A stretch of 64,000 nt of DNA from Poseidonibacter parvus (GTDB lineage: Bacteria; Campylobacterota; Campylobacteria; Campylobacterales; Arcobacteraceae), in the NCBI RefSeq assembly GCF_001956695.1, contig NZ_CP019070.1:1674001-1738000 (forward strand). The letters are read 5' to 3'. The notes beneath the pieces were generated by a model that worked only from the letters and a program-made list of their open reading frames with translations, made no database searches and was not told where the DNA came from. The position numbers and the translations under genes are program-made. Shown here one piece after another: positions 1 to 64,000 of the stretch. Numbering within the stretch: position 1 is the stretch's first letter; every line of letters starts with the position of its first letter.

Positions 1-140
1 CCTGTTGTAATCATCACATGTTGTGCATCCTTATACTGGACAAGCTGATTCATGTTCTCATCCATTTTATACTCTAAGGTAAAGTCTGCGTATAACATCG
101 AAGTTAGTAACACTGTCGCTAATATTATTTTTGCTTTCAT
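1..140 (-). CDS. Secreted protein of unknown function, 5' part only
   Basis: An ATG at 140 is preceded on the minus strand by a strong AGGAG ribosome site 5 bases upstream, and the frame stays open to the window edge (46 codons). The N-terminus has a lysine pair followed by a hydrophobic stretch ending in LYA-DFT, a convincing Sec signal peptide with a cleavage site near residue 18. The visible mature part (TLEYKMDENMNQLVQYKDAQ) is hydrophilic and not recognisable. A TATAAA-like -10 lies in the last codons of sbcC just upstream. Partial gene; function not assignable. Confidence 0.7.
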   Translation of the reverse strand, partial: MKAKIILATVLLTSMLYADFTLEYKMDENMNQLVQYKDAQHVMITT

Positions 141-162
141 TGTTTCTCCTCTAGGTATTATT

Positions 163-2532
163 TTATAATTCAACAACAAACTCAAACATCTCTTTTATCT
201 CCATTTCATGAGAAATCAAAAATATCTGTCGATACTGTTCTTTTATAGTATGGAAGGCTTCTAGTATTTCTAAACGTCTTGCTTCATCTTGACTTCCAAA
301 AACTTCATCAAAAGCTAAGAACCCTACAGAACTTGTACCACTTAGTTCGCCTAGTGTTTTTGATATGGCGATTCTAAGAACCAAGTTTGCAAGGTCTACT
401 TCACCACCACTGAATCTCTCGATTGGGTATTTTTTCCCTTCATCATAAATAAAGAAGTCAAAATCATTTGATACTTCTATGTGTTGGTATTTTCCTTTTG
501 TGATTATTGCATACATTTCTGAAGCTATTGTAGATATTCTTGGGGCTATTTTTGAGTTTAGTTTTGTTTTAAACTCTCCTAGGCTTACTTTGATTTTTTC
601 GTAGTCAGTCAAATCATCTTTTTTTGTTTGTACTTTGCTTAGTTGTTTTGTATTATCATCTAAGCTTTGTTGGATTGTTTGGATTTGTCCGTTTATTGTG
701 GCTATTTGTACTTTTAGATTATTTAAAATGTTTGATTGTTCTTCTTTTTGTTTTTTAACCTCATCAAAGTTTTTCTCTTTCTCTTTGTGTTTTACCTCAT
801 CATAGTTGATTTGTTTATACTCTAGCTCTAAGGCTTCATATTTTTTACTTAAGTCATCTATTGTTGTAGTCACACTATTTAGTTCGTCTTGAACTTTATC
901 TAAACGTAAAAGCATAGTTTCTAATCCTAGAACATACTCGTACTTTGATTTTAACTCTTTTTGTTTTTCTAGTGCGTTAGTATGAGCTGTTTCATCATAG
1001 ATAAAAGTACTTATCTTTTCTAGTTCACTTTTGTTTTTAAGTCCATGAGCTTTTACTTTTTCAAAGTGTTCTTCTTCTTTTACTAGGTCACGTTTTTTAC
1101 TCTCTATTAGATTTACACTCTTTGAGGTAGTAAAGTACTCATGATTTGTACTCTCATAACTTTTTTGTACTTCTTCTTTTTGTTTCTTTAAAGCTTCAAG
1201 TTCTTCTTTATGTTTTTGTATCTTTTCGTTTTTCGTTTGTTTTACTATATCTTCTAGACTTTCAAGTACATTATCATACTCATCTAGTAGTGGTCTTGTA
1301 CATGTAGGACAGTTTGATTCACGTCCTAGGTCTTTTATCTTTTTTATTTTTGTATTTACATCTGCTATTAGTTTATCTTCACCTGCTATAGTTTTTTCTA
1401 TACTCTTTTCTTCTTGTATTTTTAGCTCTAGCTTTTGTTTATACTCTACTATATACTTTTCTAGTTCTTTTTCTTTTTCTATTAGTGTTTTATGCTCTTT
1501 AGTTTGCTCTTTTAACTCAACAATAGATTCTTTTGATTTAGTATATTGTTCTCTTAAACTTATCTGCTCAGTTATTAAACCTTCTTTTCTTATATGGTGT
1601 TCTTTTAACTTCTCTTGTTCTTTTATACTATCATGTACTTTTACATACTCTTGTTTAATGCTTTCTAAGCCTTTTAGTTCATTTTGTTTTAGCTTTAGAG
1701 TATTTACATCATCACTTAGTTTTGCTTGATTTCTTATATGTGAGTTTATACTAGTTTTTAATATCTCACATTGTGAAGCGTGATTTAGTTTTTGCTCTTT
1801 TGTTTTTAAGAAAATTGCTAGTTCTTTTTGTATCTCTACTTCTAATAGTTTAGATTGATTTATTTCTTTTGTTTTTATATCTACTTGATTTTGTAATTGT
1901 GTTGTTTGTTCTTTATACTCTACTATATGCGATTTCTTAACTTCTACATCTTCACTTGAAAGTAAAACCTCATCAAAAGCCTTTATTTCTCGATTTAGTT
2001 GTCTACTTTTTTCTATTAGCTCTTTTTCTACAAAATCTATCTTTTCAAGTCCTAGAAGTTTTCTAATCATCTTCTTTCTATCTTCTGGCTTTTGATTACT
2101 TAAAGAGGTTAACTCTTTTTGTGAAGCAAACAGTGTATGTAAAAATGCATCCTTACTCATACGTGTTAGTTTTACAATTGAAATTGTTACTTCTTTTGCT
2201 CCTGTAGTTATAAGTTCATTGTTTTTATAAAACTTTGCATTTGCACTTAAAGCCTTTCCTCTAAACTCTCTACTTACTTTATACTCAACACTGTCAAACT
2301 CAAACTCTAGTTCTACAATTACAGCTTCTTTAGTACTAGCATTTGCATTTCGTATTACTTCTTTATAGCCTTTGTTTTTAAGCTCACCATATAGTGCAAA
2401 TAGTATTGCTTCAAATATAGTAGACTTTCCACTACCATTTTTTCCTATGATTCCTACAAGGCCCTCTTTAAACTCTATTGAGTAAGAAGTATATCTTTTG
2501 AAATTTTCTAGAGTTAGTTTAGTTAGTATCAT
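163..2532 (-). CDS. sbcC: SbcC/Rad50-type exonuclease subunit
   Basis: ATPase subunit of the SbcCD (Rad50-Mre11) nuclease that opens hairpins and processes DNA ends. The 789-residue protein has a Walker A loop (GKNGSGKST, about 30-38), a long coiled coil, the zinc hook CPTC (408-411) at its centre, a returning coiled coil, the ABC signature RFSGGE (about 704-709) and Walker B FLAFDE near the C-terminus. The ATG at 2532 is preferred over an in-frame ATG at 2547 because an AGGAAAG ribosome site lies 5 bases before it, inside the codons of the longer version. It overlaps sbcD by 14 bases, so the two are translationally coupled. It is shorter than E. coli SbcC because of a shorter coiled coil, which is usual for Campylobacterota. 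Confidence 0.93.
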   Translation of the reverse strand: MILTKLTLENFKRYTSYSIEFKEGLVGIIGKNGSGKSTIFEAILFALYGELKNKGYKEVIRNANASTKEAVIVELEFEFDSVEYKVSREFRGKALSANAKFYKNNELITTGAKEVTISIVKLTRMSKDAFLHTLFASQKELTSLSNQKPEDRKKMIRKLLGLEKIDFVEKELIEKSRQLNREIKAFDEVLLSSEDVEVKKSHIVEYKEQTTQLQNQVDIKTKEINQSKLLEVEIQKELAIFLKTKEQKLNHASQCEILKTSINSHIRNQAKLSDDVNTLKLKQNELKGLESIKQEYVKVHDSIKEQEKLKEHHIRKEGLITEQISLREQYTKSKESIVELKEQTKEHKTLIEKEKELEKYIVEYKQKLELKIQEEKSIEKTIAGEDKLIADVNTKIKKIKDLGRESNCPTCTRPLLDEYDNVLESLEDIVKQTKNEKIQKHKEELEALKKQKEEVQKSYESTNHEYFTTSKSVNLIESKKRDLVKEEEHFEKVKAHGLKNKSELEKISTFIYDETAHTNALEKQKELKSKYEYVLGLETMLLRLDKVQDELNSVTTTIDDLSKKYEALELEYKQINYDEVKHKEKEKNFDEVKKQKEEQSNILNNLKVQIATINGQIQTIQQSLDDNTKQLSKVQTKKDDLTDYEKIKVSLGEFKTKLNSKIAPRISTIASEMYAIITKGKYQHIEVSNDFDFFIYDEGKKYPIERFSGGEVDLANLVLRIAISKTLGELSGTSSVGFLAFDEVFGSQDEARRLEILEAFHTIKEQYRQIFLISHEMEIKEMFEFVVEL

Positions 2533-3667
2533 TAGTACTTTCCTCATATAAAGAAAACAACTCTTGCACTTTGTTTTTTAATCTATCATATTCTTCTTTT
2601 TTACTATCATCTTGTATATGCTCTAAGAAATACTCTTCTAAACTTAAAGCTTCTATATCTTCTACTTTAGAATCACTAGAGCTGTTTTTAAACTCTCTTT
2701 TTATATTTACACTCATGGCATCTGGAAATAGTTCTTTTATACTAGAGTTTTGTATGTCTATTGATTGAAGTGAGCTTAGGTTTGTTAGTTTCACATCTAC
2801 AATAGCATTTAGAGTATCACTAGAGTCAATATTTTGTATTGACTGCTCATAATCACTACAATCAATTTCTTTTACTCTTATAGGTCTTATATTAATTTGT
2901 TTATACTCTACATGTAAGGTATTTAATAAATCATCTTCAATATCAAGAACTACAAAACCTTTTTCATTTCTTTTATCGTTTAAACTAGTTCGCTCTAAGC
3001 TACCACTATAAAAAACATTTTCGTACTTTTCTTTTGTACCTTTTATACTTACTGCTCCAAAACCATGCCAGTGACCAAGTGCAACATAATCCATCTTTTC
3101 AAAGATATATTCTTTATCGCTTGGATATACCCACTCTCCATACTCATTCATAAGATACCAAGCACCAACAGTACAATGCATCATCATAATATTTTTTTTA
3201 CGAGTATCGATACTACTTTCACATAGTTCTATTTGATCTAGTGCAATACTGTCATCATTCATATGTGGTAGTGTATGAAACACTACATCATCAAACTCTA
3301 TTTTTTTATATTCTTGAGAGTATGAAGCATATACATTTTTAAAGTTTTCAAATATCTTCAAAATTGGTGAGCTTAGATTTGTACGTGGAGTTGAGTGATT
3401 ACCTGCTATTAGTATAAAAGGTATATCTAAGTTATCTATTATTTTAAACTGTTCAAGTGCAAAAGTAATAGCTCTATTACTTGGAGAACTTCTATGAAAT
3501 AAATCACCTGTGTGAATTATGAAATCAGGTTTAATTTTTATGATTTGATTTACTACTTGAGTAAAGGCATCATAAAAGTCTGCTTCTCTTTGGTTTATAT
3601 TATTTTCATCTAAAATATCAAGATCGTTATATCCTAAGTGGGTATCACTAAAATGAAGAATTTTCAA
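2519..3667 (-). CDS. sbcD: SbcD/Mre11-type metallophosphoesterase nuclease subunit
   Basis: Nuclease partner of the downstream sbcC. The five phosphoesterase motifs are visible: DTHLG (8-12), GDLFHR (54-59), GNHST (89-93), MMHC about residue 163, and LGHWHG about residue 197; these supply the Mn ligands and catalytic His. A helical C-terminal part (about 320-380) fits the SbcC-binding and capping region. The start is a TTG at 3667, preceded by AAAAGGA; it places MKILHFSDTHLG exactly where family proteins begin. The gene overlaps the channel gene upstream by 20 bases and sbcC downstream by 14. Confidence 0.93.
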   Translation of the reverse strand: MKILHFSDTHLGYNDLDILDENNINQREADFYDAFTQVVNQIIKIKPDFIIHTGDLFHRSSPSNRAITFALEQFKIIDNLDIPFILIAGNHSTPRTNLSSPILKIFENFKNVYASYSQEYKKIEFDDVVFHTLPHMNDDSIALDQIELCESSIDTRKKNIMMMHCTVGAWYLMNEYGEWVYPSDKEYIFEKMDYVALGHWHGFGAVSIKGTKEKYENVFYSGSLERTSLNDKRNEKGFVVLDIEDDLLNTLHVEYKQINIRPIRVKEIDCSDYEQSIQNIDSSDTLNAIVDVKLTNLSSLQSIDIQNSSIKELFPDAMSVNIKREFKNSSSDSKVEDIEALSLEEYFLEHIQDDSKKEEYDRLKNKVQELFSLYEESTNDTN

Positions 3668-4442
3668 GTTTTTCCTTTTCCAGCTTTTCTCTTTCTATTT
3701 TTTCTCTTTTTCTTTGCTTTTTATCATTTATCTTTTCTAAAAGTGCTGAGGTAAAAATACTTCCAGGAATTGCATAAAAAGCAATACCTAAAAAGCTTAC
3801 AAAAGTTGTAAGTATTCTTCCCATAAGTGTAATAGGATACATATCTCCATATCCAACTGTTGTAAAAGTAATAACTGTCCACCACATAGTCGTACCCATA
3901 CTTATGAAAACTTCAGGCTGTGCATCTTTTTCAAAATAATAAACTAAAGGTGTAATAGTAATAAGTAATACGATAAGAGTAATAGCTATAAAAATAAATT
4001 CTTCTTTTTTTTCTTTTACTATTGATACAACTAAACCATCGAACTCAGCAAATTTTGTCAATCTAAATAGTTTAAAGATACGAAGAATACGTAAAGCTCT
4101 TAAGAAACCAAAGTCAAGATTAAATAAAGATAGATAAAAAGGAAGAATTGCTATTAAATCAATTAGCATCATAGGTCTAGTCATATATTTAAATCTATTT
4201 ATTCTTGCATTAAAACCAAGAGCATAAACTCTTGCAAGATATTCAAGAGTAAAAAGCATTACATTTGTAAAGTTTATTATTGAAAAAATATCATAATACT
4301 CTAATAAGGATTTTTCAGTTTGTAAAAACATGACAATAATACTTATAAAAATATTTGTAAATATCAAAATTTGAATTAACATTCCATACTTATGCCTACG
4401 GGGATATTCAAATATCGTGTGTAGTTGTTTTTTTAGATTCAT
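3648..4442 (-). CDS. Voltage-gated-type potassium channel / ion transporter
   Basis: A 264-residue six-segment cation channel. Hydrophobic segments S1-S3 occupy roughly 20-110, an S4-like helix with regularly spaced arginines (FLRALRILRIFKLFRL) lies at about 113-128, and the pore loop carries the K+ selectivity filter TVGYGD (195-200). The C-terminus is a short lysine/glutamate-rich charged tail without an RCK/TrkA domain. It is co-directional with comEC upstream (40-base gap) and overlaps sbcD by 20 bases, so it is probably co-transcribed with the nuclease genes although no functional link is known. Confidence 0.88.
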   Translation of the reverse strand: MNLKKQLHTIFEYPRRHKYGMLIQILIFTNIFISIIVMFLQTEKSLLEYYDIFSIINFTNVMLFTLEYLARVYALGFNARINRFKYMTRPMMLIDLIAILPFYLSLFNLDFGFLRALRILRIFKLFRLTKFAEFDGLVVSIVKEKKEEFIFIAITLIVLLITITPLVYYFEKDAQPEVFISMGTTMWWTVITFTTVGYGDMYPITLMGRILTTFVSFLGIAFYAIPGSIFTSALLEKINDKKQRKREKIEREKLEKEKLENSSF

Positions 4443-4481
4443 ATATTCTCTTTTATTGTAATTATTAATTATATAATAATC

Positions 4482-5723
4482 TTATAAAAACAAATATATA
4501 TTATACAAAACTATAAAAACATTTAATAATATAAAAGCTTTTTTATTAAATATTGAGCTAAAAGATAAAAGTACAAAAATAATAAACAACTCAAATGTAA
4601 TTCCAACCTCAAAGGTATAAAACTCATATGATAAAAAAGAGAGTAAATATTTATCAAAAATATGTGCAAAACTAAATATATGAGCAAAAAGTTCAAGTGG
4701 ATAAAAAAAAGTAAAAACAATAGTCATAAAAGGAGAGTACAGTTGTTCATAGGTAGTAGTTTCAAAAAAGTAGTGAACAATTGGGTTCATCGCAAAATAT
4801 ATCCAAAAATTAAAAAATAAAAGCTGCAAGACTTTACTTTTCAAATCTTTAAAATACTTAATAAATAAAAATATATAAAATACTCCAAACATAGAAAACC
4901 ATAAAGATAAAGAAAATATAAATTTTGGGAAAATTGATATTATTATTAAAAAAGCAAAAAATAAATTTGTAAAAGTGATTAGTTTTATCTTCGATCGAAG
5001 TAAATATATTCCTAAATATAACATTACAAAAGCCCTTAAAAGTGAAGCTACGACATTTGTAAGAAGCAAATATGAAAATAAAAATACAAGTGCAATTAAA
5101 AGCAAATCATATTTTTTATTTCTATATGGGAAATATCTTGTATGAAAAAAACTATAAGGAAAATAGAAAATCCAATAAATCAAAAAAGATAAAACAGCCA
5201 AGTGAAAACCAGATAAAGCAACTAAATGACTAATGCCATAATTTGTAAAAACTTCTCTTGTTTGTGTAGATAAAGGAATTGCTAAAAACAGTGCTTCAAA
5301 TACTTCACTAATTTGAGTATTTTGATGATTAGCTCTTATTTTTTCTATAATTTTATCTTTGAAGCTTGTCTTTTTTGTAAGCTTATCAAAATATATTGTA
5401 TTAGTATAAAAGCCTTTTAAGTATTTAATAAAATCGATTTTTTCTGTAATTATTGCAATATTTAATAAATCACGTTTTTTTATATCATGAGATTTAGGAA
5501 AAGATGTGAAAAAATCAAAATTCTTTGATTTTAATTTTAATACATCATATTTTTCTTTTTTATAAATATTTATAACTTCAACTTTTGTTTCATAAACCTC
5601 CTCGTATACTAACTCTTGATACTTAGTATATTCAATAGAAAGGCTTATACAAAAAATCATAAATAACAATAATATAAATTTTAAGTTTATAGACTCAAGC
5701 TGTTTTTTATTTAAAATAATCAT
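4482..5723 (-). CDS. comEC: ComEC/Rec2-type DNA uptake channel protein
   Basis: Inner-membrane channel protein for single-stranded DNA entry during natural transformation. It is 413 residues, with an N-terminal membrane helix, a soluble stretch of about 40-130, and then the family hallmark HLVALSGFHLAVLS (166-179) opening a block of membrane helices (Competence domain). It lacks the C-terminal metallo-beta-lactamase-like domain of Bacillus ComEC, as is common in Campylobacterota. The region is extremely AT-rich. A TATAAT box sits only about 7 bases before the ATG. It heads the minus-strand run to the channel gene and sbcDC. Confidence 0.88.
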   Translation of the reverse strand: MIILNKKQLESINLKFILLLFMIFCISLSIEYTKYQELVYEEVYETKVEVINIYKKEKYDVLKLKSKNFDFFTSFPKSHDIKKRDLLNIAIITEKIDFIKYLKGFYTNTIYFDKLTKKTSFKDKIIEKIRANHQNTQISEVFEALFLAIPLSTQTREVFTNYGISHLVALSGFHLAVLSFLIYWIFYFPYSFFHTRYFPYRNKKYDLLLIALVFLFSYLLLTNVVASLLRAFVMLYLGIYLLRSKIKLITFTNLFFAFLIIISIFPKFIFSLSLWFSMFGVFYIFLFIKYFKDLKSKVLQLLFFNFWIYFAMNPIVHYFFETTTYEQLYSPFMTIVFTFFYPLELFAHIFSFAHIFDKYLLSFLSYEFYTFEVGITFELFIIFVLLSFSSIFNKKAFILLNVFIVLYNIYLFL

Positions 5724-5728
5724 ATAAA

Positions 5729-5738
5729 TTATTATAGT
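5729..5738 (-). promoter_or_regulatory. -10 box close to the comEC start
   Basis: On the minus strand TATAAT occupies 5736-5731. Usual spacing puts the transcription start at about 5724, directly against the comEC ATG at 5723, which would leave almost no leader. No Shine-Dalgarno sequence is visible before that ATG. Inference only. Confidence 0.4.
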
Positions 5739-5795
5739 GAGTTTTATATATGTTATACTAATTTGATAACTTTATTATTTATAAAAGGAGCCATA

Positions 5796-7277
5796 ATGAG
5801 CGAGAAATTAGTCTTAGGTCCTTTATTATCAGTAGAAGATGATAATAAATATATTGTCTGTTTTTTAAGTAAAACTAATCTTGATTATTCTGTTATATTT
5901 AATAACACAATAGTAAAAGCTACAAAATTTGCAAATTTAAATAGTGGATATTTTTATAGAGCAGAATATAATATAAAACAATCAAAAAATTCTAGAATAA
6001 TCAAATATCAAATACAAAATGAAAAAGGTATTCTAGAAGATTTTAATAAGCGTGATTTTTGGGAGTTTTATATTCCAGCAAAAGATGAAAAACCAAAGTT
6101 TGCTTATGGGTCTTGTAATGGTTTTTCAAGTCCTGACCTTCTTGCAAAAATTGATGTTCCATATAAATTATGGGAAAAACTAGAAATTGCTCATAAACAA
6201 GAGCCCTTTTCTGTTCTTATAATGGGTGGTGATCAAGTTTATGCAGATGAATTATGGTCAAAAGTTTTAGAACTTGAAAAATGGTCAAAACTTAAGATGA
6301 GTGAGAAAGTAAAAAGAAACGCTTCTAAAACTATGATTAGGCAGTTAAATGATTTTTATGAAAAACTCTATATAAAAAAATGGAGTGATAAATCAATGTC
6401 CTTAGCACTTGCATCTATTCCAACAGTTATGATGTGGGATGACCATGACATATTTGATGGTTGGGGTTCATACCCTGAAGAACTACAAACATGCAATGTA
6501 TACAATAATATTTTTAATGTTGCAAAAAAGTATTTTGAAATATTCCAAATTAGAACAATTAAAAATCATACCCTACTTTCTAAAAAAAGAGACCATTTTT
6601 CTTTTGCACTAAAATTTAGAAACTATCATATTTTAGGACTTGATAATAGAGCTCAAAGAAGTATATATTCTGTAATGGGAAATGAGCAATGGAAAGATAT
6701 AAACAATTATCTTGATGAAAATGCTTTGAATGATAACTTACTTGTATTATCAGCTGTTCCTGTTGTTTATAGAGATTTTTCTTGTACTGAAGATTTAGTT
6801 GATTTTACATCATGGCAAGAAGAGTTAACAGATGATTTAAAAGATCACTGGAGAGCAAAAGAGCATCAAGGTGAGAGAATGCGACTTATTATGCGTTTAT
6901 TTATGAATATACAAAAAAGAAAATCAAATAAAAAAAATACAAGAACAGTGATTTTATCAGGTGATGTTCATGTAGGTTCTTTGGGAGTTATTAATGATCA
7001 TGAAAATAAAGATAAAATTCATCAAGTAGTATCTTCAGGTATTGTACACACACCTCCTTCATATATTGAATGGTTAGGAATTTGTGCTGTTACAAATGAT
7101 AGAAATGAGTTTTTAAATGAAGATAAAACCATTGAGACTTCAATGCTAACACCAATTGGTTCAGCTAAGTATCTAAGAGTTAGAAATTTTGTAACATTAA
7201 ATGAAGGAACAGATGAAAAGTTATGGATAAATTGGGTTTGTGATAATAAAGACAAACCTTGTTATGCCTTAAATTAA
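5796..7277 (+). CDS. PhoD-like alkaline phosphatase family protein
   Basis: A 493-residue metallophosphoesterase of the PhoD type. Motifs in order: GSCNG (about residue 105), GGDQVYAD (about 144-151), MMWDDHDIFDGWGS (about 218-231) and LSGDVHVGSLG (about 389-399), supplying the metal-binding Asp, Asn and His residues. The ATG at 5796 has AAAAGGAG 5 bases upstream and is preferred to an upstream in-frame ATG at 5763. No signal peptide or Tat motif is seen, unlike exported PhoD enzymes, so a cytoplasmic phosphodiesterase or phosphatase is likely; substrate unknown. A TATACT -10 lies at 5753-5758. Confidence 0.85.
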   Translation: MSEKLVLGPLLSVEDDNKYIVCFLSKTNLDYSVIFNNTIVKATKFANLNSGYFYRAEYNIKQSKNSRIIKYQIQNEKGILEDFNKRDFWEFYIPAKDEKPKFAYGSCNGFSSPDLLAKIDVPYKLWEKLEIAHKQEPFSVLIMGGDQVYADELWSKVLELEKWSKLKMSEKVKRNASKTMIRQLNDFYEKLYIKKWSDKSMSLALASIPTVMMWDDHDIFDGWGSYPEELQTCNVYNNIFNVAKKYFEIFQIRTIKNHTLLSKKRDHFSFALKFRNYHILGLDNRAQRSIYSVMGNEQWKDINNYLDENALNDNLLVLSAVPVVYRDFSCTEDLVDFTSWQEELTDDLKDHWRAKEHQGERMRLIMRLFMNIQKRKSNKKNTRTVILSGDVHVGSLGVINDHENKDKIHQVVSSGIVHTPPSYIEWLGICAVTNDRNEFLNEDKTIETSMLTPIGSAKYLRVRNFVTLNEGTDEKLWINWVCDNKDKPCYALN

Positions 7278-7341
7278 ATAAAATATTTGTTTTTATTAAA
7301 ATATAAAGTTATAATTTAAAAAAGATAGTATAAGGATTAAC

Positions 7342-7560
7342 ATGAAATCTAAAATAGAAAATATACTTAAAAAAAGTATCATAAAATTGAATAATTTAAA
7401 TAAGAGTGATATTTATTATATAACTGGCGTTGTAAGTGTTTTAACAGCTTTTATAGGTACTTTTGCATTTGTATTTGGAAATATTATATTGTTGTCTTTA
7501 TCACCATTAATACTATTAACATCTTATCATTGTAATTTTTTAATGGAAAATAAAATTTAA
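7342..7560 (+). CDS. Small membrane protein, unknown
   Basis: A 72-residue protein with a basic, lysine-rich N-terminus and then two hydrophobic stretches (about 28-47 and 49-65) separated by a Gly-Asn turn. An AAGGA ribosome site precedes the ATG at 7342. It follows the PhoD-like gene by 64 bases in the same direction and ends at the bidirectional hairpin shared with ovoA. No family recognised; function unknown. Confidence 0.6.
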   Translation: MKSKIENILKKSIIKLNNLNKSDIYYITGVVSVLTAFIGTFAFVFGNIILLSLSPLILLTSYHCNFLMENKI

Positions 7561-7564
7561 AGTT

Positions 7565-7592
7565 AAAAGAAAAAAGCCTAAGCTTTTTTCTT
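7565..7592. terminator. Bidirectional terminator between the 72-residue gene and ovoA
   Basis: A perfect 9-bp stem GAAAAAAGC / GCTTTTTTC (7569-7577 and 7582-7590) with a CTAA loop. The A and T runs lie within the stem arms, so it can act on both strands. The ovoA stop codon (7578-7580) is in the loop and the KKKA tail of OvoA is encoded by one arm. Confidence 0.75.
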
Positions 7593-9668
7593 CCAAATTG
7601 ACATTTGAGAAACTGAATGTTGATACTTTCTATTTGTTTCTTTAATTACAAAAGGAACATCAATAGTTTCTTGTAATTCAAAATCTTGAAGTTCAGTTTT
7701 TAAAGTTTCTAGCGTTGAAACTTCTTTATTGTCTTTAATATATCCACCTAACCAGTTCTCTTTTGGTGTATACTCTTCAAGCCATGTATATGGGCTTAAT
7801 AAAACTAATAAACCATTATCATTTACTCTTGAAGGAATATCATCAATAAACTTTTGTGGATAATATAATCTATCTATTAAGTTTGAACAAAAAATCAAAT
7901 CATATCCAGTATAAATATCTTTTAAATTACAGGCATCACCTTGCATAAAAGATACTTTTTCTTGAGTTTCTTCTAAACCAAAATCTTTTAATGATACTGT
8001 TTTTTCAGTTGAGATATCACCTTCATTTTTTACTCTAAAAGTTAATGAATCATATTTCATAAGTTTAACGCCAACGTTTATAAAGTTTGCAGAAAAATCA
8101 ATTCCTGTTACTTCATCAAAAGTTTTTGCTAATTCAAAAGTACTTCGTCCTACTGAACAACCTAAGTCTAATGCTTTATTCGTTTTATTTTTTTCTAAAT
8201 AAGGTTTTAATAATTCAACTGAGTTTACACAGAAGTTTTTAACTCCAAAGTTTTCTTCACCATAATGGAACTCACAATATTGAGCTATTGAGTCATCTGT
8301 TTCATAAACATTGTCATTTAATTTTGTTCTATATTCGTTATCTGATTTCACGTATCTAAATCCTGCATGTTGGAAGAAATGCTTTCTAAAAGCATATCTA
8401 GCTTCTCTTAAGATCTCATTTCCTAAAGAAATAAAAGATCCACCTTTCATAAGTGCGTGTCTATCATCGAATGTTGGAGTTGTAAAGTCATCATATATTG
8501 GATGTACTTTAAAATCATCAAATGGATAAGTAGGAGTTAAACTCCACTGCCATACATTTCCTCTAACATCGTAGAATTCATCAAACTTATACTTATCAAC
8601 AGGACTTTGATTAAATTGTTTTAATCCAATATTTGCGTCTTTTTGTCCTGCATTAACATAATCATATAATCTATAATATTCATCTTCACTTGGAAGTCTT
8701 ACTTCATATCCTAATTTTGCACTTTTAAATTTACAAAAAGCTTCTGCTTCATAAACATTTATATCAACTGGATAATTTAAAGGTAAAGCAATTACTCTAT
8801 TTATTTCTCTCAAGAAATATTTTCCGTCAACCTTACTCCAAAAAACAGGATGCTTAGCTTGTGTAAAGTCTAACCATTCTTTTCCTTCTTTTGTAAACAT
8901 TTCAGGTTTACTGTATCCACCATCTTTTACAAACTCTAAAAACTCTCCATTTGATACTAAATACTTAGAAGCTTTAAAATCTTTTATATATGCTTTGTGG
9001 AATGAAAATTCATTATCCCAACCATAGTAAATAGGGTTTTCTCTATTTTTTTCTATTACAACCTCACCTGCTTTTACATCAAGTAATTCATTTTGAGGGA
9101 AAGTTTGACTCTCTTCATTTACATATTCAAAAATTTCATTTTCTATTAATCTTTTATTATCAAGTTCTCGAAGTAAAACAGATGATGTTTCTATGTGAAT
9201 ATTTTCATGTTCAATTCCCATTAAAATTATCCACATAGGACTTTCCCAGTTAATTGGCATTGTAAAAGGAATTGTATCAATTAATTCTAAAACCATCTCT
9301 TTTACTTGCTGTCTATACTTTTTTGTTTCTTCAATAGTTGGCCAAGCATAATGTTTTGATTCTAAATCATCCCATGACATTTCATCAACGCCAATTGCAA
9401 AAATTGATTCAAAATCTTTGTTTACTCTATTTTTTAAAATATTTGCTAATGTTAATTTATTTACAAAAAATGTTGCAGTATGTCCAAAATAAAAAATTAG
9501 GGGATGTCTTAAACTATTTGGTTGTTTATATATACATTTTTCATCTTTTAATAAATCAAATAGTTTTTCGTCTAGTGCGTATGTTTGAAGAAAATATTCT
9601 TTAATTTCTTCTCTTTTTTCCTCGATTGTTCCTGTAGTTAAATTTATGGTATTTTTTATGTAATCCAT
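7578..9668 (-). CDS. ovoA: OvoA: 5-histidylcysteine sulfoxide synthase / mercaptohistidine methyltransferase
   Basis: Bifunctional enzyme for ovothiol A: an iron-dependent sulfoxide synthase couples cysteine to histidine, and a C-terminal SAM methyltransferase modifies the imidazole. The 696-residue protein starts with a DinB-like domain holding the three-histidine iron site (H63 in FYFGHTATF; H154 and H158 in HENIHIE), then an FGE-sulfatase-like domain (about 195-455, with RLPSEDEYYRLYDY and GNVWQWSLTPTYP) and a class I methyltransferase (LDLGCSVGRST near 500). The RHPLIFYFGHTA stretch and the fused methyltransferase distinguish it from EgtB. AAGGA precedes the ATG, and a TATAAT -10 lies at 9700-9695. 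The PLP lyase OvoB is not in this window. Confidence 0.92.
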   Translation of the reverse strand: MDYIKNTINLTTGTIEEKREEIKEYFLQTYALDEKLFDLLKDEKCIYKQPNSLRHPLIFYFGHTATFFVNKLTLANILKNRVNKDFESIFAIGVDEMSWDDLESKHYAWPTIEETKKYRQQVKEMVLELIDTIPFTMPINWESPMWIILMGIEHENIHIETSSVLLRELDNKRLIENEIFEYVNEESQTFPQNELLDVKAGEVVIEKNRENPIYYGWDNEFSFHKAYIKDFKASKYLVSNGEFLEFVKDGGYSKPEMFTKEGKEWLDFTQAKHPVFWSKVDGKYFLREINRVIALPLNYPVDINVYEAEAFCKFKSAKLGYEVRLPSEDEYYRLYDYVNAGQKDANIGLKQFNQSPVDKYKFDEFYDVRGNVWQWSLTPTYPFDDFKVHPIYDDFTTPTFDDRHALMKGGSFISLGNEILREARYAFRKHFFQHAGFRYVKSDNEYRTKLNDNVYETDDSIAQYCEFHYGEENFGVKNFCVNSVELLKPYLEKNKTNKALDLGCSVGRSTFELAKTFDEVTGIDFSANFINVGVKLMKYDSLTFRVKNEGDISTEKTVSLKDFGLEETQEKVSFMQGDACNLKDIYTGYDLIFCSNLIDRLYYPQKFIDDIPSRVNDNGLLVLLSPYTWLEEYTPKENWLGGYIKDNKEVSTLETLKTELQDFELQETIDVPFVIKETNRKYQHSVSQMSIWKKKA

Positions 9669-9694
9669 TCTTTTCCTTATTAGAAATTGTAAAT

Positions 9695-9700
9695 ATTATA
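9695..9700 (-). promoter_or_regulatory. -10 box upstream of ovoA
   Basis: TATAAT on the minus strand, about 27 bases upstream of the ovoA ATG, giving a short leader that contains the AAGGA ribosome site. Inferred from position and sequence only. Confidence 0.45.
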
Positions 9701-9722
9701 TTATGTTTAAATTATATTAAAA

Positions 9723-11981
9723 TTAATTATCTAGATAATCTAATCTTGCTATTTTATCGACTTTTATAAACTCTTTGTACAAACTATTTAGTTGTTTAGT
9801 CTCATTCTCATCCAAAAATGACAAATGATTTTTTAATCTAATTGATATAGCACTTGTATCTTCTTGTAAAAAACATTTCGCAATATAGTTTTCAATTAAA
9901 AGCATTCCTAGTCTTTTTATAGAATTTGTTTTATCTAAAATAAAAATTGCTTCATTTGTAATAGTAACAACTTCTTTGTATAACTTTTCATCTTCATTAC
10001 TATTTAACATTTTTGATAAAATATTTAAAGCTTGATTATGTAAAACTATTGGCATTTCATCTCTGTCACCAACTGATTGCTTTAAAAATACTCCAAGTTT
10101 ACCAATACTAATAGACTTATCAATAATATCAAAGTTTTGTGTACTAGATGTTAAATATTTAAATCTATAAGAAATTGCCATATTTACAAAAGTTGCTCCA
10201 TATTCAAAAGCACCTAAAGTTGGTATTGCTAAACATTTTTTAAAATTTTCTATTGATAAATCATAATCTTCATTCCACTCTGCATAATTTGCTTTTATAT
10301 TGTAGTAATGCCATAACCAAAGAGGTTCATTATCATCATTATGTGAAAAAATCAACTCTTTTAAATTTTCAAGTGCTTTTAAACCCTCTTCTTTTAATTC
10401 ATCTTTTCTTTGACTTACAACTATCCAGGCTTTTCTTTGAAAGTATCTAATTTCAGTATCACTTGGTTTACTATTTTTTCCTAAATTTAACTTTAAAGGT
10501 AAACTATCATAAGCTTTTTCAAATTGTCCCATTCTTTCATGTAATGAGCAAATTGTAACTGAGTATTTATTTGGATTAATTTCATATAAATACTTACATA
10601 TTAAAACAGCTTGCTGGTAATATCCATTTCTTTCAAATAAGAAAACTAGTTTATTTAGAGCCTCAATTGAAAGTTTTCTATAAAAAGAACTATTTGTTTT
10701 TTCAAAAGACTCCAAAGATGAAGAATCAAACATCTCTCCTGCAATATTAAACCAATAATCTTCTATCAATTCATATTGTTGCTTTTTATCAATTGTTTCA
10801 ATAAATTTTTCTAGTATTGATATTGTTCTTTTTTCATCTAAAACAATATCTTTTACATAATAATATAAAATTAATAGTGAAATAGGATTATCAAAATATG
10901 AAATACAATCTTCAATATGATTTCTTAAGTAATATGATAATCTTTTTTCTTCATCTTCTAAATCTTTAAAGTTTGATTGTTTTGTAAAGTAAATTTGCTG
11001 TGATTTTTCTTGAGAAATAAAATTAAAATCATCAAAACTTCTATTTATAAAATTTTGAAAACCTGATATTAATTGTTCTTTTGAACCTTTTTGGTCTTCA
11101 AAAAAGTTTCTACCACAGTATTCAAATAACTCTAATGAAATAAAAACACTTTTATTCTGAGTATTTAAAAGCTTTGTTGAACTAAGCTGCATTAATGAGA
11201 ATAACTTTTGTTCTTTACTTGAAAGAATAAAACTTATATCACCTTTATTTGTTTGTTTTTTTGTTTTAATTACTTCAATATTTAAAACATCAAAGGCTTC
11301 AAGCTTTTTTTCAATACTTTTTATTTGGTCATTTCTAATAAATAAATTTATTGTATAAAATCTATTTATTAAGGTTTTAAGTAAAAGTCTATTTATCCAA
11401 TGTTCTTCATCTTCTAAATCAAAGTTGTATAAATTTATAATAGTTTTTTTATCATAAATTGAAAAACCTAATTTTAATCTTTTTAATTTTCTAATGTCCT
11501 TATTAAACCATGAAGATAAATTGTTTTTAAACTCATTTCCTTCTGCATCTAAAAGTGAAGGCATCATCATTAAACCAAAAAAGAAAATCAATACGAAACT
11601 TAAAGAAACAGTATCATTTATCTGCCAATCAAAAGGCAAGCTGAAAATCACTTTTTTTAATAAATCCTCATAAATAGAGGCAGAAATCAAAGCAAACATG
11701 ATTACAAGTACTGAAATTATTGAAATAAATGCAGTTGAAAATCTTTTTTTAAAAAAATAAAGAAAAGAGTTTCCTCGAAGTTCATTTAAATCATTTTCAA
11801 ATGTTTCTAAAGAATCACCTTCACAAAAAGTAATATGTATTTCATTTTGTTCTTTTGAAATGATTTTGTCGCTTTTTGATTTTCTTTTTGTTTCACAAAG
11901 TTTTGAAGTATAAATATTACAACTATTTTGACTTGACAGAATCAACTCCTTGCTTTGCAAACTTATTTTGAACAGGATCAC
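9723..11981 (-). CDS. Large membrane-anchored TPR-like protein, unknown
   Basis: About 752 residues, with two membrane helices (about 85-110 and 125-145) and a long helical cytoplasmic part whose second half (about 400-700) looks like tetratricopeptide repeats (for example alternating YQQAVLICKYLYEINP and FEKAYDSLPLKLN). A scaffold or sensor is plausible but no family is recognised. The start is unsettled: the open frame begins at a GTG (11981) with no ribosome site, there is no ATG before the first helix, and a good AAGGAG sits at the end of the upstream gene, just before TTG, ATT and CTG codons of this frame. It overlaps the upstream gene by up to 59 bases. Confidence 0.65.
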   Translation of the reverse strand: MILFKISLQSKELILSSQNSCNIYTSKLCETKRKSKSDKIISKEQNEIHITFCEGDSLETFENDLNELRGNSFLYFFKKRFSTAFISIISVLVIMFALISASIYEDLLKKVIFSLPFDWQINDTVSLSFVLIFFFGLMMMPSLLDAEGNEFKNNLSSWFNKDIRKLKRLKLGFSIYDKKTIINLYNFDLEDEEHWINRLLLKTLINRFYTINLFIRNDQIKSIEKKLEAFDVLNIEVIKTKKQTNKGDISFILSSKEQKLFSLMQLSSTKLLNTQNKSVFISLELFEYCGRNFFEDQKGSKEQLISGFQNFINRSFDDFNFISQEKSQQIYFTKQSNFKDLEDEEKRLSYYLRNHIEDCISYFDNPISLLILYYYVKDIVLDEKRTISILEKFIETIDKKQQYELIEDYWFNIAGEMFDSSSLESFEKTNSSFYRKLSIEALNKLVFLFERNGYYQQAVLICKYLYEINPNKYSVTICSLHERMGQFEKAYDSLPLKLNLGKNSKPSDTEIRYFQRKAWIVVSQRKDELKEEGLKALENLKELIFSHNDDNEPLWLWHYYNIKANYAEWNEDYDLSIENFKKCLAIPTLGAFEYGATFVNMAISYRFKYLTSSTQNFDIIDKSISIGKLGVFLKQSVGDRDEMPIVLHNQALNILSKMLNSNEDEKLYKEVVTITNEAIFILDKTNSIKRLGMLLIENYIAKCFLQEDTSAISIRLKNHLSFLDENETKQLNSLYKEFIKVDKIARLDYLDN

Positions 11982-12492
11982 TAAAAGTATATGTTCCTTG
12001 TTTTACTTCAAAAGGATAATTTTCTAAACAACTTGAATATTTTGTTTTAAACTCTTCATTATATGAAGGAAAAGCATTTGTTAAAATATCAATATATTTA
12101 GCAGGAATAAAACAATTTTCATCACCTTTTTTTGCTATTTTATCTTCTTTTGTAGTCATAAAAGCGATTATATCTTCATCCAATTCTATATTGGCATTTG
12201 AAGCTTTTATTGTAATACAAGTATAATTTTTTTCTCTAAGTTTTAATAACTCTAACTCTTCATCTGTAATTTTGATAATGACACCATTTGTAGAAGTATT
12301 TGAGTTTTTTTGTAAATTTAAAAAAACACCATTTACATCTAGTCCATCAAATTGAATATTTTCAATCGAATTCCAAACTTTTTCAAAACCATTTATATTT
12401 ACAGGAAGTAAATCTTCTTGTTTTAAAACTCTTTTAAAAGATTTCTGAGCACTTAATAAATTGATTAAAGAACCATATCCAAAAAGATACAT
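11923..12492 (-). CDS. Gamma-glutamylcyclotransferase-like protein
   Basis: A 189-residue protein starting YLFGYGSLI, the substrate-binding YGSL motif of the gamma-glutamylcyclotransferase (AIG2/BtrG-like) fold. A later LELLKLREKNY segment (about 83-93) could supply the catalytic glutamate. Members release 5-oxoproline from gamma-glutamyl amines or glutathione-type substrates; the substrate here is not evident. It starts 2 bases after rraA ends, indicating translational coupling, and overlaps the TPR gene downstream. Confidence 0.75.
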   Translation of the reverse strand: MYLFGYGSLINLLSAQKSFKRVLKQEDLLPVNINGFEKVWNSIENIQFDGLDVNGVFLNLQKNSNTSTNGVIIKITDEELELLKLREKNYTCITIKASNANIELDEDIIAFMTTKEDKIAKKGDENCFIPAKYIDILTNAFPSYNEEFKTKYSSCLENYPFEVKQGTYTFSDPVQNKFAKQGVDSVKSK

Positions 12493-12494
12493 AA

Positions 12495-12974
12495 CTAAAC
12501 TAACTTCTCTTTTGAAATCACAATTCCATCAGGATCAACATATACATAGTCACCCTCTTTAATATCTACACCATCAATATTTAAAGGTTCATTTATTTTT
12601 CCTTCTTGAACTGGAATATACTTTTTAGGACAAGTTCCAATAGCTAACAGTCCAACTTCAAACTCTTTAGTTGTAACAGTATCTCTTACATATCCGTTTA
12701 CAATAATTCCTTCATAGTTATTATCACTTGCAAATTTCATTAAATTGTCACCAACAACTGCGTAATATTTTTTATCAACGTCTACAACTACAACTTTACC
12801 TTTTCCATCTTTATCTTTTAAAAGTACTGCTAAATCTTTATTATTTTTGTCTAATTTAACTGTAATTGCAGTACCTCTAAACTTTACACTTCCTCCATAT
12901 GATTTAAAATCAGGCCCTAAAACTTCTGTTTTATCACTAAAATCATCACATAAATCTGCTGTAAAAAATCCCAT
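12495..12974 (-). CDS. rraA: RraA-family protein
   Basis: A 159-residue protein beginning FFTADLCDDFSDKTEVLGP, a typical RraA N-terminus, with GGSVKFRGTAITVKL (about 27-41) and a central VVDVDKKYYAVVGDNL segment where the family carries its GD ligand region; GIIVNGYVRD (about 89-98) supplies the conserved Arg-Asp. In E. coli RraA inhibits RNase E; related proteins are 4-hydroxy-4-methyl-2-oxoglutarate aldolases. Campylobacterota are generally thought to lack RNase E, so an aldolase or other role should be considered. AAGGA precedes the ATG. First gene of a three-gene minus-strand operon. Confidence 0.85.
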   Translation of the reverse strand: MGFFTADLCDDFSDKTEVLGPDFKSYGGSVKFRGTAITVKLDKNNKDLAVLLKDKDGKGKVVVVDVDKKYYAVVGDNLMKFASDNNYEGIIVNGYVRDTVTTKEFEVGLLAIGTCPKKYIPVQEGKINEPLNIDGVDIKEGDYVYVDPDGIVISKEKLV

Positions 12975-13101
12975 ATTAATCCTTGTTATTATAATCTTTA
13001 AAATAAGTTATAATTATCTCATTTTACTATTAATCTATTCTTATTAAATCACATTGATTACACAAAAAAGATATAATATCTTTTTAGAAAAAGGAATCTT
13101 C

Positions 13102-14091
13102 ATGCAAAATATCTATAAATCCATTTTATTTTTACTATTTTTATTTTTAATAACAGGTTGTAGTTCAAAAAAATTAACTATAAAATCACTTCATCCTTCA
13201 AAAATACCAAATGAAAAAATACATTCAATATATATAGAAGATTTTGTAAATGACAATTTATATCAAAGTTTAAAAATTCAAAATAAATTAGCAAACAAAA
13301 ATATAAATGGAAAGAACGTTTTTAAAGTATTAAATAATTACAATAAAACGGATGCAAGAGTAGAAGGTATAGTTGATTCAAGTTTAAATTATTATACTTA
13401 TTATGAAGAAGAAATCGATTATAGAAGATGTAGATCATATAGATATGAAGGAAAGAAAGGTAAAAAAGGAAAAAGAAAGTGTATGGAGTATCATGTTCGC
13501 TTAATTCCTTGCGAAAATAGAGTTTATAATGTTCAAACAAATATTAAAGTTTTAAAAGACTCTACAAGTGAAATACTTTTTGCAAAAACTTATAATAGAT
13601 CAAGAAGTATAAGAGAATGTTTTAGACACCACTATTATGCTTATCATACAATTCCTAGAAATAAAAGAGAGATAAATACAAAACTTGCAGACTTAATTGC
13701 AAGTGATTTTTTAGATGATATTTCTCCTCATTATGTGTACTTTGATATAAATATGATTGAAGAGTTAAATGAAAAAAATCTAATTTTTACAGATAATCAA
13801 AGTAAAAGATTTGAGAAAGTTACTGAATTAATGGAAAATAGAAATTTAGAATTATCTTTAAGTGAACTAGAAAAACTTAATCAAGAATTTAATTACAAAA
13901 GTTATGAAGTTCTTTATAATATGGGATTAATTTATGAAGCAAATGCAAACTTATTTCAAGCAAATAAACTTTATAAAGAAGCAAAATTACTTGTAAATGA
14001 TTTAGATGATTTAAGCCTGATTAACGCTGCAGTATTAAGAACAAAGCAAAACTTAGAGGAAAAAATAAAAGCAAAATCTCAACTGCCGTAA
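13102..14091 (+). CDS. Lipoprotein with C-terminal TPR-like region
   Basis: The ATG at 13102, with AAAAAGGA just upstream, gives a 329-residue protein whose signal peptide ends in the lipobox LITGC (Cys20); the in-frame ATG at 13054 lacks a ribosome site and would bury the signal. The mature part contains a Cys/Arg/Lys-rich stretch (about 110-150) and, from about 230, helical repeats (LELSLSELEKLNQEFN, VLYNMGLIYEANANLFQANKLY) resembling one or two TPRs. No enzyme motif. It lies 62 bases before the lipid cluster in the same direction and may belong to it, but this is not shown. Confidence 0.75.
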   Translation: MQNIYKSILFLLFLFLITGCSSKKLTIKSLHPSKIPNEKIHSIYIEDFVNDNLYQSLKIQNKLANKNINGKNVFKVLNNYNKTDARVEGIVDSSLNYYTYYEEEIDYRRCRSYRYEGKKGKKGKRKCMEYHVRLIPCENRVYNVQTNIKVLKDSTSEILFAKTYNRSRSIRECFRHHYYAYHTIPRNKREINTKLADLIASDFLDDISPHYVYFDINMIEELNEKNLIFTDNQSKRFEKVTELMENRNLELSLSELEKLNQEFNYKSYEVLYNMGLIYEANANLFQANKLYKEAKLLVNDLDDLSLINAAVLRTKQNLEEKIKAKSQLP

Positions 14092-14153
14092 CAATACTAT
14101 TAAGACTTATTTGATAGAATCACAACTTAAAATAAAAAGGTTGTGAAAATTTA

Positions 14154-14735
14154 ATGACTATATATGATTTGAAACCAAAATTTCAAGATTTACTTCGTCC
14201 TATTGTAAGGAAATGTGCTAGTAAAGGCTACACTGCAAATCAAGTGACTTTATTTGCACTTTTTTTATCTTTTATCAGTGGGCTGATTATTTTACTAGCT
14301 AGTTTTAATATTAAACTTCTTCTTTTAATACCTATTATTATGTTTATTAGAATGGCACTAAATGCAATTGATGGAATGCTTGCAAAAGAGCATGATATGA
14401 AAACAAAAAAAGGTGCAATCTTAAATGAATTAAGTGATGTCCTTTCTGATGTTTTTTTATATTTACCTTTTATATTGTTTCTTGATATTTATCTTGTTGT
14501 AATAGTTGTTATTCTTTCTATTATCTCTGAGTTTACTGGGGTACTTTTTCAAGCAGTTTACAATGACAGAAGATATGATGGACCAATGGGAAAAAGTGAT
14601 AGAGCCTTTCTTTTTGGTTTAATTTCACTTCTATTAGTATTTAATGTAAATATTGTTTTTTTAAATATACTTCTAGCAATTAGTATTATACTTCTAGTAA
14701 TTACAATTTATAACAGATTAAAAGGATGTTTATAA
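14154..14735 (+). CDS. CDP-alcohol phosphatidyltransferase family protein, YnbA-like
   Basis: Predicted inner-membrane enzyme that transfers a phosphatidyl-type group from a CDP-activated lipid to an alcohol. The 193 residues hold several membrane helices and the family motif, but in variant form: N70-A-I-D73-G74-M-L-A77-K78, then G87, N91, D95 and an extra D99. The classical motif is DxxDGxxAR...GxxxDxxxD, so the first and third aspartates are Asn and the Arg is Lys. Length and neighbours match YnbA of the E. coli ynbABCD set. The next gene begins on this gene's stop codon (TAATG). First gene of the lipid cluster; product lipid unknown. Confidence 0.82.
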   Translation: MTIYDLKPKFQDLLRPIVRKCASKGYTANQVTLFALFLSFISGLIILLASFNIKLLLLIPIIMFIRMALNAIDGMLAKEHDMKTKKGAILNELSDVLSDVFLYLPFILFLDIYLVVIVVILSIISEFTGVLFQAVYNDRRYDGPMGKSDRAFLFGLISLLLVFNVNIVFLNILLAISIILLVITIYNRLKGCL

Positions 14736-15658
14736 TGAATATTTTAAACTCTCAAATTCTTACTACTTTTTCAATAATTCTTGCAATTTTAGCTTTTGCA
14801 TATTTTTTTATAAAACACCTACAAAAAAAGCAGAATAAACCTTTTACTGAACTTTATAATAGAACAATATCATGGATATATATGATTGGCTTTTTTATTG
14901 TTGGTGTTTATATAAATAATACCTTAGCAATCATATTTTTTGCAATGTTAAGTTTCCTAGCTTTAAAAGAATATTTTACATTAATTCCAACAAGACATAC
15001 AGATAGAAGGATCATGTTTTATGGATATATAGTAATTGCATTTCAATACTATTTTGCATATATTCAATGGTATGAAATGTTTATTATCTGTATTCCTGTT
15101 TATTTATATCTTCTTTTACCATTTAGACAAATGTTAATAGGTCAAACTGATGGCTTCATAAATAATACTAGTAAAGTACAATGGGGAGTGATGCTATTTG
15201 TATTTTGTATAAGTCATATGGCTTTTCTATTCTTCTTACCAAATATTGAAGTAGTTAGTGGTGCTATGATGGTTTTATATTTAGTATTTTTAACTCAATT
15301 TAATGATATTTTACAATATGTTTTTGGTAAAAGATTTGGTAAAAATAAAATCATTCCAAAAGTAAGTCCAAATAAAACTGTTGAAGGTTTTAGTGGAGCT
15401 GTTATTACTACAACAATTTTAGCAGTTATATTTTCATACCTAACACCTTTTACAGTTATTGAAGCAATAGGTGCAGGTCTAATTATAAGTATTGGTGGTT
15501 TTATTGGTGATGTTGTAGTTTCTATGATAAAAAGAGATGTTGGTGTTAAAGATGCTGGGAATTTAATAGCTGGTCATGGTGGAATTATTGATAGAATTGA
15601 TAGCTTAACATATACTACGCCTTTATTTTTTCATTATGTTTATTATTTATATTATTAA
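14735..15658 (+). CDS. CdsA-like phosphatidate cytidylyltransferase, YnbB-like
   Basis: Predicted membrane enzyme making a CDP-diacylglycerol-type donor from CTP and a phosphatidate. The 307-residue protein has about eight membrane helices and, near the C-terminus, the CdsA signature SMIKRDVGVKDAGNL then HGGIIDRIDS. The ATG at 14735 is chosen because AAAGGA lies 9 bases upstream; an ATG nine bases earlier would sit on that ribosome site. It couples to the preceding transferase through TAATG. A housekeeping cdsA would normally sit near dxr, uppS or frr, so this is probably a second, pathway-specific copy. Confidence 0.87.
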   Translation: MNILNSQILTTFSIILAILAFAYFFIKHLQKKQNKPFTELYNRTISWIYMIGFFIVGVYINNTLAIIFFAMLSFLALKEYFTLIPTRHTDRRIMFYGYIVIAFQYYFAYIQWYEMFIICIPVYLYLLLPFRQMLIGQTDGFINNTSKVQWGVMLFVFCISHMAFLFFLPNIEVVSGAMMVLYLVFLTQFNDILQYVFGKRFGKNKIIPKVSPNKTVEGFSGAVITTTILAVIFSYLTPFTVIEAIGAGLIISIGGFIGDVVVSMIKRDVGVKDAGNLIAGHGGIIDRIDSLTYTTPLFFHYVYYLYY

Positions 15659-15667
15659 GGTTTAGAG

Positions 15668-16279
15668 ATGTTTAAAAAACTATTTTTTGCTATTTTTGCA
15701 AAGCCTTTTATGTTTATAATTACAGGTCTTAGTATTAAAAATATAGAAAATCTACCAAAAGATGAACCATATGTTATTATTGCAAATCATAATAGCCATC
15801 TAGATATTTTAGCCATTATGACAATGTATTCAAATAAAGATATCGTAAATGTATCTCCCGTAGCTGCTAGTGATTATTTTTTTAAAAACAAATATATCAA
15901 ATGGATTTCAACACAATTAATTGGAATTCTTCCTATTAATAGAAAAGTAAATAGAAAAGATGGACAGCATCCATTAGATGGTGTTTATAAAGCTATAGAA
16001 GAGAACAAAACACTTATTATATTTCCAGAAGGAAGTCGTGGGGAAGCATCTGTTATGCAAAAGTTTAAAAATGGAATCGGACATATAGCAAAAAAATATC
16101 CAGATTTAAAAATTGTACCAATGGTATTAGAAAACACAGGAAAAGCATTACCTAAAAATGAAGCGCTTTTTATTCCTTTAATAATCAAATTAGAAATAAA
16201 AGAAGCAATTTGCTTTAATCAAGTAAATTCAAATGTAAATGACTTTGTATCATTATTAGAAGAAAATTTCAAAAACTAA
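15668..16279 (+). CDS. PlsC-like lysophospholipid acyltransferase
   Basis: A 203-residue 1-acyl-glycerol-3-phosphate acyltransferase-type protein. The catalytic HxxxxD is in NHNSHLD (about 39-45) and the glycerophosphate-binding motif in FPEGSRGE (about 119-126). One hydrophobic N-terminal segment suggests membrane association. AAGG lies 8 bases before the ATG and the gene is 9 bases downstream of the CdsA-like gene. In this setting it could supply the phosphatidate-type precursor or acylate the final product. The E. coli ynb set, as I recall it, lacks this gene. Confidence 0.87.
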   Translation: MFKKLFFAIFAKPFMFIITGLSIKNIENLPKDEPYVIIANHNSHLDILAIMTMYSNKDIVNVSPVAASDYFFKNKYIKWISTQLIGILPINRKVNRKDGQHPLDGVYKAIEENKTLIIFPEGSRGEASVMQKFKNGIGHIAKKYPDLKIVPMVLENTGKALPKNEALFIPLIIKLEIKEAICFNQVNSNVNDFVSLLEENFKN

Positions 16280-16288
16280 AGGCAAGAA

Positions 16289-18013
16289 ATGGAAGAAAAC
16301 ATAAATACTTTTAAAAGTTTTGATAAACAAAAACTTTTTTTTCGTAAATGGGAAAATATAAATACTTGGAATAAAAAAGTACTAATTGTGCTGCATAGAG
16401 GGCATGAGCACTCAAAAAGATTAGAAGAATTTGCTAAAACAAAAGCATTTGAAAATTATAAAATATATTCTTATGATAATAGAGGTCATGGAAAAACAAA
16501 AGTTGATGCAACATATGAATTTATGAATTTAGTTCGTGATTTAAACTCTTTTGTAAACTTTGTTTGTAAAGAAGAAAAGATTAAACAAGAAGATATTTTT
16601 GTAATTGCAAACTCTGTTGCAGGTGTTGTTGCATCTACTTGGATACATGATTATGCACCTAAAATTGCAGGAGTTGCTTTAGTTGCTCCTGCTTTTGAAA
16701 TAAAATTATATTTTCCCTTTGCCAAAGAATTTTTAGATTTAGCAATAAAAATAAAACCAGATTTAAACATCAAATCTTATGTAAAATCAAAGTTTTTAAC
16801 ACATGATAAAAATGAGCAAAAGATATATGATGAAGATAAACTTATAACTCCAAATATTCCAGCAAAACAACTAACAACACTACTTGATACTGCAAAAAGA
16901 GTGGTTAAGGATGCGACTTTAATTTCAACACCAACTTTAGTATTAAGTGCTTCAAAAGATTATGTTGTAAACAGTAGTATTCAAGGAGACTTTTATGCAA
17001 AACTTTCTTCAAAGATTAAAAAGTTTGTGAAACTAGATGGCTTCTTTCATGGTGTTTTATATGAAGACAAAAAAGATTTAGCAATAGAAGAAATAGTGGA
17101 TTTTATTGAACTTTGTTTTAAATCAGAAAAAGAAAACTATTTAAATGAAAAAATAAAGATTACTCAAGATGAAATCGATAAGATAGTTTACGGAAGTCAA
17201 TCTTTATGTGAGAAAACTTCATATTTTACACAAAGATTCATGCTTAATAATCTAGGTTTCATGAGTGATGGAATGAAAAAAGGCTTAAAATATGGATTTG
17301 ATTCAGGAGTAACTCTTGATTATATTTATGCAAATAAACCAAGTGGAAAAACGAAACTTGGTGAAATGATTGATAAAAACTATTTAAATAGTATTGGTTG
17401 GAAAGGGATTAGACAAAGAAAAGTAAATATGATTTCTACTTTAGAAGAAAAAATTGAAGCTTTAAATAAAGAAAATAAAAAAGTAAAAATTTTGGATATC
17501 GCTGGAGGACCTGCTAGATATTTAATAGAAATATGTAAAAAATACCCTAACATTCAAGTTTTGGTACAAGATTATCAAGAACAAAATATTAATGAAGGGA
17601 AACAATTAGTTAAAGAGTTTGGAATTGGAAATATTGCTTATAAACAAGCTGATGCTTTTGATAAAAATACATATTCAAAGGACATATTTGAACCAAATAT
17701 TGTAGTAGTTTCTGGGGTATTTGAGCTATTTCCTTCAAATGATTTGATTAAAAATGCAATTGAGGGTATAACAGCAGTTATTGAAGATAAGGGATATTTA
17801 GTTTATACAGGACAACCTTGGCATCCTCAATTAGCACAAATTGCAAACGTTTTAGGAAATCATAGAGATAAGCAATGGATTATGAGAAGAAGAAGTCAGT
17901 ATGAATTAGACTTGTTATTTAATGAATATAATTTTGAAAAAGAAAATATGAAAATAGATGACTGGGGAATTTTTACAGTTTCTTCTGCAAAGTTTAAAAA
18001 AGCTAATGACTAA
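16289..18013 (+). CDS. Alpha/beta hydrolase fused to SAM-dependent methyltransferase, YnbC-like
   Basis: A 574-residue two-domain protein. Residues about 1-280 form an alpha/beta hydrolase of the monoglyceride-lipase type: YSYDNRGHGKTK, a nucleophile elbow with Ser in ANSVAG (about 111-116), and a late histidine in DGFFHGVLYE (about 250-259). Residues about 385-570 form a class I methyltransferase with glycine loop ILDIAGGPARY and a later VVVSGVFELFPSN segment. Length and fusion match YnbC of E. coli. It starts 10 bases after the acyltransferase and overlaps the next gene by 8 bases. A lipid-modifying role is inferred from the neighbours. Confidence 0.85.
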   Translation: MEENINTFKSFDKQKLFFRKWENINTWNKKVLIVLHRGHEHSKRLEEFAKTKAFENYKIYSYDNRGHGKTKVDATYEFMNLVRDLNSFVNFVCKEEKIKQEDIFVIANSVAGVVASTWIHDYAPKIAGVALVAPAFEIKLYFPFAKEFLDLAIKIKPDLNIKSYVKSKFLTHDKNEQKIYDEDKLITPNIPAKQLTTLLDTAKRVVKDATLISTPTLVLSASKDYVVNSSIQGDFYAKLSSKIKKFVKLDGFFHGVLYEDKKDLAIEEIVDFIELCFKSEKENYLNEKIKITQDEIDKIVYGSQSLCEKTSYFTQRFMLNNLGFMSDGMKKGLKYGFDSGVTLDYIYANKPSGKTKLGEMIDKNYLNSIGWKGIRQRKVNMISTLEEKIEALNKENKKVKILDIAGGPARYLIEICKKYPNIQVLVQDYQEQNINEGKQLVKEFGIGNIAYKQADAFDKNTYSKDIFEPNIVVVSGVFELFPSNDLIKNAIEGITAVIEDKGYLVYTGQPWHPQLAQIANVLGNHRDKQWIMRRRSQYELDLLFNEYNFEKENMKIDDWGIFTVSSAKFKKAND

Positions 18014-19322
18014 AATATATAATCCATCCCTAGAAGCAAATGCAACTTTAAAAGAAAGAAGTGTTTGGCTTTTGTATCTTGGTGCTTTATTTTTTATTTT
18101 ATACGGAAGTGCAAATCAGTATGCTTTTTTAACGTCTCCTCATGAATCCTTTTTTATGCAATGGGAAGAAAATATTCCATTTATTGAAATATTTATAATT
18201 CCTTATATGTCATCTGATATATTATTTGCAATTGCACTACTACTGACTCAAACTAGGTTTGAGCTTAGAGTTTTAGCGCTTAGGATATTTATTACAATGA
18301 CTTTTTCTGTTTTTGTATTTGTTCTTTATCCTTTACAATTTTCTTTTGTAAAACCTGAAACTTCAAACTTTCTTTTTTCAATGCTAGAGCTTGATTTAGC
18401 TTATAATCAAATGCCCTCTTTACATATTAGTTTAGCTATTGTACTTTGGTTTTCAATGAAAGAACATATTTCAAATATTTTTATAAAATCATTTTTAGCC
18501 TTTTGGTTTATACTTATCTGCTTATCTACTTTGTTTGTTTATCAACATCATTTTATTGATATTCCAACAGGTGCGGTTGTTGGCTTTACCGTGGTTTATC
18601 TTATATCTTCGAAGAAAAAAACATATTTAACTTCGAGATTTATGACTCCTAGAAGTTTAAAAATGTCTTTGTACTATTTAATAGGTGTTCTTATATCAAT
18701 AATTTTATATTTTAACTTTAATTCATTTATTTTTATATATTTATTTTTAACAGCTTTAAGTATAAGTTTTATCTATGCTTTTGGTTTTAATTTATTATTG
18801 ACAAATGAAAAATCAAAACCAAATATATTTCAAAAAATACTATTTGCACCATATTTTATTGCTTCTTATTTTTCTTGGAATTATTATAAAAATAAAATAG
18901 ATTTTAAATCACAATTAAATGACAATATTTATTTTGGAAGACAAGCTACAAAAGAAGAGTATAAAGAACTTGAAGCACTAGGGATTAAAACCATTATAAA
19001 CCTTGCAAATGATCAACAATTTCATAAAACAAATATTAAAGAAATACGATATCCATTGTTGGATATGACAATGCAAGATCCAGTGATTTTACATCAAATA
19101 ATAAAAACAATAGAAAAACATTCAAATGAAAAAATATATATACACTGTACTCTAGGAATGTCAAGAAGTATTTTGGCTATATCATCCTATTTACTTTACA
19201 AAAAAAAATCAATAAATGAAGTAAATGAAATTATGAATAAACTAAGACCAATTTATGTTAAATCAAAATATATGAGTATAAATCTTGAGTTATATGAAAA
19301 ATTTATTTCCAAGAATAACTAA
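18006..19322 (+). CDS. PAP2 / dual-specificity phosphatase fusion, YnbD-like
   Basis: A 438-residue membrane protein. The N-terminal two-thirds has about eight membrane helices with PAP2 motifs MPSLHISLAI and HHFIDIPTGAVVGF (lipid-phosphate phosphatase). The soluble C-terminal part has a tyrosine/dual-specificity phosphatase loop HCTLGMSRS (Cx5R), with FGRQATKEEYKELEALGIKT resembling the start of such domains. This architecture matches YnbD of E. coli. The ATG at 18006 overlaps the preceding stop; the in-frame ATG at 17958 would overlap the methyltransferase by 56 bases. The combination suggests removal of a phosphate from a phospholipid intermediate such as a PGP-like or PIP-like lipid. Confidence 0.87.
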   Translation: MTKIYNPSLEANATLKERSVWLLYLGALFFILYGSANQYAFLTSPHESFFMQWEENIPFIEIFIIPYMSSDILFAIALLLTQTRFELRVLALRIFITMTFSVFVFVLYPLQFSFVKPETSNFLFSMLELDLAYNQMPSLHISLAIVLWFSMKEHISNIFIKSFLAFWFILICLSTLFVYQHHFIDIPTGAVVGFTVVYLISSKKKTYLTSRFMTPRSLKMSLYYLIGVLISIILYFNFNSFIFIYLFLTALSISFIYAFGFNLLLTNEKSKPNIFQKILFAPYFIASYFSWNYYKNKIDFKSQLNDNIYFGRQATKEEYKELEALGIKTIINLANDQQFHKTNIKEIRYPLLDMTMQDPVILHQIIKTIEKHSNEKIYIHCTLGMSRSILAISSYLLYKKKSINEVNEIMNKLRPIYVKSKYMSINLELYEKFISKNN

Positions 19323-19384
19323 TTATCGTAACTATTTGTTAACGTTTATTTGATAATCTTAAATCAAAAATTTAAGGTAAAAGA

Positions 19385-20026
19385 ATGCAAAATAAAAAAG
19401 TTATAATAAGCTCACTAATAGTATTAATATTAGTATTTTTAAGTGGTGCATATATTTTTAAAACAAATAAATCAGAACAATTAGCATCAAATGCAAAACA
19501 AAACTCCTCAGCCCTTGTACGAGAGAGTTCATTTATTTTAGGTGAAAAAAATGCAAAAGTAGAACTTGTTGAGTTTTTTGACCCAGCTTGTGAAACTTGT
19601 GCACAAATGCATCCACATGTAAAAGATATTATGAAAAGAAACAAAGGAAACATAAAACTTGTTTTAAGATATGCACCTTTTCATAAAGGCTCAGTTGATG
19701 TTGTAATGATGCTAGAAGCTACAAAAAAGCAAGGGAAATTTTTAGAAACATTAGAACTATTATTTGCAACTCAAAAGTTTTGGACAGTTCATCATGAAGT
19801 TGATTTAAATAAAACTTGGGGAATATTAAGCACTTCAAAACTTCTTGATATGACTAAATTAGCAGAAGATATGAAAAATCCTAAAATTATTGAAATAGTA
19901 AAACAAGATATAGAAGATGGAAAAGTTTTAAAAGCAAACAAAACTCCAGCTTATTATGTAAATGGCAAACCTTTAGAAGTTTTTGGTTTACAAAACTTAA
20001 TTGATTTGATAAATTCTGAATTATAA
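19385..20026 (+). CDS. Membrane-anchored DsbA/thioredoxin-fold protein
   Basis: A 213-residue protein with an N-terminal hydrophobic anchor (about 5-24) and a DsbA-family thioredoxin fold. The redox motif is C69-E-T-C72 in FFDPACETCAQMHP, and the cis-proline loop is KTPAYYVNG. The domain resembles DsbG/BdbD-like or thioredoxin_4 proteins, acting outside the cytoplasmic membrane. It starts 63 bases after the phosphatase gene and is followed by a 12-bp inverted repeat. Specific partners are unknown. Confidence 0.85.
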   Translation: MQNKKVIISSLIVLILVFLSGAYIFKTNKSEQLASNAKQNSSALVRESSFILGEKNAKVELVEFFDPACETCAQMHPHVKDIMKRNKGNIKLVLRYAPFHKGSVDVVMMLEATKKQGKFLETLELLFATQKFWTVHHEVDLNKTWGILSTSKLLDMTKLAEDMKNPKIIEIVKQDIEDGKVLKANKTPAYYVNGKPLEVFGLQNLIDLINSEL

Positions 20027-20031
20027 ATCAT

Positions 20032-20060
20032 TTGAAGTAGATTTAGATAATCTACTTCAA
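20032..20060 (+). terminator. Strong 12-bp hairpin after the thioredoxin-fold gene
   Basis: TTGAAGTAGATT and AATCTACTTCAA form a perfect 12-bp stem with a TAGAT loop, 6 bases after the stop codon. There is no immediate T-run; a pyrimidine-rich GCTCTTCTTG follows. A second short repeat, TGTAC / GTACA (20069-20085), comes next. Probably a transcript end or RNA stabiliser separating this gene from the mutase operon. Confidence 0.5.
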
Positions 20061-20164
20061 GCTCTTCTTGTACTATTTTTGTACATCTAATTAAATCCTA
20101 ACCACAATTTAGATATTATATTTGCCTTAAATAAACTAATAAAAAAAGAATTAGGTACAAATAT

Positions 20165-20575
20165 ATGAAAGTAGTTACAGGAGTTGTTGGCAATGATATC
20201 CATGTTGTTGCAAACAGACTTATTGATATATCATTACAAGCACGTGGATTTGAAGTATTTAACTTAGGTGTTAATACTTATTTAGAAGAATTTCTTGATG
20301 CAGTTGTTGAAACAAATGCTGATATTTTATTAATATCATCATTAAATGGCGAAGCTGAAGGATGGTGTAGAGAAGTTAAAATCTTAAAGTCAAAATATGG
20401 AAATCTTTTAGATAATGTAGTATTTATGATTGGTGGAAACTTAACAGTAGGAACAGGAAGTAATGATGAAATTGTTGCTAAGTTTAAAGATTACGGTTTT
20501 GATTTAGTATTTCATCAAATTGATTTAAATACAGGACTTGATTCACTAGAAACATACTTGAAGGAGAGAAAATAA
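20165..20575 (+). CDS. glmS: Glutamate mutase S (cobalamin-binding) subunit
   Basis: Small B12-binding subunit of adenosylcobalamin-dependent methylaspartate mutase (EC 5.4.99.1), 136 residues, one Rossmann-like domain. The base-off motif DxHxxG appears as D11-I-H13-V-V-A16, so the axial histidine is kept but the glycine is alanine. SSLNG (about 59-63) and GGNLTVG (about 95-101) are the other cofactor-loop motifs. Its stop overlaps the next start (TAATG). It leads a four-gene operon. No cobalamin riboswitch fits in the 139-base upstream gap. The symbol follows mutase usage and is not the glucosamine synthase glmS. Confidence 0.87.
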   Translation: MKVVTGVVGNDIHVVANRLIDISLQARGFEVFNLGVNTYLEEFLDAVVETNADILLISSLNGEAEGWCREVKILKSKYGNLLDNVVFMIGGNLTVGTGSNDEIVAKFKDYGFDLVFHQIDLNTGLDSLETYLKERK

Positions 20576-21942
20576 TGAGTTTACTTCAAGAAGAAAGAGA
20601 TATTATTATCCAAAATAAATATGCAGATGATTTTGATTTTGCTGAGATTGAAGAGTTTGTAAAAAATGCTTCAAAAGATTTATTTATATCTCATAGATTT
20701 AAAAATGCAAATAAAATGCTTGTTCAACCTCGTGGTGGTTTTCCAACTTATCAAAAACAATATGACTTATATGAGTTTTTTGTAAATGCAGATGTTGATA
20801 TTTTACCCTTAACTATTGATTCTAATACAAGATTAAATGACTATGCAACATCTGCTAAGATGTTAAAACTTTCTGAAGAAAATGAAGTTGATATGTTAAA
20901 TGGATATCCATTAGTAAATCATGGTTATAAAACTACAAGAAAAATGATTACACATTTTAATAAGCCTGTAAGTCTAAGACACGGAACTCCAGATGCAAGA
21001 CTTTTAATAGAAACTGCAATTGCATCAGGAATATTTGAAATTGAAGGTGGACCAATTACTTACCTTTTACCATATTCAAAAAACTTTCCATTAGATAAGG
21101 CTTTTTTATATTGGAAATACGTTGAACGAGTATGTGCAAATTATTCAAAATTAAATGAACCAATTAATAGAGAATCATTTGGACCATTAACTGCAACACT
21201 AGTGCCTCCTTGTGTAACTATTGTAATTCAATTACTTGAAATGCTTTTATCACTTGAAGAAGGTGTAAAGTCATTCTCAGTATCTTTCTCGCAAACTGGT
21301 TCTATGAATCAAGATATAGTTACTGGTGCAGTTATTAGAAAAATGGCAAAATATTATGCAGAAGAAATTGGCTGTGGTGATGCATCAGTTCATTTAGTAT
21401 ATCATCAATGGATGGGAGCCTTCCCTACTGATAAAAACTTTGCAGAATGTTTAATTAATACTTCAACTGTAATTGCATCAATGGTTGGTGCTGATAAGAT
21501 TATTACAAAAACAAGAGAAGAAGCATCAGGAATTCCAACAAAAGAAGCAAATGCTAAAACAGTTGCAAATACTCAATATACTCTAAGAATGTTAAATGGA
21601 CTTCCAAATGTAGTTGATAAAGAAGAAGAAGAGATTTTAACAGAAGAAGTAATGAGCATAATGGAAGCAGTATTCAATGACCCTGCTGATACTTTATGGA
21701 GAAAAGTCTTTAACTCTATTAAAAATGGAACTATTGATGTTCCTTTCTCTCCACATATTATTAATCATAATGAAGTAGTAACAGTAAGAGATAAAAACAA
21801 AAATATCAGAATTATAAAAAAAGGTAATTTACCAATTAGTGATAGATGTTTTGAATATGAAAAGAAACACTGTGATTTAAATAAAGATGCCTCATCAATA
21901 GTAAATGATATTATTCATGATATAGGAATTATGCAATGGTAG
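20575..21942 (+). CDS. glmE: Glutamate mutase E (catalytic) subunit
   Basis: Catalytic TIM-barrel subunit, 455 residues, which rearranges (S)-glutamate to (2S,3S)-3-methylaspartate with the S subunit. Recognisable stretches are VQPRGGFPTYQKQYDLYE, IDSNTRLNDY, LNGYPLVNHGY and SLRHGTPDARLL, the last carrying the substrate-binding arginine, followed by EIEGGPITYLLPYSK. AAGGAG precedes the ATG, which sits on the stop codon of the S subunit gene. It overlaps the L gene by 7 bases. Nothing truncated. Confidence 0.9.
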   Translation: MSLLQEERDIIIQNKYADDFDFAEIEEFVKNASKDLFISHRFKNANKMLVQPRGGFPTYQKQYDLYEFFVNADVDILPLTIDSNTRLNDYATSAKMLKLSEENEVDMLNGYPLVNHGYKTTRKMITHFNKPVSLRHGTPDARLLIETAIASGIFEIEGGPITYLLPYSKNFPLDKAFLYWKYVERVCANYSKLNEPINRESFGPLTATLVPPCVTIVIQLLEMLLSLEEGVKSFSVSFSQTGSMNQDIVTGAVIRKMAKYYAEEIGCGDASVHLVYHQWMGAFPTDKNFAECLINTSTVIASMVGADKIITKTREEASGIPTKEANAKTVANTQYTLRMLNGLPNVVDKEEEEILTEEVMSIMEAVFNDPADTLWRKVFNSIKNGTIDVPFSPHIINHNEVVTVRDKNKNIRIIKKGNLPISDRCFEYEKKHCDLNKDASSIVNDIIHDIGIMQW

Positions 21943-23120
21943 AAAATAAACTTTTAATAGACATAGGAAGTACTTACTTCAAAGTTGCAACAAATGATAA
22001 AGTTGAGCAACATTTTAGAGATTTTAATAAAAATATTTATGATGATTTAGTATCAAAATGTGGAAGTAAGATTGAAGGTTTTGCAAAAGATGAAGTATAT
22101 ATTTGTTCATCTGCAAATGGTGGTTTATCAACTTTAGTAATTGGTGTTACAAACTCTTTTTCATTAAAGTTTGCAAAAAATATTGCTTATAATTCTGGAA
22201 TTAATATTATAGATACTGTTTTATACCAAGATATTAAAAAAGCCTCAGTTCCAAGTGATTTAATCGATGTTGTAATAATTGTTGGTGGAATAAATAGCGT
22301 TGATGGTTTATTTGATGAAGATTTATTTAATTACTTAGAAAATGTAAATTACTCAAATGTCGTATTTGCAGGTTCATCTAAAGATGCAAATTACTTAAGT
22401 TCAAAAATTGAGAACCTAATTATTATTGAAAATATAATCAATAATAAACTGCATGTTGTAGAAGAGCCTTTAAAAGAATATTTAACTAATCTTTATCAAG
22501 CTGATATCATGGGTAAGGAAGATATTAAACACCTTTATGATTTAACATCAAATCAAATTTATTCAACTCCTTATATTGTAAATAAGACATTACCAATGAT
22601 TGATTCAAAATTTGCAGCAGTTAATCCATTTATTTTAATTGATATTGGTGGAGCTACAACAGATATTCATTATTCAAAAGATTTATCTGATGATAATATC
22701 GTTACAGAAAATGAATATGATAGATTAGTATTTAAAAAACTAGGTGTTTTTAAATCACGTGAGTCTTTAATATTTGCAGCACAAAACAATGAATTTGTAT
22801 ATGAATTACTTGCACATTTAAAAGTTACAGAAAATATATTTAATGAAAATAATGAAAAAAGCCTTAGAATTTTAATGCAACTTGCTATTTTCTTAGTAAT
22901 GTATAAAGTATCAGAAGTTCATCCTTTATATATTAAATTAAAACTAGAATTGTTAAAATCTGTTGTTTTAACAGGTGGAATTACCAAGGTTCTAAGTTTT
23001 GAAGAAGTTGAGGATATTATTGCATTTTTCTATAAAAAAATATTAAATAGTGAAGTTCATCCTTCAATTGTTTTAGATTCAAATTATGATATTTGGACTC
23101 TTGGAATTACTCAAAAGTAA
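21936..23120 (+). CDS. Glutamate mutase L (MutL/GlmL) accessory protein
   Basis: A 394-residue protein of the acetate kinase/Hsp70/actin fold: LLIDIGSTYFKVAT (4-17) is the phosphate-1 loop and FILIDIGGATTDIHYS (about 232-247) the second, with a late VVLTGGITKVLSF adenosine-type motif. Members lie next to glutamate mutase S and E genes and are thought to reactivate the B12 enzyme. The start overlaps glmE by 7 bases, and the stop lies 11 bases before the ligase start. Confidence 0.85.
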   Translation: MVENKLLIDIGSTYFKVATNDKVEQHFRDFNKNIYDDLVSKCGSKIEGFAKDEVYICSSANGGLSTLVIGVTNSFSLKFAKNIAYNSGINIIDTVLYQDIKKASVPSDLIDVVIIVGGINSVDGLFDEDLFNYLENVNYSNVVFAGSSKDANYLSSKIENLIIIENIINNKLHVVEEPLKEYLTNLYQADIMGKEDIKHLYDLTSNQIYSTPYIVNKTLPMIDSKFAAVNPFILIDIGGATTDIHYSKDLSDDNIVTENEYDRLVFKKLGVFKSRESLIFAAQNNEFVYELLAHLKVTENIFNENNEKSLRILMQLAIFLVMYKVSEVHPLYIKLKLELLKSVVLTGGITKVLSFEEVEDIIAFFYKKILNSEVHPSIVLDSNYDIWTLGITQK

Positions 23121-23130
23121 AGGAAATAAT

Positions 23131-24702
23131 ATGTCAATAAATTGTATAAGAACATTAATAGAAGAAGCTAATGTATCAAACCCTGATAAAATAGCAATTA
23201 TTCATGGCCAAGAAAAATTAACTTATAGTGAATTATTTACTAAAGTTAATCAAATTGCTTATTATTTAGATGAATTAAATATGCCTAGTAAAAGTAGAAT
23301 TGGTGTTTATTCAAATAAAGGAATTGATCAAGTAATTGCAATGCTTGCTATTTTATCAACTGATTATATTTTAGTTCCATTAACAAAACTTTTAAAATCA
23401 GAGCAAGTTGAGTATATAATCAATGATTGTAATATAGAGTGTATTATTACTGATAAAGTAAAATTAGAATCTATTGAAGAGATTAACTTTACAGGTTCAA
23501 TTATCTCTTATGAAACAACACACAAAGACCTGCCCTCTTTTGAAGAGATTTACAAATATTATAATAAACCTTATGAATGTAATATTTCAGGTCATCAAAA
23601 TGCAGCTATTACTTATTCATTTGGAATGGGTGGAAAACCAAAAGGTATTGTAATTTCACATAGAAACTTTATTGATTCTGCACGTGTAGTATCACAATAT
23701 CTAGATTTAAAAGAAGATGATGTGATTTCAGGACTTTTGATTTTTAATCTAGATTATGGATTAAATCAAATCTTTTGTTCATTATATAAAAGAGCTACAT
23801 TAGCTTTACATAGATTTGTATTACCAAATGACTTCTTTAATCATTTAATAAATGATAAAGTAACTGTTTTACCTATTATGCCTATTACAATTACAGATAT
23901 GTTTGATGAAGAAGAAAATAGACTTCCAAGTAGTGAACTTTTAGAAAATGTAAGAATTATTACATCTTCAGGTGGAAATGTAACAAATAAAATGATTACA
24001 GATATTGAAAAATATTTTAAAACTGCAAAATTTTATTCTATGCATGGGTTAACAGAAGCCTTTAGATCTACTTATTTAGATCCATCTCAGCTTAAAATAA
24101 GACCTGATTCAATTGGAAAAGCTATTCCTGATGTTGAATTATATGTAATTGATGAAGATGGGAATGAGTGTCCCCCAAGAGTTGTAGGTGAGTTAATTCA
24201 TAGAGGTGGATATATATATCAAGGATACTGGAAAGGTCCAAAACAAACTAAGCAAAGATTTAAATCAGCACAAATACTTAAAAACATTATAAACCTTGAT
24301 GGCGAGTTAAATGATGAAATAGTTGTAGCAACTGGAGATTATGTATATAAAGATGAAGAAGGTTATCTTTACTTTGTCTCAAGAGATGATAATATGATTA
24401 AAACAAGAGGTTTTAGAGTAAGTCCTTATGAAATAAAATCTGTAGTTTGTAAAAATATTTCTGAAATTAATCAATGTGCAGTATTTTCAATAGAAAATGA
24501 AGAGATTGAAGAAGAAATAGTTTTAGTTTATACAGCAAATAATGAACTAAGTTCAAAAGAGATTATTTTTGAATTAAAAAAACATCTAGCATCATATATG
24601 ATTCCATCAAGAATAATATATAAAAAATCTTTACCTCTTATTCCTTCTGATAAAAATAAGATAAATATAGACGAATTAAAAAAAGAATTAATTATTAAAT
24701 AA
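23131..24702 (+). CDS. Adenylate-forming acyl/amino-acid ligase linked to glutamate mutase
   Basis: A 523-residue ANL-superfamily enzyme (AMP-dependent synthetase). Motifs are a variant P-loop SFGMGGKPKG, the A5 segment HGLTEAFRSTYL, ATGDY near 410, RDDNMIKTRG and a late lysine in SDKNKIN. HGLTEAFRSTYL followed by RPDSIGKAIP resembles acyl-CoA ligases described with exosortase A/PEP-CTERM clusters, but no exosortase is seen here. The ATG at 23131 has AAAGGAA upstream; the ATG at 23086 lies inside the L gene and lacks one. It is the last gene of the mutase operon, so its substrate may be 3-methylaspartate or a derivative. Substrate not proven. Confidence 0.82.
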   Translation: MSINCIRTLIEEANVSNPDKIAIIHGQEKLTYSELFTKVNQIAYYLDELNMPSKSRIGVYSNKGIDQVIAMLAILSTDYILVPLTKLLKSEQVEYIINDCNIECIITDKVKLESIEEINFTGSIISYETTHKDLPSFEEIYKYYNKPYECNISGHQNAAITYSFGMGGKPKGIVISHRNFIDSARVVSQYLDLKEDDVISGLLIFNLDYGLNQIFCSLYKRATLALHRFVLPNDFFNHLINDKVTVLPIMPITITDMFDEEENRLPSSELLENVRIITSSGGNVTNKMITDIEKYFKTAKFYSMHGLTEAFRSTYLDPSQLKIRPDSIGKAIPDVELYVIDEDGNECPPRVVGELIHRGGYIYQGYWKGPKQTKQRFKSAQILKNIINLDGELNDEIVVATGDYVYKDEEGYLYFVSRDDNMIKTRGFRVSPYEIKSVVCKNISEINQCAVFSIENEEIEEEIVLVYTANNELSSKEIIFELKKHLASYMIPSRIIYKKSLPLIPSDKNKINIDELKKELIIK

Positions 24703-24748
24703 TTATAAATATAGCATCAAGCTATATTTATAAAAAACTCACTTTTTA

Positions 24749-24762
24749 TTGACTAACGTCAA
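24749..24762. promoter_or_regulatory. CRP/FNR-family operator upstream of the cytochrome c gene
   Basis: A perfect palindrome TTGAC-TAAC-GTCAA. The layout (5-bp arms, 4-base centre) is that of CRP/FNR/Dnr/NssR sites. Its centre (24755.5) is about 41.5 bases before the start predicted from the TATAAT box at 24785-24790, the classical class II activator position. Confidence 0.65.
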
Positions 24763-24784
24763 TTACTCCTAAAATAAATTATAT

Positions 24785-24790
24785 TATAAT
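24785..24790 (+). promoter_or_regulatory. -10 box of the cytochrome c gene
   Basis: TATAAT, 29 bases before the ATG. The predicted start near 24797 leaves a leader of about 23 bases containing the AAGGAT ribosome site. No good -35 box is visible, as expected for an activator-dependent promoter. Confidence 0.55.
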
Positions 24791-24819
24791 TACTACAATA
24801 TAAAAAAAAGGATCTAACA

Positions 24820-25098
24820 ATGAAAAAAATTATTATTGCAGCATCAGTATTAACAGCATGTGTAGCATTCGCTAACCCTTACGCAAAATGTGCAGGTTGT
24901 CATGGAGCAAATGGAGAAAAAGTAGCATTAGGTAAATCAAAAGTTATTAAAGATATGACTAAAGCAGATTTCGTTGCAGCTTTAAAAGGTTACCAAGATG
25001 GATCTTACGGAGGACCTATGAAAGGTTTAATGAAAGGTCAAGTTAAAGGTATGGACGAAGCTACTATGAATGCGATTGCAGATAAAATAGCAAAATAA
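24820..25098 (+). CDS. Periplasmic class I cytochrome c (c553-like)
   Basis: A 92-residue protein with a signal peptide (cleavage after VAFA, about residue 18) and a single haem site C24-A-G-C-H28. Several methionines in GGPMKGLMKGQVKGMD (about 66-80) are candidates for the distal ligand. Small soluble cytochromes of this kind shuttle electrons between the bc1 complex and terminal reductases or oxidases. A strong AAAAGGAT ribosome site and a CRP/FNR-type site at about -41.5 suggest regulation by oxygen, nitrogen oxides or a similar signal. Base composition is less AT-rich than the surrounding genes, consistent with high expression. Confidence 0.88.
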   Translation: MKKIIIAASVLTACVAFANPYAKCAGCHGANGEKVALGKSKVIKDMTKADFVAALKGYQDGSYGGPMKGLMKGQVKGMDEATMNAIADKIAK

Positions 25099-25111
25099 TT
25101 CTATCAATACT

Positions 25112-25148
25112 TAATAATAGCTAGCTTTTAGCTAGTCTATTATTTTTA
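25112..25148. terminator. Terminator between cytochrome c and diguanylate cyclase genes
   Basis: TAATAG-CTAGC pairs with GCTAG-T-CTATTA around a TTTTA loop (one bulged T) and is followed on the plus strand by TTTTT. It sits 14 bases after the cytochrome stop and just before the convergent GGDEF gene's stop. Confidence 0.7.
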
Positions 25149-25154
25149 CTTACT

Positions 25155-25994
25155 TTATACAAATTCTATTCTATCACGACCATTATCTTTAGCTTTATAC
25201 ACACCTTTATCAGCTTTTTGTATCATTTCATCAACATTATTACAATCACTTAAAAAAGAAACACCAATACTTACAGTAATTGAAATATCTCGTAAAGGAT
25301 GATATAATTTTTTTGATTTAATATCTTCTTTTAACTCATTTAACTTTTGTAAAATATGGTTTTTAGTGATAAAACATAATATTATAAACTCTTCACCACC
25401 ATATCTATAAACTTCTCCATTAAGAACTTCTGCATGTTTTTTTAATTTATTAGCTAAATAAATAAGAGCTTTATCCCCTGCTTCATGTCCAAAGTTATCA
25501 TTTATACCTTTAAATCTATCAGCATCAATAAATATTGCACTTAAAAAAGAAGAATTACTTTGTCTTGAAAAAACTTTTAAATCATCTTCCATTTTTCGTC
25601 TATTATAAACCTTAGTTAAATGGTCTCTATTCATCTGATCTTTTAAAAGTTCTTTTTCTCTTAATAGTTCTTCAATTAGATTATCTTTATAATTTTCTTC
25701 TAGGTTTGTATTTTTTTGTTCTATGATTTTTCCTAAAGAAAACTCAAAACAATCTTTTGAAGAAGAATAATCTATTTTTTTACACTCAATTACAAGTAAA
25801 GGTGAATCTTTTCCTAAGCCATTTGTAATTGTTAAATTATCAAATTGTTTTATTGAGTATTCAATATTATCATTTACAATTTTAGGTTCAAGAAGTATTT
25901 TTTTCCAATATTTATTATTTTCTTTACTAAGAACTAGTATTTTTTTCAATAAAATATCTTCAAACAACTCTTTTGAAACTGAAATCTTTTGCAT
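25155..25994 (-). CDS. GGDEF-domain diguanylate cyclase
   Basis: A 279-residue protein. An N-terminal region of about 110 residues has no recognisable domain, a short coiled coil (about 105-125) follows, then a GGDEF domain with DHLTKVYNRRKMEDDL, IDADRFKGINDNFGHEAGD and the active-site motif YGGEEF. This should make cyclic di-GMP. The RxxD inhibitory site is not present at the usual place before GGEEF, so product inhibition may be absent. No membrane segment is seen, so it is cytoplasmic. The input signal is unknown. Confidence 0.88.
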   Translation of the reverse strand: MQKISVSKELFEDILLKKILVLSKENNKYWKKILLEPKIVNDNIEYSIKQFDNLTITNGLGKDSPLLVIECKKIDYSSSKDCFEFSLGKIIEQKNTNLEENYKDNLIEELLREKELLKDQMNRDHLTKVYNRRKMEDDLKVFSRQSNSSFLSAIFIDADRFKGINDNFGHEAGDKALIYLANKLKKHAEVLNGEVYRYGGEEFIILCFITKNHILQKLNELKEDIKSKKLYHPLRDISITVSIGVSFLSDCNNVDEMIQKADKGVYKAKDNGRDRIEFV

Positions 25995-26162
25995 CTTATA
26001 TAATTTCCTAAAATAATCTATTAAAACTATATCAAGTAATAACTTAGCTATATATTTGGAATATGTTCAAAAATATATTATAATAAGTTTTTCTTATAAT
26101 ATATTCATAAGTATTTAATATACTATATTGTATTATCTAAAAAATTTATTTAAGGACTTATA

Positions 26163-27323
26163 ATGACTTTAAGAGAAAAATTTTCTCCCATGTGTTTTTT
26201 ATCAGCATTAGGTGCTGGTGGTTTATCAGTATCATTTTTTATGTATTTAATGTTTTTAGTACCTCATGAAGGTGCTCCAATGGCAACTTTTGATTTTATA
26301 TACCCTCAACTATTAAAAGGGAACTGGCTATCTTTAGTATCTGCTTTTTCACTTGTATTTATAATTGCTTTTGCATTTTTACATTTTAAACTCTTAATTT
26401 GGAATACAAAACAATTTAATATGTATAAGAAATCAGATACATATAAAGAATTAAAGAATTCAAATGCAGAAATTACTTTAATGACAATACCACTTACCTT
26501 TACAATGACGATAAATGTATGTTTTGTTTTAGGAGCTGTTTTTGTTCCAGGTCTTTGGGGAATTGTTGAGTACTTATTTCCTTTTGCGTTAATAGGATTT
26601 ATGATAACAGGATTCTTTGGATTAAAAATATTTTTTAATTACTTTTCAAGAATTATTATAAATGGCGATTTTGATTTTACAAAAAACAATAATCTTTCAC
26701 AAATGATTTCAATTTTTGCTTTTGCAATGATTGCTGTTGGTTTTGCAGCTCCTGGAGCTATGAGTCATAATATTGAAATAAATGCGATTGGTATTTTTGG
26801 TGCATTATTCTTTATGGCTTTATCACTTTTACTATTAGTAATAAAACTTACAATTGGTTTTAAAAATATGTTTGAACATGGTATTTCAGCTGAAGCATCT
26901 CCATCTTTATGGATTATTATTCCTATTTTAACACTTTTAGGAATTACAGGTGTTAGAATCTCTTTTGGGCTTGACCATAATTTTGGTGCAACTGTTGATA
27001 AGTCTTCATTATTCACTCTTACTTCAATTATTGTTTCTTTACAAATTATATTTGGAGTATTAGGCTATAAAATCATGAATCAACTAGGATATTTTGAAAA
27101 ATTTGTTGATGGAAAAGATAAATCATCTGTATCATTTGCACTAATCTGTCCTGGTGTTGCATTTATGGTATTTGGAATGTTTTTTATAAACTTTGGACTT
27201 ACTTTTAATGGTATTATTGATAAATATTCACTTGCATATTTTATTCTTATGCTACCTTTTATTTTTGTTCAATACAAAACAGTTATTTATTTCTTTAAAT
27301 TAAAGAAAAAGTTCTTTTTTTAA
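26163..27323 (+). CDS. Multi-pass membrane protein, possibly TsoY family
   Basis: A 386-residue protein with about ten membrane helices, starting LREKFSPMCFLSALGAGGLSV. Conserved-looking polar residues include FVPGLW, PGAMSHN and SFGLDHNF. I associate this N-terminus with the TsoY family annotated in Campylobacterota, but from memory only; otherwise it resembles the tellurite-resistance/dicarboxylate transporter type of fold. Transport substrate unknown. An AAGGA ribosome site precedes the ATG, and TATAAT-like sequences fill the 168-base upstream gap. It is monocistronic as far as visible. Confidence 0.6.
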   Translation: MTLREKFSPMCFLSALGAGGLSVSFFMYLMFLVPHEGAPMATFDFIYPQLLKGNWLSLVSAFSLVFIIAFAFLHFKLLIWNTKQFNMYKKSDTYKELKNSNAEITLMTIPLTFTMTINVCFVLGAVFVPGLWGIVEYLFPFALIGFMITGFFGLKIFFNYFSRIIINGDFDFTKNNNLSQMISIFAFAMIAVGFAAPGAMSHNIEINAIGIFGALFFMALSLLLLVIKLTIGFKNMFEHGISAEASPSLWIIIPILTLLGITGVRISFGLDHNFGATVDKSSLFTLTSIIVSLQIIFGVLGYKIMNQLGYFEKFVDGKDKSSVSFALICPGVAFMVFGMFFINFGLTFNGIIDKYSLAYFILMLPFIFVQYKTVIYFFKLKKKFFF

Positions 27324-27381
27324 TAAATAGAAAAATTATAAAATGGTACAATCTCTATATTAAAAATAGAGGCTGTTACCT

Positions 27382-28659
27382 ATGACAAAAAGCAAAAAAC
27401 TTAGAAATATTCTTTTACTCTCTACACTCATATTATTTACTGCATGTTCACAAAAAGAACCTCTTGTAAAAGTAAAGAAAAATGATCTGATAAAAAGTAC
27501 AAAACTTGCAAACAATAACTTTATGAATCAAAATAAAGAAAGTGATAAATATCTATCAAAATATTTTAGACCATGGAATCAAAGTAAAGCTACATACAAT
27601 TTAAAAGATGCAACTTGGGGTTTTTCATACAAAAATAAAACTGTATATTTAGAAAACCATATAAAAGCAGATGAAAAATGGTTTAATAAACAAATTGATA
27701 ATTCAAATTTTGAAAAATACAATACTTTACTAAAGAAAGCAATTACACTAAAAAACACTAATATTAGAGTTTTCCCAACATCATCACCAATGTTTTATAA
27801 TCCAAATAAAGCAGGTGAAGGTTTTCCTTTTGATTACAACCAGAACTCTGCTATTAAAATAAATACTCCAATATTTGTTTCTCATTATTCAAAAGATAAA
27901 GCATGGGTTTATATGCAATCTAATAGTGTTGGAGGATGGATTCATATTAGAGACATAGCATTTGTTGATAAAGAATTTATCAATGAGTTTAAAACAAACA
28001 ACTACAGTGTAGCAATAGAAGAAAAGTTTCCAATATATGACAATACTTTTAGAGAATATGTAAAAGTAGCTACTATTTTTCCAAAAGCAGCAAATAAATA
28101 TATTATTGCAAAAAAAGATTTTGATAATAATGCAATAATTACATATATTGATATAGACCCAAATTCAGTTGAATCAATGCCTTTAGAATTTAATTCTAGA
28201 AATAGAATAAAAATTGCAAAAGCATTACTAGATGAACCTTATGGTTGGGGTGGATTATTAAACAATAGAGATTGTTCAAGTTTTACACAAGATTTTTTTG
28301 CTCCATTTGGAAAGTACCTTTCTAGAAACTCAAAAGCACAAACAAAAAATGGTAAATATCATGACATCTCAAGTTTTACAAAAAAACAAAAAAAAGAATA
28401 TATAAGAAAAAATGCAATTCCTTTTTCTACATTAGTGTATTTAAAAGGTCATATTATGCTTTATATTGGACAAAAACAAAATGAACCACTTGTAATGCAC
28501 AATATGTGGAGTGTAAGACTTAAGAACAAATATGGAAAGAAATATCGACATATTATTGGAAAAGCTACAATTACAACACTAGAACCAGGAAAAGAGTTAA
28601 AAGATTTTGATGAAAACAACAATATTCTTAGACAAGTTAAAGGTATTGTAATATTATAA
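27382..28659 (+). CDS. Lipoprotein SH3 / NlpC-P60 cell-wall peptidase
   Basis: A 425-residue exported peptidoglycan hydrolase. The signal peptide ends in a lipobox (LFTAC, Cys about 22). A middle part (about 130-235) looks like bacterial SH3 domains (VFPTSSPMFYN, AWVYMQSNSVGGWIHIRDIAFV), and the C-terminal third is an NlpC/P60 (C40) domain with catalytic C298 in RDCSSF and H357 in LKGHIMLYIG, after the EPYGWGG lead-in. Such enzymes cut stem peptides between D-Glu and the diamino acid. It has its own GAGG ribosome site. Confidence 0.88.
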   Translation: MTKSKKLRNILLLSTLILFTACSQKEPLVKVKKNDLIKSTKLANNNFMNQNKESDKYLSKYFRPWNQSKATYNLKDATWGFSYKNKTVYLENHIKADEKWFNKQIDNSNFEKYNTLLKKAITLKNTNIRVFPTSSPMFYNPNKAGEGFPFDYNQNSAIKINTPIFVSHYSKDKAWVYMQSNSVGGWIHIRDIAFVDKEFINEFKTNNYSVAIEEKFPIYDNTFREYVKVATIFPKAANKYIIAKKDFDNNAIITYIDIDPNSVESMPLEFNSRNRIKIAKALLDEPYGWGGLLNNRDCSSFTQDFFAPFGKYLSRNSKAQTKNGKYHDISSFTKKQKKEYIRKNAIPFSTLVYLKGHIMLYIGQKQNEPLVMHNMWSVRLKNKYGKKYRHIIGKATITTLEPGKELKDFDENNNILRQVKGIVIL

Positions 28660-28731
28660 AACTTATATAAAACACCTACAGAATAATTTCTGTTAGTAAT
28701 ATACTGACATATAAATCGAAAGGAATATATT

Positions 28732-30153
28732 ATGAATGTATTACTAACAGGCTCAAATGGATATATTGGAAGAAGATTAAAACAAAAATTAATTGAAAAA
28801 GAAGATATTAATCTAAGACTTTTTGTTCGAGATAAGAAAATTCTATCTTCAAAAAAACACAAAAATATTGAAGTGGTTGAAGGTGATACTTTTGATAAAG
28901 AAAAACTAAAAATAGCACTTAAAGACATTGATATAGCTTATTATTTAGTTCACTCTTTAAATAATGAAAACTACAAAGAACTTGATAAAATTTCGGCTCA
29001 AAACTTTATTGATATTGCAAAAGAATGCGGTGTAAAAAGAGTGATTTATTTAGGTGGTCTTGGAGTTAAAAATGAGAATACAAGCGAGCATTTATTAAGT
29101 AGATTAGAAACAGGAGAAATACTTTCTTCAAGAAAAGAAGTACAAAATATATGGATTAGAGCTGGAGTTATAATAGGTTCAGGAAGTACAAGCTTTGAAA
29201 TTATTAGAAATTTAACAGAAAAACTTCCAATAATGACAACTCCAAAATGGGTTGAAACAAAAGCACAGCCAATTGGTGTTGATGATGTTATTGCTTATTT
29301 ATTAGAATCTTTATATATAAAAGAAAAAGATAACCTTGTAGTTGATATTGGAAGTGAACAATTAACTTACAAAGAAATGATGCTTCAATCAGCTAAGGCT
29401 TTAGGGCTTAAAAGAGTGATAATTCCTCTTCCTTTTTTAACAATAAATATCTCATCATATTGGTTAAATCTTTTTACTCCTGTTCCATTTGGAGTTGCAA
29501 AAGCACTAATTGAAGGATTAAAATCAGAAGTAATAATTCAAAATGACAATGCAAAAAAATATTATCCAAATATAATACCAACAAAATTTATAGATGCAGT
29601 AAAACAAGCAGTTGTAGTAATACAACAGAATCAAGTAATTTCTAGATGGAGTGATAACCTTGGAAAAGATTGGAATAAAGACCATTCAAAAGAAATAGCA
29701 GATGCAATATTTTTAGATAGAAAAGAATTTGATATTAGTAATATTCCAAAAGAAAAAGTATATGCAAGTTTTATTAGTATTGGTGGGAAAAATGGTTGGT
29801 TTGAATTTGATTTTCTTTGGGAAATTCGAGGCTTTATTGATAAAATGATTGGTGGAGTTGGACTAAAAAGAGGAAGAAGAGACCAATATAATCTTAGAAT
29901 TGGAGATAGCTTAGATTTTTGGAAAGTAGTTGATATCAAAAAAAATGAAAGATTACTTTTATTTGCTCAAATGAAACTACCAGGAAGAGCTTGGTTAGAG
30001 TTTAAAATCAAAGATAATAAACTAATCCAAACAGCTTATTATTATCCAAAAGGACTTTTTGGAAGAATATATTGGTATTCACTTGTACCTATTCATTATT
30101 TTGTATTTAAAAATATGATAAGTAATATTGTTAAAAAAGCTAAGAGTTCATAA
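28732..30153 (+). CDS. NAD(P)-binding SDR-type protein with DUF2867-like C-terminus
   Basis: A 473-residue protein. The N-terminal part is an atypical short-chain dehydrogenase/NmrA-like Rossmann fold starting VLLTGSNGYIGRRLKQKL, with DIAYYLVHSLNN and RVIYLGGLG segments. After about residue 320 a second region (for example GLKRGRRDQYNLRIGDSLDFW and AQMKLPGRAWLEFKI) fits the DUF2867 ligand-binding type. The combination occurs in uncharacterised oxidoreductases, sometimes annotated as DoxX-linked or nucleoside-diphosphate-sugar epimerase-like. AAAGGA precedes the ATG. Substrate unknown. Confidence 0.82.
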   Translation: MNVLLTGSNGYIGRRLKQKLIEKEDINLRLFVRDKKILSSKKHKNIEVVEGDTFDKEKLKIALKDIDIAYYLVHSLNNENYKELDKISAQNFIDIAKECGVKRVIYLGGLGVKNENTSEHLLSRLETGEILSSRKEVQNIWIRAGVIIGSGSTSFEIIRNLTEKLPIMTTPKWVETKAQPIGVDDVIAYLLESLYIKEKDNLVVDIGSEQLTYKEMMLQSAKALGLKRVIIPLPFLTINISSYWLNLFTPVPFGVAKALIEGLKSEVIIQNDNAKKYYPNIIPTKFIDAVKQAVVVIQQNQVISRWSDNLGKDWNKDHSKEIADAIFLDRKEFDISNIPKEKVYASFISIGGKNGWFEFDFLWEIRGFIDKMIGGVGLKRGRRDQYNLRIGDSLDFWKVVDIKKNERLLLFAQMKLPGRAWLEFKIKDNKLIQTAYYYPKGLFGRIYWYSLVPIHYFVFKNMISNIVKKAKSS

Positions 30154-30160
30154 ATAAATA

Positions 30161-30197
30161 TTCAAATATCTATTTAGTGAAATAAACCATATTTGAA
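30161..30197. terminator. Shared hairpin of convergent SDR and 119-residue genes
   Basis: Outer arms TTCAAATAT (30161-30169) and ATATTTGAA (30189-30197) enclose an inner stem TATTT / AAATA with an AGTG loop. The stop codon of the minus-strand gene (30170-30172) lies inside. No long T-run, so termination strength is uncertain. Confidence 0.5.
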
Positions 30198-30529
30198 GAT
30201 ACGTCAGTTTTAATAAAATACCAAGTTTCGTCTCTTAAAATCAATTCTTGGCAAACTAATAAACCAACAAATTGACCTGAATAACAATCATCTTGAGAAC
30301 AAGCTTTTGTAAAAGCTTCTTCCCAAATAGTATTGCGCCAAGTATTTCTTGGAAAGATACTTCTCACGACAAGTTTTGAATTACTCTTTAGTTTTTCATC
30401 AATAATATCATTAATTGTTTCAATCATTATCTGATATGAAGATTTAGACAGTCTAAGTTTACAGATTTCAAAATAGTTTTTATGCCAAACTTCATCTATA
30501 GTATTTTCATTAATATTCTTTAACATCAT
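30170..30529 (-). CDS. Hypothetical protein, 119 residues
   Basis: A soluble protein with no signal peptide and no family that I recognise. Visible features are a helical N-terminal half and a Trp-rich middle (NTWRNTIWEEAF) followed by CSQDDCYSGQF. It starts with two consecutive Met codons and only a weak ribosome site (AAAAAGTAG). It stands alone on the minus strand between the convergent SDR gene and the RND operon. Composition fits the neighbourhood, so it is probably a native gene. Confidence 0.55.
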   Translation of the reverse strand: MMLKNINENTIDEVWHKNYFEICKLRLSKSSYQIMIETINDIIDEKLKSNSKLVVRSIFPRNTWRNTIWEEAFTKACSQDDCYSGQFVGLLVCQELILRDETWYFIKTDVSSNMVYFTK

Positions 30530-30599
30530 TACTACTTTTTAAATATTATATATAAAGTATAATCTTTTTATATTAATAAGTAAGTATAATATATATACT

Positions 30600-33500
30600 T
30601 TATTCAGATTTTCTTAAATAAATAATTCTATAAATCATAGGTACAAAATAAAGATTTAAAATCGTAGCCCATAATATTCCAAAACCTAAAGATACAGCCA
30701 TTGGCTGTAAAATCAAGGCTTGACCTGAAGAGAAGAAAATAAGAGTAGAAAGTCCTAGTATTGTTGTAACTGATGTTAATAATATTGGTCTTAATCTCAT
30801 TTTTGCTAACTCTACCATTTCAGCTAAAGTTTTTGCTTTTTTAATAAAGTCCATCATAATAATTCCATCATTTACAATAACACCCGCAAGTCCTACTATT
30901 CCAATTAAACTTGGCATTGAAACATTTATTCCCATTACAACGTGACCTATTAAGACACCTAAAACAGATAAGGGAATTGTACTTAAAATGATTAGAGGTT
31001 TTACAATTGAGTCAAACATCCAAACAAGTGCCATAAAGATAAGAATAACAGCTATTAAAGCAGCCTGCCCCATTTCTCTTTGCACTTTCTCATTTTCTTG
31101 TTGTTCACCTTTTATTTCTAAAGTAACAGTTTTTCTAAGCTCATCGATATCACTTTGTATTGTTTGAAAAACTTCAGCTGATGTAACTTTGTTTAAAGAA
31201 GCTGTTACACTTATAATTTGCTCATTATTCTCTTTAAATATTTGTGAATATGCAGGTACTTTTATAAAATCAACAACTTCACTTAAAAGAACTTTTTGAC
31301 CACTTGAAGTAGTGATTTCAAAAGTATCTAAACTATTTAAAATATCTTTTGATTTACTCTCAAAAATAATATCAACAATACCTTGATTATCAAACATTTT
31401 TGAGTAAGTTCCTTTAAAATAAAAAGGTCTTAATTCATTTAATATAGTCTCTTCACTAATTCCAATATTATTTCCATAAGAGTTTACTTTAAACTTTAAT
31501 TCATAATTTCCTGTTAGTGCATCATCAGCTATATTTGAAACTCCATTTGTTTTAGAAAAAGAATCTTTTAATTTTTTAACAGCAAGTGCTACTTTTTCTT
31601 TTTCTCCTGAAACTGCTATTTCAATATCATTTTTAACAATTCCAGCTTGTGGAACAAATACTTTTAATTCATCATACGTTCCAGAACTAATATCAGCACT
31701 TAAAATCTCTTTTAACTGCTCTTCCATATCTTGAGCTGCAATATTTCTAATCATATTAGTATTGTCATATTTTGGCGAAAGATAAGGGTTTACAAACTCT
31801 TCAAAAATATTTGTAGGTGCTCTTTCATGTAAGTTTACAAATATATGAAAATAAAACTCTTCATAATGAGGTTGATTTTTACCATCAAGTTTCATTCCCG
31901 TAACTGAAGATACTGAACTTACTACATTTTTAAAATCAACTGAGTTTAATATCTTCTTTTCAATATCAAATACAAGTTGTTCTGTTTGTTCAATTTTTTT
32001 ACCAACTCCAACAGAACCTGTTATATATATTTGAGTTGAATCAAAAGAAGGCATAAACTCAAACTTTTGAGTTTTGAATATAATTACAGATGAACCGATA
32101 ATTGTAGCTATCATAATGATTATTGCAATATATTTCCATTTTAATAAAAACTCTAAAATATTTCCATATAGCTTATAGTTAAAATCCCAAACTTTGTGAG
32201 ATTTTCTTTCATCTTTACTTACTTTTAGTATTTCTTGTGCATGTAGAGGTAAAAAGAAAAATGCTTCTACAAGTGAACTTATAAGAAGTATTGTAATCAT
32301 TACAGGAAGTATTTGCATAAACTTCCCTACTTCTCCTGTCATTAGTAATATTGGTAAAAAAGCAAATATTGTTGTTGCTGTTGCTGTTAAAACAGCAGGG
32401 AACATTTCTAATGCTCCATCACGTGCTGCTGTAAACTTATCTTTGCCCATTTCAAGATGTCTATAGATATTTTCACCTACAACAATTGCTTCATCAACAA
32501 GCATTCCTAAAGCAATTAAAGCTCCAAGCAAAGAAAGCATATTTAAACTATATCCCATATAATCAGCACCAATTAAACCAATCATAAAGGAAGTTGGAAT
32601 TCCAATTGCTATTACAATAGCAATTCTTACATTTATAAATATAAATAGTGCAATAAATAGTAAAATTAAACCAAATAAAATATTTGAAACAACAGTATTA
32701 AGTCTATTTTTAATCCAAATAGAAGTATCAATATAAGTATCAAACTCTAAATTCTCATACTTTTTATCAAAATCTTTTGCAATTTCTTTGATTTGTTTTA
32801 CAAGTTCAATTGCATCACCTTCTACACCTTTATTTATTCCTACTGCAATATTTGTTTTTGCATTAAAATGAGAGATATCTGCTACATCACCTAGTGTATA
32901 TTTAACATTTGCTATATCTTTTAAATAAAGAGAAGTTCCGTTTATTCGTATTAAAGTATTTTTTATTTTTTCAATATCTTTTTCACCATTATATGTAGAT
33001 AAATAATAGTGCGTTGAAGAGTCTTTAATAGAACCAATTGGAAAAATAGAGCTTAAAGATTGAACTGCGTTTATAACACTTAATTTATTTAAGCCATATG
33101 CATCAATTTTTTCATCATTAAAAGTTATTAGAAGCTCTTTATCACTTTTTCCAAAAACTGAAACTTGTGATAAATCTTTTAATTGCATAACTTTTGATTT
33201 TACATCTGTAGCAACTTCAATCAAGTACTCTTTTGAAACATCTTGTTTTGATGAAACTGAAATATTTATCAAAGGAAAAGCGTGTTCAAGTGTTTTAACA
33301 GTTGGTTCATCCATATCAGAAGGTAAGTTTGTTTTAATTTTTGTAACAATATCTTTTACATCATCAACAATTTCATTTGCTTTATACCCGTCTTTTAAAT
33401 CAACTTTGATATTAAAACTTCCATTTTTAATAGTAGAAGAAATAGTATCAGCAGAACTTAAACCTAAAAGTTCATCTTCAATATCTGAAACTGCAATTTT

Positions 33501-33686
33501 ATCAAGTAATTCTGAACTTGCACCCGTGTAATAGCCACTAATAGAAACAGCATCTAAAGCAGATGGTGGAAAAATTTCTTTTGGTATTTTAAAATAAGAA
33601 AAAAAAGCAAGCAATAAAATAAAAAGAAGAAACATATGATTTAAAATAGGTTTCTTTAATGCAAACTCTATAATGCTTTTTATCAT
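30600..33686 (-). CDS. RND-family efflux permease (AcrB-like)
   Basis: A 1028-residue proton-driven inner-membrane pump: one N-terminal helix, a large periplasmic domain, a central helix block containing GMLVDEAIVVGEN (the proton-relay acidic pair is Asp-Glu rather than Asp-Asp), a second periplasmic domain and a final block with GIVGLAGVIVNDGIIMMDFI. The membrane-fusion and outer-membrane partners are not nearby. The ATG overlaps the stop of the ftsL-like gene by 4 bases, so it is co-translated with a cell-division block, an arrangement that hints at an envelope lipid or peptide substrate rather than drugs. Substrate unknown. Confidence 0.9.
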   Translation of the reverse strand: MIKSIIEFALKKPILNHMFLLFILLLAFFSYFKIPKEIFPPSALDAVSISGYYTGASSELLDKIAVSDIEDELLGLSSADTISSTIKNGSFNIKVDLKDGYKANEIVDDVKDIVTKIKTNLPSDMDEPTVKTLEHAFPLINISVSSKQDVSKEYLIEVATDVKSKVMQLKDLSQVSVFGKSDKELLITFNDEKIDAYGLNKLSVINAVQSLSSIFPIGSIKDSSTHYYLSTYNGEKDIEKIKNTLIRINGTSLYLKDIANVKYTLGDVADISHFNAKTNIAVGINKGVEGDAIELVKQIKEIAKDFDKKYENLEFDTYIDTSIWIKNRLNTVVSNILFGLILLFIALFIFINVRIAIVIAIGIPTSFMIGLIGADYMGYSLNMLSLLGALIALGMLVDEAIVVGENIYRHLEMGKDKFTAARDGALEMFPAVLTATATTIFAFLPILLMTGEVGKFMQILPVMITILLISSLVEAFFFLPLHAQEILKVSKDERKSHKVWDFNYKLYGNILEFLLKWKYIAIIIMIATIIGSSVIIFKTQKFEFMPSFDSTQIYITGSVGVGKKIEQTEQLVFDIEKKILNSVDFKNVVSSVSSVTGMKLDGKNQPHYEEFYFHIFVNLHERAPTNIFEEFVNPYLSPKYDNTNMIRNIAAQDMEEQLKEILSADISSGTYDELKVFVPQAGIVKNDIEIAVSGEKEKVALAVKKLKDSFSKTNGVSNIADDALTGNYELKFKVNSYGNNIGISEETILNELRPFYFKGTYSKMFDNQGIVDIIFESKSKDILNSLDTFEITTSSGQKVLLSEVVDFIKVPAYSQIFKENNEQIISVTASLNKVTSAEVFQTIQSDIDELRKTVTLEIKGEQQENEKVQREMGQAALIAVILIFMALVWMFDSIVKPLIILSTIPLSVLGVLIGHVVMGINVSMPSLIGIVGLAGVIVNDGIIMMDFIKKAKTLAEMVELAKMRLRPILLTSVTTILGLSTLIFFSSGQALILQPMAVSLGFGILWATILNLYFVPMIYRIIYLRKSE

Positions 33687-33937
33687 TTCTCATCTTTTAA
33701 AGGATTAAATAATAGTGAATCAATAATTTGATTTTTAAATTTCATATCTTCTAATTGTTGTGCTAAGAATTTATTTTCTTCTTGTAGTGAAATATAGTGA
33801 GCATATAATTTATTGATATCTTTACTAATATAATAAATATTGTTTCTAAAATATATTTTCGGAAAATACAAAATAACAGCAATAAAAAGTATTGAAAATA
33901 CAATTACTAAAGAATTAACAGCATTTAATTTAATCAA
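33683..33937 (-). CDS. FtsL-like small bitopic membrane protein
   Basis: An 84-residue protein with a single membrane helix (about 8-25) followed by a coiled-coil-prone region (INKLYAHYISLQEENKFLAQQLEDM). Topology, size and position directly after rsmH match the divisome protein FtsL, whose sequence is poorly conserved. It starts at a TTG (33937) with AAGGA upstream, and the start lies within the last codons of rsmH (8-base overlap). It overlaps the RND permease by 4 bases. FtsL identity is inferred from synteny and shape only. Confidence 0.6.
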   Translation of the reverse strand: MIKLNAVNSLVIVFSILFIAVILYFPKIYFRNNIYYISKDINKLYAHYISLQEENKFLAQQLEDMKFKNQIIDSLLFNPLKDEK

Positions 33938-34832
33938 ATTTAAAAATCCTTAATTTAGAACTTCTACTTCTAGGGTTCTTTTTTATCTCTTCTTTTGTAG
34001 GAATAATTGGTTTTTTTGTAAGTATTTTTCCTAAAGCATGATTATTACCACATTCACATCTGAAAGCTTCAGGAGGACAAATACAAGACTTTGTCCATTT
34101 TTTAAAGTATTGCTTTACAATTCTATCTTCTAATGAATGAAATGAAATAATTGCAACAATACAATTTTCTAATTTTGCATCTGCCAAAGAATCAAATAAT
34201 CTTTTTAAAACTCCAAGCTCATCATTTACTTCAATTCTAATACCTTGAAAAGGAAGAGTTGCTGGATGTATTTTACCTTTTGACATTTTTTGTGATAGTA
34301 ATTGTGCTATTTGTTTTGCAGAAGTAAAAGGTCTATTATTAACTATTAGAGATGCAACTTTTTTATATTCTCGCACTTCTCCATACTCTTTAAACACTCT
34401 TTCAAGTTCACTTTGAGAATATGTATTTACAACTACAGAAGCATCTAAACTTTGATTTTGATTCATTCTCATATCTAAAGTTTCACTTTCAAAACCAAAA
34501 CCACGCTCTAGTTTATCAAGTTGTAAAGAAGAAACTCCAATATCAGCTAAAACACCTCTAATATCAAAATCTTTAAAGTTATCAAGAACATGTTCAAAAT
34601 TCCCTTTATTAAAAGTAACTCTTGACGAAAAAGCCTCTAATCTTTTTGCACAAAAAGCTAAAGCTTCATCATCTTGATCATTACATATTAACTTAACATT
34701 TTCATTTTGTTCTAATAATCCATTAGTGTGACCACCAAAACCAGTGGTACAATCAATGATATATCCTTCATTAATACTAGAAAAAGCTTCAAGTGTTTCA
34801 TTATATAGTACGGGAACATGTGGTATTTGCAT
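33930..34832 (-). CDS. rsmH: 16S rRNA (cytosine1402-N4)-methyltransferase
   Basis: A 300-residue RsmH (MraW). The N-terminus HVPVLYNETLEAF is the classic opening, followed by a SAM-binding CTTGFGGHTNGLLE (about 29-42), GVLADIGVSSLQLD and RGFGFESETLDMRM, and late IISFHSLEDRIVKQYF with a Cys-rich CICPPEAFRCECG. It methylates C1402 in the ribosomal decoding centre. AAGGA lies 8 bases before the ATG. It heads an rsmH - ftsL-like - RND operon. Confidence 0.95.
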   Translation of the reverse strand: MQIPHVPVLYNETLEAFSSINEGYIIDCTTGFGGHTNGLLEQNENVKLICNDQDDEALAFCAKRLEAFSSRVTFNKGNFEHVLDNFKDFDIRGVLADIGVSSLQLDKLERGFGFESETLDMRMNQNQSLDASVVVNTYSQSELERVFKEYGEVREYKKVASLIVNNRPFTSAKQIAQLLSQKMSKGKIHPATLPFQGIRIEVNDELGVLKRLFDSLADAKLENCIVAIISFHSLEDRIVKQYFKKWTKSCICPPEAFRCECGNNHALGKILTKKPIIPTKEEIKKNPRSRSSKLRIFKFD

Positions 34833-34893
34833 TCAAATAGTCCTTATTAAAATTAGTATATAATACCCAAAAATATATTTAAGGCTTTTTAAA

Positions 34894-35472
34894 ATGGTAG
34901 ATAAGGCTACAGTAAAACAATTAAGTGATTTATCTCTTACAATGTTTAGAAAAAACTTCTTTGGAATTTATCATGGAGCAATCTCTGCAAAACTAGATCA
35001 AGAGAACTTTGTAATTAATACAAATGATGCAATTTTTGATGAAATGACATCAAGTTCATTTTGTACACTAAATATCAATAAACAAGATTATAGATGGAAA
35101 ATTGCAAGTATAGAATCACATATTCATGCAACAATATATACAAATATTCATGAAGCAAAATATATAGCCTTTGGAATGCCTATTTATACTACAGCATATA
35201 CCTTTGAACATGATTCTATAGTTTTCGAAGATTATTTTGGAAAAACAACTTTTGGAGAAATTCCAATTTATGACCCAGGGGAATGTGAGAATTGGTATAG
35301 CAGAAACGCTTTAGAAATCACTAGATACTTAAAAGAATCAAAAAACAATGTAATGGTAATCAAAGGTGTTGGTGCTTATGTTTATGATAGAGACATAAAT
35401 GAACTTGTAAAAAAAATAGCAATTTTAGAAAACTCTTGCAGATTACTTAGTATAAAAACATCATTTTGCTAA
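34894..35472 (+). CDS. Class II aldolase/adducin-type protein
   Basis: A 192-residue protein whose whole length fits the class II aldolase/adducin fold (NFFGIYHGAISAKLDQENFVIN, then ASIESHIHATIYTNIHEAKYIAFG, where SHIHATIY and NIHEAKY stand in for the metal-binding His region). Because the usual HxH motif pattern is not clear, enzyme activity is uncertain; the family includes sugar-phosphate aldolases and non-catalytic relatives. It is divergent from rsmH with 61 bases between the starts. Confidence 0.68.
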   Translation: MVDKATVKQLSDLSLTMFRKNFFGIYHGAISAKLDQENFVINTNDAIFDEMTSSSFCTLNINKQDYRWKIASIESHIHATIYTNIHEAKYIAFGMPIYTTAYTFEHDSIVFEDYFGKTTFGEIPIYDPGECENWYSRNALEITRYLKESKNNVMVIKGVGAYVYDRDINELVKKIAILENSCRLLSIKTSFC

Positions 35473-35592
35473 TAAAATTTATTAAATCATTATTTTTTAC
35501 ATTATTTTTCAATATAAACCCCCAATTTTAGCTATTTTAAAGCTTAGATAGTATAAAGTTTATCAAATTTATTTTAATTAAGGAGTTCATCC

Positions 35593-35871
35593 ATGAACAA
35601 AGCTGAATTTATTGACGCAATAGCTGCAAAAGCTGGTTTATCTAAAAAAGACGCAAAAGGTGCAGTTGATTCTGTATTAGAAACAATTACTGAAACATTA
35701 GTAAAAAGAGAATCTGTAAGTTTCATTGGTTTTGGTACATTTACTACTGCTGATAGAGCTGCAAGAACTGCTAAAGTTCCAGGAACTGATAAAACAGTTG
35801 ACGTACCAGCTACTACTGTTGGAAAATTCAAAGTTGGAAAAGCTTTAAAAGAAGCAATTGCTAAAAAATAA
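35593..35871 (+). CDS. hup: HU-type DNA-binding protein
   Basis: A 92-residue nucleoid protein. It has the N-terminal dimerisation helices (KAEFIDAIAAKAGLSKKDAK), VSFIGFGTFTTADRAART before the beta arm, and the C-terminal helix. The arm tip here is KVPGTDKTVDVPATTVGKFK, so the usual RNPxTG sequence is altered to a PGTDKTV type, seen in Campylobacterota. A strong AAGGAG ribosome site precedes the ATG. Monocistronic, ended by a strong hairpin. Confidence 0.93.
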   Translation: MNKAEFIDAIAAKAGLSKKDAKGAVDSVLETITETLVKRESVSFIGFGTFTTADRAARTAKVPGTDKTVDVPATTVGKFKVGKALKEAIAKK

Positions 35872-35894
35872 TTTATTAACTTAAATTAACCAAC

Positions 35895-35933
35895 TTAAAA
35901 AAGGATCTACTTTATGTAGATCCTTTTTTTTTA
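35895..35933. terminator. Bidirectional terminator between HU and HrpB genes
   Basis: AAAAAAGGATCTAC and its complement GTAGATCCTTTTTT form a long stem with a TTTAT loop and T-runs on both strands. The hrpB stop codon (35912-35914) is in the loop and its last codons (VKKKGST) form one arm. Confidence 0.88.
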
Positions 35934-38461
35934 ACTCTATTTGTTGCTACTGCTTCATAAGGATTTTCGGGCCAGTAGTGTTTTTTATACTTTCCTCTTA
36001 ACTCTTTTCGAACTTCTGAATAAGAGTTTTTCCAAAAACTTTCTAAATCATATGTTATTTGAATAGGTCTTTGTGCTGGTGATAATAAATGTATTTGGAG
36101 AAATACAGAATTATTTAATATCATTGGTGTTTTCTTTAATCCAAAAACTTCTTGTATTTTTACTTTTAAAATAGGCGTTTTAATATCACTATAATCTATT
36201 TTGATATTAGAGCCACTTGGAACTTTTAATGTATTTGGAAGTAATTTTTCTAAAGTTTGTAAATCATCCCATAAAAGCATTGATTGTAAATAAGAATAAG
36301 TATCAATACTTTTTAAATCTTTTAATGAATTCATATTTTGTAAAAAAGGTTCTAAGCTATTAATATTTTTTAGTAAACCTTCTTTTGTAAAATCAGGTAA
36401 GTTTAAATTTATAGTATTAACATCTTCACTTTTAATATGATGATTTAAAAAACAAACTTTTGATATTAAATCTTGGGCTTTTTTATTCCAAGATAACAAA
36501 GCTAAGCCTTCTTTCTTAATTAACTGTATTAACAATCTTGGATATTTTTCTTTTTTAAACTCAATATTAGCATTTGAAAAGAGTTCAAGCTTTAAAAAGT
36601 ATGTAGATGTTTTAATATCTAAACTATTTTTTTCTTTCTTATATATCACTTCATCTTTTTGTTTTAAAAAAGAAGAAAAATATTTTTTAATATCATCTAA
36701 GTTAATAGGACAGGCATGAAGTATATGTGAGTTTTTTTCTTTTGCATTTATGTTTGGTAAAACTAAATATTCACTATTAAAAAGAGTATCTTTACTGTTT
36801 AATATTGCACCCTTTTCATTACTTAATTTATATTTATTATCATTTTTAGCTCTTAGTTTTGCAAGTCTATTAGGATATGCAAATAAAAGTAATACACCTA
36901 AAATATTTTCTTCAAGGTATTCATTCTTATTTTCTAAAATCGTTATAATTTTTATAAGTTTTTTATAAATAAACTCTGCTTGTTTTAATACCTGTTTTGC
37001 TCTAAATTCATTAATATTAAAAGAATTAAATCTTTTTTGCTTTAAAGCTATATATCTTTCATATAAATTGCAAGAGCTAAAAGTATCTTTAAAAATATCA
37101 TTTTCTAAAAGCATTGATGTAATTAAACAAGCTTGCTTTGCATAGCCTAATTCATTTGCTTTTAGTATCATATTTGCAAATCTAGGATGAATTCCTAAAG
37201 ATAAACACTGCTTACCCTCTTTTGTAATATTACCTTTATTATCTAACATATTTAAATTTAGTAGTAAGTTTTTTGAGGAATCAATAATTTCTAAACTTGG
37301 GTAATCTAAAAGTTTTAATTCACTTAAATCTTCAACTCCCCATAAAGCAACTTCAAGTAAAAAAGATGATAAATCAGCTCTTAAAATTTCAGGTTTTGAT
37401 GTTTGCTCTAAAATCCTGTTTTTATGCCAAAGCTTATAACATTTTCCACTACTTAATCTTCCAGCTCGTCCTGCTCTTTGTATTGAAGCTTCTTTTGAAA
37501 TAAAACAATATTCTAAATGATTCATATCATTAGAAGAATTAAATCTTGTTTGTTTTTGTAAACCTGAATCAATTACTACTTTAATTCCTTCAATTGTAAG
37601 TGAGGTTTGTGCTATATTTGTTGAAAGAATTACTTTTCTATTTTCATTTTTCCCAATAGCCTTTTCTTGATCTTTTTGAGTTAAACTTGAATGTAAAGGA
37701 AGTATATTAATTTCCTTATTTGATACTTTTAACTTTAATTTTTCTTCTAAATATTTAATCTCTTTTAAACCAGGAAGAAAAACTAAAATATCACCTTCAT
37801 CTTTGTTTATAGAAGATAAAATAGTTTTTAATAAAATGTCATTTAAAGTTTCAAGTGTTGGATGTTTAATATCTTGATTTAAATAAACATCTTCAATATC
37901 ATACATTCTTCCTTCACTTTTTATTACTTCTGCATTTTCTAATAAACTTGATATTTCTTTAGTATTTAGAGTTGCTGACATTAAAAGAATCTTTAAATCA
38001 TCTCTTAATAATTCTTGAGATTGTAAAGATAAAGCTAAGGATAAATCACTATGAATACTTCTTTCATGAAACTCATCAAATATAATCAATGCAATATCTT
38101 CTAAAGCTTGGTCATTTTGTAACTTTCTTGTTAATATTCCTTCAGTTACTACTAATATTTTTGTATCTTTTGAAAAGCAAGAATCCATTTTAACTTGGTA
38201 CCCTACTCTTTGCCCTATTTCTTCACCAAGTAATCTTGCCATTTGCAAAGCAACATTTTTTGCAGCCATTCTTCGAGGTTCAAGCATAATAATCGTTCGA
38301 TGCTTTAACCAGTTTGCTTCTAAAAATGATATTGGTACTATTGTACTTTTACCTGCACCTGCACTTGCTTGAAGGACTACTCTTTTTTTGTTTTCTAAAC
38401 TTTTTTTTAGTGTTGGAATTATTTCATGTATAGGGAGTTGTTTCATATTATTTTTTGTCAT
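35912..38461 (-). CDS. hrpB: HrpB-type ATP-dependent helicase
   Basis: A DEAH-box helicase of about 849 residues: Walker A QASAGAGKST (about 35-44), DEFHER, SATLN, then a RecA2 domain ending in SIQRAGRAGRLSSGKCY, the ratchet region, and the HrpB-specific C-terminal extension (LLSPAQRPIQITYDLESFW and SYSEVRKELRGKYKKHYWPENP). RNA helicase of unclear physiological role. The start is ambiguous: ATG at 38461 within the end of the transporter gene, or ATG at 38446 just after its stop; neither has a good ribosome site, so reinitiation after the upstream gene is likely. The 3' end forms the shared terminator. Confidence 0.9.
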   Translation of the reverse strand: MTKNNMKQLPIHEIIPTLKKSLENKKRVVLQASAGAGKSTIVPISFLEANWLKHRTIIMLEPRRMAAKNVALQMARLLGEEIGQRVGYQVKMDSCFSKDTKILVVTEGILTRKLQNDQALEDIALIIFDEFHERSIHSDLSLALSLQSQELLRDDLKILLMSATLNTKEISSLLENAEVIKSEGRMYDIEDVYLNQDIKHPTLETLNDILLKTILSSINKDEGDILVFLPGLKEIKYLEEKLKLKVSNKEINILPLHSSLTQKDQEKAIGKNENRKVILSTNIAQTSLTIEGIKVVIDSGLQKQTRFNSSNDMNHLEYCFISKEASIQRAGRAGRLSSGKCYKLWHKNRILEQTSKPEILRADLSSFLLEVALWGVEDLSELKLLDYPSLEIIDSSKNLLLNLNMLDNKGNITKEGKQCLSLGIHPRFANMILKANELGYAKQACLITSMLLENDIFKDTFSSCNLYERYIALKQKRFNSFNINEFRAKQVLKQAEFIYKKLIKIITILENKNEYLEENILGVLLLFAYPNRLAKLRAKNDNKYKLSNEKGAILNSKDTLFNSEYLVLPNINAKEKNSHILHACPINLDDIKKYFSSFLKQKDEVIYKKEKNSLDIKTSTYFLKLELFSNANIEFKKEKYPRLLIQLIKKEGLALLSWNKKAQDLISKVCFLNHHIKSEDVNTINLNLPDFTKEGLLKNINSLEPFLQNMNSLKDLKSIDTYSYLQSMLLWDDLQTLEKLLPNTLKVPSGSNIKIDYSDIKTPILKVKIQEVFGLKKTPMILNNSVFLQIHLLSPAQRPIQITYDLESFWKNSYSEVRKELRGKYKKHYWPENPYEAVATNRVKKKGST

Positions 38462-40175
38462 CAATCCATAATATTCTAGCTACATCAATTAAATTTTTTG
38501 AAATACTGTGAGTATAAGTGGAATCATTAATCAAAGATGTTGCCATTGTACTTGTTATTTGATTTTTTCTAATTAATGTATCAATTTTTTCATTGTGTAA
38601 ATCACCTAACTGCATTATTTCATACTCTAAAATCTCTAAATTTTTAAAAGCTTTTACATCATCTTTATCATTTTTTAAATCATTTATTGTATTTATAGTC
38701 TTAGCTATATTAGTTCTTAAATAATTGTATTCTTCTTTTATAAAGCTATTATCTGATTTTAAATAAAAGATTATATTTTTATGAAGATCTCTAATATTCT
38801 TGATTGCTTCAACTATGTCTTTTGAAGCTAATTTGTAAGAGTATATTTTATTTTTATAATCATTATCCATATTTTCTTGAGCAAGAACAGAAAAATGTAT
38901 TATTTCTCCATATAAAGATTTTATCTTGCTTGAATAAAACTCATTAATATCAATATTTATTTGTGCATTTGAATTTTTAACAACTAAAGAAATATCATGG
39001 CTTCCTAAATAGTTGTGTCTGTGTAAATATAAAGCATGAGAAATCACTTCAACTGAGTTTTCGTATAAATGTATAGTTTCATTTTTTATAGCTTCTATTG
39101 CAGCATCAGGAACTGAAATTACAATATCATCAAGAAATTTTGCTTTTAATTTTGATGTTTTTTCATCTTTAAATAGTGTTGCTAAAAAACTTTCTAATTT
39201 ATAGGTAAAAGGAGATACAAGTAAAACTCCAATAATATTAAAAATAGTATGAAATAATGCTAATTTCATTGCATAGTTATCTTCTAAAATTCCTATTTTA
39301 GAAGCAAGTACAGACACTAAATCTGCTAGTTGATATAAAAAAGCAATTGCTATTATTGCAGTTGTGATATTAAAAATAAAATGTGCAACTGCTAATCTTT
39401 TACCATTAGCATTTGATGAAATTGCAGCTACAACAGCAGTAACTGTTGTACCTATATTAGCTCCAATTGCTAATTCTAAAGCATTTATATATAAAATTTG
39501 ATTAGTCATTAAAGCAGTGATAATTAATGCCATTGTTGCAGCACTTGATTGAATAACTACAGTTGCAAGTAATCCAATTAGAATATAAATTAATATTCCT
39601 AAATTGCCTTCTATTGCAAATTGAGATAAGTCAATACCATTTTTTAAAGTATCAAAACCTTCTTTCATATAAGAAATACCTAAAAAGACAAATCCTAAAC
39701 CTAAAAGAACATTACCTAAACCTTTATAACTTTTATTGTCAGAGAATCTAAAAATTACTCCAAAAATAATCATAGGAAAAGCAAAGGCAGCTATTTTAAT
39801 TTCCATTCCAAAACTTGAAACTATCCAAGCAGTTGTAGTTGAACCTATATTTGAGCCAAAGATAACTCCAATAGCACCACTTAAAGATATTAACCCTGCA
39901 CTTAAAAAAGATATTATTACAACTGAGATCAATGAAGAACTTTGAACAATTGAAGTAGATAAAAAGCCTGTAAATATAGCTTTTGGAATATTATTAGTAG
40001 TTTTAGATAAAACTTTTTCTAAAATACCACCACTAAAAAGTTTGAAACCATCTTCCATAAAAGTCATACCAATTAAAAAAATTGCGATTCCAGTGATTAT
40101 AACTTTTGCATCATCATCAACTAAAAGTAAATAAGCTAATGCAATTAAAATTAATGGATAGATGATTTTTCTCAA
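38448..40175 (-). CDS. Na/Pi-cotransporter-family protein with PhoU-like C-terminus
   Basis: A 575-residue sodium-phosphate symporter-type protein. Two repeated membrane halves each contain a QSS motif (STSIVQSSSLISVV and ATVVIQSSAATMALI) and a GxNIGTT motif (GSNIGSTTTAW, GANIGTTVTAV), followed by a PhoU-like helical C-terminal region from about 370. The start is a TTG at 40175 with AAAAGGA 9 bases upstream, giving the natural N-terminus with LRKIIYPLIL; the longer open frame to 40376 would run across the divergent helicase gene. It overlaps hrpB. Confidence 0.9.
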   Translation of the reverse strand: MRKIIYPLILIALAYLLLVDDDAKVIITGIAIFLIGMTFMEDGFKLFSGGILEKVLSKTTNNIPKAIFTGFLSTSIVQSSSLISVVIISFLSAGLISLSGAIGVIFGSNIGSTTTAWIVSSFGMEIKIAAFAFPMIIFGVIFRFSDNKSYKGLGNVLLGLGFVFLGISYMKEGFDTLKNGIDLSQFAIEGNLGILIYILIGLLATVVIQSSAATMALIITALMTNQILYINALELAIGANIGTTVTAVVAAISSNANGKRLAVAHFIFNITTAIIAIAFLYQLADLVSVLASKIGILEDNYAMKLALFHTIFNIIGVLLVSPFTYKLESFLATLFKDEKTSKLKAKFLDDIVISVPDAAIEAIKNETIHLYENSVEVISHALYLHRHNYLGSHDISLVVKNSNAQINIDINEFYSSKIKSLYGEIIHFSVLAQENMDNDYKNKIYSYKLASKDIVEAIKNIRDLHKNIIFYLKSDNSFIKEEYNYLRTNIAKTINTINDLKNDKDDVKAFKNLEILEYEIMQLGDLHNEKIDTLIRKNQITSTMATSLINDSTYTHSISKNLIDVARILWIDDKK

Positions 40176-40269
40176 GATAAAAATTCCTTTTATGAAATAA
40201 TACCAAATATTTAGATATAATCGCAAAATATATAAAACAAAAGGAATTGTTATCGAAACATTTACTTCA

Positions 40270-41559
40270 ATGGGCATAAATTCTCTATTAATTGACGCAT
40301 TAAAAGATTTAGAGTTTGAAAAAGCTACGGAAATACAAGAAAAGTCTATACCAATAGCGCTTAAAAAGAAAGACATATTAGCAGCCGCACAAAGTGGTAC
40401 AGGAAAAACTGCTGCATTTTTATTACCAATTTTAAATGAAATTCATGAAAATCAAGAAGGTCTTAAAGATAAAACATTAAGAGCTTTAATAATTGTACCA
40501 ACAAGAGAACTTGCTAATCAAATATCAAAAGTTATTGAAGAGTTTTCAAAATACATAAGAATAGAAAAAGCTGTTGTTTATGGTGGAGTTTCATCTACAG
40601 ACCAAGCTAAAAAAATAGCACGTGGGTTAGATATTTTAGTTGCAACTCCTGGAAGATTACAAGAACATATCAGAAATAAAACAGTTGATTTATCTTCAGT
40701 TACAACTTTAGTTGTAGACGAAGTTGATACTATGCTTGATATGGGATTTTTAAATGATATTGAAGTAATTTTTCAAGAAGCAAATCAAAGCAGACAGATT
40801 TTAATGTACTCTGCAACAATGACTCAAAATGTTAAAAAACTTGCGAAAGAGTTTTTAAAAGACCCAGTTGTTGTAGAAATTTCTTCACAAAGATCAAGTG
40901 TTAAAAAAATTGTTCAAAGAGTTATAGAAGTAGACCCAGACCAAAAAGCTGCACTACTTTCTTATATTATTGGTTCAGAGAACTATTCACAAGTTTTAGT
41001 TTTTGTAAATACGAAAAAAGAAGCAGATGGCTTAGTTGAACACTTAAATCTTGATGGTTTACCAGCTTCTTGTATTCATGGAGATATAAGACAAACTGCA
41101 CGTGCAAAAGCTTTAAGAAAATTTAGATCAGGAGATAATAGAGTTTTAGTTGCAACTGATATTGCAGCACGTGGTATTGATATTCAAATGCTTCCACTTG
41201 TAGTTAACTTTGAACTTCCAGAAGGTGTTAGTGATTATACACACAGAATTGGAAGAACAGGCCGTGCTGGTCAATCTGGTTTTGCTATTACACTTTTAAG
41301 TGTAAAAGATTATAAAATGATGAAAGAGATTGAAAAAGAGTTAATTCTTGATTTAGGAAGAGAAGAAGTAGAAGGTTTTGAACCAACAGAAAAAAAACCA
41401 AGAATATTTGTTCATAAAAGAAGACCTCTTTCTCAGAAAAAAGGTTTAAAAGATAAATATGGAAAACCAAAGCAAACAAGTAAAACAAATAAAAAACCTA
41501 ATCAAAAAACATCTAAAAAAACAACAAAAAGAGATGCTAATAGAAACTTTAGAAAATAA
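40270..41559 (+). CDS. DEAD-box RNA helicase (start probably upstream at a non-ATG codon)
   Basis: A 429-residue (from the ATG) DEAD-box helicase: Q-motif KATEIQEKSIP, Walker A AAQSGTGKTA, PTRELA, DEVD in place of DEAD, SAT, then ARGIDIQ and HRIGRTGRAG, with a lysine-rich C-terminal tail for RNA binding. The ATG at 40270 has no ribosome site; AAAGGA lies at 40240-40245, about 25 bases away. Reading the frame upstream adds IETFTS, restoring the aromatic residue that precedes the Q-motif in most family members, and puts an ATC codon 6 bases after the AAGGA. A non-canonical start or a base error is possible. Confidence 0.88.
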   Translation: MGINSLLIDALKDLEFEKATEIQEKSIPIALKKKDILAAAQSGTGKTAAFLLPILNEIHENQEGLKDKTLRALIIVPTRELANQISKVIEEFSKYIRIEKAVVYGGVSSTDQAKKIARGLDILVATPGRLQEHIRNKTVDLSSVTTLVVDEVDTMLDMGFLNDIEVIFQEANQSRQILMYSATMTQNVKKLAKEFLKDPVVVEISSQRSSVKKIVQRVIEVDPDQKAALLSYIIGSENYSQVLVFVNTKKEADGLVEHLNLDGLPASCIHGDIRQTARAKALRKFRSGDNRVLVATDIAARGIDIQMLPLVVNFELPEGVSDYTHRIGRTGRAGQSGFAITLLSVKDYKMMKEIEKELILDLGREEVEGFEPTEKKPRIFVHKRRPLSQKKGLKDKYGKPKQTSKTNKKPNQKTSKKTTKRDANRNFRK

Positions 41560-41580
41560 GATATCATAAGATATCTTATT
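41555..41580. terminator. Shared hairpin of DEAD-box helicase and exonuclease genes
   Basis: AATAAGATATC and GATATCTTATT form an 11-bp stem with an ATAA loop. The helicase stop codon (41557-41559) is in the left arm. A T-rich sequence follows. Confidence 0.7.
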
Positions 41581-41589
41581 TAGTTTTCT

Positions 41590-42111
41590 TTATATAATAT
41601 TCATTCTTTTTAATATCTCATAAGTTTTCGAAACATCATAAGTAGCACTATGATATTTAACATCATCAAAATCTATTTTATAAAAATTACAAGTTTCATC
41701 AAGTTTCGGATTTTTGATATTTCCATTTTTATTTAAAGCTTTTACTATTTTTTTATTCTCTTTCATTGTACAAAAATGATTTTCAAACTTTACCATTCTA
41801 TCAAGATGTCTTAATTCAAAAGAAATATTATGTGCAACTAAAGTATTTGCATCTTCACAAAACTCTATAAAATCTAAATCTTCAGTAAAATAAGAAGAAT
41901 AAGTCATATCTTTTCTATGCTCTAATATAAGCTCTGGTGTTAACTTATGTACTTCATATGAGTATGGATTAACACTATATCTTGAAAGATAATATCTATG
42001 AAACTTATCAACTAACTCATATTTATCATTTACTTTTTTTAATTTAACAGCTGCTACTTCTATTACATCCCCAATATTTTGTGAATTTGTTTCAAAATCT
42101 AAAATTATCAT
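41590..42111 (-). CDS. DnaQ-like 3'-5' exonuclease
   Basis: A 173-residue DEDDh-type exonuclease: motif I LDFET (D4, E6), motif II HNISFELRHLD (about 94-104), motif III HSATYD (about 153-158), supplying the four acidic ligands and catalytic His. It could act on DNA or RNA ends; a polymerase III epsilon role is not implied. Its ATG overlaps the stop of the upstream gene (ATGA), so the two are coupled. Confidence 0.88.
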   Translation of the reverse strand: MIILDFETNSQNIGDVIEVAAVKLKKVNDKYELVDKFHRYYLSRYSVNPYSYEVHKLTPELILEHRKDMTYSSYFTEDLDFIEFCEDANTLVAHNISFELRHLDRMVKFENHFCTMKENKKIVKALNKNGNIKNPKLDETCNFYKIDFDDVKYHSATYDVSKTYEILKRMNII

Positions 42112-42434
42112 TTTTTTATTTCTTCTCTTTTTTCATATATCATTTTTTGTATTTTCTTATATTCAATTTTATTAATAGAATCTATTTCATCTATTAGGTT
42201 CTCATATTTTTTATAAAGTAGCCATATATTTTGTGCATGTTCATACCTTTGCATTTTTATTAGTTCAAAATATGCAAAAGCATTTACAAAAGCTTTTAGT
42301 ATAAAAGATTCATTTCTTGTTTTTTTATCATTTTTATACTTTCTCCATAACTCTTCTGTTTTATCATGAACATTTATAAAATAATTTTTTTCTAATAAAA
42401 CGATAAGTTCTTTTAGTTCCATTTTAATATTCAT
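42108..42434 (-). CDS. Small helical protein upstream of the exonuclease, unknown
   Basis: A 108-residue, highly charged, helical, soluble protein (MELKELIVLLEKNYFI; then LLYKKYENLIDEIDSINKIEYKKIQKMIYEK). The ATG at 42434 follows AGG by 6 bases; the open frame begins two codons earlier at a TTG. Four-base overlap with the exonuclease implies a shared role. No family recognised. Confidence 0.6.
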   Translation of the reverse strand: MNIKMELKELIVLLEKNYFINVHDKTEELWRKYKNDKKTRNESFILKAFVNAFAYFELIKMQRYEHAQNIWLLYKKYENLIDEIDSINKIEYKKIQKMIYEKREEIKK

Positions 42435-42590
42435 AAACAACCTATATATTGTAGTTGTGTAATTATATCAAAGTAAATTTAAATTTTATAAATAATTTAT
42501 CTTTTATCTAAAAACAAGTAGTTACTTTATTTAATAATATTTTAATATTACTAGTTATACAATATGTAAAGGTTAATAAAAGGAGTCATT

Positions 42591-43418
42591 ATGCAAATTG
42601 GAAATAACTCGCAAATAAGCCAAGATATATACTCAAGTGCAAATCAGTCTTTAAATAAAATTGCAACAGGTGTTACACTTAATCAAGCAAGCAATGATGC
42701 TTCAAGTTTAGCAATATCAAATAACTTACAAGCACAAGCTAGTGGTTACACTCAAGCCATTGAAAACTCAAACTCAGCAATTGCTCTAACACAAATAGCA
42801 GATGGTGCTATTAGTGAACAATCTAAAATTTTAGATAATGTAAAAGAAAAGCTTTTACAAGCATCAACTGATACAACTAGCCAAGATGGAAGAGATGCCC
42901 TTTTAAATGATATTAAAGGACTATTAGAACAGTTTGATAATATTGCTAGCAGTACAAATTACAATGATACTAATTTACTTCAAAATACTAGTAGCGATAA
43001 TTCTGCTACAAATAGTTTACAATTCCAAGCAGGTGAAGAAAGTAGTGATTTAATTGAAACATCAAGTGTACAATCAAATACTGAAGGTCTTTCTTTATCA
43101 GCACTTGTAAATCAAGATGCTTCAAGTTTTTCAAGTTCGGATGCTAGAGGTTTTTTAGATGATGTAGATAATGCTATAAGTTCTTTAAGTGACATTAGAA
43201 GTGAATTTGGTTCTGTTCAAAATCAATTAGAAAGTTCAACAACAAATCTTTTATCACAAAGAACTGAAACTTTAGGTGCAAATGCTGTTTATGATACAGA
43301 TTTTGCCAAAGAATCAGCTAACTTTTCAAAACAAAATGTGTTAGCACAAATTGGAGCTTTTGCAAGTACGCAAGCTAACAATATTAATCAACAAACAGTT
43401 GGAAGACTATTAACTTAA
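42591..43418 (+). CDS. Flagellin-like protein with shortened N-terminus
   Basis: A 275-residue flagellin-family protein. The N-terminal part (SLNKIATGVTLNQASNDASSLAIS and QAIENSNSAIALTQIADGA) matches the flagellin D1 helices, and the C-terminus (TDFAKESANFSKQNVLAQIGAFASTQAN, then GRLLT) matches D0/D1 of Campylobacterota flagellins. The N-terminus begins MQIGNNSQIS, so it lacks roughly 15-20 residues of D0 found in true filament flagellins, and the variable centre is small. AAAAGGAG precedes the ATG. No sigma-28 or sigma-54 promoter was recognised, and no other flagellar gene is nearby. Confidence 0.82.
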   Translation: MQIGNNSQISQDIYSSANQSLNKIATGVTLNQASNDASSLAISNNLQAQASGYTQAIENSNSAIALTQIADGAISEQSKILDNVKEKLLQASTDTTSQDGRDALLNDIKGLLEQFDNIASSTNYNDTNLLQNTSSDNSATNSLQFQAGEESSDLIETSSVQSNTEGLSLSALVNQDASSFSSSDARGFLDDVDNAISSLSDIRSEFGSVQNQLESSTTNLLSQRTETLGANAVYDTDFAKESANFSKQNVLAQIGAFASTQANNINQQTVGRLLT

Positions 43419-43428
43419 AAGTTAATAG
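43407..43428. terminator. Hairpin holding both stop codons of a convergent overlapping pair
   Basis: CTATTAACTT (43407-43416) and AAGTTAATAG (43419-43428) form a 10-bp stem. The flagellin-like gene stops at 43416-43418 and the convergent gene at 43415-43417, so the two coding regions overlap by 4 bases inside the hairpin. Confidence 0.6.
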
Positions 43429-43957
43429 TTTCCGTAATTCTAATTCTATTTTTTCTATGCTTTGAGAATTTATAGAACTCTTTATTGTTATAAACAAAAT
43501 AGTTTTTATATCCTACTAAAATTCTTTGTTTTCTTTTATTGTAATGTCTTTTATTTCTGTTATCATACTCACTATGTCTTACATAATCTGCATTTTGTGA
43601 ATATGAATTGCTCTCATATCTAGTATTATTAGCAACAGCAGCACCTAATAAACCACCTACAATTTTAGCAGCTGTTTTACCATTTCCTCGCCCAATTTGG
43701 TTTCCAATAATAACACCAATAGTTCCACCTACAATCGTATCTAAACCTATTGAATTGTTATTAGAATAGTTGCTGTTATAATTACTTCTATAGTGATTGT
43801 TTTTATAAGAATCATTATATCTCTTCTCATATCTGTCATTATGTCTATATTCATATACAGCTTCACTATGAGTTACATAAGCATGCGTATGACTTGTATG
43901 TTGCTTAGAAAAAGCAAAACTTACACACATTAAAATTGATAATAAAATTTTATTCAT
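43415..43957 (-). CDS. Glycine-zipper exported protein
   Basis: A 180-residue protein with a signal peptide (MNKILLSILMCVSFAFS), a Tyr/His/Asn-rich middle (repeated YNDSYKNNHYRSNYNSNYSN-type text), and a glycine-zipper pair (GGTIGVIIGNQIGRGNGKT, GGLLGAAVANN, about 78-110) as in the 2TM glycine-zipper envelope proteins. The C-terminal part is Lys/Arg-rich. Probably envelope-associated; role unknown. AAAAGGA precedes the ATG. Confidence 0.75.
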   Translation of the reverse strand: MNKILLSILMCVSFAFSKQHTSHTHAYVTHSEAVYEYRHNDRYEKRYNDSYKNNHYRSNYNSNYSNNNSIGLDTIVGGTIGVIIGNQIGRGNGKTAAKIVGGLLGAAVANNTRYESNSYSQNADYVRHSEYDNRNKRHYNKRKQRILVGYKNYFVYNNKEFYKFSKHRKNRIRITETINF

Positions 43958-44025
43958 TTGAAATCCTTTTAAATTATTTATAAAAGAATTATATTTTCAA
44001 ATAGTGAACTTATTGTGAAAGGTTT

Positions 44026-44370
44026 TTATTTTAATTTACCAAATACTTTATACTTTTCCCAGTAGATATCTAAAGCTTCATATAACTTTTTATCACTAAG
44101 TTTAGTTTTCTTTTTAATTCCAAATCTTTTTATAAAAGCATCAGGCATTATAGTCATATCTTTATTTGGTTTTTTTAAATACCAAAACATTGATTCTTTT
44201 ACACTATTTTCACTACTGTACTTTAATAAGTACCTATAAAAATATTTATCAATTGAAACAGGAAGTTTATTATGACATTTAATACAGTTTGATTCATATA
44301 TATTTTTACTAGTTTTTTCTGCATTTAAAAATGATATTAAAAGAATTAGTGTTAGTATTATTTTTGCCAT
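44026..44370 (-). CDS. Small monohaem c-type cytochrome-like protein
   Basis: A 114-residue protein with a signal peptide (cleavage after FLNA, about residue 17) and one haem motif CIKCH (about 29-33). The rest is Lys-rich with a possible distal Met (NKDMTIMPDAFIKRFG). It overlaps the sensor kinase by 13 bases at its start, so it is the last gene of the DUF1104 - regulator - kinase - cytochrome operon. It could be the signal-linked target or a sensing partner. No enzyme activity is evident. Confidence 0.75.
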   Translation of the reverse strand: MAKIILTLILLISFLNAEKTSKNIYESNCIKCHNKLPVSIDKYFYRYLLKYSSENSVKESMFWYLKKPNKDMTIMPDAFIKRFGIKKKTKLSDKKLYEALDIYWEKYKVFGKLK

Positions 44371-45551
44371 TTTACCTCTATTTTTGTTCCAACATTTAGC
44401 TTTGATTTTACATCTAGTTTTAAGTTATACTCTTTTGCAATTAAAGATACAATATTAAGCCCTATTCCAAAACCTCCAACACTATTATCAAAACGTGAGT
44501 ATCTTTCAAAAAGATTACTTAAATTTTCATCACTCATACCTTTTCCTGTATCTTCAATACTTAAATACCCTTCTTTTAAACAAATACTTATTGTTCCTGA
44601 AATTTTATTATATTTAATAGCATTAGAAATTAAATTATCTATTAACTTTGAAATCTTTTTTATATCACTATATAAATATATTTCATCTTTAATATCAAGC
44701 TCAAAGTTTATTTTTTTAATACTTGCTAAACTTTTAAAATACTCTACTCTTTGCTTTATTATATGTGATAAATTTAAGTGTTCATTTTGAGATATTATCT
44801 TATTGTTTAAAGTAAGAAATGTTAAATCTTCATAAATATTTGAAATTGTTTTAGCCCCAATATCAATACGATTAATTTTTCTTGCTAGTTTCTCATCTAA
44901 AAGATTTTTATCAATCATTTCTATATTTGTAATAATTGCAGAAATTGGTGTATTTAATTCATGAGTAGTATCTTTAATAAATCTATCTAATAAATGTAGG
45001 GCATCACGCATTGGTTTTAAAAATAGTTTTGATATAAAATATCCAATAATAATCATAAAAATAAATGCTATTAGAGAATATATAATTATCTCATTTTTAA
45101 CTTTTACAAACCAAATATTATCATCAGGAATTTCAATAACTATATACTTTGTTCCTAAATAATAAGATTCAGGTTCTTCAATAAAATGTATCATATTATC
45201 GGACGTATAAGCTACTTCATCAAATTTTATATCTTTAGATTCTAAAGTTGAAAAAATTTGTTTTTTATCACTATCAAAAATTGCCGAGTTATATTTATCA
45301 GCTCGAGGATAGTATTTATATTTATCAAAATTTACATGTAAATCTTTTAAAGAAAATATAAATTTATTTGAATATTCTTGAAGCACTTGACGTTTTTCTT
45401 GTAGCATTAAATCTTTTTGAAACTTGTAATAAATAAAAGAAAAACCTCCTAATATTACAAGAACTAAAAAAGAGTATAAAAGACTAAAGCCTAAAAGGGT
45501 TCTAGTCTCACTCTTGGTTAAATCGATATCCAAGCTTTTTAAGACTAACAA
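44358..45551 (-). CDS. Membrane sensor histidine kinase
   Basis: About 397 residues with two membrane helices (about 22-45 and 158-178) flanking a periplasmic sensor region, then a cytoplasmic kinase: H-box HELNTPISAI, N-box NLISNAIKYN, G1 DTGKGM, and G2 GGFGIGLNIV. No clear HAMP domain. It phosphorylates the OmpR-type regulator encoded upstream, which it overlaps by 44 bases. The start is uncertain: the frame opens at TTG 45551 (GGAAAAG upstream), and a second TTG at 45533 gives LDIDLTKSE as N-terminus; no ATG is available before the first helix. Confidence 0.88.
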   Translation of the reverse strand: MLVLKSLDIDLTKSETRTLLGFSLLYSFLVLVILGGFSFIYYKFQKDLMLQEKRQVLQEYSNKFIFSLKDLHVNFDKYKYYPRADKYNSAIFDSDKKQIFSTLESKDIKFDEVAYTSDNMIHFIEEPESYYLGTKYIVIEIPDDNIWFVKVKNEIIIYSLIAFIFMIIIGYFISKLFLKPMRDALHLLDRFIKDTTHELNTPISAIITNIEMIDKNLLDEKLARKINRIDIGAKTISNIYEDLTFLTLNNKIISQNEHLNLSHIIKQRVEYFKSLASIKKINFELDIKDEIYLYSDIKKISKLIDNLISNAIKYNKISGTISICLKEGYLSIEDTGKGMSDENLSNLFERYSRFDNSVGGFGIGLNIVSLIAKEYNLKLDVKSKLNVGTKIEVKWQK

Positions 45552-46176
45552 TTCTTTCTTTTCCTAATACTTTTCTAAGATTTTTAATATATGTTCTTAA
45601 AGAGTTATCACTATACTCTTCATCATATTCCCAAACATAATCATAAATTCTATCATGAACTAAAAGTTCATTTGGATTTTGTAAAAAGAACTTTAAAAGT
45701 TTTAATTCTTTAAAGTTTAATTTTACCACTTCACCATCACAAAGAAGCTCATTTGCAATTGAATCAAAAGTAATATTTTCACCAATTTTTATTAAATCAT
45801 CTTTAGCTTGGAACTCTCTTTTAATTATTGTTTGAATTCTAATTAAAAGTTCTTTTAGTGCAAAAGGTTTTCTAATATAATCATCACAACCACTATCATA
45901 ACCTTCTTCTAAAGAGTCCATTGAGTTTAGAGATGTAATATAAATAGCAGGCGTTTCATTTCCTTCTTTTCTAATTTGTTTTAATACTTCAAAGCCATTT
46001 AGTTTTGGAACATTTACATCAAGTAGTAATAAATCAAAGCTATTCTCATAAATAGAGCAAAGTGCATCTTCTCCATCATAGACAGAAGTGACTTCATAAC
46101 CTTCATCTTCAAAATATTCAACTATAGTTTCATTTAAAGTTAGATCATCTTCTAATAATAATAATTTTGTCTTCAT
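45508..46176 (-). CDS. OmpR/PhoB-family response regulator
   Basis: A 222-residue two-domain regulator. The receiver has acidic residues E9-D10-D11, phosphoacceptor D53 in LLLLDVNVPKLNG, a conserved Thr in YITSLNS and Lys in RKPFAL; the C-terminal winged helix is the trans_reg_C type ending GYRFNQE. The start overlaps the DUF1104 stop by one base (TAATG) and the 3' end overlaps the kinase gene. It presumably controls this operon and others; the signal is unknown. Confidence 0.93.
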   Translation of the reverse strand: MKTKLLLLEDDLTLNETIVEYFEDEGYEVTSVYDGEDALCSIYENSFDLLLLDVNVPKLNGFEVLKQIRKEGNETPAIYITSLNSMDSLEEGYDSGCDDYIRKPFALKELLIRIQTIIKREFQAKDDLIKIGENITFDSIANELLCDGEVVKLNFKELKLLKFFLQNPNELLVHDRIYDYVWEYDEEYSDNSLRTYIKNLRKVLGKERIVSLKKLGYRFNQE

Positions 46177-46394
46177 TATTTGTTTAACTTTGGCAAATTA
46201 TTTTTATAATTTTGTTTTTCTTTTTCACTCATTGTAGAAGTTCTTGAATTTAGTTCTCTTACAAATTGTTTTTTATTTTTATCTTTTACATAGCCCATTA
46301 TTGCGATTAATTCTTGAGTACTCATTTCAGAGTAATCAACCTTTGCAAAAACAAAGCTAGTTATAAGAAAAAATAATATTATTTTCTTTTTCAT
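46176..46394 (-). CDS. DUF1104 exported small protein
   Basis: A 72-residue protein: signal peptide (KKKIILFFLITSFVFA) and a mature helical segment with DYSEMSTQELIAIMGYV and a charged C-terminus, matching the DUF1104 family common in Campylobacterota next to two-component systems. First gene of the four-gene operon with regulator, kinase and cytochrome-like protein. It could act as a periplasmic modulator of the kinase (inference). Confidence 0.8.
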   Translation of the reverse strand: MKKKIILFFLITSFVFAKVDYSEMSTQELIAIMGYVKDKNKKQFVRELNSRTSTMSEKEKQNYKNNLPKLNK

Positions 46395-46424
46395 GGCTCA
46401 TACTTTATTTATATTTTTTAATAT

Positions 46425-46548
46425 TATAACATAATAACTGTGGAATAATTGTTTAAGGCCCAAGTATAGCAAAAGTAGCACATTTATATCAATAAAATAG
46501 CGTTTTCATAGCATATAAGTAATATGTATGCTTTTTTTGTTTTTTTTA
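46425..46548 (+). ncRNA. Candidate small RNA between divergent genes
   Basis: The 249-base gap between the DUF1104 and 256-residue genes holds a TATAAC -10-like box (46425-46430), then about 75 bases less AT-biased than the flanks (including TTTAAGGCCCAAG), then AGCATA / TATGCT arms (46510-46515, 46527-46532) followed by seven T, G and eight T. No convincing open frame is present. This has the layout of a roughly 100-base RNA with its own terminator. It could instead be a leader element for the downstream gene. Low confidence. Confidence 0.3.
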
Positions 46549-46643
46549 CTATTTTTATGGCTATTTTAATGAAATAATGAATTAAAACTCTTAGTACTTA
46601 TGTATAATATATGTATGAATAAACCAAAGAGTTAGGATAACTT

Positions 46644-47414
46644 ATGACACAATTAGGAAAAATATTCAACAAAACACCATATTTAGTAAGAGATATAGAC
46701 AATACTTATAAAGATATAGTATATGTTGAGAACATAATAAATACATTAGTAAGCAAATACAAGATAAACGTAGAAAATATTGTAAATGTTTTTTCAAATA
46801 ATAGAGATAACCTACTACATTTTCATATAGTAATTAAAACTAATATGCCAAAAGAAAATCTTAGTTTAAAATATGAAAACGAAGATATTGAGTTTACTTT
46901 TGAAGAGTATAAAGAATCAAAAACTAAAACAAAATATATAAACTCATTTATGTTTATTGAAACATTTAAACATTTAAATGAAAATAGTTTAGTTACAGTA
47001 TTTGATGATATTATTGGATGTGATGGGAAAAAACTATTTATTTCTGTTGCAAAAGAAAACTTAAAACTATTTCAACCAAGCTCAAAGCACTATTATTATA
47101 GAAATATCCTTCTACTTAAAAAAGATGTAGTTTGTGATATTGCAAACTCTTTTAATATTGATACAGAGGAACTTTATGTAGATTTACATCCAAATGTTAT
47201 AAAGCATGTTTGTAAAGATTTAAACCTAACATACAAAAAACTTTCTTTTGAATTAGGATATAAACCAGACACTATTAATAAAGCTGCTTCAACAGGAAAA
47301 GTAAGTGACCAACTAAGCAAAGCAATTGAACTTTATTTAGAAAATTTAAGATTAAAAGAAGAACTTAAAGACTTCGATGTAATCAAACAAACTCTACAAA
47401 ATGTAATGGTTTAA
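46644..47414 (+). CDS. Unknown soluble protein with possible C-terminal HTH
   Basis: A 256-residue protein not matching any family I know. The N-terminal about 185 residues are mixed alpha/beta without motifs. The last about 70 (HVCKDLNLTYKKLSFELGYK, then PDTINKAASTGKVSDQLSKA) resemble an XRE-like helix-turn-helix: a Leu-rich helix, LSFELGY as helix 2, PDTINKA as recognition helix. A DNA-binding regulator is plausible. TTAGGA precedes the ATG. A candidate small RNA or leader lies upstream. Confidence 0.6.
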   Translation: MTQLGKIFNKTPYLVRDIDNTYKDIVYVENIINTLVSKYKINVENIVNVFSNNRDNLLHFHIVIKTNMPKENLSLKYENEDIEFTFEEYKESKTKTKYINSFMFIETFKHLNENSLVTVFDDIIGCDGKKLFISVAKENLKLFQPSSKHYYYRNILLLKKDVVCDIANSFNIDTEELYVDLHPNVIKHVCKDLNLTYKKLSFELGYKPDTINKAASTGKVSDQLSKAIELYLENLRLKEELKDFDVIKQTLQNVMV

Positions 47415-47463
47415 GGTTTTCTAAATATAATTTTACTACAATCATACGAAAAAAAGAGTTTGA

Positions 47464-47763
47464 ATGTTTAAAAACCTACTATTACTAGCTACTGTTACTT
47501 TACTTTTTACTGCCTGTTCTGGAAAAGAAAAAGAAGAAAAGTGGCACTCATTTATTTACCCAGATAAACAAAACACTAAAAGAAATCTTAAAAGTCCTAT
47601 GATTTTTAAAAGTCTACAACAATGTCAAGATGAATCTGAGAAACAATTAGAAATACTTAAAATCACAGAAGCAGGAACTTACAAATGTGGACTTAACTGT
47701 GAGTTTCACGATGGTATGAAACTTGAAGTTTGTGAAAAGATGTTAGCTGCACCTTTAAAATAA
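47464..47763 (+). CDS. Small lipoprotein, unknown
   Basis: A 99-residue protein with a signal peptide ending in lipobox LFTAC (Cys about 19), a Lys/Glu-rich linker and a mature part with four further cysteines (LQQCQDE, YKCGLNCEFHD, LEVCEK) that could form two disulfides. Function unknown. It follows the 256-residue gene by 49 bases in the same direction. Confidence 0.65.
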   Translation: MFKNLLLLATVTLLFTACSGKEKEEKWHSFIYPDKQNTKRNLKSPMIFKSLQQCQDESEKQLEILKITEAGTYKCGLNCEFHDGMKLEVCEKMLAAPLK

Positions 47764-47850
47764 AAAGTACATTTATAATTTTAAAAAATACTTTTAAATA
47801 ATTTTTTATGTTTTTTATGTTATAAATGCGTTAAAAAAACTAGGATTAAA

Positions 47851-48507
47851 ATGAAAGAGTTAAAGTACTTAAATGTACTATATATATCAAATAATTTTAT
47901 GCAAGATATTGCAATAGAATATTTAAACGCAAATGCAAAAGATTTTATTTTAACACATAACTTAGAAGATGCTTTAGAGATACTAAATACAAAAAAAATA
48001 AATATTATATTTTCTGAATACAATGATAATGCATTTTTTTCTAAAATTAGAAGTACAAATAAAAAAGTTCAAATTATTATTGCTACAGATTTAATCAAGA
48101 ATTCTCATTTAGTTAATGGAATAAATTTACAACTTACTAAATATTTACAAACACCTATAACAAAAGAGAATTTAATATCTACACTAAAAGATTGTATTCA
48201 ATCTTATGATGCAAATAGATCAAATATACTTAAATTAGAAAACAACTATACTTATGATCATTATAATCAAGTTTTATTAAAAGATGAAGAAATAGTTTTA
48301 TTATCAAAAAAAGAGAATGATTTTTTTAAATACATGACAATAAGAGTTAATAATACTGTTTCTTATGAGGAAATTGATGAAAATATATGGGAAGGTTCTA
48401 TGACTCAAGATGCATTACGTTCAGTAGTAAAAGAACTAAGAAAAAAAACATATAAAGAATTAATAAAAAATATTTCAGGTATTGGATACAGATTTAATTT
48501 AAATTAA
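47851..48507 (+). CDS. Degenerate response regulator with winged-helix output
   Basis: A 218-residue protein with an OmpR-type layout: the N-terminal about 120 residues have receiver-like strand spacing, but the acidic pocket is lost (VLYISNN instead of a DD pair) and the phospho-site position reads IIFSEYND with Glu in place of Asp, while the Lys before the last strand is missing (YLQTPIT). The C-terminal winged helix (KKENDFFKYMTIR through GIGYRFNLN) looks intact. It therefore probably binds DNA without phosphorylation. No kinase gene is adjacent; an ABC exporter follows after 45 bases. TAGGA precedes the ATG. Confidence 0.8.
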   Translation: MKELKYLNVLYISNNFMQDIAIEYLNANAKDFILTHNLEDALEILNTKKINIIFSEYNDNAFFSKIRSTNKKVQIIIATDLIKNSHLVNGINLQLTKYLQTPITKENLISTLKDCIQSYDANRSNILKLENNYTYDHYNQVLLKDEEIVLLSKKENDFFKYMTIRVNNTVSYEEIDENIWEGSMTQDALRSVVKELRKKTYKELIKNISGIGYRFNLN

Positions 48508-48552
48508 GTTATTTATAGTAAAACTTAACTTATTAAATTAAGAAAGATTACT

Positions 48553-50325
48553 ATGAATAAACACATATCATTTAAATATATATTTAAACTTTTACTAGAC
48601 AACAAAAAGCACCTAATCATAGGTCAAATAATCACTTTTATTGCTATTTTAATAAGTGTTCCTATCCCTTTAATGCTTCCTGTATTAGTTGATGAAGTAT
48701 TACTTGATAAACCAGACTTTTTTGTAAATACAATTAACGATACTTTTGGTGTTGGAAATGGTTTTTATTATATTGCAATTGTAACACTTGCTGTAATAAT
48801 TTTAAGATTACTATATTTTGTTTTTACAGTTGTTATTACTAAAATTTTCACTTATATTTCAAAATACGTAACATATAAATTAAGAGTAAAAGTTCTAACG
48901 CACTTAAAACTTGTAAATATGAATGAGTATGAAAGCCTAGGTTCAGGTGCAATATCTTCAAACTTAGTAACTGATATAAATACTTTAGATACTTTTATAA
49001 TATCAATTGCTAGTAAATTTATAGCTTCTATATTAACCTTAATTGCAGTTGCAATTGTAATAATAGCCATTGACCCAATTTTAGGTTTAATGATTTTATT
49101 TATTCAACCTATTATTATGATTCTTTCAAAAAAAATATCAAAAAAAACTGGTGTATTAAAAAAACAAGAAAATCAAGCAATTGAAGAATTCCAAGACAAT
49201 GTAGGAGAAACACTAGATTTATTTGGACAAATAAAAGCAAGTAACAAAGAAGAATACTTCTTTAATGAAGCTATCAAAAAAGCTAAAAAGATTCAAATCA
49301 CATCAAATAATTTTAACTATAAAAGTGTAGCTTACGAAAGATTTTCTTTTACAATATTTTTAATGGCTTTTGAGATATTTAGATCAACTGGTTTAATTTT
49401 AGTTGAATATGATAGCTTGTCAATTGGTATGATGTTTGCAATGTTTGGATATATTTGGTTTATTATGACACCCGTTCAAGATATATTATCAATACAATAC
49501 TCTTATGCAAGTGCCGATGCAGCAGTTACTAGAATCAATAAAATATTAGATTTAGATATTGAGAAAAATGGAAATGAAGAGCTTTGTGTAAAAGAAAAAA
49601 AAGTTGATATATCTATAAAAGATTTAACTTTTTCATATACAGAAGAAAAAAACATTTTACAAAATATTTCACTTAATATAAAAAGTGGGAATAAAGTTGC
49701 CTTAATAGGTGCAAGTGGAAGTGGAAAAACTACTCTAGCCCAGATTATATCTGGATTTTACTCTAAAAAAAGTGGTGATATTTTATATAACAATATTAGT
49801 ATCGATAAACTAAATAGACAAAGTTTAAGAGAAAATATCTTTTTAGTTCTACAAATGCCAATACTTTTTAATAATACTTTACGATTTAATATCACAATGG
49901 GAAATGAAAACATAAGTGATGAAGAAATATTTAAAGCTCTTAAAATAGCTCAATTAGATGATGTAGTATTAAAAATGACAGAAGGTTTAGAAACAATTGT
50001 AGGACGGCATGGAATAAGATTAAGTGGTGGTCAAAGGCAAAGACTTTCAATTGCTAGAATGATTATTGCAAACCCAAGTGTTGTTATTTTTGATGAATCT
50101 ACTTCAGCACTTGATGTTCATACAGAAGCAAAGCTATTTAAAGCCCTTGAAGATGTGCTTAAGGATAAAACAGTAATTACAATTGCACATAGATTAAGTA
50201 CGGTTAAAAACGCTAATATGATTTATGTTTTAGATGATGGAAAAATTGTTCAAAGAGGAAATCATAAACAATTAGAAGAAGAGGAAGGTCATTATTTAGA
50301 GTTTGTGAAAAATCAATTGATTTAG
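48553..50325 (+). CDS. ABC exporter half-transporter (fused permease and ATPase)
   Basis: A 590-residue protein: an N-terminal six-helix exporter domain (to about 330), then an ATPase with Walker A GASGSGKTT, Q-loop VLQMP, signature LSGGQRQ, Walker B VVIFDEST and the H-loop IAHRLST. It should dimerise and export a lipid, peptide or drug; a Q-loop followed by MPILFN is typical of MsbA/LmrA-like exporters. It follows the degenerate regulator by 45 bases, which may control it. Substrate unknown. Confidence 0.9.
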   Translation: MNKHISFKYIFKLLLDNKKHLIIGQIITFIAILISVPIPLMLPVLVDEVLLDKPDFFVNTINDTFGVGNGFYYIAIVTLAVIILRLLYFVFTVVITKIFTYISKYVTYKLRVKVLTHLKLVNMNEYESLGSGAISSNLVTDINTLDTFIISIASKFIASILTLIAVAIVIIAIDPILGLMILFIQPIIMILSKKISKKTGVLKKQENQAIEEFQDNVGETLDLFGQIKASNKEEYFFNEAIKKAKKIQITSNNFNYKSVAYERFSFTIFLMAFEIFRSTGLILVEYDSLSIGMMFAMFGYIWFIMTPVQDILSIQYSYASADAAVTRINKILDLDIEKNGNEELCVKEKKVDISIKDLTFSYTEEKNILQNISLNIKSGNKVALIGASGSGKTTLAQIISGFYSKKSGDILYNNISIDKLNRQSLRENIFLVLQMPILFNNTLRFNITMGNENISDEEIFKALKIAQLDDVVLKMTEGLETIVGRHGIRLSGGQRQRLSIARMIIANPSVVIFDESTSALDVHTEAKLFKALEDVLKDKTVITIAHRLSTVKNANMIYVLDDGKIVQRGNHKQLEEEEGHYLEFVKNQLI

Positions 50326-50333
50326 GATTTTGT

Positions 50334-50358
50334 AATAAGAGACTTAAAGTCTCTTATT
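50334..50358. terminator. Shared hairpin of ABC exporter and chemoreceptor genes
   Basis: AATAAGAGACTT and AAGTCTCTTATT (one unpaired A between, loop effectively TAA) form a strong stem followed by TT. The chemoreceptor stop codon (50354-50356) is in the right arm. Confidence 0.7.
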
Positions 50359-52588
50359 TTCCTCTGAATTCTTTTGTACTTGTAGAATCAACTACATTTT
50401 GTGCTAAATTTGATGTATCAACTGCAATATCATTTGTTGCACTTGCAATGTTTGCATTTATTTGTGTTTGTTTATCTAAACTATTAATTGCATCACTTAT
50501 TTGCTCAATTCCAGATTTTTGCTCAATCGACGCATTTTCAACTTCTGAAATTAAAGCTAGTGTACTATTTATATTTTCATTTAAATTGTTATAACCATTT
50601 ATCATTAAAGATGCAATTTCTTTACCTTGATTAGATTTAGAATTAGCATTTTCAACTAAGGCTTTTATTTCATTTGCCGCATCTGCAGATCTACTTGCAA
50701 GATTTCGTACTTCTGCAGCAACAACAGCAAAACCTTTTCCAGCTTCACCTGCAGTTGCAGCTTCAACTGCTGCGTTTAATGAAAGGATATTAGTTTGGAA
50801 AGCAATCTGATCAATTACACTAATAGCTTCGCTAATAGCGCTTACTTGAACATTTATATCATCCATTGAAGATACAGTTTTATTTGCTAATTGTTCTCCC
50901 TCATTTGCAGATACAGTTAATTCATTAGCATTTTTCGCCATTTTTGCAATATTTTGAGTACTTGAACTAATATTTCCTGTAATTTCTTCAACAGCTGCTG
51001 CTGTTTCTTCTAATCTTGCTGCTGCATCATTTGAAGCAGTATTTAATTCATCAACATTTTTTAGTAATTGATTTGAACCATCTTGTAATGTTTCACCATT
51101 GTTTTTATTTTCAATTAGCATATTTGTAATTGCTTGGCCTAAACCATTAATTCCTTCAACCATTTGTTTAGATTCACCTTCTAAACCATTAGTATCAATA
51201 ACACTTAAATAGTTATAGTTTGTGTATTCATTTAATACTTTTAAAATATCATCAATAACTCTTTGTTGAGTATCTAACATTCTATTAATATTTTTAGCTA
51301 ATATTCTAACTTGTGGATTAGCAGCAACAGAATTTACTCTACATCCATAATAACCTTTTTCCATCTTATCAAGTGTAATAGTAGCTTCTCCAACACAAAG
51401 CAAATCTTTTTCTAAAGACCCGTTAATAGTATCAATATTTTGATTTACCATTTTGGCTAAATCCCCAAGAGGACCTTTTGTATCTAATTCAATATATTCT
51501 ATTTCATTTATCTCTTTATTTAAGTATTTCATAAACTGTTCTATACCATCAGTAATTGTATAGATAAAACTATTTATGTTTTTTATAAAAAACACTATAA
51601 AGAAAATAGTTAAAGATATAATTAAAATCATTAACGAAGAAAGTGAATACATTCTACTTTCTTCTTCACTAATTAATGTATTAATTTCTTTAATAATTTC
51701 ATTTGAAATATAATCATCAATTTCTTTTAAAACATTAATCTTATTTGTAATTGTTTTAAACCAATGTCCTGAGTCAATATTAAATTGAACATCCTCTTTT
51801 CCATCACTTGAAAGTAATACCTCTCTCATTTCTTGTACATCATTAAAAACTTGACTATTCATTTTTTTTTCAGAAAAATCAATATATTTAGGACCATAAA
51901 CATTAAATCCATTTAAAAATAATTCTTGTTCTTTTACTAAAGTTGAAAACCTAACAAACATTCCAGGAGCAAAACTTTTTCTTGCAAAAGTACTTGAACC
52001 AATTGCCCTTTCAATCCCAGCTCTTTCTTTTAACATTAAGAAATTATAGTAAGCATTGATATCAGTTATAATATCAGGATTATGTGCAAAAGATGATGTA
52101 ATAGCTATAAAGTCAAGTAAATCTGAATTCATACTAGTATAATAAGATATTGCTTTTTTCCCTTCTATTTCTAAGCTATCAATTTTTGGTCTAATATTAT
52201 TAATTACAGATAAATCTTTTAAAGCTTTATCCATAAGCTTTTTACCCTCAACAGAGTGTTCATCAATAGAGAAAGCATTTAAAAAACTATTTAGTTCTTT
52301 AATTCTATTATCTGTAAGCACTCTTTGTTTGGATAAAGTATCTTTAAATTTAAGACCTTTACTACCTAAGTAACCTGCACTTGCACCTCTTTCTTTTTGT
52401 GTTTCATGAAGTAAAAGTGAAACTTTTGAATTTAATAAAACAATTTGCTTAACAGTATCTAATTGTGTTTTCTTACTATAAGAGATATAAAAAATATCTA
52501 ATGATAAAACTATAATAAATATCAAAGGAATTATCGTAAGTAATTTTATCTTATTAGCAATAGATAATCTTTTTAAAAATGTAAACAT
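50354..52588 (-). CDS. Methyl-accepting chemotaxis protein with NIT sensor domain
   Basis: A 744-residue chemoreceptor. A membrane helix (about 10-30) and a second (about 315-338) flank a helical periplasmic domain with [15 protein letters not shown] and [17 protein letters not shown], the signature of the nitrate/nitrite-sensing (NIT) domain. A long cytoplasmic linker leads to the signalling hairpin ([35 protein letters not shown]). No CheB/CheR pentapeptide at the C-terminus. It lies 9 bases after a PAS-only protein gene, resembling the CetA-CetB bipartite energy-taxis pair of Campylobacter, though CetA has no NIT domain. Ligand not proven. Confidence 0.9.
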
Positions 52589-52597
52589 GGTAATTTC

Positions 52598-52984
52598 CTA
52601 TTTCATTGTTTTGTATATTGCAGTGTATTTCTCAATTTCAGCAACTGAAGCCATTCTTCTACATGAAATATAGCCTTTTGAACCATCACAAGATTTAAAA
52701 GGGAATACTGTTGCAAAAACCCAATAGTATTTTCCAGATTTTGTAGTATTTTTTACAAAACCTTTCCATGGTTTACCACTTTGTACAGTTTCCCACAAAT
52801 CTTTAAATGCAGCTTTAGGCATATCATTATGCCTAACTATATTATGTGGTTTTCCAATTAACTCTTCAAGTTTATACTCTGCAAACTGACAAAATTCTTC
52901 ATTTGCATAACGAATAATTCCTTTTTCATCGGTTTCTGATAATAAAAAAGAATCTACTGATAATTTAAGTTCATCTGAATTCAT
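52598..52984 (-). CDS. PAS-domain protein, CetB/Aer-like
   Basis: A 128-residue protein that is essentially one PAS domain of the Aer type: YANEEFCQFAEYKLEELIGKPHNIVRH, DMPKAAFKDLWETV, then GKPWKGFVKNTTKSGKYYWV. In Aer and CetB this domain binds FAD and reports redox state to a chemoreceptor. It has no membrane segment and no signalling domain, so it must act through a partner, most simply the receptor encoded 9 bases downstream. AAGGGAAG precedes the ATG. Confidence 0.85.
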   Translation of the reverse strand: MNSDELKLSVDSFLLSETDEKGIIRYANEEFCQFAEYKLEELIGKPHNIVRHNDMPKAAFKDLWETVQSGKPWKGFVKNTTKSGKYYWVFATVFPFKSCDGSKGYISCRRMASVAEIEKYTAIYKTMK

Positions 52985-53011
52985 AAAAACTTCCCTTTTC
53001 TTATTTTTTAA

Positions 53012-53039
53012 ATTTGTATAATAATTTTATTATACAAAT
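53012..53039. promoter_or_regulatory. Large palindrome overlapping the PAS-receptor promoter
   Basis: Perfect 11-bp arms ATTTGTATAAT and ATTATACAAAT around AATTTT. It lies 28-55 bases before the PAS gene ATG and each arm contains a TATAAT-type -10. It could be a regulator operator covering the promoter, or a hairpin in the leader. A partial CRP/FNR-like site, ACAAC-TAAC-GTTAA, lies at 53075-53088, about 60 bases before the likely transcription start. Confidence 0.5.
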
Positions 53040-53264
53040 AAAATTCATACTAATTTATATTAATAGTAATATTGACAACTAACGTTAAAAAGCTTATTTT
53101 AACTATATTTAAATTATAAATAACAATAAAAATATATTCTTATTAGATTATAGTAATCAAATAATAATAAAAAACATCATAATAATGGAATTTTTAGAAG
53201 TAAATTTATGAATTTTGTAAGAAATATTATTTTTAGTAGTTAAAAATTATTAAATTGGGAAGAA

Positions 53265-53590
53265 AAAGGTAAATCAATAAGCCGAGTTTTGTTTAAATGA
53301 CGATAATTTATCTAGTTGCTAAATTACTTTAACAATCAAGCAAAGACCAAAAATGTGAAGTTTTTACCAGGTCTTCTTGCTGCAGGTTGGGTTTACATAG
53401 CCATTAAGATTACTCAAAATGCTGGTAGGCTCTTACTCTACCGTTTCACCATCACCGAAAATCGGCTGTTTACTTTCTGTTGCACTATCCCTTAGGTTAC
53501 CCTAGCCATTCTCTAAATGGAACCATACTTCACAGCAGCCCGGACTTTCCTCTTGAACACGAAGTTCAAGCTATCATCTGATTTACCTTT
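53265..53590 (-). ncRNA. rnpB: RNase P RNA (bacterial type A)
   Basis: On the minus strand the RNA starts with a helix P1 strand AAAGGTAAATCA at 53590-53579, then GATGATAGC and the conserved GAGGAAAGTCCGGGC core with CTGCTGTG after it, and ends with TGATTTACCTTT (53276-53265), complementary to the start. GGTAACCTAAGGGAT and CGGTGATGGTGAAACGG regions in the body also match conserved rnpB blocks. Length about 326 bases. It is the catalytic RNA of tRNA 5' maturation. It follows lolA by 30 bases and has its own TATAAT at 53601-53596. Confidence 0.93.
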
Positions 53591-53595
53591 GGCGT

Positions 53596-53601
53596 ATTAT
53601 A
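53596..53601 (-). promoter_or_regulatory. -10 box of rnpB
   Basis: TATAAT on the minus strand, 6 bases before the predicted 5' end of RNase P RNA at about 53590. It lies in the gap after lolA. Confidence 0.6.
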
Positions 53602-53619
53602 TCTAAGTATTCTAAAATT

Positions 53620-54144
53620 TTACTTTCTGATAATATCGTAGTGTTCTGGGGCAGTGAACTTAAAAATACTATCTTGAATCTCTTTGTTTGTAACTTGATT
53701 TTCAAATTTAATTTCTACACTATTATCAAGCTTGTCTTTATACTTGATAAGTTCTATTTGCTTTGAAGTTTCAATTAAATAGTCAATATCATCAATATTT
53801 GCTAAATATGTATTTTCATTAATTTTTTTAGATGTTTTTAATAGCTTTATAATATTAATTTCACTTTGTAACTGAGTGTAAATAGCTTGTTCTAGTTCTG
53901 GTTCATCTATAATTGCAAAGTCATTTAATATATATACATTTTTTTCAATTGGAGTTTTGTATTTCCATAAAATCTTTCCTGTATTTTTTATAAAAACTTC
54001 ACCTTTGTATTCGATGATTTTATTATTAATTGATTTAATACTTTGTGTAAAGTCAGCTTTAAAACTCTGTAAATTTTTAATATCTGCTGTTGCATTAATT
54101 GCAATAAAAAAAACTATAATTGTAAATATCATTTTATAAAACAT
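53620..54144 (-). CDS. lolA: LolA-like outer-membrane lipoprotein carrier
   Basis: A 174-residue periplasmic protein with signal peptide (FTIIVFFIAINATA) and a LolA-type body: LQSFKADFTQSI, YKGEVFIKNTGKILWKY, then an extended beta region. LolA carries lipoproteins from the LolCDE ABC transporter to the outer membrane. AAGG lies 7 bases before the ATG. It is divergent from secA, with a LolC/E-type permease after secA, a cluster layout seen in Campylobacterota. Confidence 0.85.
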   Translation of the reverse strand: MFYKMIFTIIVFFIAINATADIKNLQSFKADFTQSIKSINNKIIEYKGEVFIKNTGKILWKYKTPIEKNVYILNDFAIIDEPELEQAIYTQLQSEINIIKLLKTSKKINENTYLANIDDIDYLIETSKQIELIKYKDKLDNSVEIKFENQVTNKEIQDSIFKFTAPEHYDIIRK

Positions 54145-54201
54145 ATTTTAACCTTTTTTTCTATATAATCTATGCGATTATAACAAAAAGGAATTAATTT
54201 T

Positions 54202-56820
54202 ATGTTAAATGTTTTTTCAAAAATTTTTGGTACTAGAAACGATAAAGAAGTAAAAAGATATAGAAAAAGAGCTCAAGTAATAAATGCACTTGAAAGCAAA
54301 TATGAAGCAATGAGTGATGATGAGTTACAAGATAGTTTAAATGAATTAAAAAATCAAGTACAAAATGAAGAAAAATCTTTAGACGACGTATTAAATGATT
54401 CTTTTGCAATTACTAGAGAAGCTAGTAAACGTGTTTTAAATATGAGACCTTATGACGTTCAATTAGTTGGAGCTATGGTTTTACACGATGGTAGAATTGC
54501 TGAGATGAAAACAGGTGAAGGTAAAACACTTGTAGGTTCATTAGCCGTTTCTTTAAATGCTCTAACAGGCAAAGGTGTACATGTTGTTACAGTAAATGAT
54601 TATCTAGCTTCAAGAGATGCAGCTGAATTAGAACCTTTATACAACTTTTTAGGTTTTAGTGTTGGTGCAATTGTTGGAACATTAAAAGATGATGATTTAA
54701 GAAAAGAGCAATATGCTGCTGATATTACTTATGGTACAAACAACGAATTTGGATTTGATTTCTTAAGAGATAATATGAATTATGATATCGAAGAAAAAGT
54801 TCAAAGAGACCATAGTTTTGTAATTGTTGATGAAGTAGATTCAATTTTGATTGATGAAGCAAGAACTCCTTTAATTATAAGTGGACCAACAAATCAAAAA
54901 AGTGCAAACTATCTTCAAGCTCAACAAATTGCAATGACTTTAGAAAAAGGTGAATTAATTGAGCCTAAAAAAGCTGACGAAAAACCAATAACTACAGGTG
55001 ATTTTACAGTTGATGAAAAGAATAAATCAGTTGTACTAACAGAAGATGGAACTGAAAAAGCAGAAAAACTGTTTGAAGTTGATAATTTATACTCTCTAGA
55101 AAATGCATCATTATCTCACAATCTTGACCAAGCTTTAAAAGCAAATTACATTTTTGAAAAAGACGTTGATTATGTTGTTAAAGATAATGAAGTAATAATT
55201 GTAGATGAATTTACAGGAAGATTAAGTGAAGGAAGAAGATTCTCTGAAGGTCTTCATCAAGCACTTGAAGCTAAAGAAAATGTTACTATTCAAGATGAAT
55301 CTCAAACATTAGCAGATATTACATTCCAAAATTACTTTAGGATGTATGATAAACTTGCAGGTATGACAGGTACTGCTCAAACAGAAGCTACAGAGTTTGC
55401 TGAAATTTATAGCTTAGATGTTGTATCAATTCCTACAAATGTTCCAATTCAAAGACTTGATAAAAATGATTTAATTTACAAAAGCGAACATGAAAAATTT
55501 GAAGCTGTTTGTAATAAAATTAAAGAATTAAATGAAAAAGGTCAACCAGTTCTTGTTGGTACTGCTTCAATTGAAAAATCAGAAGCCTTACACAAAATCT
55601 TAAAAAATAAAAAAATACCTCATACAGTTTTAAATGCGAAACAACACGAAAAAGAAGGTAAAATTATTGAAGATGCTGGTCAAAAAGGTGCAGTTACAAT
55701 TGCTACTAATATGGCAGGTCGTGGTGTTGATATTAAATTAACACAAGAAATTCTTGACCTAGGTGGTTTAGTAATTTTAGGTACTGAAAGACACGAATCA
55801 AGAAGAATTGATAACCAATTAAGAGGACGTGCAGGTCGTCAAGGTGATGCGGGTGAGTCTCAGTTTTACTTATCATTAGAAGATAACTTATTAAGAATTT
55901 TTGGTTCAGATAAAATCAAAGGTATTATGGAAAGACTTGGTATTGAAGATGGTGAGCATATTGAATCTAAAATGGTTACACGTGCTGTTGAAAATGCTCA
56001 GAAAAAAGTTGAGCAAATGCACTTTGAATCAAGAAAACACTTACTTGAATATGATGATGTTGCAAATGAACAAAGAAAAGTAATATATAACTTTAGAAAC
56101 GACCTTTTAAAACCTGATTACGATATAGATACAAAATTAACAGAAAACAGATTAGAGTATGTTCAAACTACACTTTCAAATGCTGAAATTATCGATGGAA
56201 TGCCTAGTGAAGATTATAATTATGATTATATTATTGCAAAATTCAAAGAAGAGCTTCGATTACTTGTAACTTTAGAAGATATTACATCTGAGTCTTATGA
56301 TGAATTAGAAACAAAACTTAATGAAATAATCACAAATGTTTATGCTAAAAAAATGGAAATGGCAGCACCTGAACAAAAAAGTGAAATTGAGCGAATTTTA
56401 TACTTACAAATTTTAGATAATGCATGGAGAGAACACTTATACTCTATGGATACGCTTAAAACTGGTATTGGGCTTAGAGGATACAACCAAAAAGATCCAT
56501 TAGTTGAATATAAAAAAGAGTCATATAATATGTTTATTGATTTAATTTCTAATATTAAACATGAAATTATCAAAGTATTATTTACAATCCAACTTCAAAA
56601 TCAAGAAGATGCTAAAAAAGAACAAGAAGCATTAGAAAAAATGAAAGAACAAATGGAAGAATCAACTGAAAACATTACAACTAATGTTGCTCAAAAAGAA
56701 GTAATGGCTAGTGAAAAGAAAATTGCTAGAAATGATAACTGTCCTTGTGGTTCTGGAAAAAAATACAAACAATGTTGTGGAAAAAGCGGACCTAAAAGAG
56801 GTTTAGCAGCAGGAAACTAA
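54202..56820 (+). CDS. secA: SecA preprotein translocase ATPase
   Basis: An 872-residue motor of the Sec translocon. Motifs: MKTGEGKTL (Walker A, about 103-111), [20 protein letters not shown] (DEAD-like motif II), a preprotein cross-linking domain, [12 protein letters not shown]-type motif with GRAGRQGD, a helical wing and scaffold, and the C-terminal zinc tail [14 protein letters not shown] that binds SecB or lipids. AAAAGGA precedes the ATG. Length normal. It is followed after 1 base by the permease gene, so the two are co-transcribed. Confidence 0.97.
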
Positions 56821-56821
56821 T

Positions 56822-58027
56822 TTGAATAAAAAATTAGTTAATTTTATTGTAAAAAAATATTTACGATTTGACAAGAAAAATCCTTTTATATCTATAAGTG
56901 CTATTTTAGCATTTATAGGTGTTGCTGTTGGTGTTATGGTTTTAATACTTTCAATGGCAATTATGAATGGTACTGCAAAAGAGTTTGAGAAAAAACTTTT
57001 TACTATGAATTACCCTCTTACAATTTATTCTAAATTTGATAATGCAATTGATAAATCTTTACTAAACCAATTACAAAATAAATATCCCCATTTAAAATTT
57101 TCTCCATATATTTCATCTCAAGTGATTGCACAAAGTGGTGAAGATATGAGTGGAGGAATGATTTTTGGAGTAATTCCACAAAAAGAAGCTTCTATAAATG
57201 ATATTTATAAAAAAGCTTTGGGAAATTTAGAGTTAAAAAAATATGACATAATTACAGGTGCTGGGATTTCTGATAAGCTTTATTTAAATCAAGGTGCTAA
57301 AACAACATTATATTTTACATCACTTAATCCAACTGGATTTTCAATGATTCCAAAAATGAAAAGATTTACTTTTCAAAACTCATTTAAATCAGGTTTAAAT
57401 GCTTATGACCAAGCTTATATGTATACTTCAATTGAAGCTTTGCAAACTCTATTAAAAAAGCCAAAAGATACTTATGATGGAATTCATATCTATTCTGATG
57501 ATGCATTTAAAGATATTGAGAAACTAAGAGTTGAATTAAAAAATACAGGAGCTGGAGTTTTAGGATGGTGGCAACAAAATGGAAATTTCTTTGCTGCAAT
57601 GAAAATGGAAAAAACAGCACTATTCATAGTTTTAATGTTAATTATTTTAGTGGCATCACTTAATATTATCTCTTCACTTTTAATGACAGTAATGAGTAGA
57701 AGAAAAGAAATTGCCCTACTTTTATCTATGGGTGCTTCAAACAAAGAGATAAAATCTATCTTTTTAAGAGTCGGAACTATTATTGGTTTTTCAGGAATAT
57801 TACTAGGAATTGCTTTAGGCTTCTTTGGTTACTGGATTTTAGATACTTTTGATATTGTATCTTTACCTGCTGATGTTTATGGAACTGCTAAACTTCCACT
57901 TGATTTAGCTTTAAGTGATTTTATTTCTATTGTTATTGGAGCTTCTGTTATCGTAGTTTTATCATCGTATTATCCAGCATCAAAGGCCACTAAAATAGAT
58001 GTAATTGATGTATTAAGAAACGAATAA
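56822..58027 (+). CDS. LolC/LolE-type ABC transporter permease
   Basis: A 401-residue protein with four membrane helices: one near 20-50, three after about 265, and a large periplasmic domain between, the MacB/FtsX layout. LMTVMSRRKEIALLLSMGAS and YPASKATKIDVIDVLRNE are typical of LolC/E. It would form the lipoprotein-releasing transporter with LolD and another copy or itself. The start is a TTG (56822) with AGGA in the last secA codons. The 3' end shares a terminator with the convergent AsmA-like gene. Confidence 0.87.
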   Translation: MNKKLVNFIVKKYLRFDKKNPFISISAILAFIGVAVGVMVLILSMAIMNGTAKEFEKKLFTMNYPLTIYSKFDNAIDKSLLNQLQNKYPHLKFSPYISSQVIAQSGEDMSGGMIFGVIPQKEASINDIYKKALGNLELKKYDIITGAGISDKLYLNQGAKTTLYFTSLNPTGFSMIPKMKRFTFQNSFKSGLNAYDQAYMYTSIEALQTLLKKPKDTYDGIHIYSDDAFKDIEKLRVELKNTGAGVLGWWQQNGNFFAAMKMEKTALFIVLMLIILVASLNIISSLLMTVMSRRKEIALLLSMGASNKEIKSIFLRVGTIIGFSGILLGIALGFFGYWILDTFDIVSLPADVYGTAKLPLDLALSDFISIVIGASVIVVLSSYYPASKATKIDVIDVLRNE

Positions 58028-58048
58028 ACCTAAACTTTTAGGTTTATT
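58023..58048. terminator. Bidirectional terminator holding two stop codons
   Basis: AATAAACCTAAA (58023-58034) and TTTAGGTTTATT (58037-58048) form a near-continuous stem, followed by TTTTTTT on the plus strand. The permease stop (58025-58027) is in one arm and the AsmA-like stop (58044-58046) in the other. Confidence 0.85.
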
Positions 58049-60962
58049 TTTTTTCTTCTTTAGTATCTTTTCCTAAAGCTTTTAAGAAGTTTACAAACTC
58101 AACAGGTGAAGTTAAAACTCTTTTTGCAATATTTACAGGAACAGAAAAAGCATCTTTTGTAAGGTTTGTAGATATTTTTGGATTATTTAAAGCCCCAAAG
58201 ATGTTTACCTTTGTTTCAACTCTATTATCTTTTCCTAATAAAACATAATTTACAATAGGAATTGCACCAACTACTTTTGAGTAATCTTTTAGAAAAATTA
58301 AATTAATTTCTGAATCTATTTTTTCAGTATTTAAATCTATTTTTCCCTTACCATCAAAATCTATTCCATTTCCAACAGTTGAAACTCTATTGATATCTAA
58401 AATCTTTTTATCTTGATGATAATCAAATTCTAAAAGTCCATCAATTAGTTTATACCCTGTTAAATTAAAACCACCATTAGTTGCCATTCCTACAACAGAA
58501 GGAATAGCAAGAAGAGGATTTATCAATGCAGGTGAAGTGTTGATAAATAAAAGTAAATTATTTAAAATAGCTAAATCTTCAATTTTCACATCTTTTAAAA
58601 TCATTTTACCTTTAATAGATTCAGGTGTTCCGTTTGCTAAAAATTGCATATCATTACCACTTAAAATCTTTTTATCAAAAATAGTATTTATAAAAGTATC
58701 ACTTATATCACTTGCAAATATGTCTATTTTTTTGTCTTTTGATTCTTTGAAGGTAAAATCTGTTTTTTTATGATTTAAATGGAAATATTTATTGTTGTCT
58801 CGTAATCTTAGTGAAAATTTATCTGCTAAGAATTTAAATTTTTCATTTACAATAATTGTAGAGTTCTCACCTTCTATATTTAAATCACGTATCTTACTTT
58901 CATCTTCATTTTTAGTATTTACTAAAACATCGTAATTTTTAAGATCTATATCTAGCTTTTTACTTCCTGTTGCTTTTAGTTTAATTTTCTTATCTAATGT
59001 TTCAATACTTGCAATATTATTAGCATAAGTACCTTTTATATCAAGAGAACTAACTTTCTTTCCTTCTTTTTGTATAGGAATATCCAAATCCTTAACACTT
59101 GCACTAAAGCTAATTAAAAAAGGACTTATTTTTGCCTTTGCACTTACAATATTATAAATATCATTATCAAGTTTAAACTTTGCATTTTTAGCATTAATAT
59201 TTAATATAGGTAATTCTTTATTTGAAGAACTTTTAGTATCTATTACAATATCTGTATCAATTAAAGATATAAAAATATTTTTATTTTTTATTTCAACTTT
59301 TATTTTTTCATCTAAAGTATCAACTTTTACATAATCTTTTTTTATTAAACCTTTTACTTGCAAAGAATTAATTTTCTTATTATTTCTTTGCAGAGGAAAA
59401 TCTAAATTTGATATTGACGAAGTAAAAGAAATATCATTTTCATCTTTTATTTTTAAAGCTAAAACTCCATTTTTAATATTAATATCTTGTAGTAACTTTG
59501 AGTATTTGTAAATAGAAGAAAGTTTTTTAATATCAACATATATCAAATCAGCTATTTTAATATCAGTATTTATTGCATCTAGTTTTATTTCTACATCATT
59601 TTTATATGAAAAGAATAATGGTGTTTTTACTTTTGTAATATTTACAATTTTATCACCACTATCTTCAATTAAAAAAGATTTGATATAAGCATTTCCTTTT
59701 GCACTTGAAGTATTCGTATCAATAGTGAAATTTAAATCAGCTTGAATCATATTTTTATGTTTAATATCAGCATTTACAACTTTTACTTTTGAATTATCTA
59801 AAATTACAGTAGCTTTATTTGTACTAAATAAAAAACCATTTAAATCAATATTAGATTTTCCAAGAATAAATTTTCCTCTTGTGTCCATTTTTTTCTTTGC
59901 AGCGTAAGGAATTTTCAAATTTACACTTGCATTTGTAAAGCCAGTTTTTTGAACTAGAGGTAAGTTAATATTATAATTTTTTAATATATTTAATATTCTA
60001 TTATCTAATTTAGCTTTACTAGCTTTTATATTTACTTCTACAAGACCATTTCTTTCACTTGTTAAGTTATGTATATGAACATAGCTTCCATCAATTTTGA
60101 TTTTTTCATAAACAGGTTCGATTAAATCTAAAATTAATTTATCATTTTTAAATGAAACATCAATTTGCGTTGTAGAAATTTGTTTAGCATTTTTATTAAA
60201 CTTGATTTTTGCATTCTTTATTACAGCATTTCCAGATAAGGACTTTTCAATAATCTTATTTTTTTCTAAATCAAAGCTTCCATAAAACTCTTTTAATTGT
60301 AATTTACCTTTAACATTATCATACATCCATGCTTCTGCAATACTATCAAGTCTAAAAAATTTCTTTAAAAAACTTAGGCTTTCAAACTCATTACTATTTA
60401 AATAAAAGTTTGCTAAATCTTTAGTCATATCTAAAGTAATATCACCGTTAAGGTCTTTATAATTGTATTTTCCTAGTAAATCAAGTTTTTCTTTGTAATA
60501 ATCAATTTTAGCTTTTCCACTTAACATTAATTCAACATCTTTTAAATACAAAGAATAAATATCAAATATTACTTGACTTGAATTAAACTCTAGTTTTGAA
60601 GAGATATTAACAAATTTATTATCTAAATATAAAGCTTCTTCATTTAATGCAATTGTAAATTCATTTCCATCAATTTCTAATTTTCTAATATCAATTTTTT
60701 GAAATATTTTTAAGATTGTAGGGAAAAGTTCTATATTCTTTTTTAAATCATCATAAGAGCTTGTAACAGAAGATTTTTTTGATTTAATACTTATTTTTTC
60801 TATGTCTACAATAAGCTTTTTATCTATTTTTATATAGAATTGCGAGAGAGAAACATTCCCAAAAGACAAAGAGTTTATTTTTATGCCAGAAAACAACACC
60901 GAAGATATTAATATTATAGAGACTAAAAGAAGACCTAAAAAAAGTTTAATTGCCTTTAACAT
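58044..60962 (-). CDS. AsmA/YhdP-like giant envelope protein
   Basis: A 972-residue protein with one N-terminal membrane helix (about 5-27) and a long periplasmic body of beta-rich repeats (for example repeated ISTTQIDVSFKND- and KVSSLDIKGTYANN-type units), ending in LLGKDNRVETKVNIFGALNNPKISTNL and a Lys/Glu tail. This fits AsmA-like proteins (TamB/YhdP/YdbH) that bridge the periplasm and move phospholipids. AAGGA precedes the ATG at 60962, which is 80 bases inside the oppositely oriented mltG gene. Exact subfamily not settled. Confidence 0.8.
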   Translation of the reverse strand: MLKAIKLFLGLLLVSIILISSVLFSGIKINSLSFGNVSLSQFYIKIDKKLIVDIEKISIKSKKSSVTSSYDDLKKNIELFPTILKIFQKIDIRKLEIDGNEFTIALNEEALYLDNKFVNISSKLEFNSSQVIFDIYSLYLKDVELMLSGKAKIDYYKEKLDLLGKYNYKDLNGDITLDMTKDLANFYLNSNEFESLSFLKKFFRLDSIAEAWMYDNVKGKLQLKEFYGSFDLEKNKIIEKSLSGNAVIKNAKIKFNKNAKQISTTQIDVSFKNDKLILDLIEPVYEKIKIDGSYVHIHNLTSERNGLVEVNIKASKAKLDNRILNILKNYNINLPLVQKTGFTNASVNLKIPYAAKKKMDTRGKFILGKSNIDLNGFLFSTNKATVILDNSKVKVVNADIKHKNMIQADLNFTIDTNTSSAKGNAYIKSFLIEDSGDKIVNITKVKTPLFFSYKNDVEIKLDAINTDIKIADLIYVDIKKLSSIYKYSKLLQDINIKNGVLALKIKDENDISFTSSISNLDFPLQRNNKKINSLQVKGLIKKDYVKVDTLDEKIKVEIKNKNIFISLIDTDIVIDTKSSSNKELPILNINAKNAKFKLDNDIYNIVSAKAKISPFLISFSASVKDLDIPIQKEGKKVSSLDIKGTYANNIASIETLDKKIKLKATGSKKLDIDLKNYDVLVNTKNEDESKIRDLNIEGENSTIIVNEKFKFLADKFSLRLRDNNKYFHLNHKKTDFTFKESKDKKIDIFASDISDTFINTIFDKKILSGNDMQFLANGTPESIKGKMILKDVKIEDLAILNNLLLFINTSPALINPLLAIPSVVGMATNGGFNLTGYKLIDGLLEFDYHQDKKILDINRVSTVGNGIDFDGKGKIDLNTEKIDSEINLIFLKDYSKVVGAIPIVNYVLLGKDNRVETKVNIFGALNNPKISTNLTKDAFSVPVNIAKRVLTSPVEFVNFLKALGKDTKEEKK

Positions 60963-62004
60963 TATCGAGCTATTCCTTATAGTTTGTATTATAGTTTTAT
61001 TTTATGTAACGATTCCAATGAGTTCAACAAAAGTATTATTCATCCCTAAAGGAAGTACAAATAATACAGTAACTTACCTAAATGATAAGGGTTTTGAAAT
61101 GAATATAATTGATAAAATTATATTAAGATCAATAGGATTTATTCAAAGTGGATGGATTGACTTAAATGAAAACCAACTTACAAAAATGGATTTTTTATAT
61201 AAACTTACAACTTCAAAAGCAGCCTTAAAAAACATCACTTTAATTCCAGGTGAAACATCATATATATTTTTAAGACAATTAGCAAAAGAGTTTAACTTAT
61301 CAGAACAAATACTTGAAGAAACTTATAAAAAATATGCTTATAAATTAGATGGTAATATCTTAGCAGATACTTATGCTTTACCTTATGGAATGAATGAAGA
61401 TCATATGATCTTTTATTTATTGTCTCAAAGTAATAAAAGATATGAAGAGTTTTCAAAAAAGATATTTGGATTATATGATAAGAAAAAATGGTACCACTAT
61501 CTTAGTTTAGCTTCTGTAATTCAAAAAGAAGCTGCAAGTGTTGAAGAAATGCCAATTGTTTCAAGTGTTATTCATAATAGACTTACAAAAGGAATGAAAC
61601 TTCAAATGGATGGAACTTTAAATTATGGGAAATATTCTCATGTTAGAGTAAGTGCACAAAGAATTAAAGAAGACACTTCATCATATAATACTTACAAAAA
61701 TAAAGGTTTACCTAAAAACCCTGTTTGTGCTGTTAGTTTAAATGCTATTAAAGCAGCAATTTTTCCTGTAAAAAGTGATTACTACTATTTTGTAAAAAAC
61801 AATAAAACAGGCCTACATAAGTTTTCAAAGTCATATAAAACTCATGTTAATAATATCAGAGCTAATGTAGGTGTTAAAAAAAGTTACACTAAAGTTAAAG
61901 AAAAAGAAACTAGAGTTGATAAAGAAGCAAAAACCATTATGAAGACCGATGTAACGAAGCAGAAGCCAAGAACTATTAAATCACTTTGGAATAATGTAAA
62001 ATAA
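60883..62004 (+). CDS. mltG: MltG endolytic murein transglycosylase
   Basis: A 373-residue inner-membrane enzyme that cuts growing glycan chains. Short cytoplasmic N-terminus, one membrane helix (about 25-47), a LysM-like region, then the YceG domain with catalytic Glu in SVIQKEAAS, SSVIHNRLTKGMKLQMDGTLNYG, and NPVCAVSLNAIKAAIFP. The C-terminal tail is Lys-rich. No alternative start exists before the membrane helix, so the first 80 bases overlap the AsmA-like gene head to head. The ribosome site (AAAGAG, 9 bases before the ATG) is weak. Confidence 0.92.
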   Translation: MPENNTEDINIIETKRRPKKSLIAFNIIELFLIVCIIVLFYVTIPMSSTKVLFIPKGSTNNTVTYLNDKGFEMNIIDKIILRSIGFIQSGWIDLNENQLTKMDFLYKLTTSKAALKNITLIPGETSYIFLRQLAKEFNLSEQILEETYKKYAYKLDGNILADTYALPYGMNEDHMIFYLLSQSNKRYEEFSKKIFGLYDKKKWYHYLSLASVIQKEAASVEEMPIVSSVIHNRLTKGMKLQMDGTLNYGKYSHVRVSAQRIKEDTSSYNTYKNKGLPKNPVCAVSLNAIKAAIFPVKSDYYYFVKNNKTGLHKFSKSYKTHVNNIRANVGVKKSYTKVKEKETRVDKEAKTIMKTDVTKQKPRTIKSLWNNVK

Positions 62005-62071
62005 TTAATGTGCAATATTGAAACACACCTTTTTTTGCAGTAAAATTAAACTAAACTTTAAATAGCCCTAA

Positions 62072-64000
<1,929 letters not shown>

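Follow-up and report, generated by a model that had tools for sequence, protein, structure and literature searches.

A five-gene operon of Poseidonibacter parvus related to Escherichia coli ynbABCD and its possible role in an accessory glycerophospholipid pathway

A compact operon of five genes in Poseidonibacter parvus, four of them homologous to the ynbABCD genes of E. coli, is best explained as an accessory, patchily distributed gene set that probably makes one dedicated glycerophospholipid. It lies in the window, by which we mean the whole stretch of 64,000 nt that was analysed. The gene set, protein families, catalytic-type residues, acceptor-phosphate arginines, altered metal motif and membrane topology were read from sequence and structural models, and from these we infer the reactions, their order and the product, which would be a membrane lipid not described before. 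A bolder proposal, that YnbA is the founding member of a new CDP-alcohol phosphotransferase class in which the metal site is re-tooled and that the whole set makes a methylated phospholipid undescribed in any bacterium, E. coli included, is tentative, and we give it somewhat less than an even chance.

All five predicted open reading frames were found, each on the + strand. The first (14154–14735) encodes a YnbA-like class I CDP-alcohol phosphotransferase of 193 aa (PF01066, CDP-OH_P_transf, 33.4 bits against a cut-off of 22). It is followed by a YnbB-like CDP-diacylglycerol synthase paralogue of 310 aa (14726–15658; PF01148, CTP_transf_1, 223.7 bits against 24), a PlsC-type acyltransferase of 203 aa that is absent from E. 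coli ynbABCD (15668–16279; PF01553, 82.4 bits, above cut-off), a YnbC-like fusion of an alpha/beta hydrolase and a SAM methyltransferase of 574 aa (16289–18013; Hydrolase_4, PF12146, 178.7 bits, and Methyltransf_20, PF12147, 322.3 bits, both above cut-off), and a YnbD-like fusion of a PAP2-type membrane domain and a dual-specificity phosphatase (18006–19322; DSPc, PF00782, 51.1 bits, above cut-off). These matches uphold the domain assignments of the first-pass annotation, with PAP2 in the window protein slightly under its cut-off (24.9 against 27.2). The homology to ynbABCD that it had claimed is likewise evident, with identities of 48, 40, 39 and 30% to E. coli YnbA, YnbB, YnbC and YnbD, respectively. 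Successive junctions measure −10, +9 and +9 bases and the YnbC and YnbD frames overlap, so that the frames and junctions bear out a single operon of tightly coupled genes in the order proposed. For the fifth gene, a start at 18006, which gives an 8-base overlap, is more likely than one at 17958, since close homologues begin at the former. Promoter and terminator scans of the region gave nothing above chance level; the one terminator-like site in 13950–19500, at 17303–17319 within YnbC, matches chance expectation.

Relatives of the operon are spread over seven named phyla, Bacteroidota and Campylobacterota included, among the best 80 of at least 571 relatives as ranked by likeness to the window YnbC. 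Co-occurrence was scored in 61 full-flank loci, defined as loci from other genomes in which 5 kb or more lies on either side of the YnbC homologue. YnbC is accompanied there by YnbA in 58, YnbB in 51 and YnbD in 49 loci, which is far from chance. Two of the 61 loci (Woeseiaceae) carry YnbC with none of these partners. A cluster from Campylobacterota (L024) retains the methyltransferase but lacks the hydrolase and, over the stretch covered, YnbD; some pathway steps are therefore not obligatory. Neighbour analysis revealed no additional gene, common to many of the loci, that was an obvious candidate for making the acceptor.

YnbA, the key enzyme of the set, has an altered metal-binding site. The available text of PMC4634129 describes the CDP-alcohol phosphotransferase signature, D1xxD2G1xxAR...G2xxxD3xxxD4, as eight absolutely conserved residues. 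The window protein instead reads N70-x2-D73-G74-x2-A77-K78-x8-G87-x3-N91-x3-D95, and all 79 YnbA-type rows, which include both L023 and L035, probably one genome, have Asn in place of the metal-ligand aspartates D1 and D3. The same asparagines are present in E. coli YnbA. D2, G1, A, G2 and the catalytic base D4 are invariant in the 79 rows; the R position holds K or another residue in 21. DDDD was found in all 22 readable sequences among 24 other CDP-alcohol transferases (two unread; three further matches had no locus). Because the asparagines occur throughout the YnbA-type rows and DDDD throughout the readable paralogues, we assign YnbA, on its sequence, to a divergent branch rather than to the canonical family.

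In PIP synthases the acceptor phosphate is bound by arginines that are R155 and R195 in Mycobacterium tuberculosis PgsA1, according to the available parts of PMC4634129 and PMC6506517. YnbA R150 and R188 align with these residues and are kept in 79 of 79 and 45 of 45 rows, respectively (rows for the YnbA and YnbD invariance counts were picked for near full length). With both arginines conserved, the acceptor is predicted to carry a phosphate, which a phosphatase would then have to remove, in keeping with the earlier proposal of transfer to an alcohol phosphate followed by phosphate removal. The AlphaFold2 model of YnbA (pLDDT 93.6) matches six solved kinds of CDP-alcohol phosphotransferase with Z of 12–20. 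It is closest to PIP synthases, AF2299 and DIPP synthase (Z 18.3–20.1); cholinephosphotransferases score 14.1–17.7, and PGP synthase (12.4) and PS synthase (12.3) fall well below the PIP synthases. A former cholinephosphotransferase annotation of YnbA was withdrawn by EcoCyc, as stated in the accessible portion of PMC3781023.

The ordinary phospholipid genes lie elsewhere in the P. parvus genome, which is why we regard the branch as accessory. They comprise a PgsA (L001; 158.8 bits against a cut-off of 109.1) that retains the four aspartates, a PssA-like gene (91.6 bits, slightly below the pssA cut-off of 107) and a second CdsA-type (PF01148) gene. Their presence supports the earlier view of a branch separate from PE/PG synthesis, and ordinary PE/PG synthesis was rejected as the main reading of the operon. 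YnbB scores 111.9 bits with the CdsA model PRK11624 against a cut-off of 385, and the genome's other CdsA-type gene, at 113.8, is also under it, so the model does not discriminate between them; an argument for YnbB divergence from this low score was dropped. E. coli YnbB is no substitute for CdsA, a statement made in the available text of PMC6362211 as data not shown.

The YnbC hydrolase half contains Ser109, Asp224 and His254, invariant in 38 of 38 rows and the probable catalytic triad, and its closest solved structures by sequence are monoglyceride lipases. The acyltransferase carries H41-x4-D46 and E121-G-x-R124, invariant in nine of nine aligned sequences, which we take to be the HX4D and EGxR motifs of PlsC-type acyltransferases, and scores 76.9 with TIGR00530, under the cut-off of 102.95. 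Among the full-flank loci an acyltransferase is found in 24 and a patatin-like gene in 30, and one or the other in 54 of 61. The first-pass description of ynbABCD with an acyltransferase inserted does not fit this distribution. In the YnbC tree (built without L027, L028 and L035, the last apparently the same contig as L023), Escherichia, which lacks the acyltransferase, adjoins Brenneria, Citrobacter and Pantoea, which bear it, and from this placement the idea of an insertion was replaced by a likely loss in Escherichia. Its unchanged position, between YnbB and YnbC, favours loss. Against this, unweighted parsimony ties two losses (Xenorhabdus and Escherichia) with one loss and one regain, and the acyltransferases of the loci form two lineages and were therefore recruited more than once. 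Acyltransferase and patatin occur together in 0 of 88 rows, and this mutual exclusion lacks significance once descent is corrected for (six independent pairs, starred branches; sign test, median p 1, range 0.5–1; L047, L070, L079, L083 and L099, with neither gene and less than 5 kb on one side, left out of the count).

YnbD combines two candidate phosphatase sites. PAP2 is matched by 38 of 40 alignment members, the window protein included, at E ≤ 0.05, and PAP2_3 (PF14378) by 36 of 40 at the same threshold (best 1.1e-10), the window protein not among the latter. With residues counted from the longer frame start at 17958, H156, H197 and D201 of the PAP2 part and C397-x5-R403 of the phosphatase are present in every one of the 40 full-length rows. 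Canonical PAP2 enzymes carry the motifs C1 Kx6RP, C2 PSGH and C3 SRx5Hx3D. YnbD departs from them: the C1 Lys position is Pro and the C2 Gly position Leu in all 40 rows, and the C3 Arg position is Thr in 26 and Val in 14. The PAP2 assignment rests on Pfam and these motifs because the fold lists for whole YnbD (model pLDDT 93.8) were filled by the phosphatase domain and no solved structure matching the PAP2 part by sequence was found. The phosphatase domain has the C-x5-R site and the dual-specificity fold (Z about 17), matching the PTPMT1-PI(5)P complex at Z 17.4, tied with other phosphatases including protein phosphatases. Helices and phosphatase together match NCBIfam PRK12361, which we take to be a lipid-kinase fusion, below cut-off (70.9 against 505). 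In 39 of 40 homologues the distribution of basic residues favours a phosphatase in the cytosol and a PAP2 site that faces outward, so the two active sites are probably on opposite faces of the membrane. The first-pass annotation had mentioned neither this topology nor the unusual PAP2 motifs, the altered metal motif or the seven-phyla distribution.

In the pathway that we propose, YnbB would convert phosphatidic acid and CTP to CDP-diacylglycerol, and YnbA would transfer the phosphatidyl group to a phosphorylated alcohol, yielding CMP and phosphatidyl-X-phosphate, from which the cytosolic dual-specificity phosphatase domain of YnbD would remove the terminal phosphate. The methyltransferase half of YnbC would methylate the head group. 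The acyltransferase may serve in lipid supply or re-acylation and, with the lipase-like half of YnbC, in acyl-chain editing; the PAP2-type half of YnbD would act at the outer face, perhaps in head-group transfer. The tight operon, the co-occurrence across seven phyla, the PIP-synthase-like YnbA model with its arginines, the PTPMT1 likeness, the topology and the paralogues elsewhere in the genome together suggest this scheme. Counting against it, the D1 and D3 asparagines could mean that the YnbA reaction is lost or changed, the YnbD phosphatase domain could act on protein, given the tie with protein phosphatases, and in E. coli, as far as the available texts report, YnbB does not take over from CdsA (PMC6362211), nor YnbD from PGP or undecaprenyl-PP phosphatases (PMC7413402). 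The loci that lack some of the steps, and the missing PAP2_3 match in the window YnbD, also weigh against it.

Two alternative readings turn on the identity of X. Glycerol-3-phosphate is a common metabolite, and the operon could encode an extra phosphatidylglycerol pathway in which YnbA takes glycerol-3-phosphate, YnbD strips the phosphate and YnbC trims the product. The order of steps would be identical, and 29 of the 45 YnbA homologues are hit by TIGR00560, a pgsA model, at E ≤ 0.001. The genome has its own PgsA, however, with four aspartates and a score above cut-off, the YnbA model lies further from PGP synthase than from PIP synthases, and the accessible text of PMC7413402 reports that E. 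coli YnbD fails to complement a PGP-phosphatase mutant; we regard this reading as unlikely, though it carries more weight than any other alternative. Phosphatidylinositol synthesis, with YnbA as PIP synthase and YnbD as PIP phosphatase, would explain why both acceptor arginines are conserved and why models for archaetidylinositol-phosphate and PIP synthases hit every one of the 45 YnbA rows at E ≤ 0.001. Yet the window YnbA is far under the curated cut-offs (29 against 170 bits for NF045883 and 64.8 against 180 for NF040950), D1 and D3 deviate from the PIP-synthase signature (PMC4634129, available text), and the P. parvus genome has no match to PF01658, the inositol-1-phosphate synthase domain (uptake or other sources apart), E. 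coli likewise not being among the PF01658 positive controls. We hold phosphatidylinositol synthesis to be the least probable of the four alternatives; inositol phosphate is disfavoured as the acceptor because the synthase domain is absent, and X is more likely glycerol-3-phosphate or another common phosphate.

Two further readings set the pathway itself aside. YnbA might be a pseudo-enzyme or regulator in an operon for lipid turnover (lipase, phosphatase and acyl editing) rather than synthesis, as the asparagines at two of four metal-ligand aspartate positions in all 79 homologues read would allow; set against this, D2, the catalytic base, both glycines, the alanine and the acceptor arginines are invariant and the donor synthase YnbB is retained in most full-flank loci, and we consider it very unlikely. 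Alternatively, the operon could back up MPIase, with YnbB making CDP-diacylglycerol and GlcNAc-PP-diacylglycerol and the other genes accessory to that glycolipid. Overproduction of YnbB does raise MPIase in E. coli, but a ynbB knockout shows no significant change in MPIase (PMC6362211, available text for both). Moreover, a GlcNAc-PP-lipid has no obvious need of the CDP-alcohol transferase, the methyltransferase or the two phosphatase-type domains of the operon, and the gene set also occurs in Bacteroidota, Campylobacterota and others; we hold this to be improbable, nearly on a level with extra phosphatidylglycerol synthesis. A dedicated glycerophospholipid pathway thus remains our preferred reading.

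The lipid chemistry of E. coli is widely regarded as nearly complete. By DNA coverage, however, most E. coli genomes contain the DNA of a further phospholipid branch: 4242 of 5426 complete genomes have 80% or more of the operon DNA, a count of coverage rather than of the intactness of each copy. We found no product or function for the whole ynbABCD operon in the open-access literature searched; the available text of three E. coli expression papers (PMC13313352, PMC12871917 and PMC9068703) gives no mechanism, and PMC12871917 cites activation of ynbA by BglJ-RcsB. The comparison yields testable points: the acceptor should be phosphorylated and the product methylated, acyl editing may have been lost from Escherichia, and the metal site deviates from a signature regarded as absolutely conserved. 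If YnbA is active, the metal-catalysis rule for the large CDP-alcohol phosphotransferase family needs widening.

Among known systems, E. coli K-12 ynbABCD (b1408–b1411) shares with the window four homologues, their order and both domain fusions, and has a 15-base gap between ynbB and ynbC where the window has the PlsC-type gene. PIP synthases (M. tuberculosis PgsA1 and Renibacterium salmoninarum PIPS) share with YnbA the fold, D2, the catalytic base D4 and both acceptor-phosphate arginines, whereas YnbA has Asn at D1 and D3, scores under the family cut-offs and comes from a genome without the inositol-phosphate synthase domain. CdsA and YnbB have in common a CTP_transf_1 domain with a conserved C-terminal half, but YnbB is distinct from the second CdsA-type gene of the genome, and its E. 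coli counterpart does not complement cdsA (PMC6362211, available text). Finally, YnbD has the C-x5-R fold of PTPMT1-type dual-specificity phosphatases, but its phosphatase is equally close to protein phosphatases and is fused to a PAP2-type membrane domain.

The five forward-strand genes between 14154 and 19322 are an acyltransferase-bearing variant of a known operon without an assigned product, ynbABCD. They encode a CDP-alcohol transferase of YnbA type (14154-14735), a CdsA-type enzyme of YnbB type (14726-15658), a PlsC-type acyltransferase (15668-16279), a hydrolase-methyltransferase fusion of YnbC type (16289-18013) and a PAP2/dual-specificity phosphatase fusion of YnbD type ending at 19322. 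The last most likely starts at 18006 rather than 17958, because close homologues begin there. The junctions are -10, +9 and +9 bases, followed by an overlap of the YnbC and YnbD genes, and 62 bases separate the cluster from the nearest frame on either side. Frames, coordinates, junctions, Pfam/NCBIfam domains and E. coli homologues all agree with the five-gene set described in the first-pass annotation. The order of reactions proposed there (acylation, activation with CTP, transfer to an alcohol phosphate, dephosphorylation, then methylation or hydrolysis) mostly holds; the product may be an undescribed membrane lipid. New here are an invariant aspartate-to-asparagine pair and a conserved acceptor-phosphate site in YnbA, a predicted split topology of YnbD and a probable reduction of the operon in E. 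coli. The first frame after YnbD is a DsbA-like gene, and genes for glutamate (methylaspartate) mutase subunits S and E and a GlmL-like gene lie downstream at 20165-23120.

The cluster is accessory rather than housekeeping. The genome, a single contig of 2.87 Mb, encodes three CDP-alcohol transferases and two CdsA-type enzymes. Its second transferase is PgsA by family cut-off (158.8 versus 109.1 bits) and its third is PssA-like, under the pssA cut-off (91.6 versus 107 bits); both retain all four aspartates of the family signature. This signature, D1xxD2G1xxAR...G2xxxD3xxxD4, is described in two structural papers as eight absolutely conserved residues, whose aspartates hold metal ions (two in the PIP synthase PgsA1 of M. 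tuberculosis) and of which D4 is the base (PMC4634129; PMC6506517). In all 79 YnbA-type sequences aligned, D1 and D3 are asparagine, and there is no variation at D2, D4, the two glycines or the alanine. As a paired control we read 33 CDP-alcohol transferase loci, 30 from ten cluster-bearing genomes (of 33 matches) and three from the genome studied here. Nine were YnbA-type with NDND at D1-D4, 22 others had DDDD (20 in the strict pattern, two with looser spacing), and two (L124 and L125) were unreadable. The paired change leaves the base intact, which suggests that YnbA is active, with its metal or charge balance altered, rather than decayed.

The AlphaFold2 model of YnbA (pLDDT 93.6) scores highest against PIP synthases, AF2299 and DIPP synthase (Z 18.3-20.1), ahead of cholinephosphotransferases (14.1-17.7), PGP synthase (12.4) and PS synthase (12.3). 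Its R150 and R188, kept in 79/79 and 45/45 YnbA-type sequences, align with both acceptor-phosphate arginines of PIP synthases; the acceptor would thus most likely bear a phosphate and a phosphatase step would be needed. Inositol phosphate itself is an unlikely acceptor, because no inositol-1-phosphate synthase domain was found in the genome, and E. coli was also not among the positive controls.

YnbC has a probable Ser-Asp-His triad (38/38), and, by sequence, the closest relatives of its hydrolase half among solved structures are monoglyceride lipases. In YnbD, C-x5-R is kept in 40/40 sequences, selected as full length, and the fold matches dual-specificity phosphatases, PTPMT1 among them, with tied scores. 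The membrane half retains the histidines and the aspartate of PAP2 proteins. Canonical PAP2 motifs carry a lysine in C1, a glycine in C2 and an arginine in C3, all replaced in every one of the 40; PAP2_3 matches 36 of them (E up to 0.05), the window protein not included. With helices assigned manually from the predicted model, basic residues lie mainly on the phosphatase-domain side in 39/40 sequences, and on this ground the PAP2 site is predicted to be outside and the phosphatase inside. Residues 235-442 (18660-19283; the last membrane helices and phosphatase domain) match NCBIfam PRK12361, a lipid-kinase fusion family, at 70.9 bits against a cut-off of 505.

Of 104 genomes in the family, 3 have the YnbC methyltransferase domain, as do 1 of the 10 listed for the genus (the present one) and 10 of 298 sampled across the phylum; this patchy distribution perhaps reflects horizontal movement. 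Scanning 84,980 species genomes yielded at least 589 candidate stretches and at least 571 YnbC relatives. The best 80 of the 571 comprise Pseudomonadota (36), Bacteroidota (28), Campylobacterota (8), Bdellovibrionota (3), Thermodesulfobacteriota, Fusobacteriota and Planctomycetota (1 each) and two unplaced. Among the 61 of these 80 loci with 5 kb or more on both sides, YnbC is accompanied by YnbA in 58, YnbB in 51, YnbD in 49, an acyltransferase in 24 and a patatin in 30, the last two never together; this mutual exclusion is not significant after allowing for descent. With P for the acyltransferase, the order A-B-P-C-D is shared by the window, some Campylobacterota (L022, L023, L031, L033), Brenneria and Pantoea (L094, L104); another Campylobacterota family (L018-L021) has A-P-B-C-D, many Betaproteobacteria A-C-D-P-B, and most Bacteroidota loci A-B-patatin-SDR-D-C. 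Conserved content in varied order argues for one pathway.

Several loci depart from this content. A patatin-like phospholipase, usually accompanied by a short-chain dehydrogenase, takes the place of the acyltransferase in clusters of Bacteroidota, Fusobacterium, Desulfobacterales and Oxalobacteraceae (for example L046:5915-7701). Two Woeseiaceae loci (L082, L105) have YnbC homologues without nearby YnbA, YnbB or YnbD, and in L024:9131-10045 YnbC consists of the methyltransferase alone, with no hydrolase domain, and its cluster has no YnbD within the stretch examined. A second methyltransferase gene (PF00891; domain tested in L048 only) adjoins YnbC in L040, L045, L048, L054 and L105. Near YnbD, 13 loci encode a small membrane-like protein (about 137 residues; for example L075:7961-8374 and L021:11342-11752; E up to 0.01, some weak), and two copies tested had no Pfam match; in the window the DsbA-like gene directly follows YnbD instead. 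The Citrobacter cluster (L103:8132-11918) is decayed, with the YnbA start and acyltransferase end left, YnbD split and YnbB not found.

The first-pass annotation regarded the acyltransferase as an insert into a ynbABCD-like set, which the YnbC tree (88 sequences, of which 42 have the acyltransferase, 33 the patatin and 13 neither) does not bear out. Escherichia adjoins Brenneria, Pantoea and Citrobacter, all with the acyltransferase (in Citrobacter a remnant). The next branch outward, Xenorhabdus, lacks both genes, and most of the wider kin carry the acyltransferase. By change count, two losses are as parsimonious as one loss plus one regain. Loss in Escherichia is nevertheless favoured, because the enteric acyltransferases form a group with the L075 protein and the gene sits in an unchanged position between YnbB and YnbC. 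The YnbC of L075 pairs with that of Iodobacter (L071), whose acyltransferase frame is split. The acyltransferases fall into two lineages, so they were recruited more than once.

No product assigned to the whole ynbABCD operon was found in the literature searched, most subscription papers being outside the search. E. coli YnbB was reported to be unable to substitute for CdsA (data not shown in that paper), and MPIase rose on YnbB overproduction and did not change significantly in a ynbB knockout (PMC6362211); ynbB was found by a transposon screen in an ECA-PG-only strain, and ECA-PG synthesis proceeds without it (PMC8609368). E. coli YnbD is reported to complement neither PGP-phosphatase nor undecaprenyl-PP-phosphatase mutants (PMC7413402), and the cholinephosphotransferase label that YnbA carried early on was withdrawn (PMC3781023). 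At least 80% of the operon DNA lies in one place in 4242 of 5426 E. coli genomes, a count of DNA coverage and not of gene intactness. E. coli YnbA, YnbB, YnbC and YnbD are 48, 40, 39 and 30% identical to the window proteins over most of their length, and only a 15-base gap separates YnbB from YnbC where the window has the acyltransferase; the E. coli operon is likely a reduced version.
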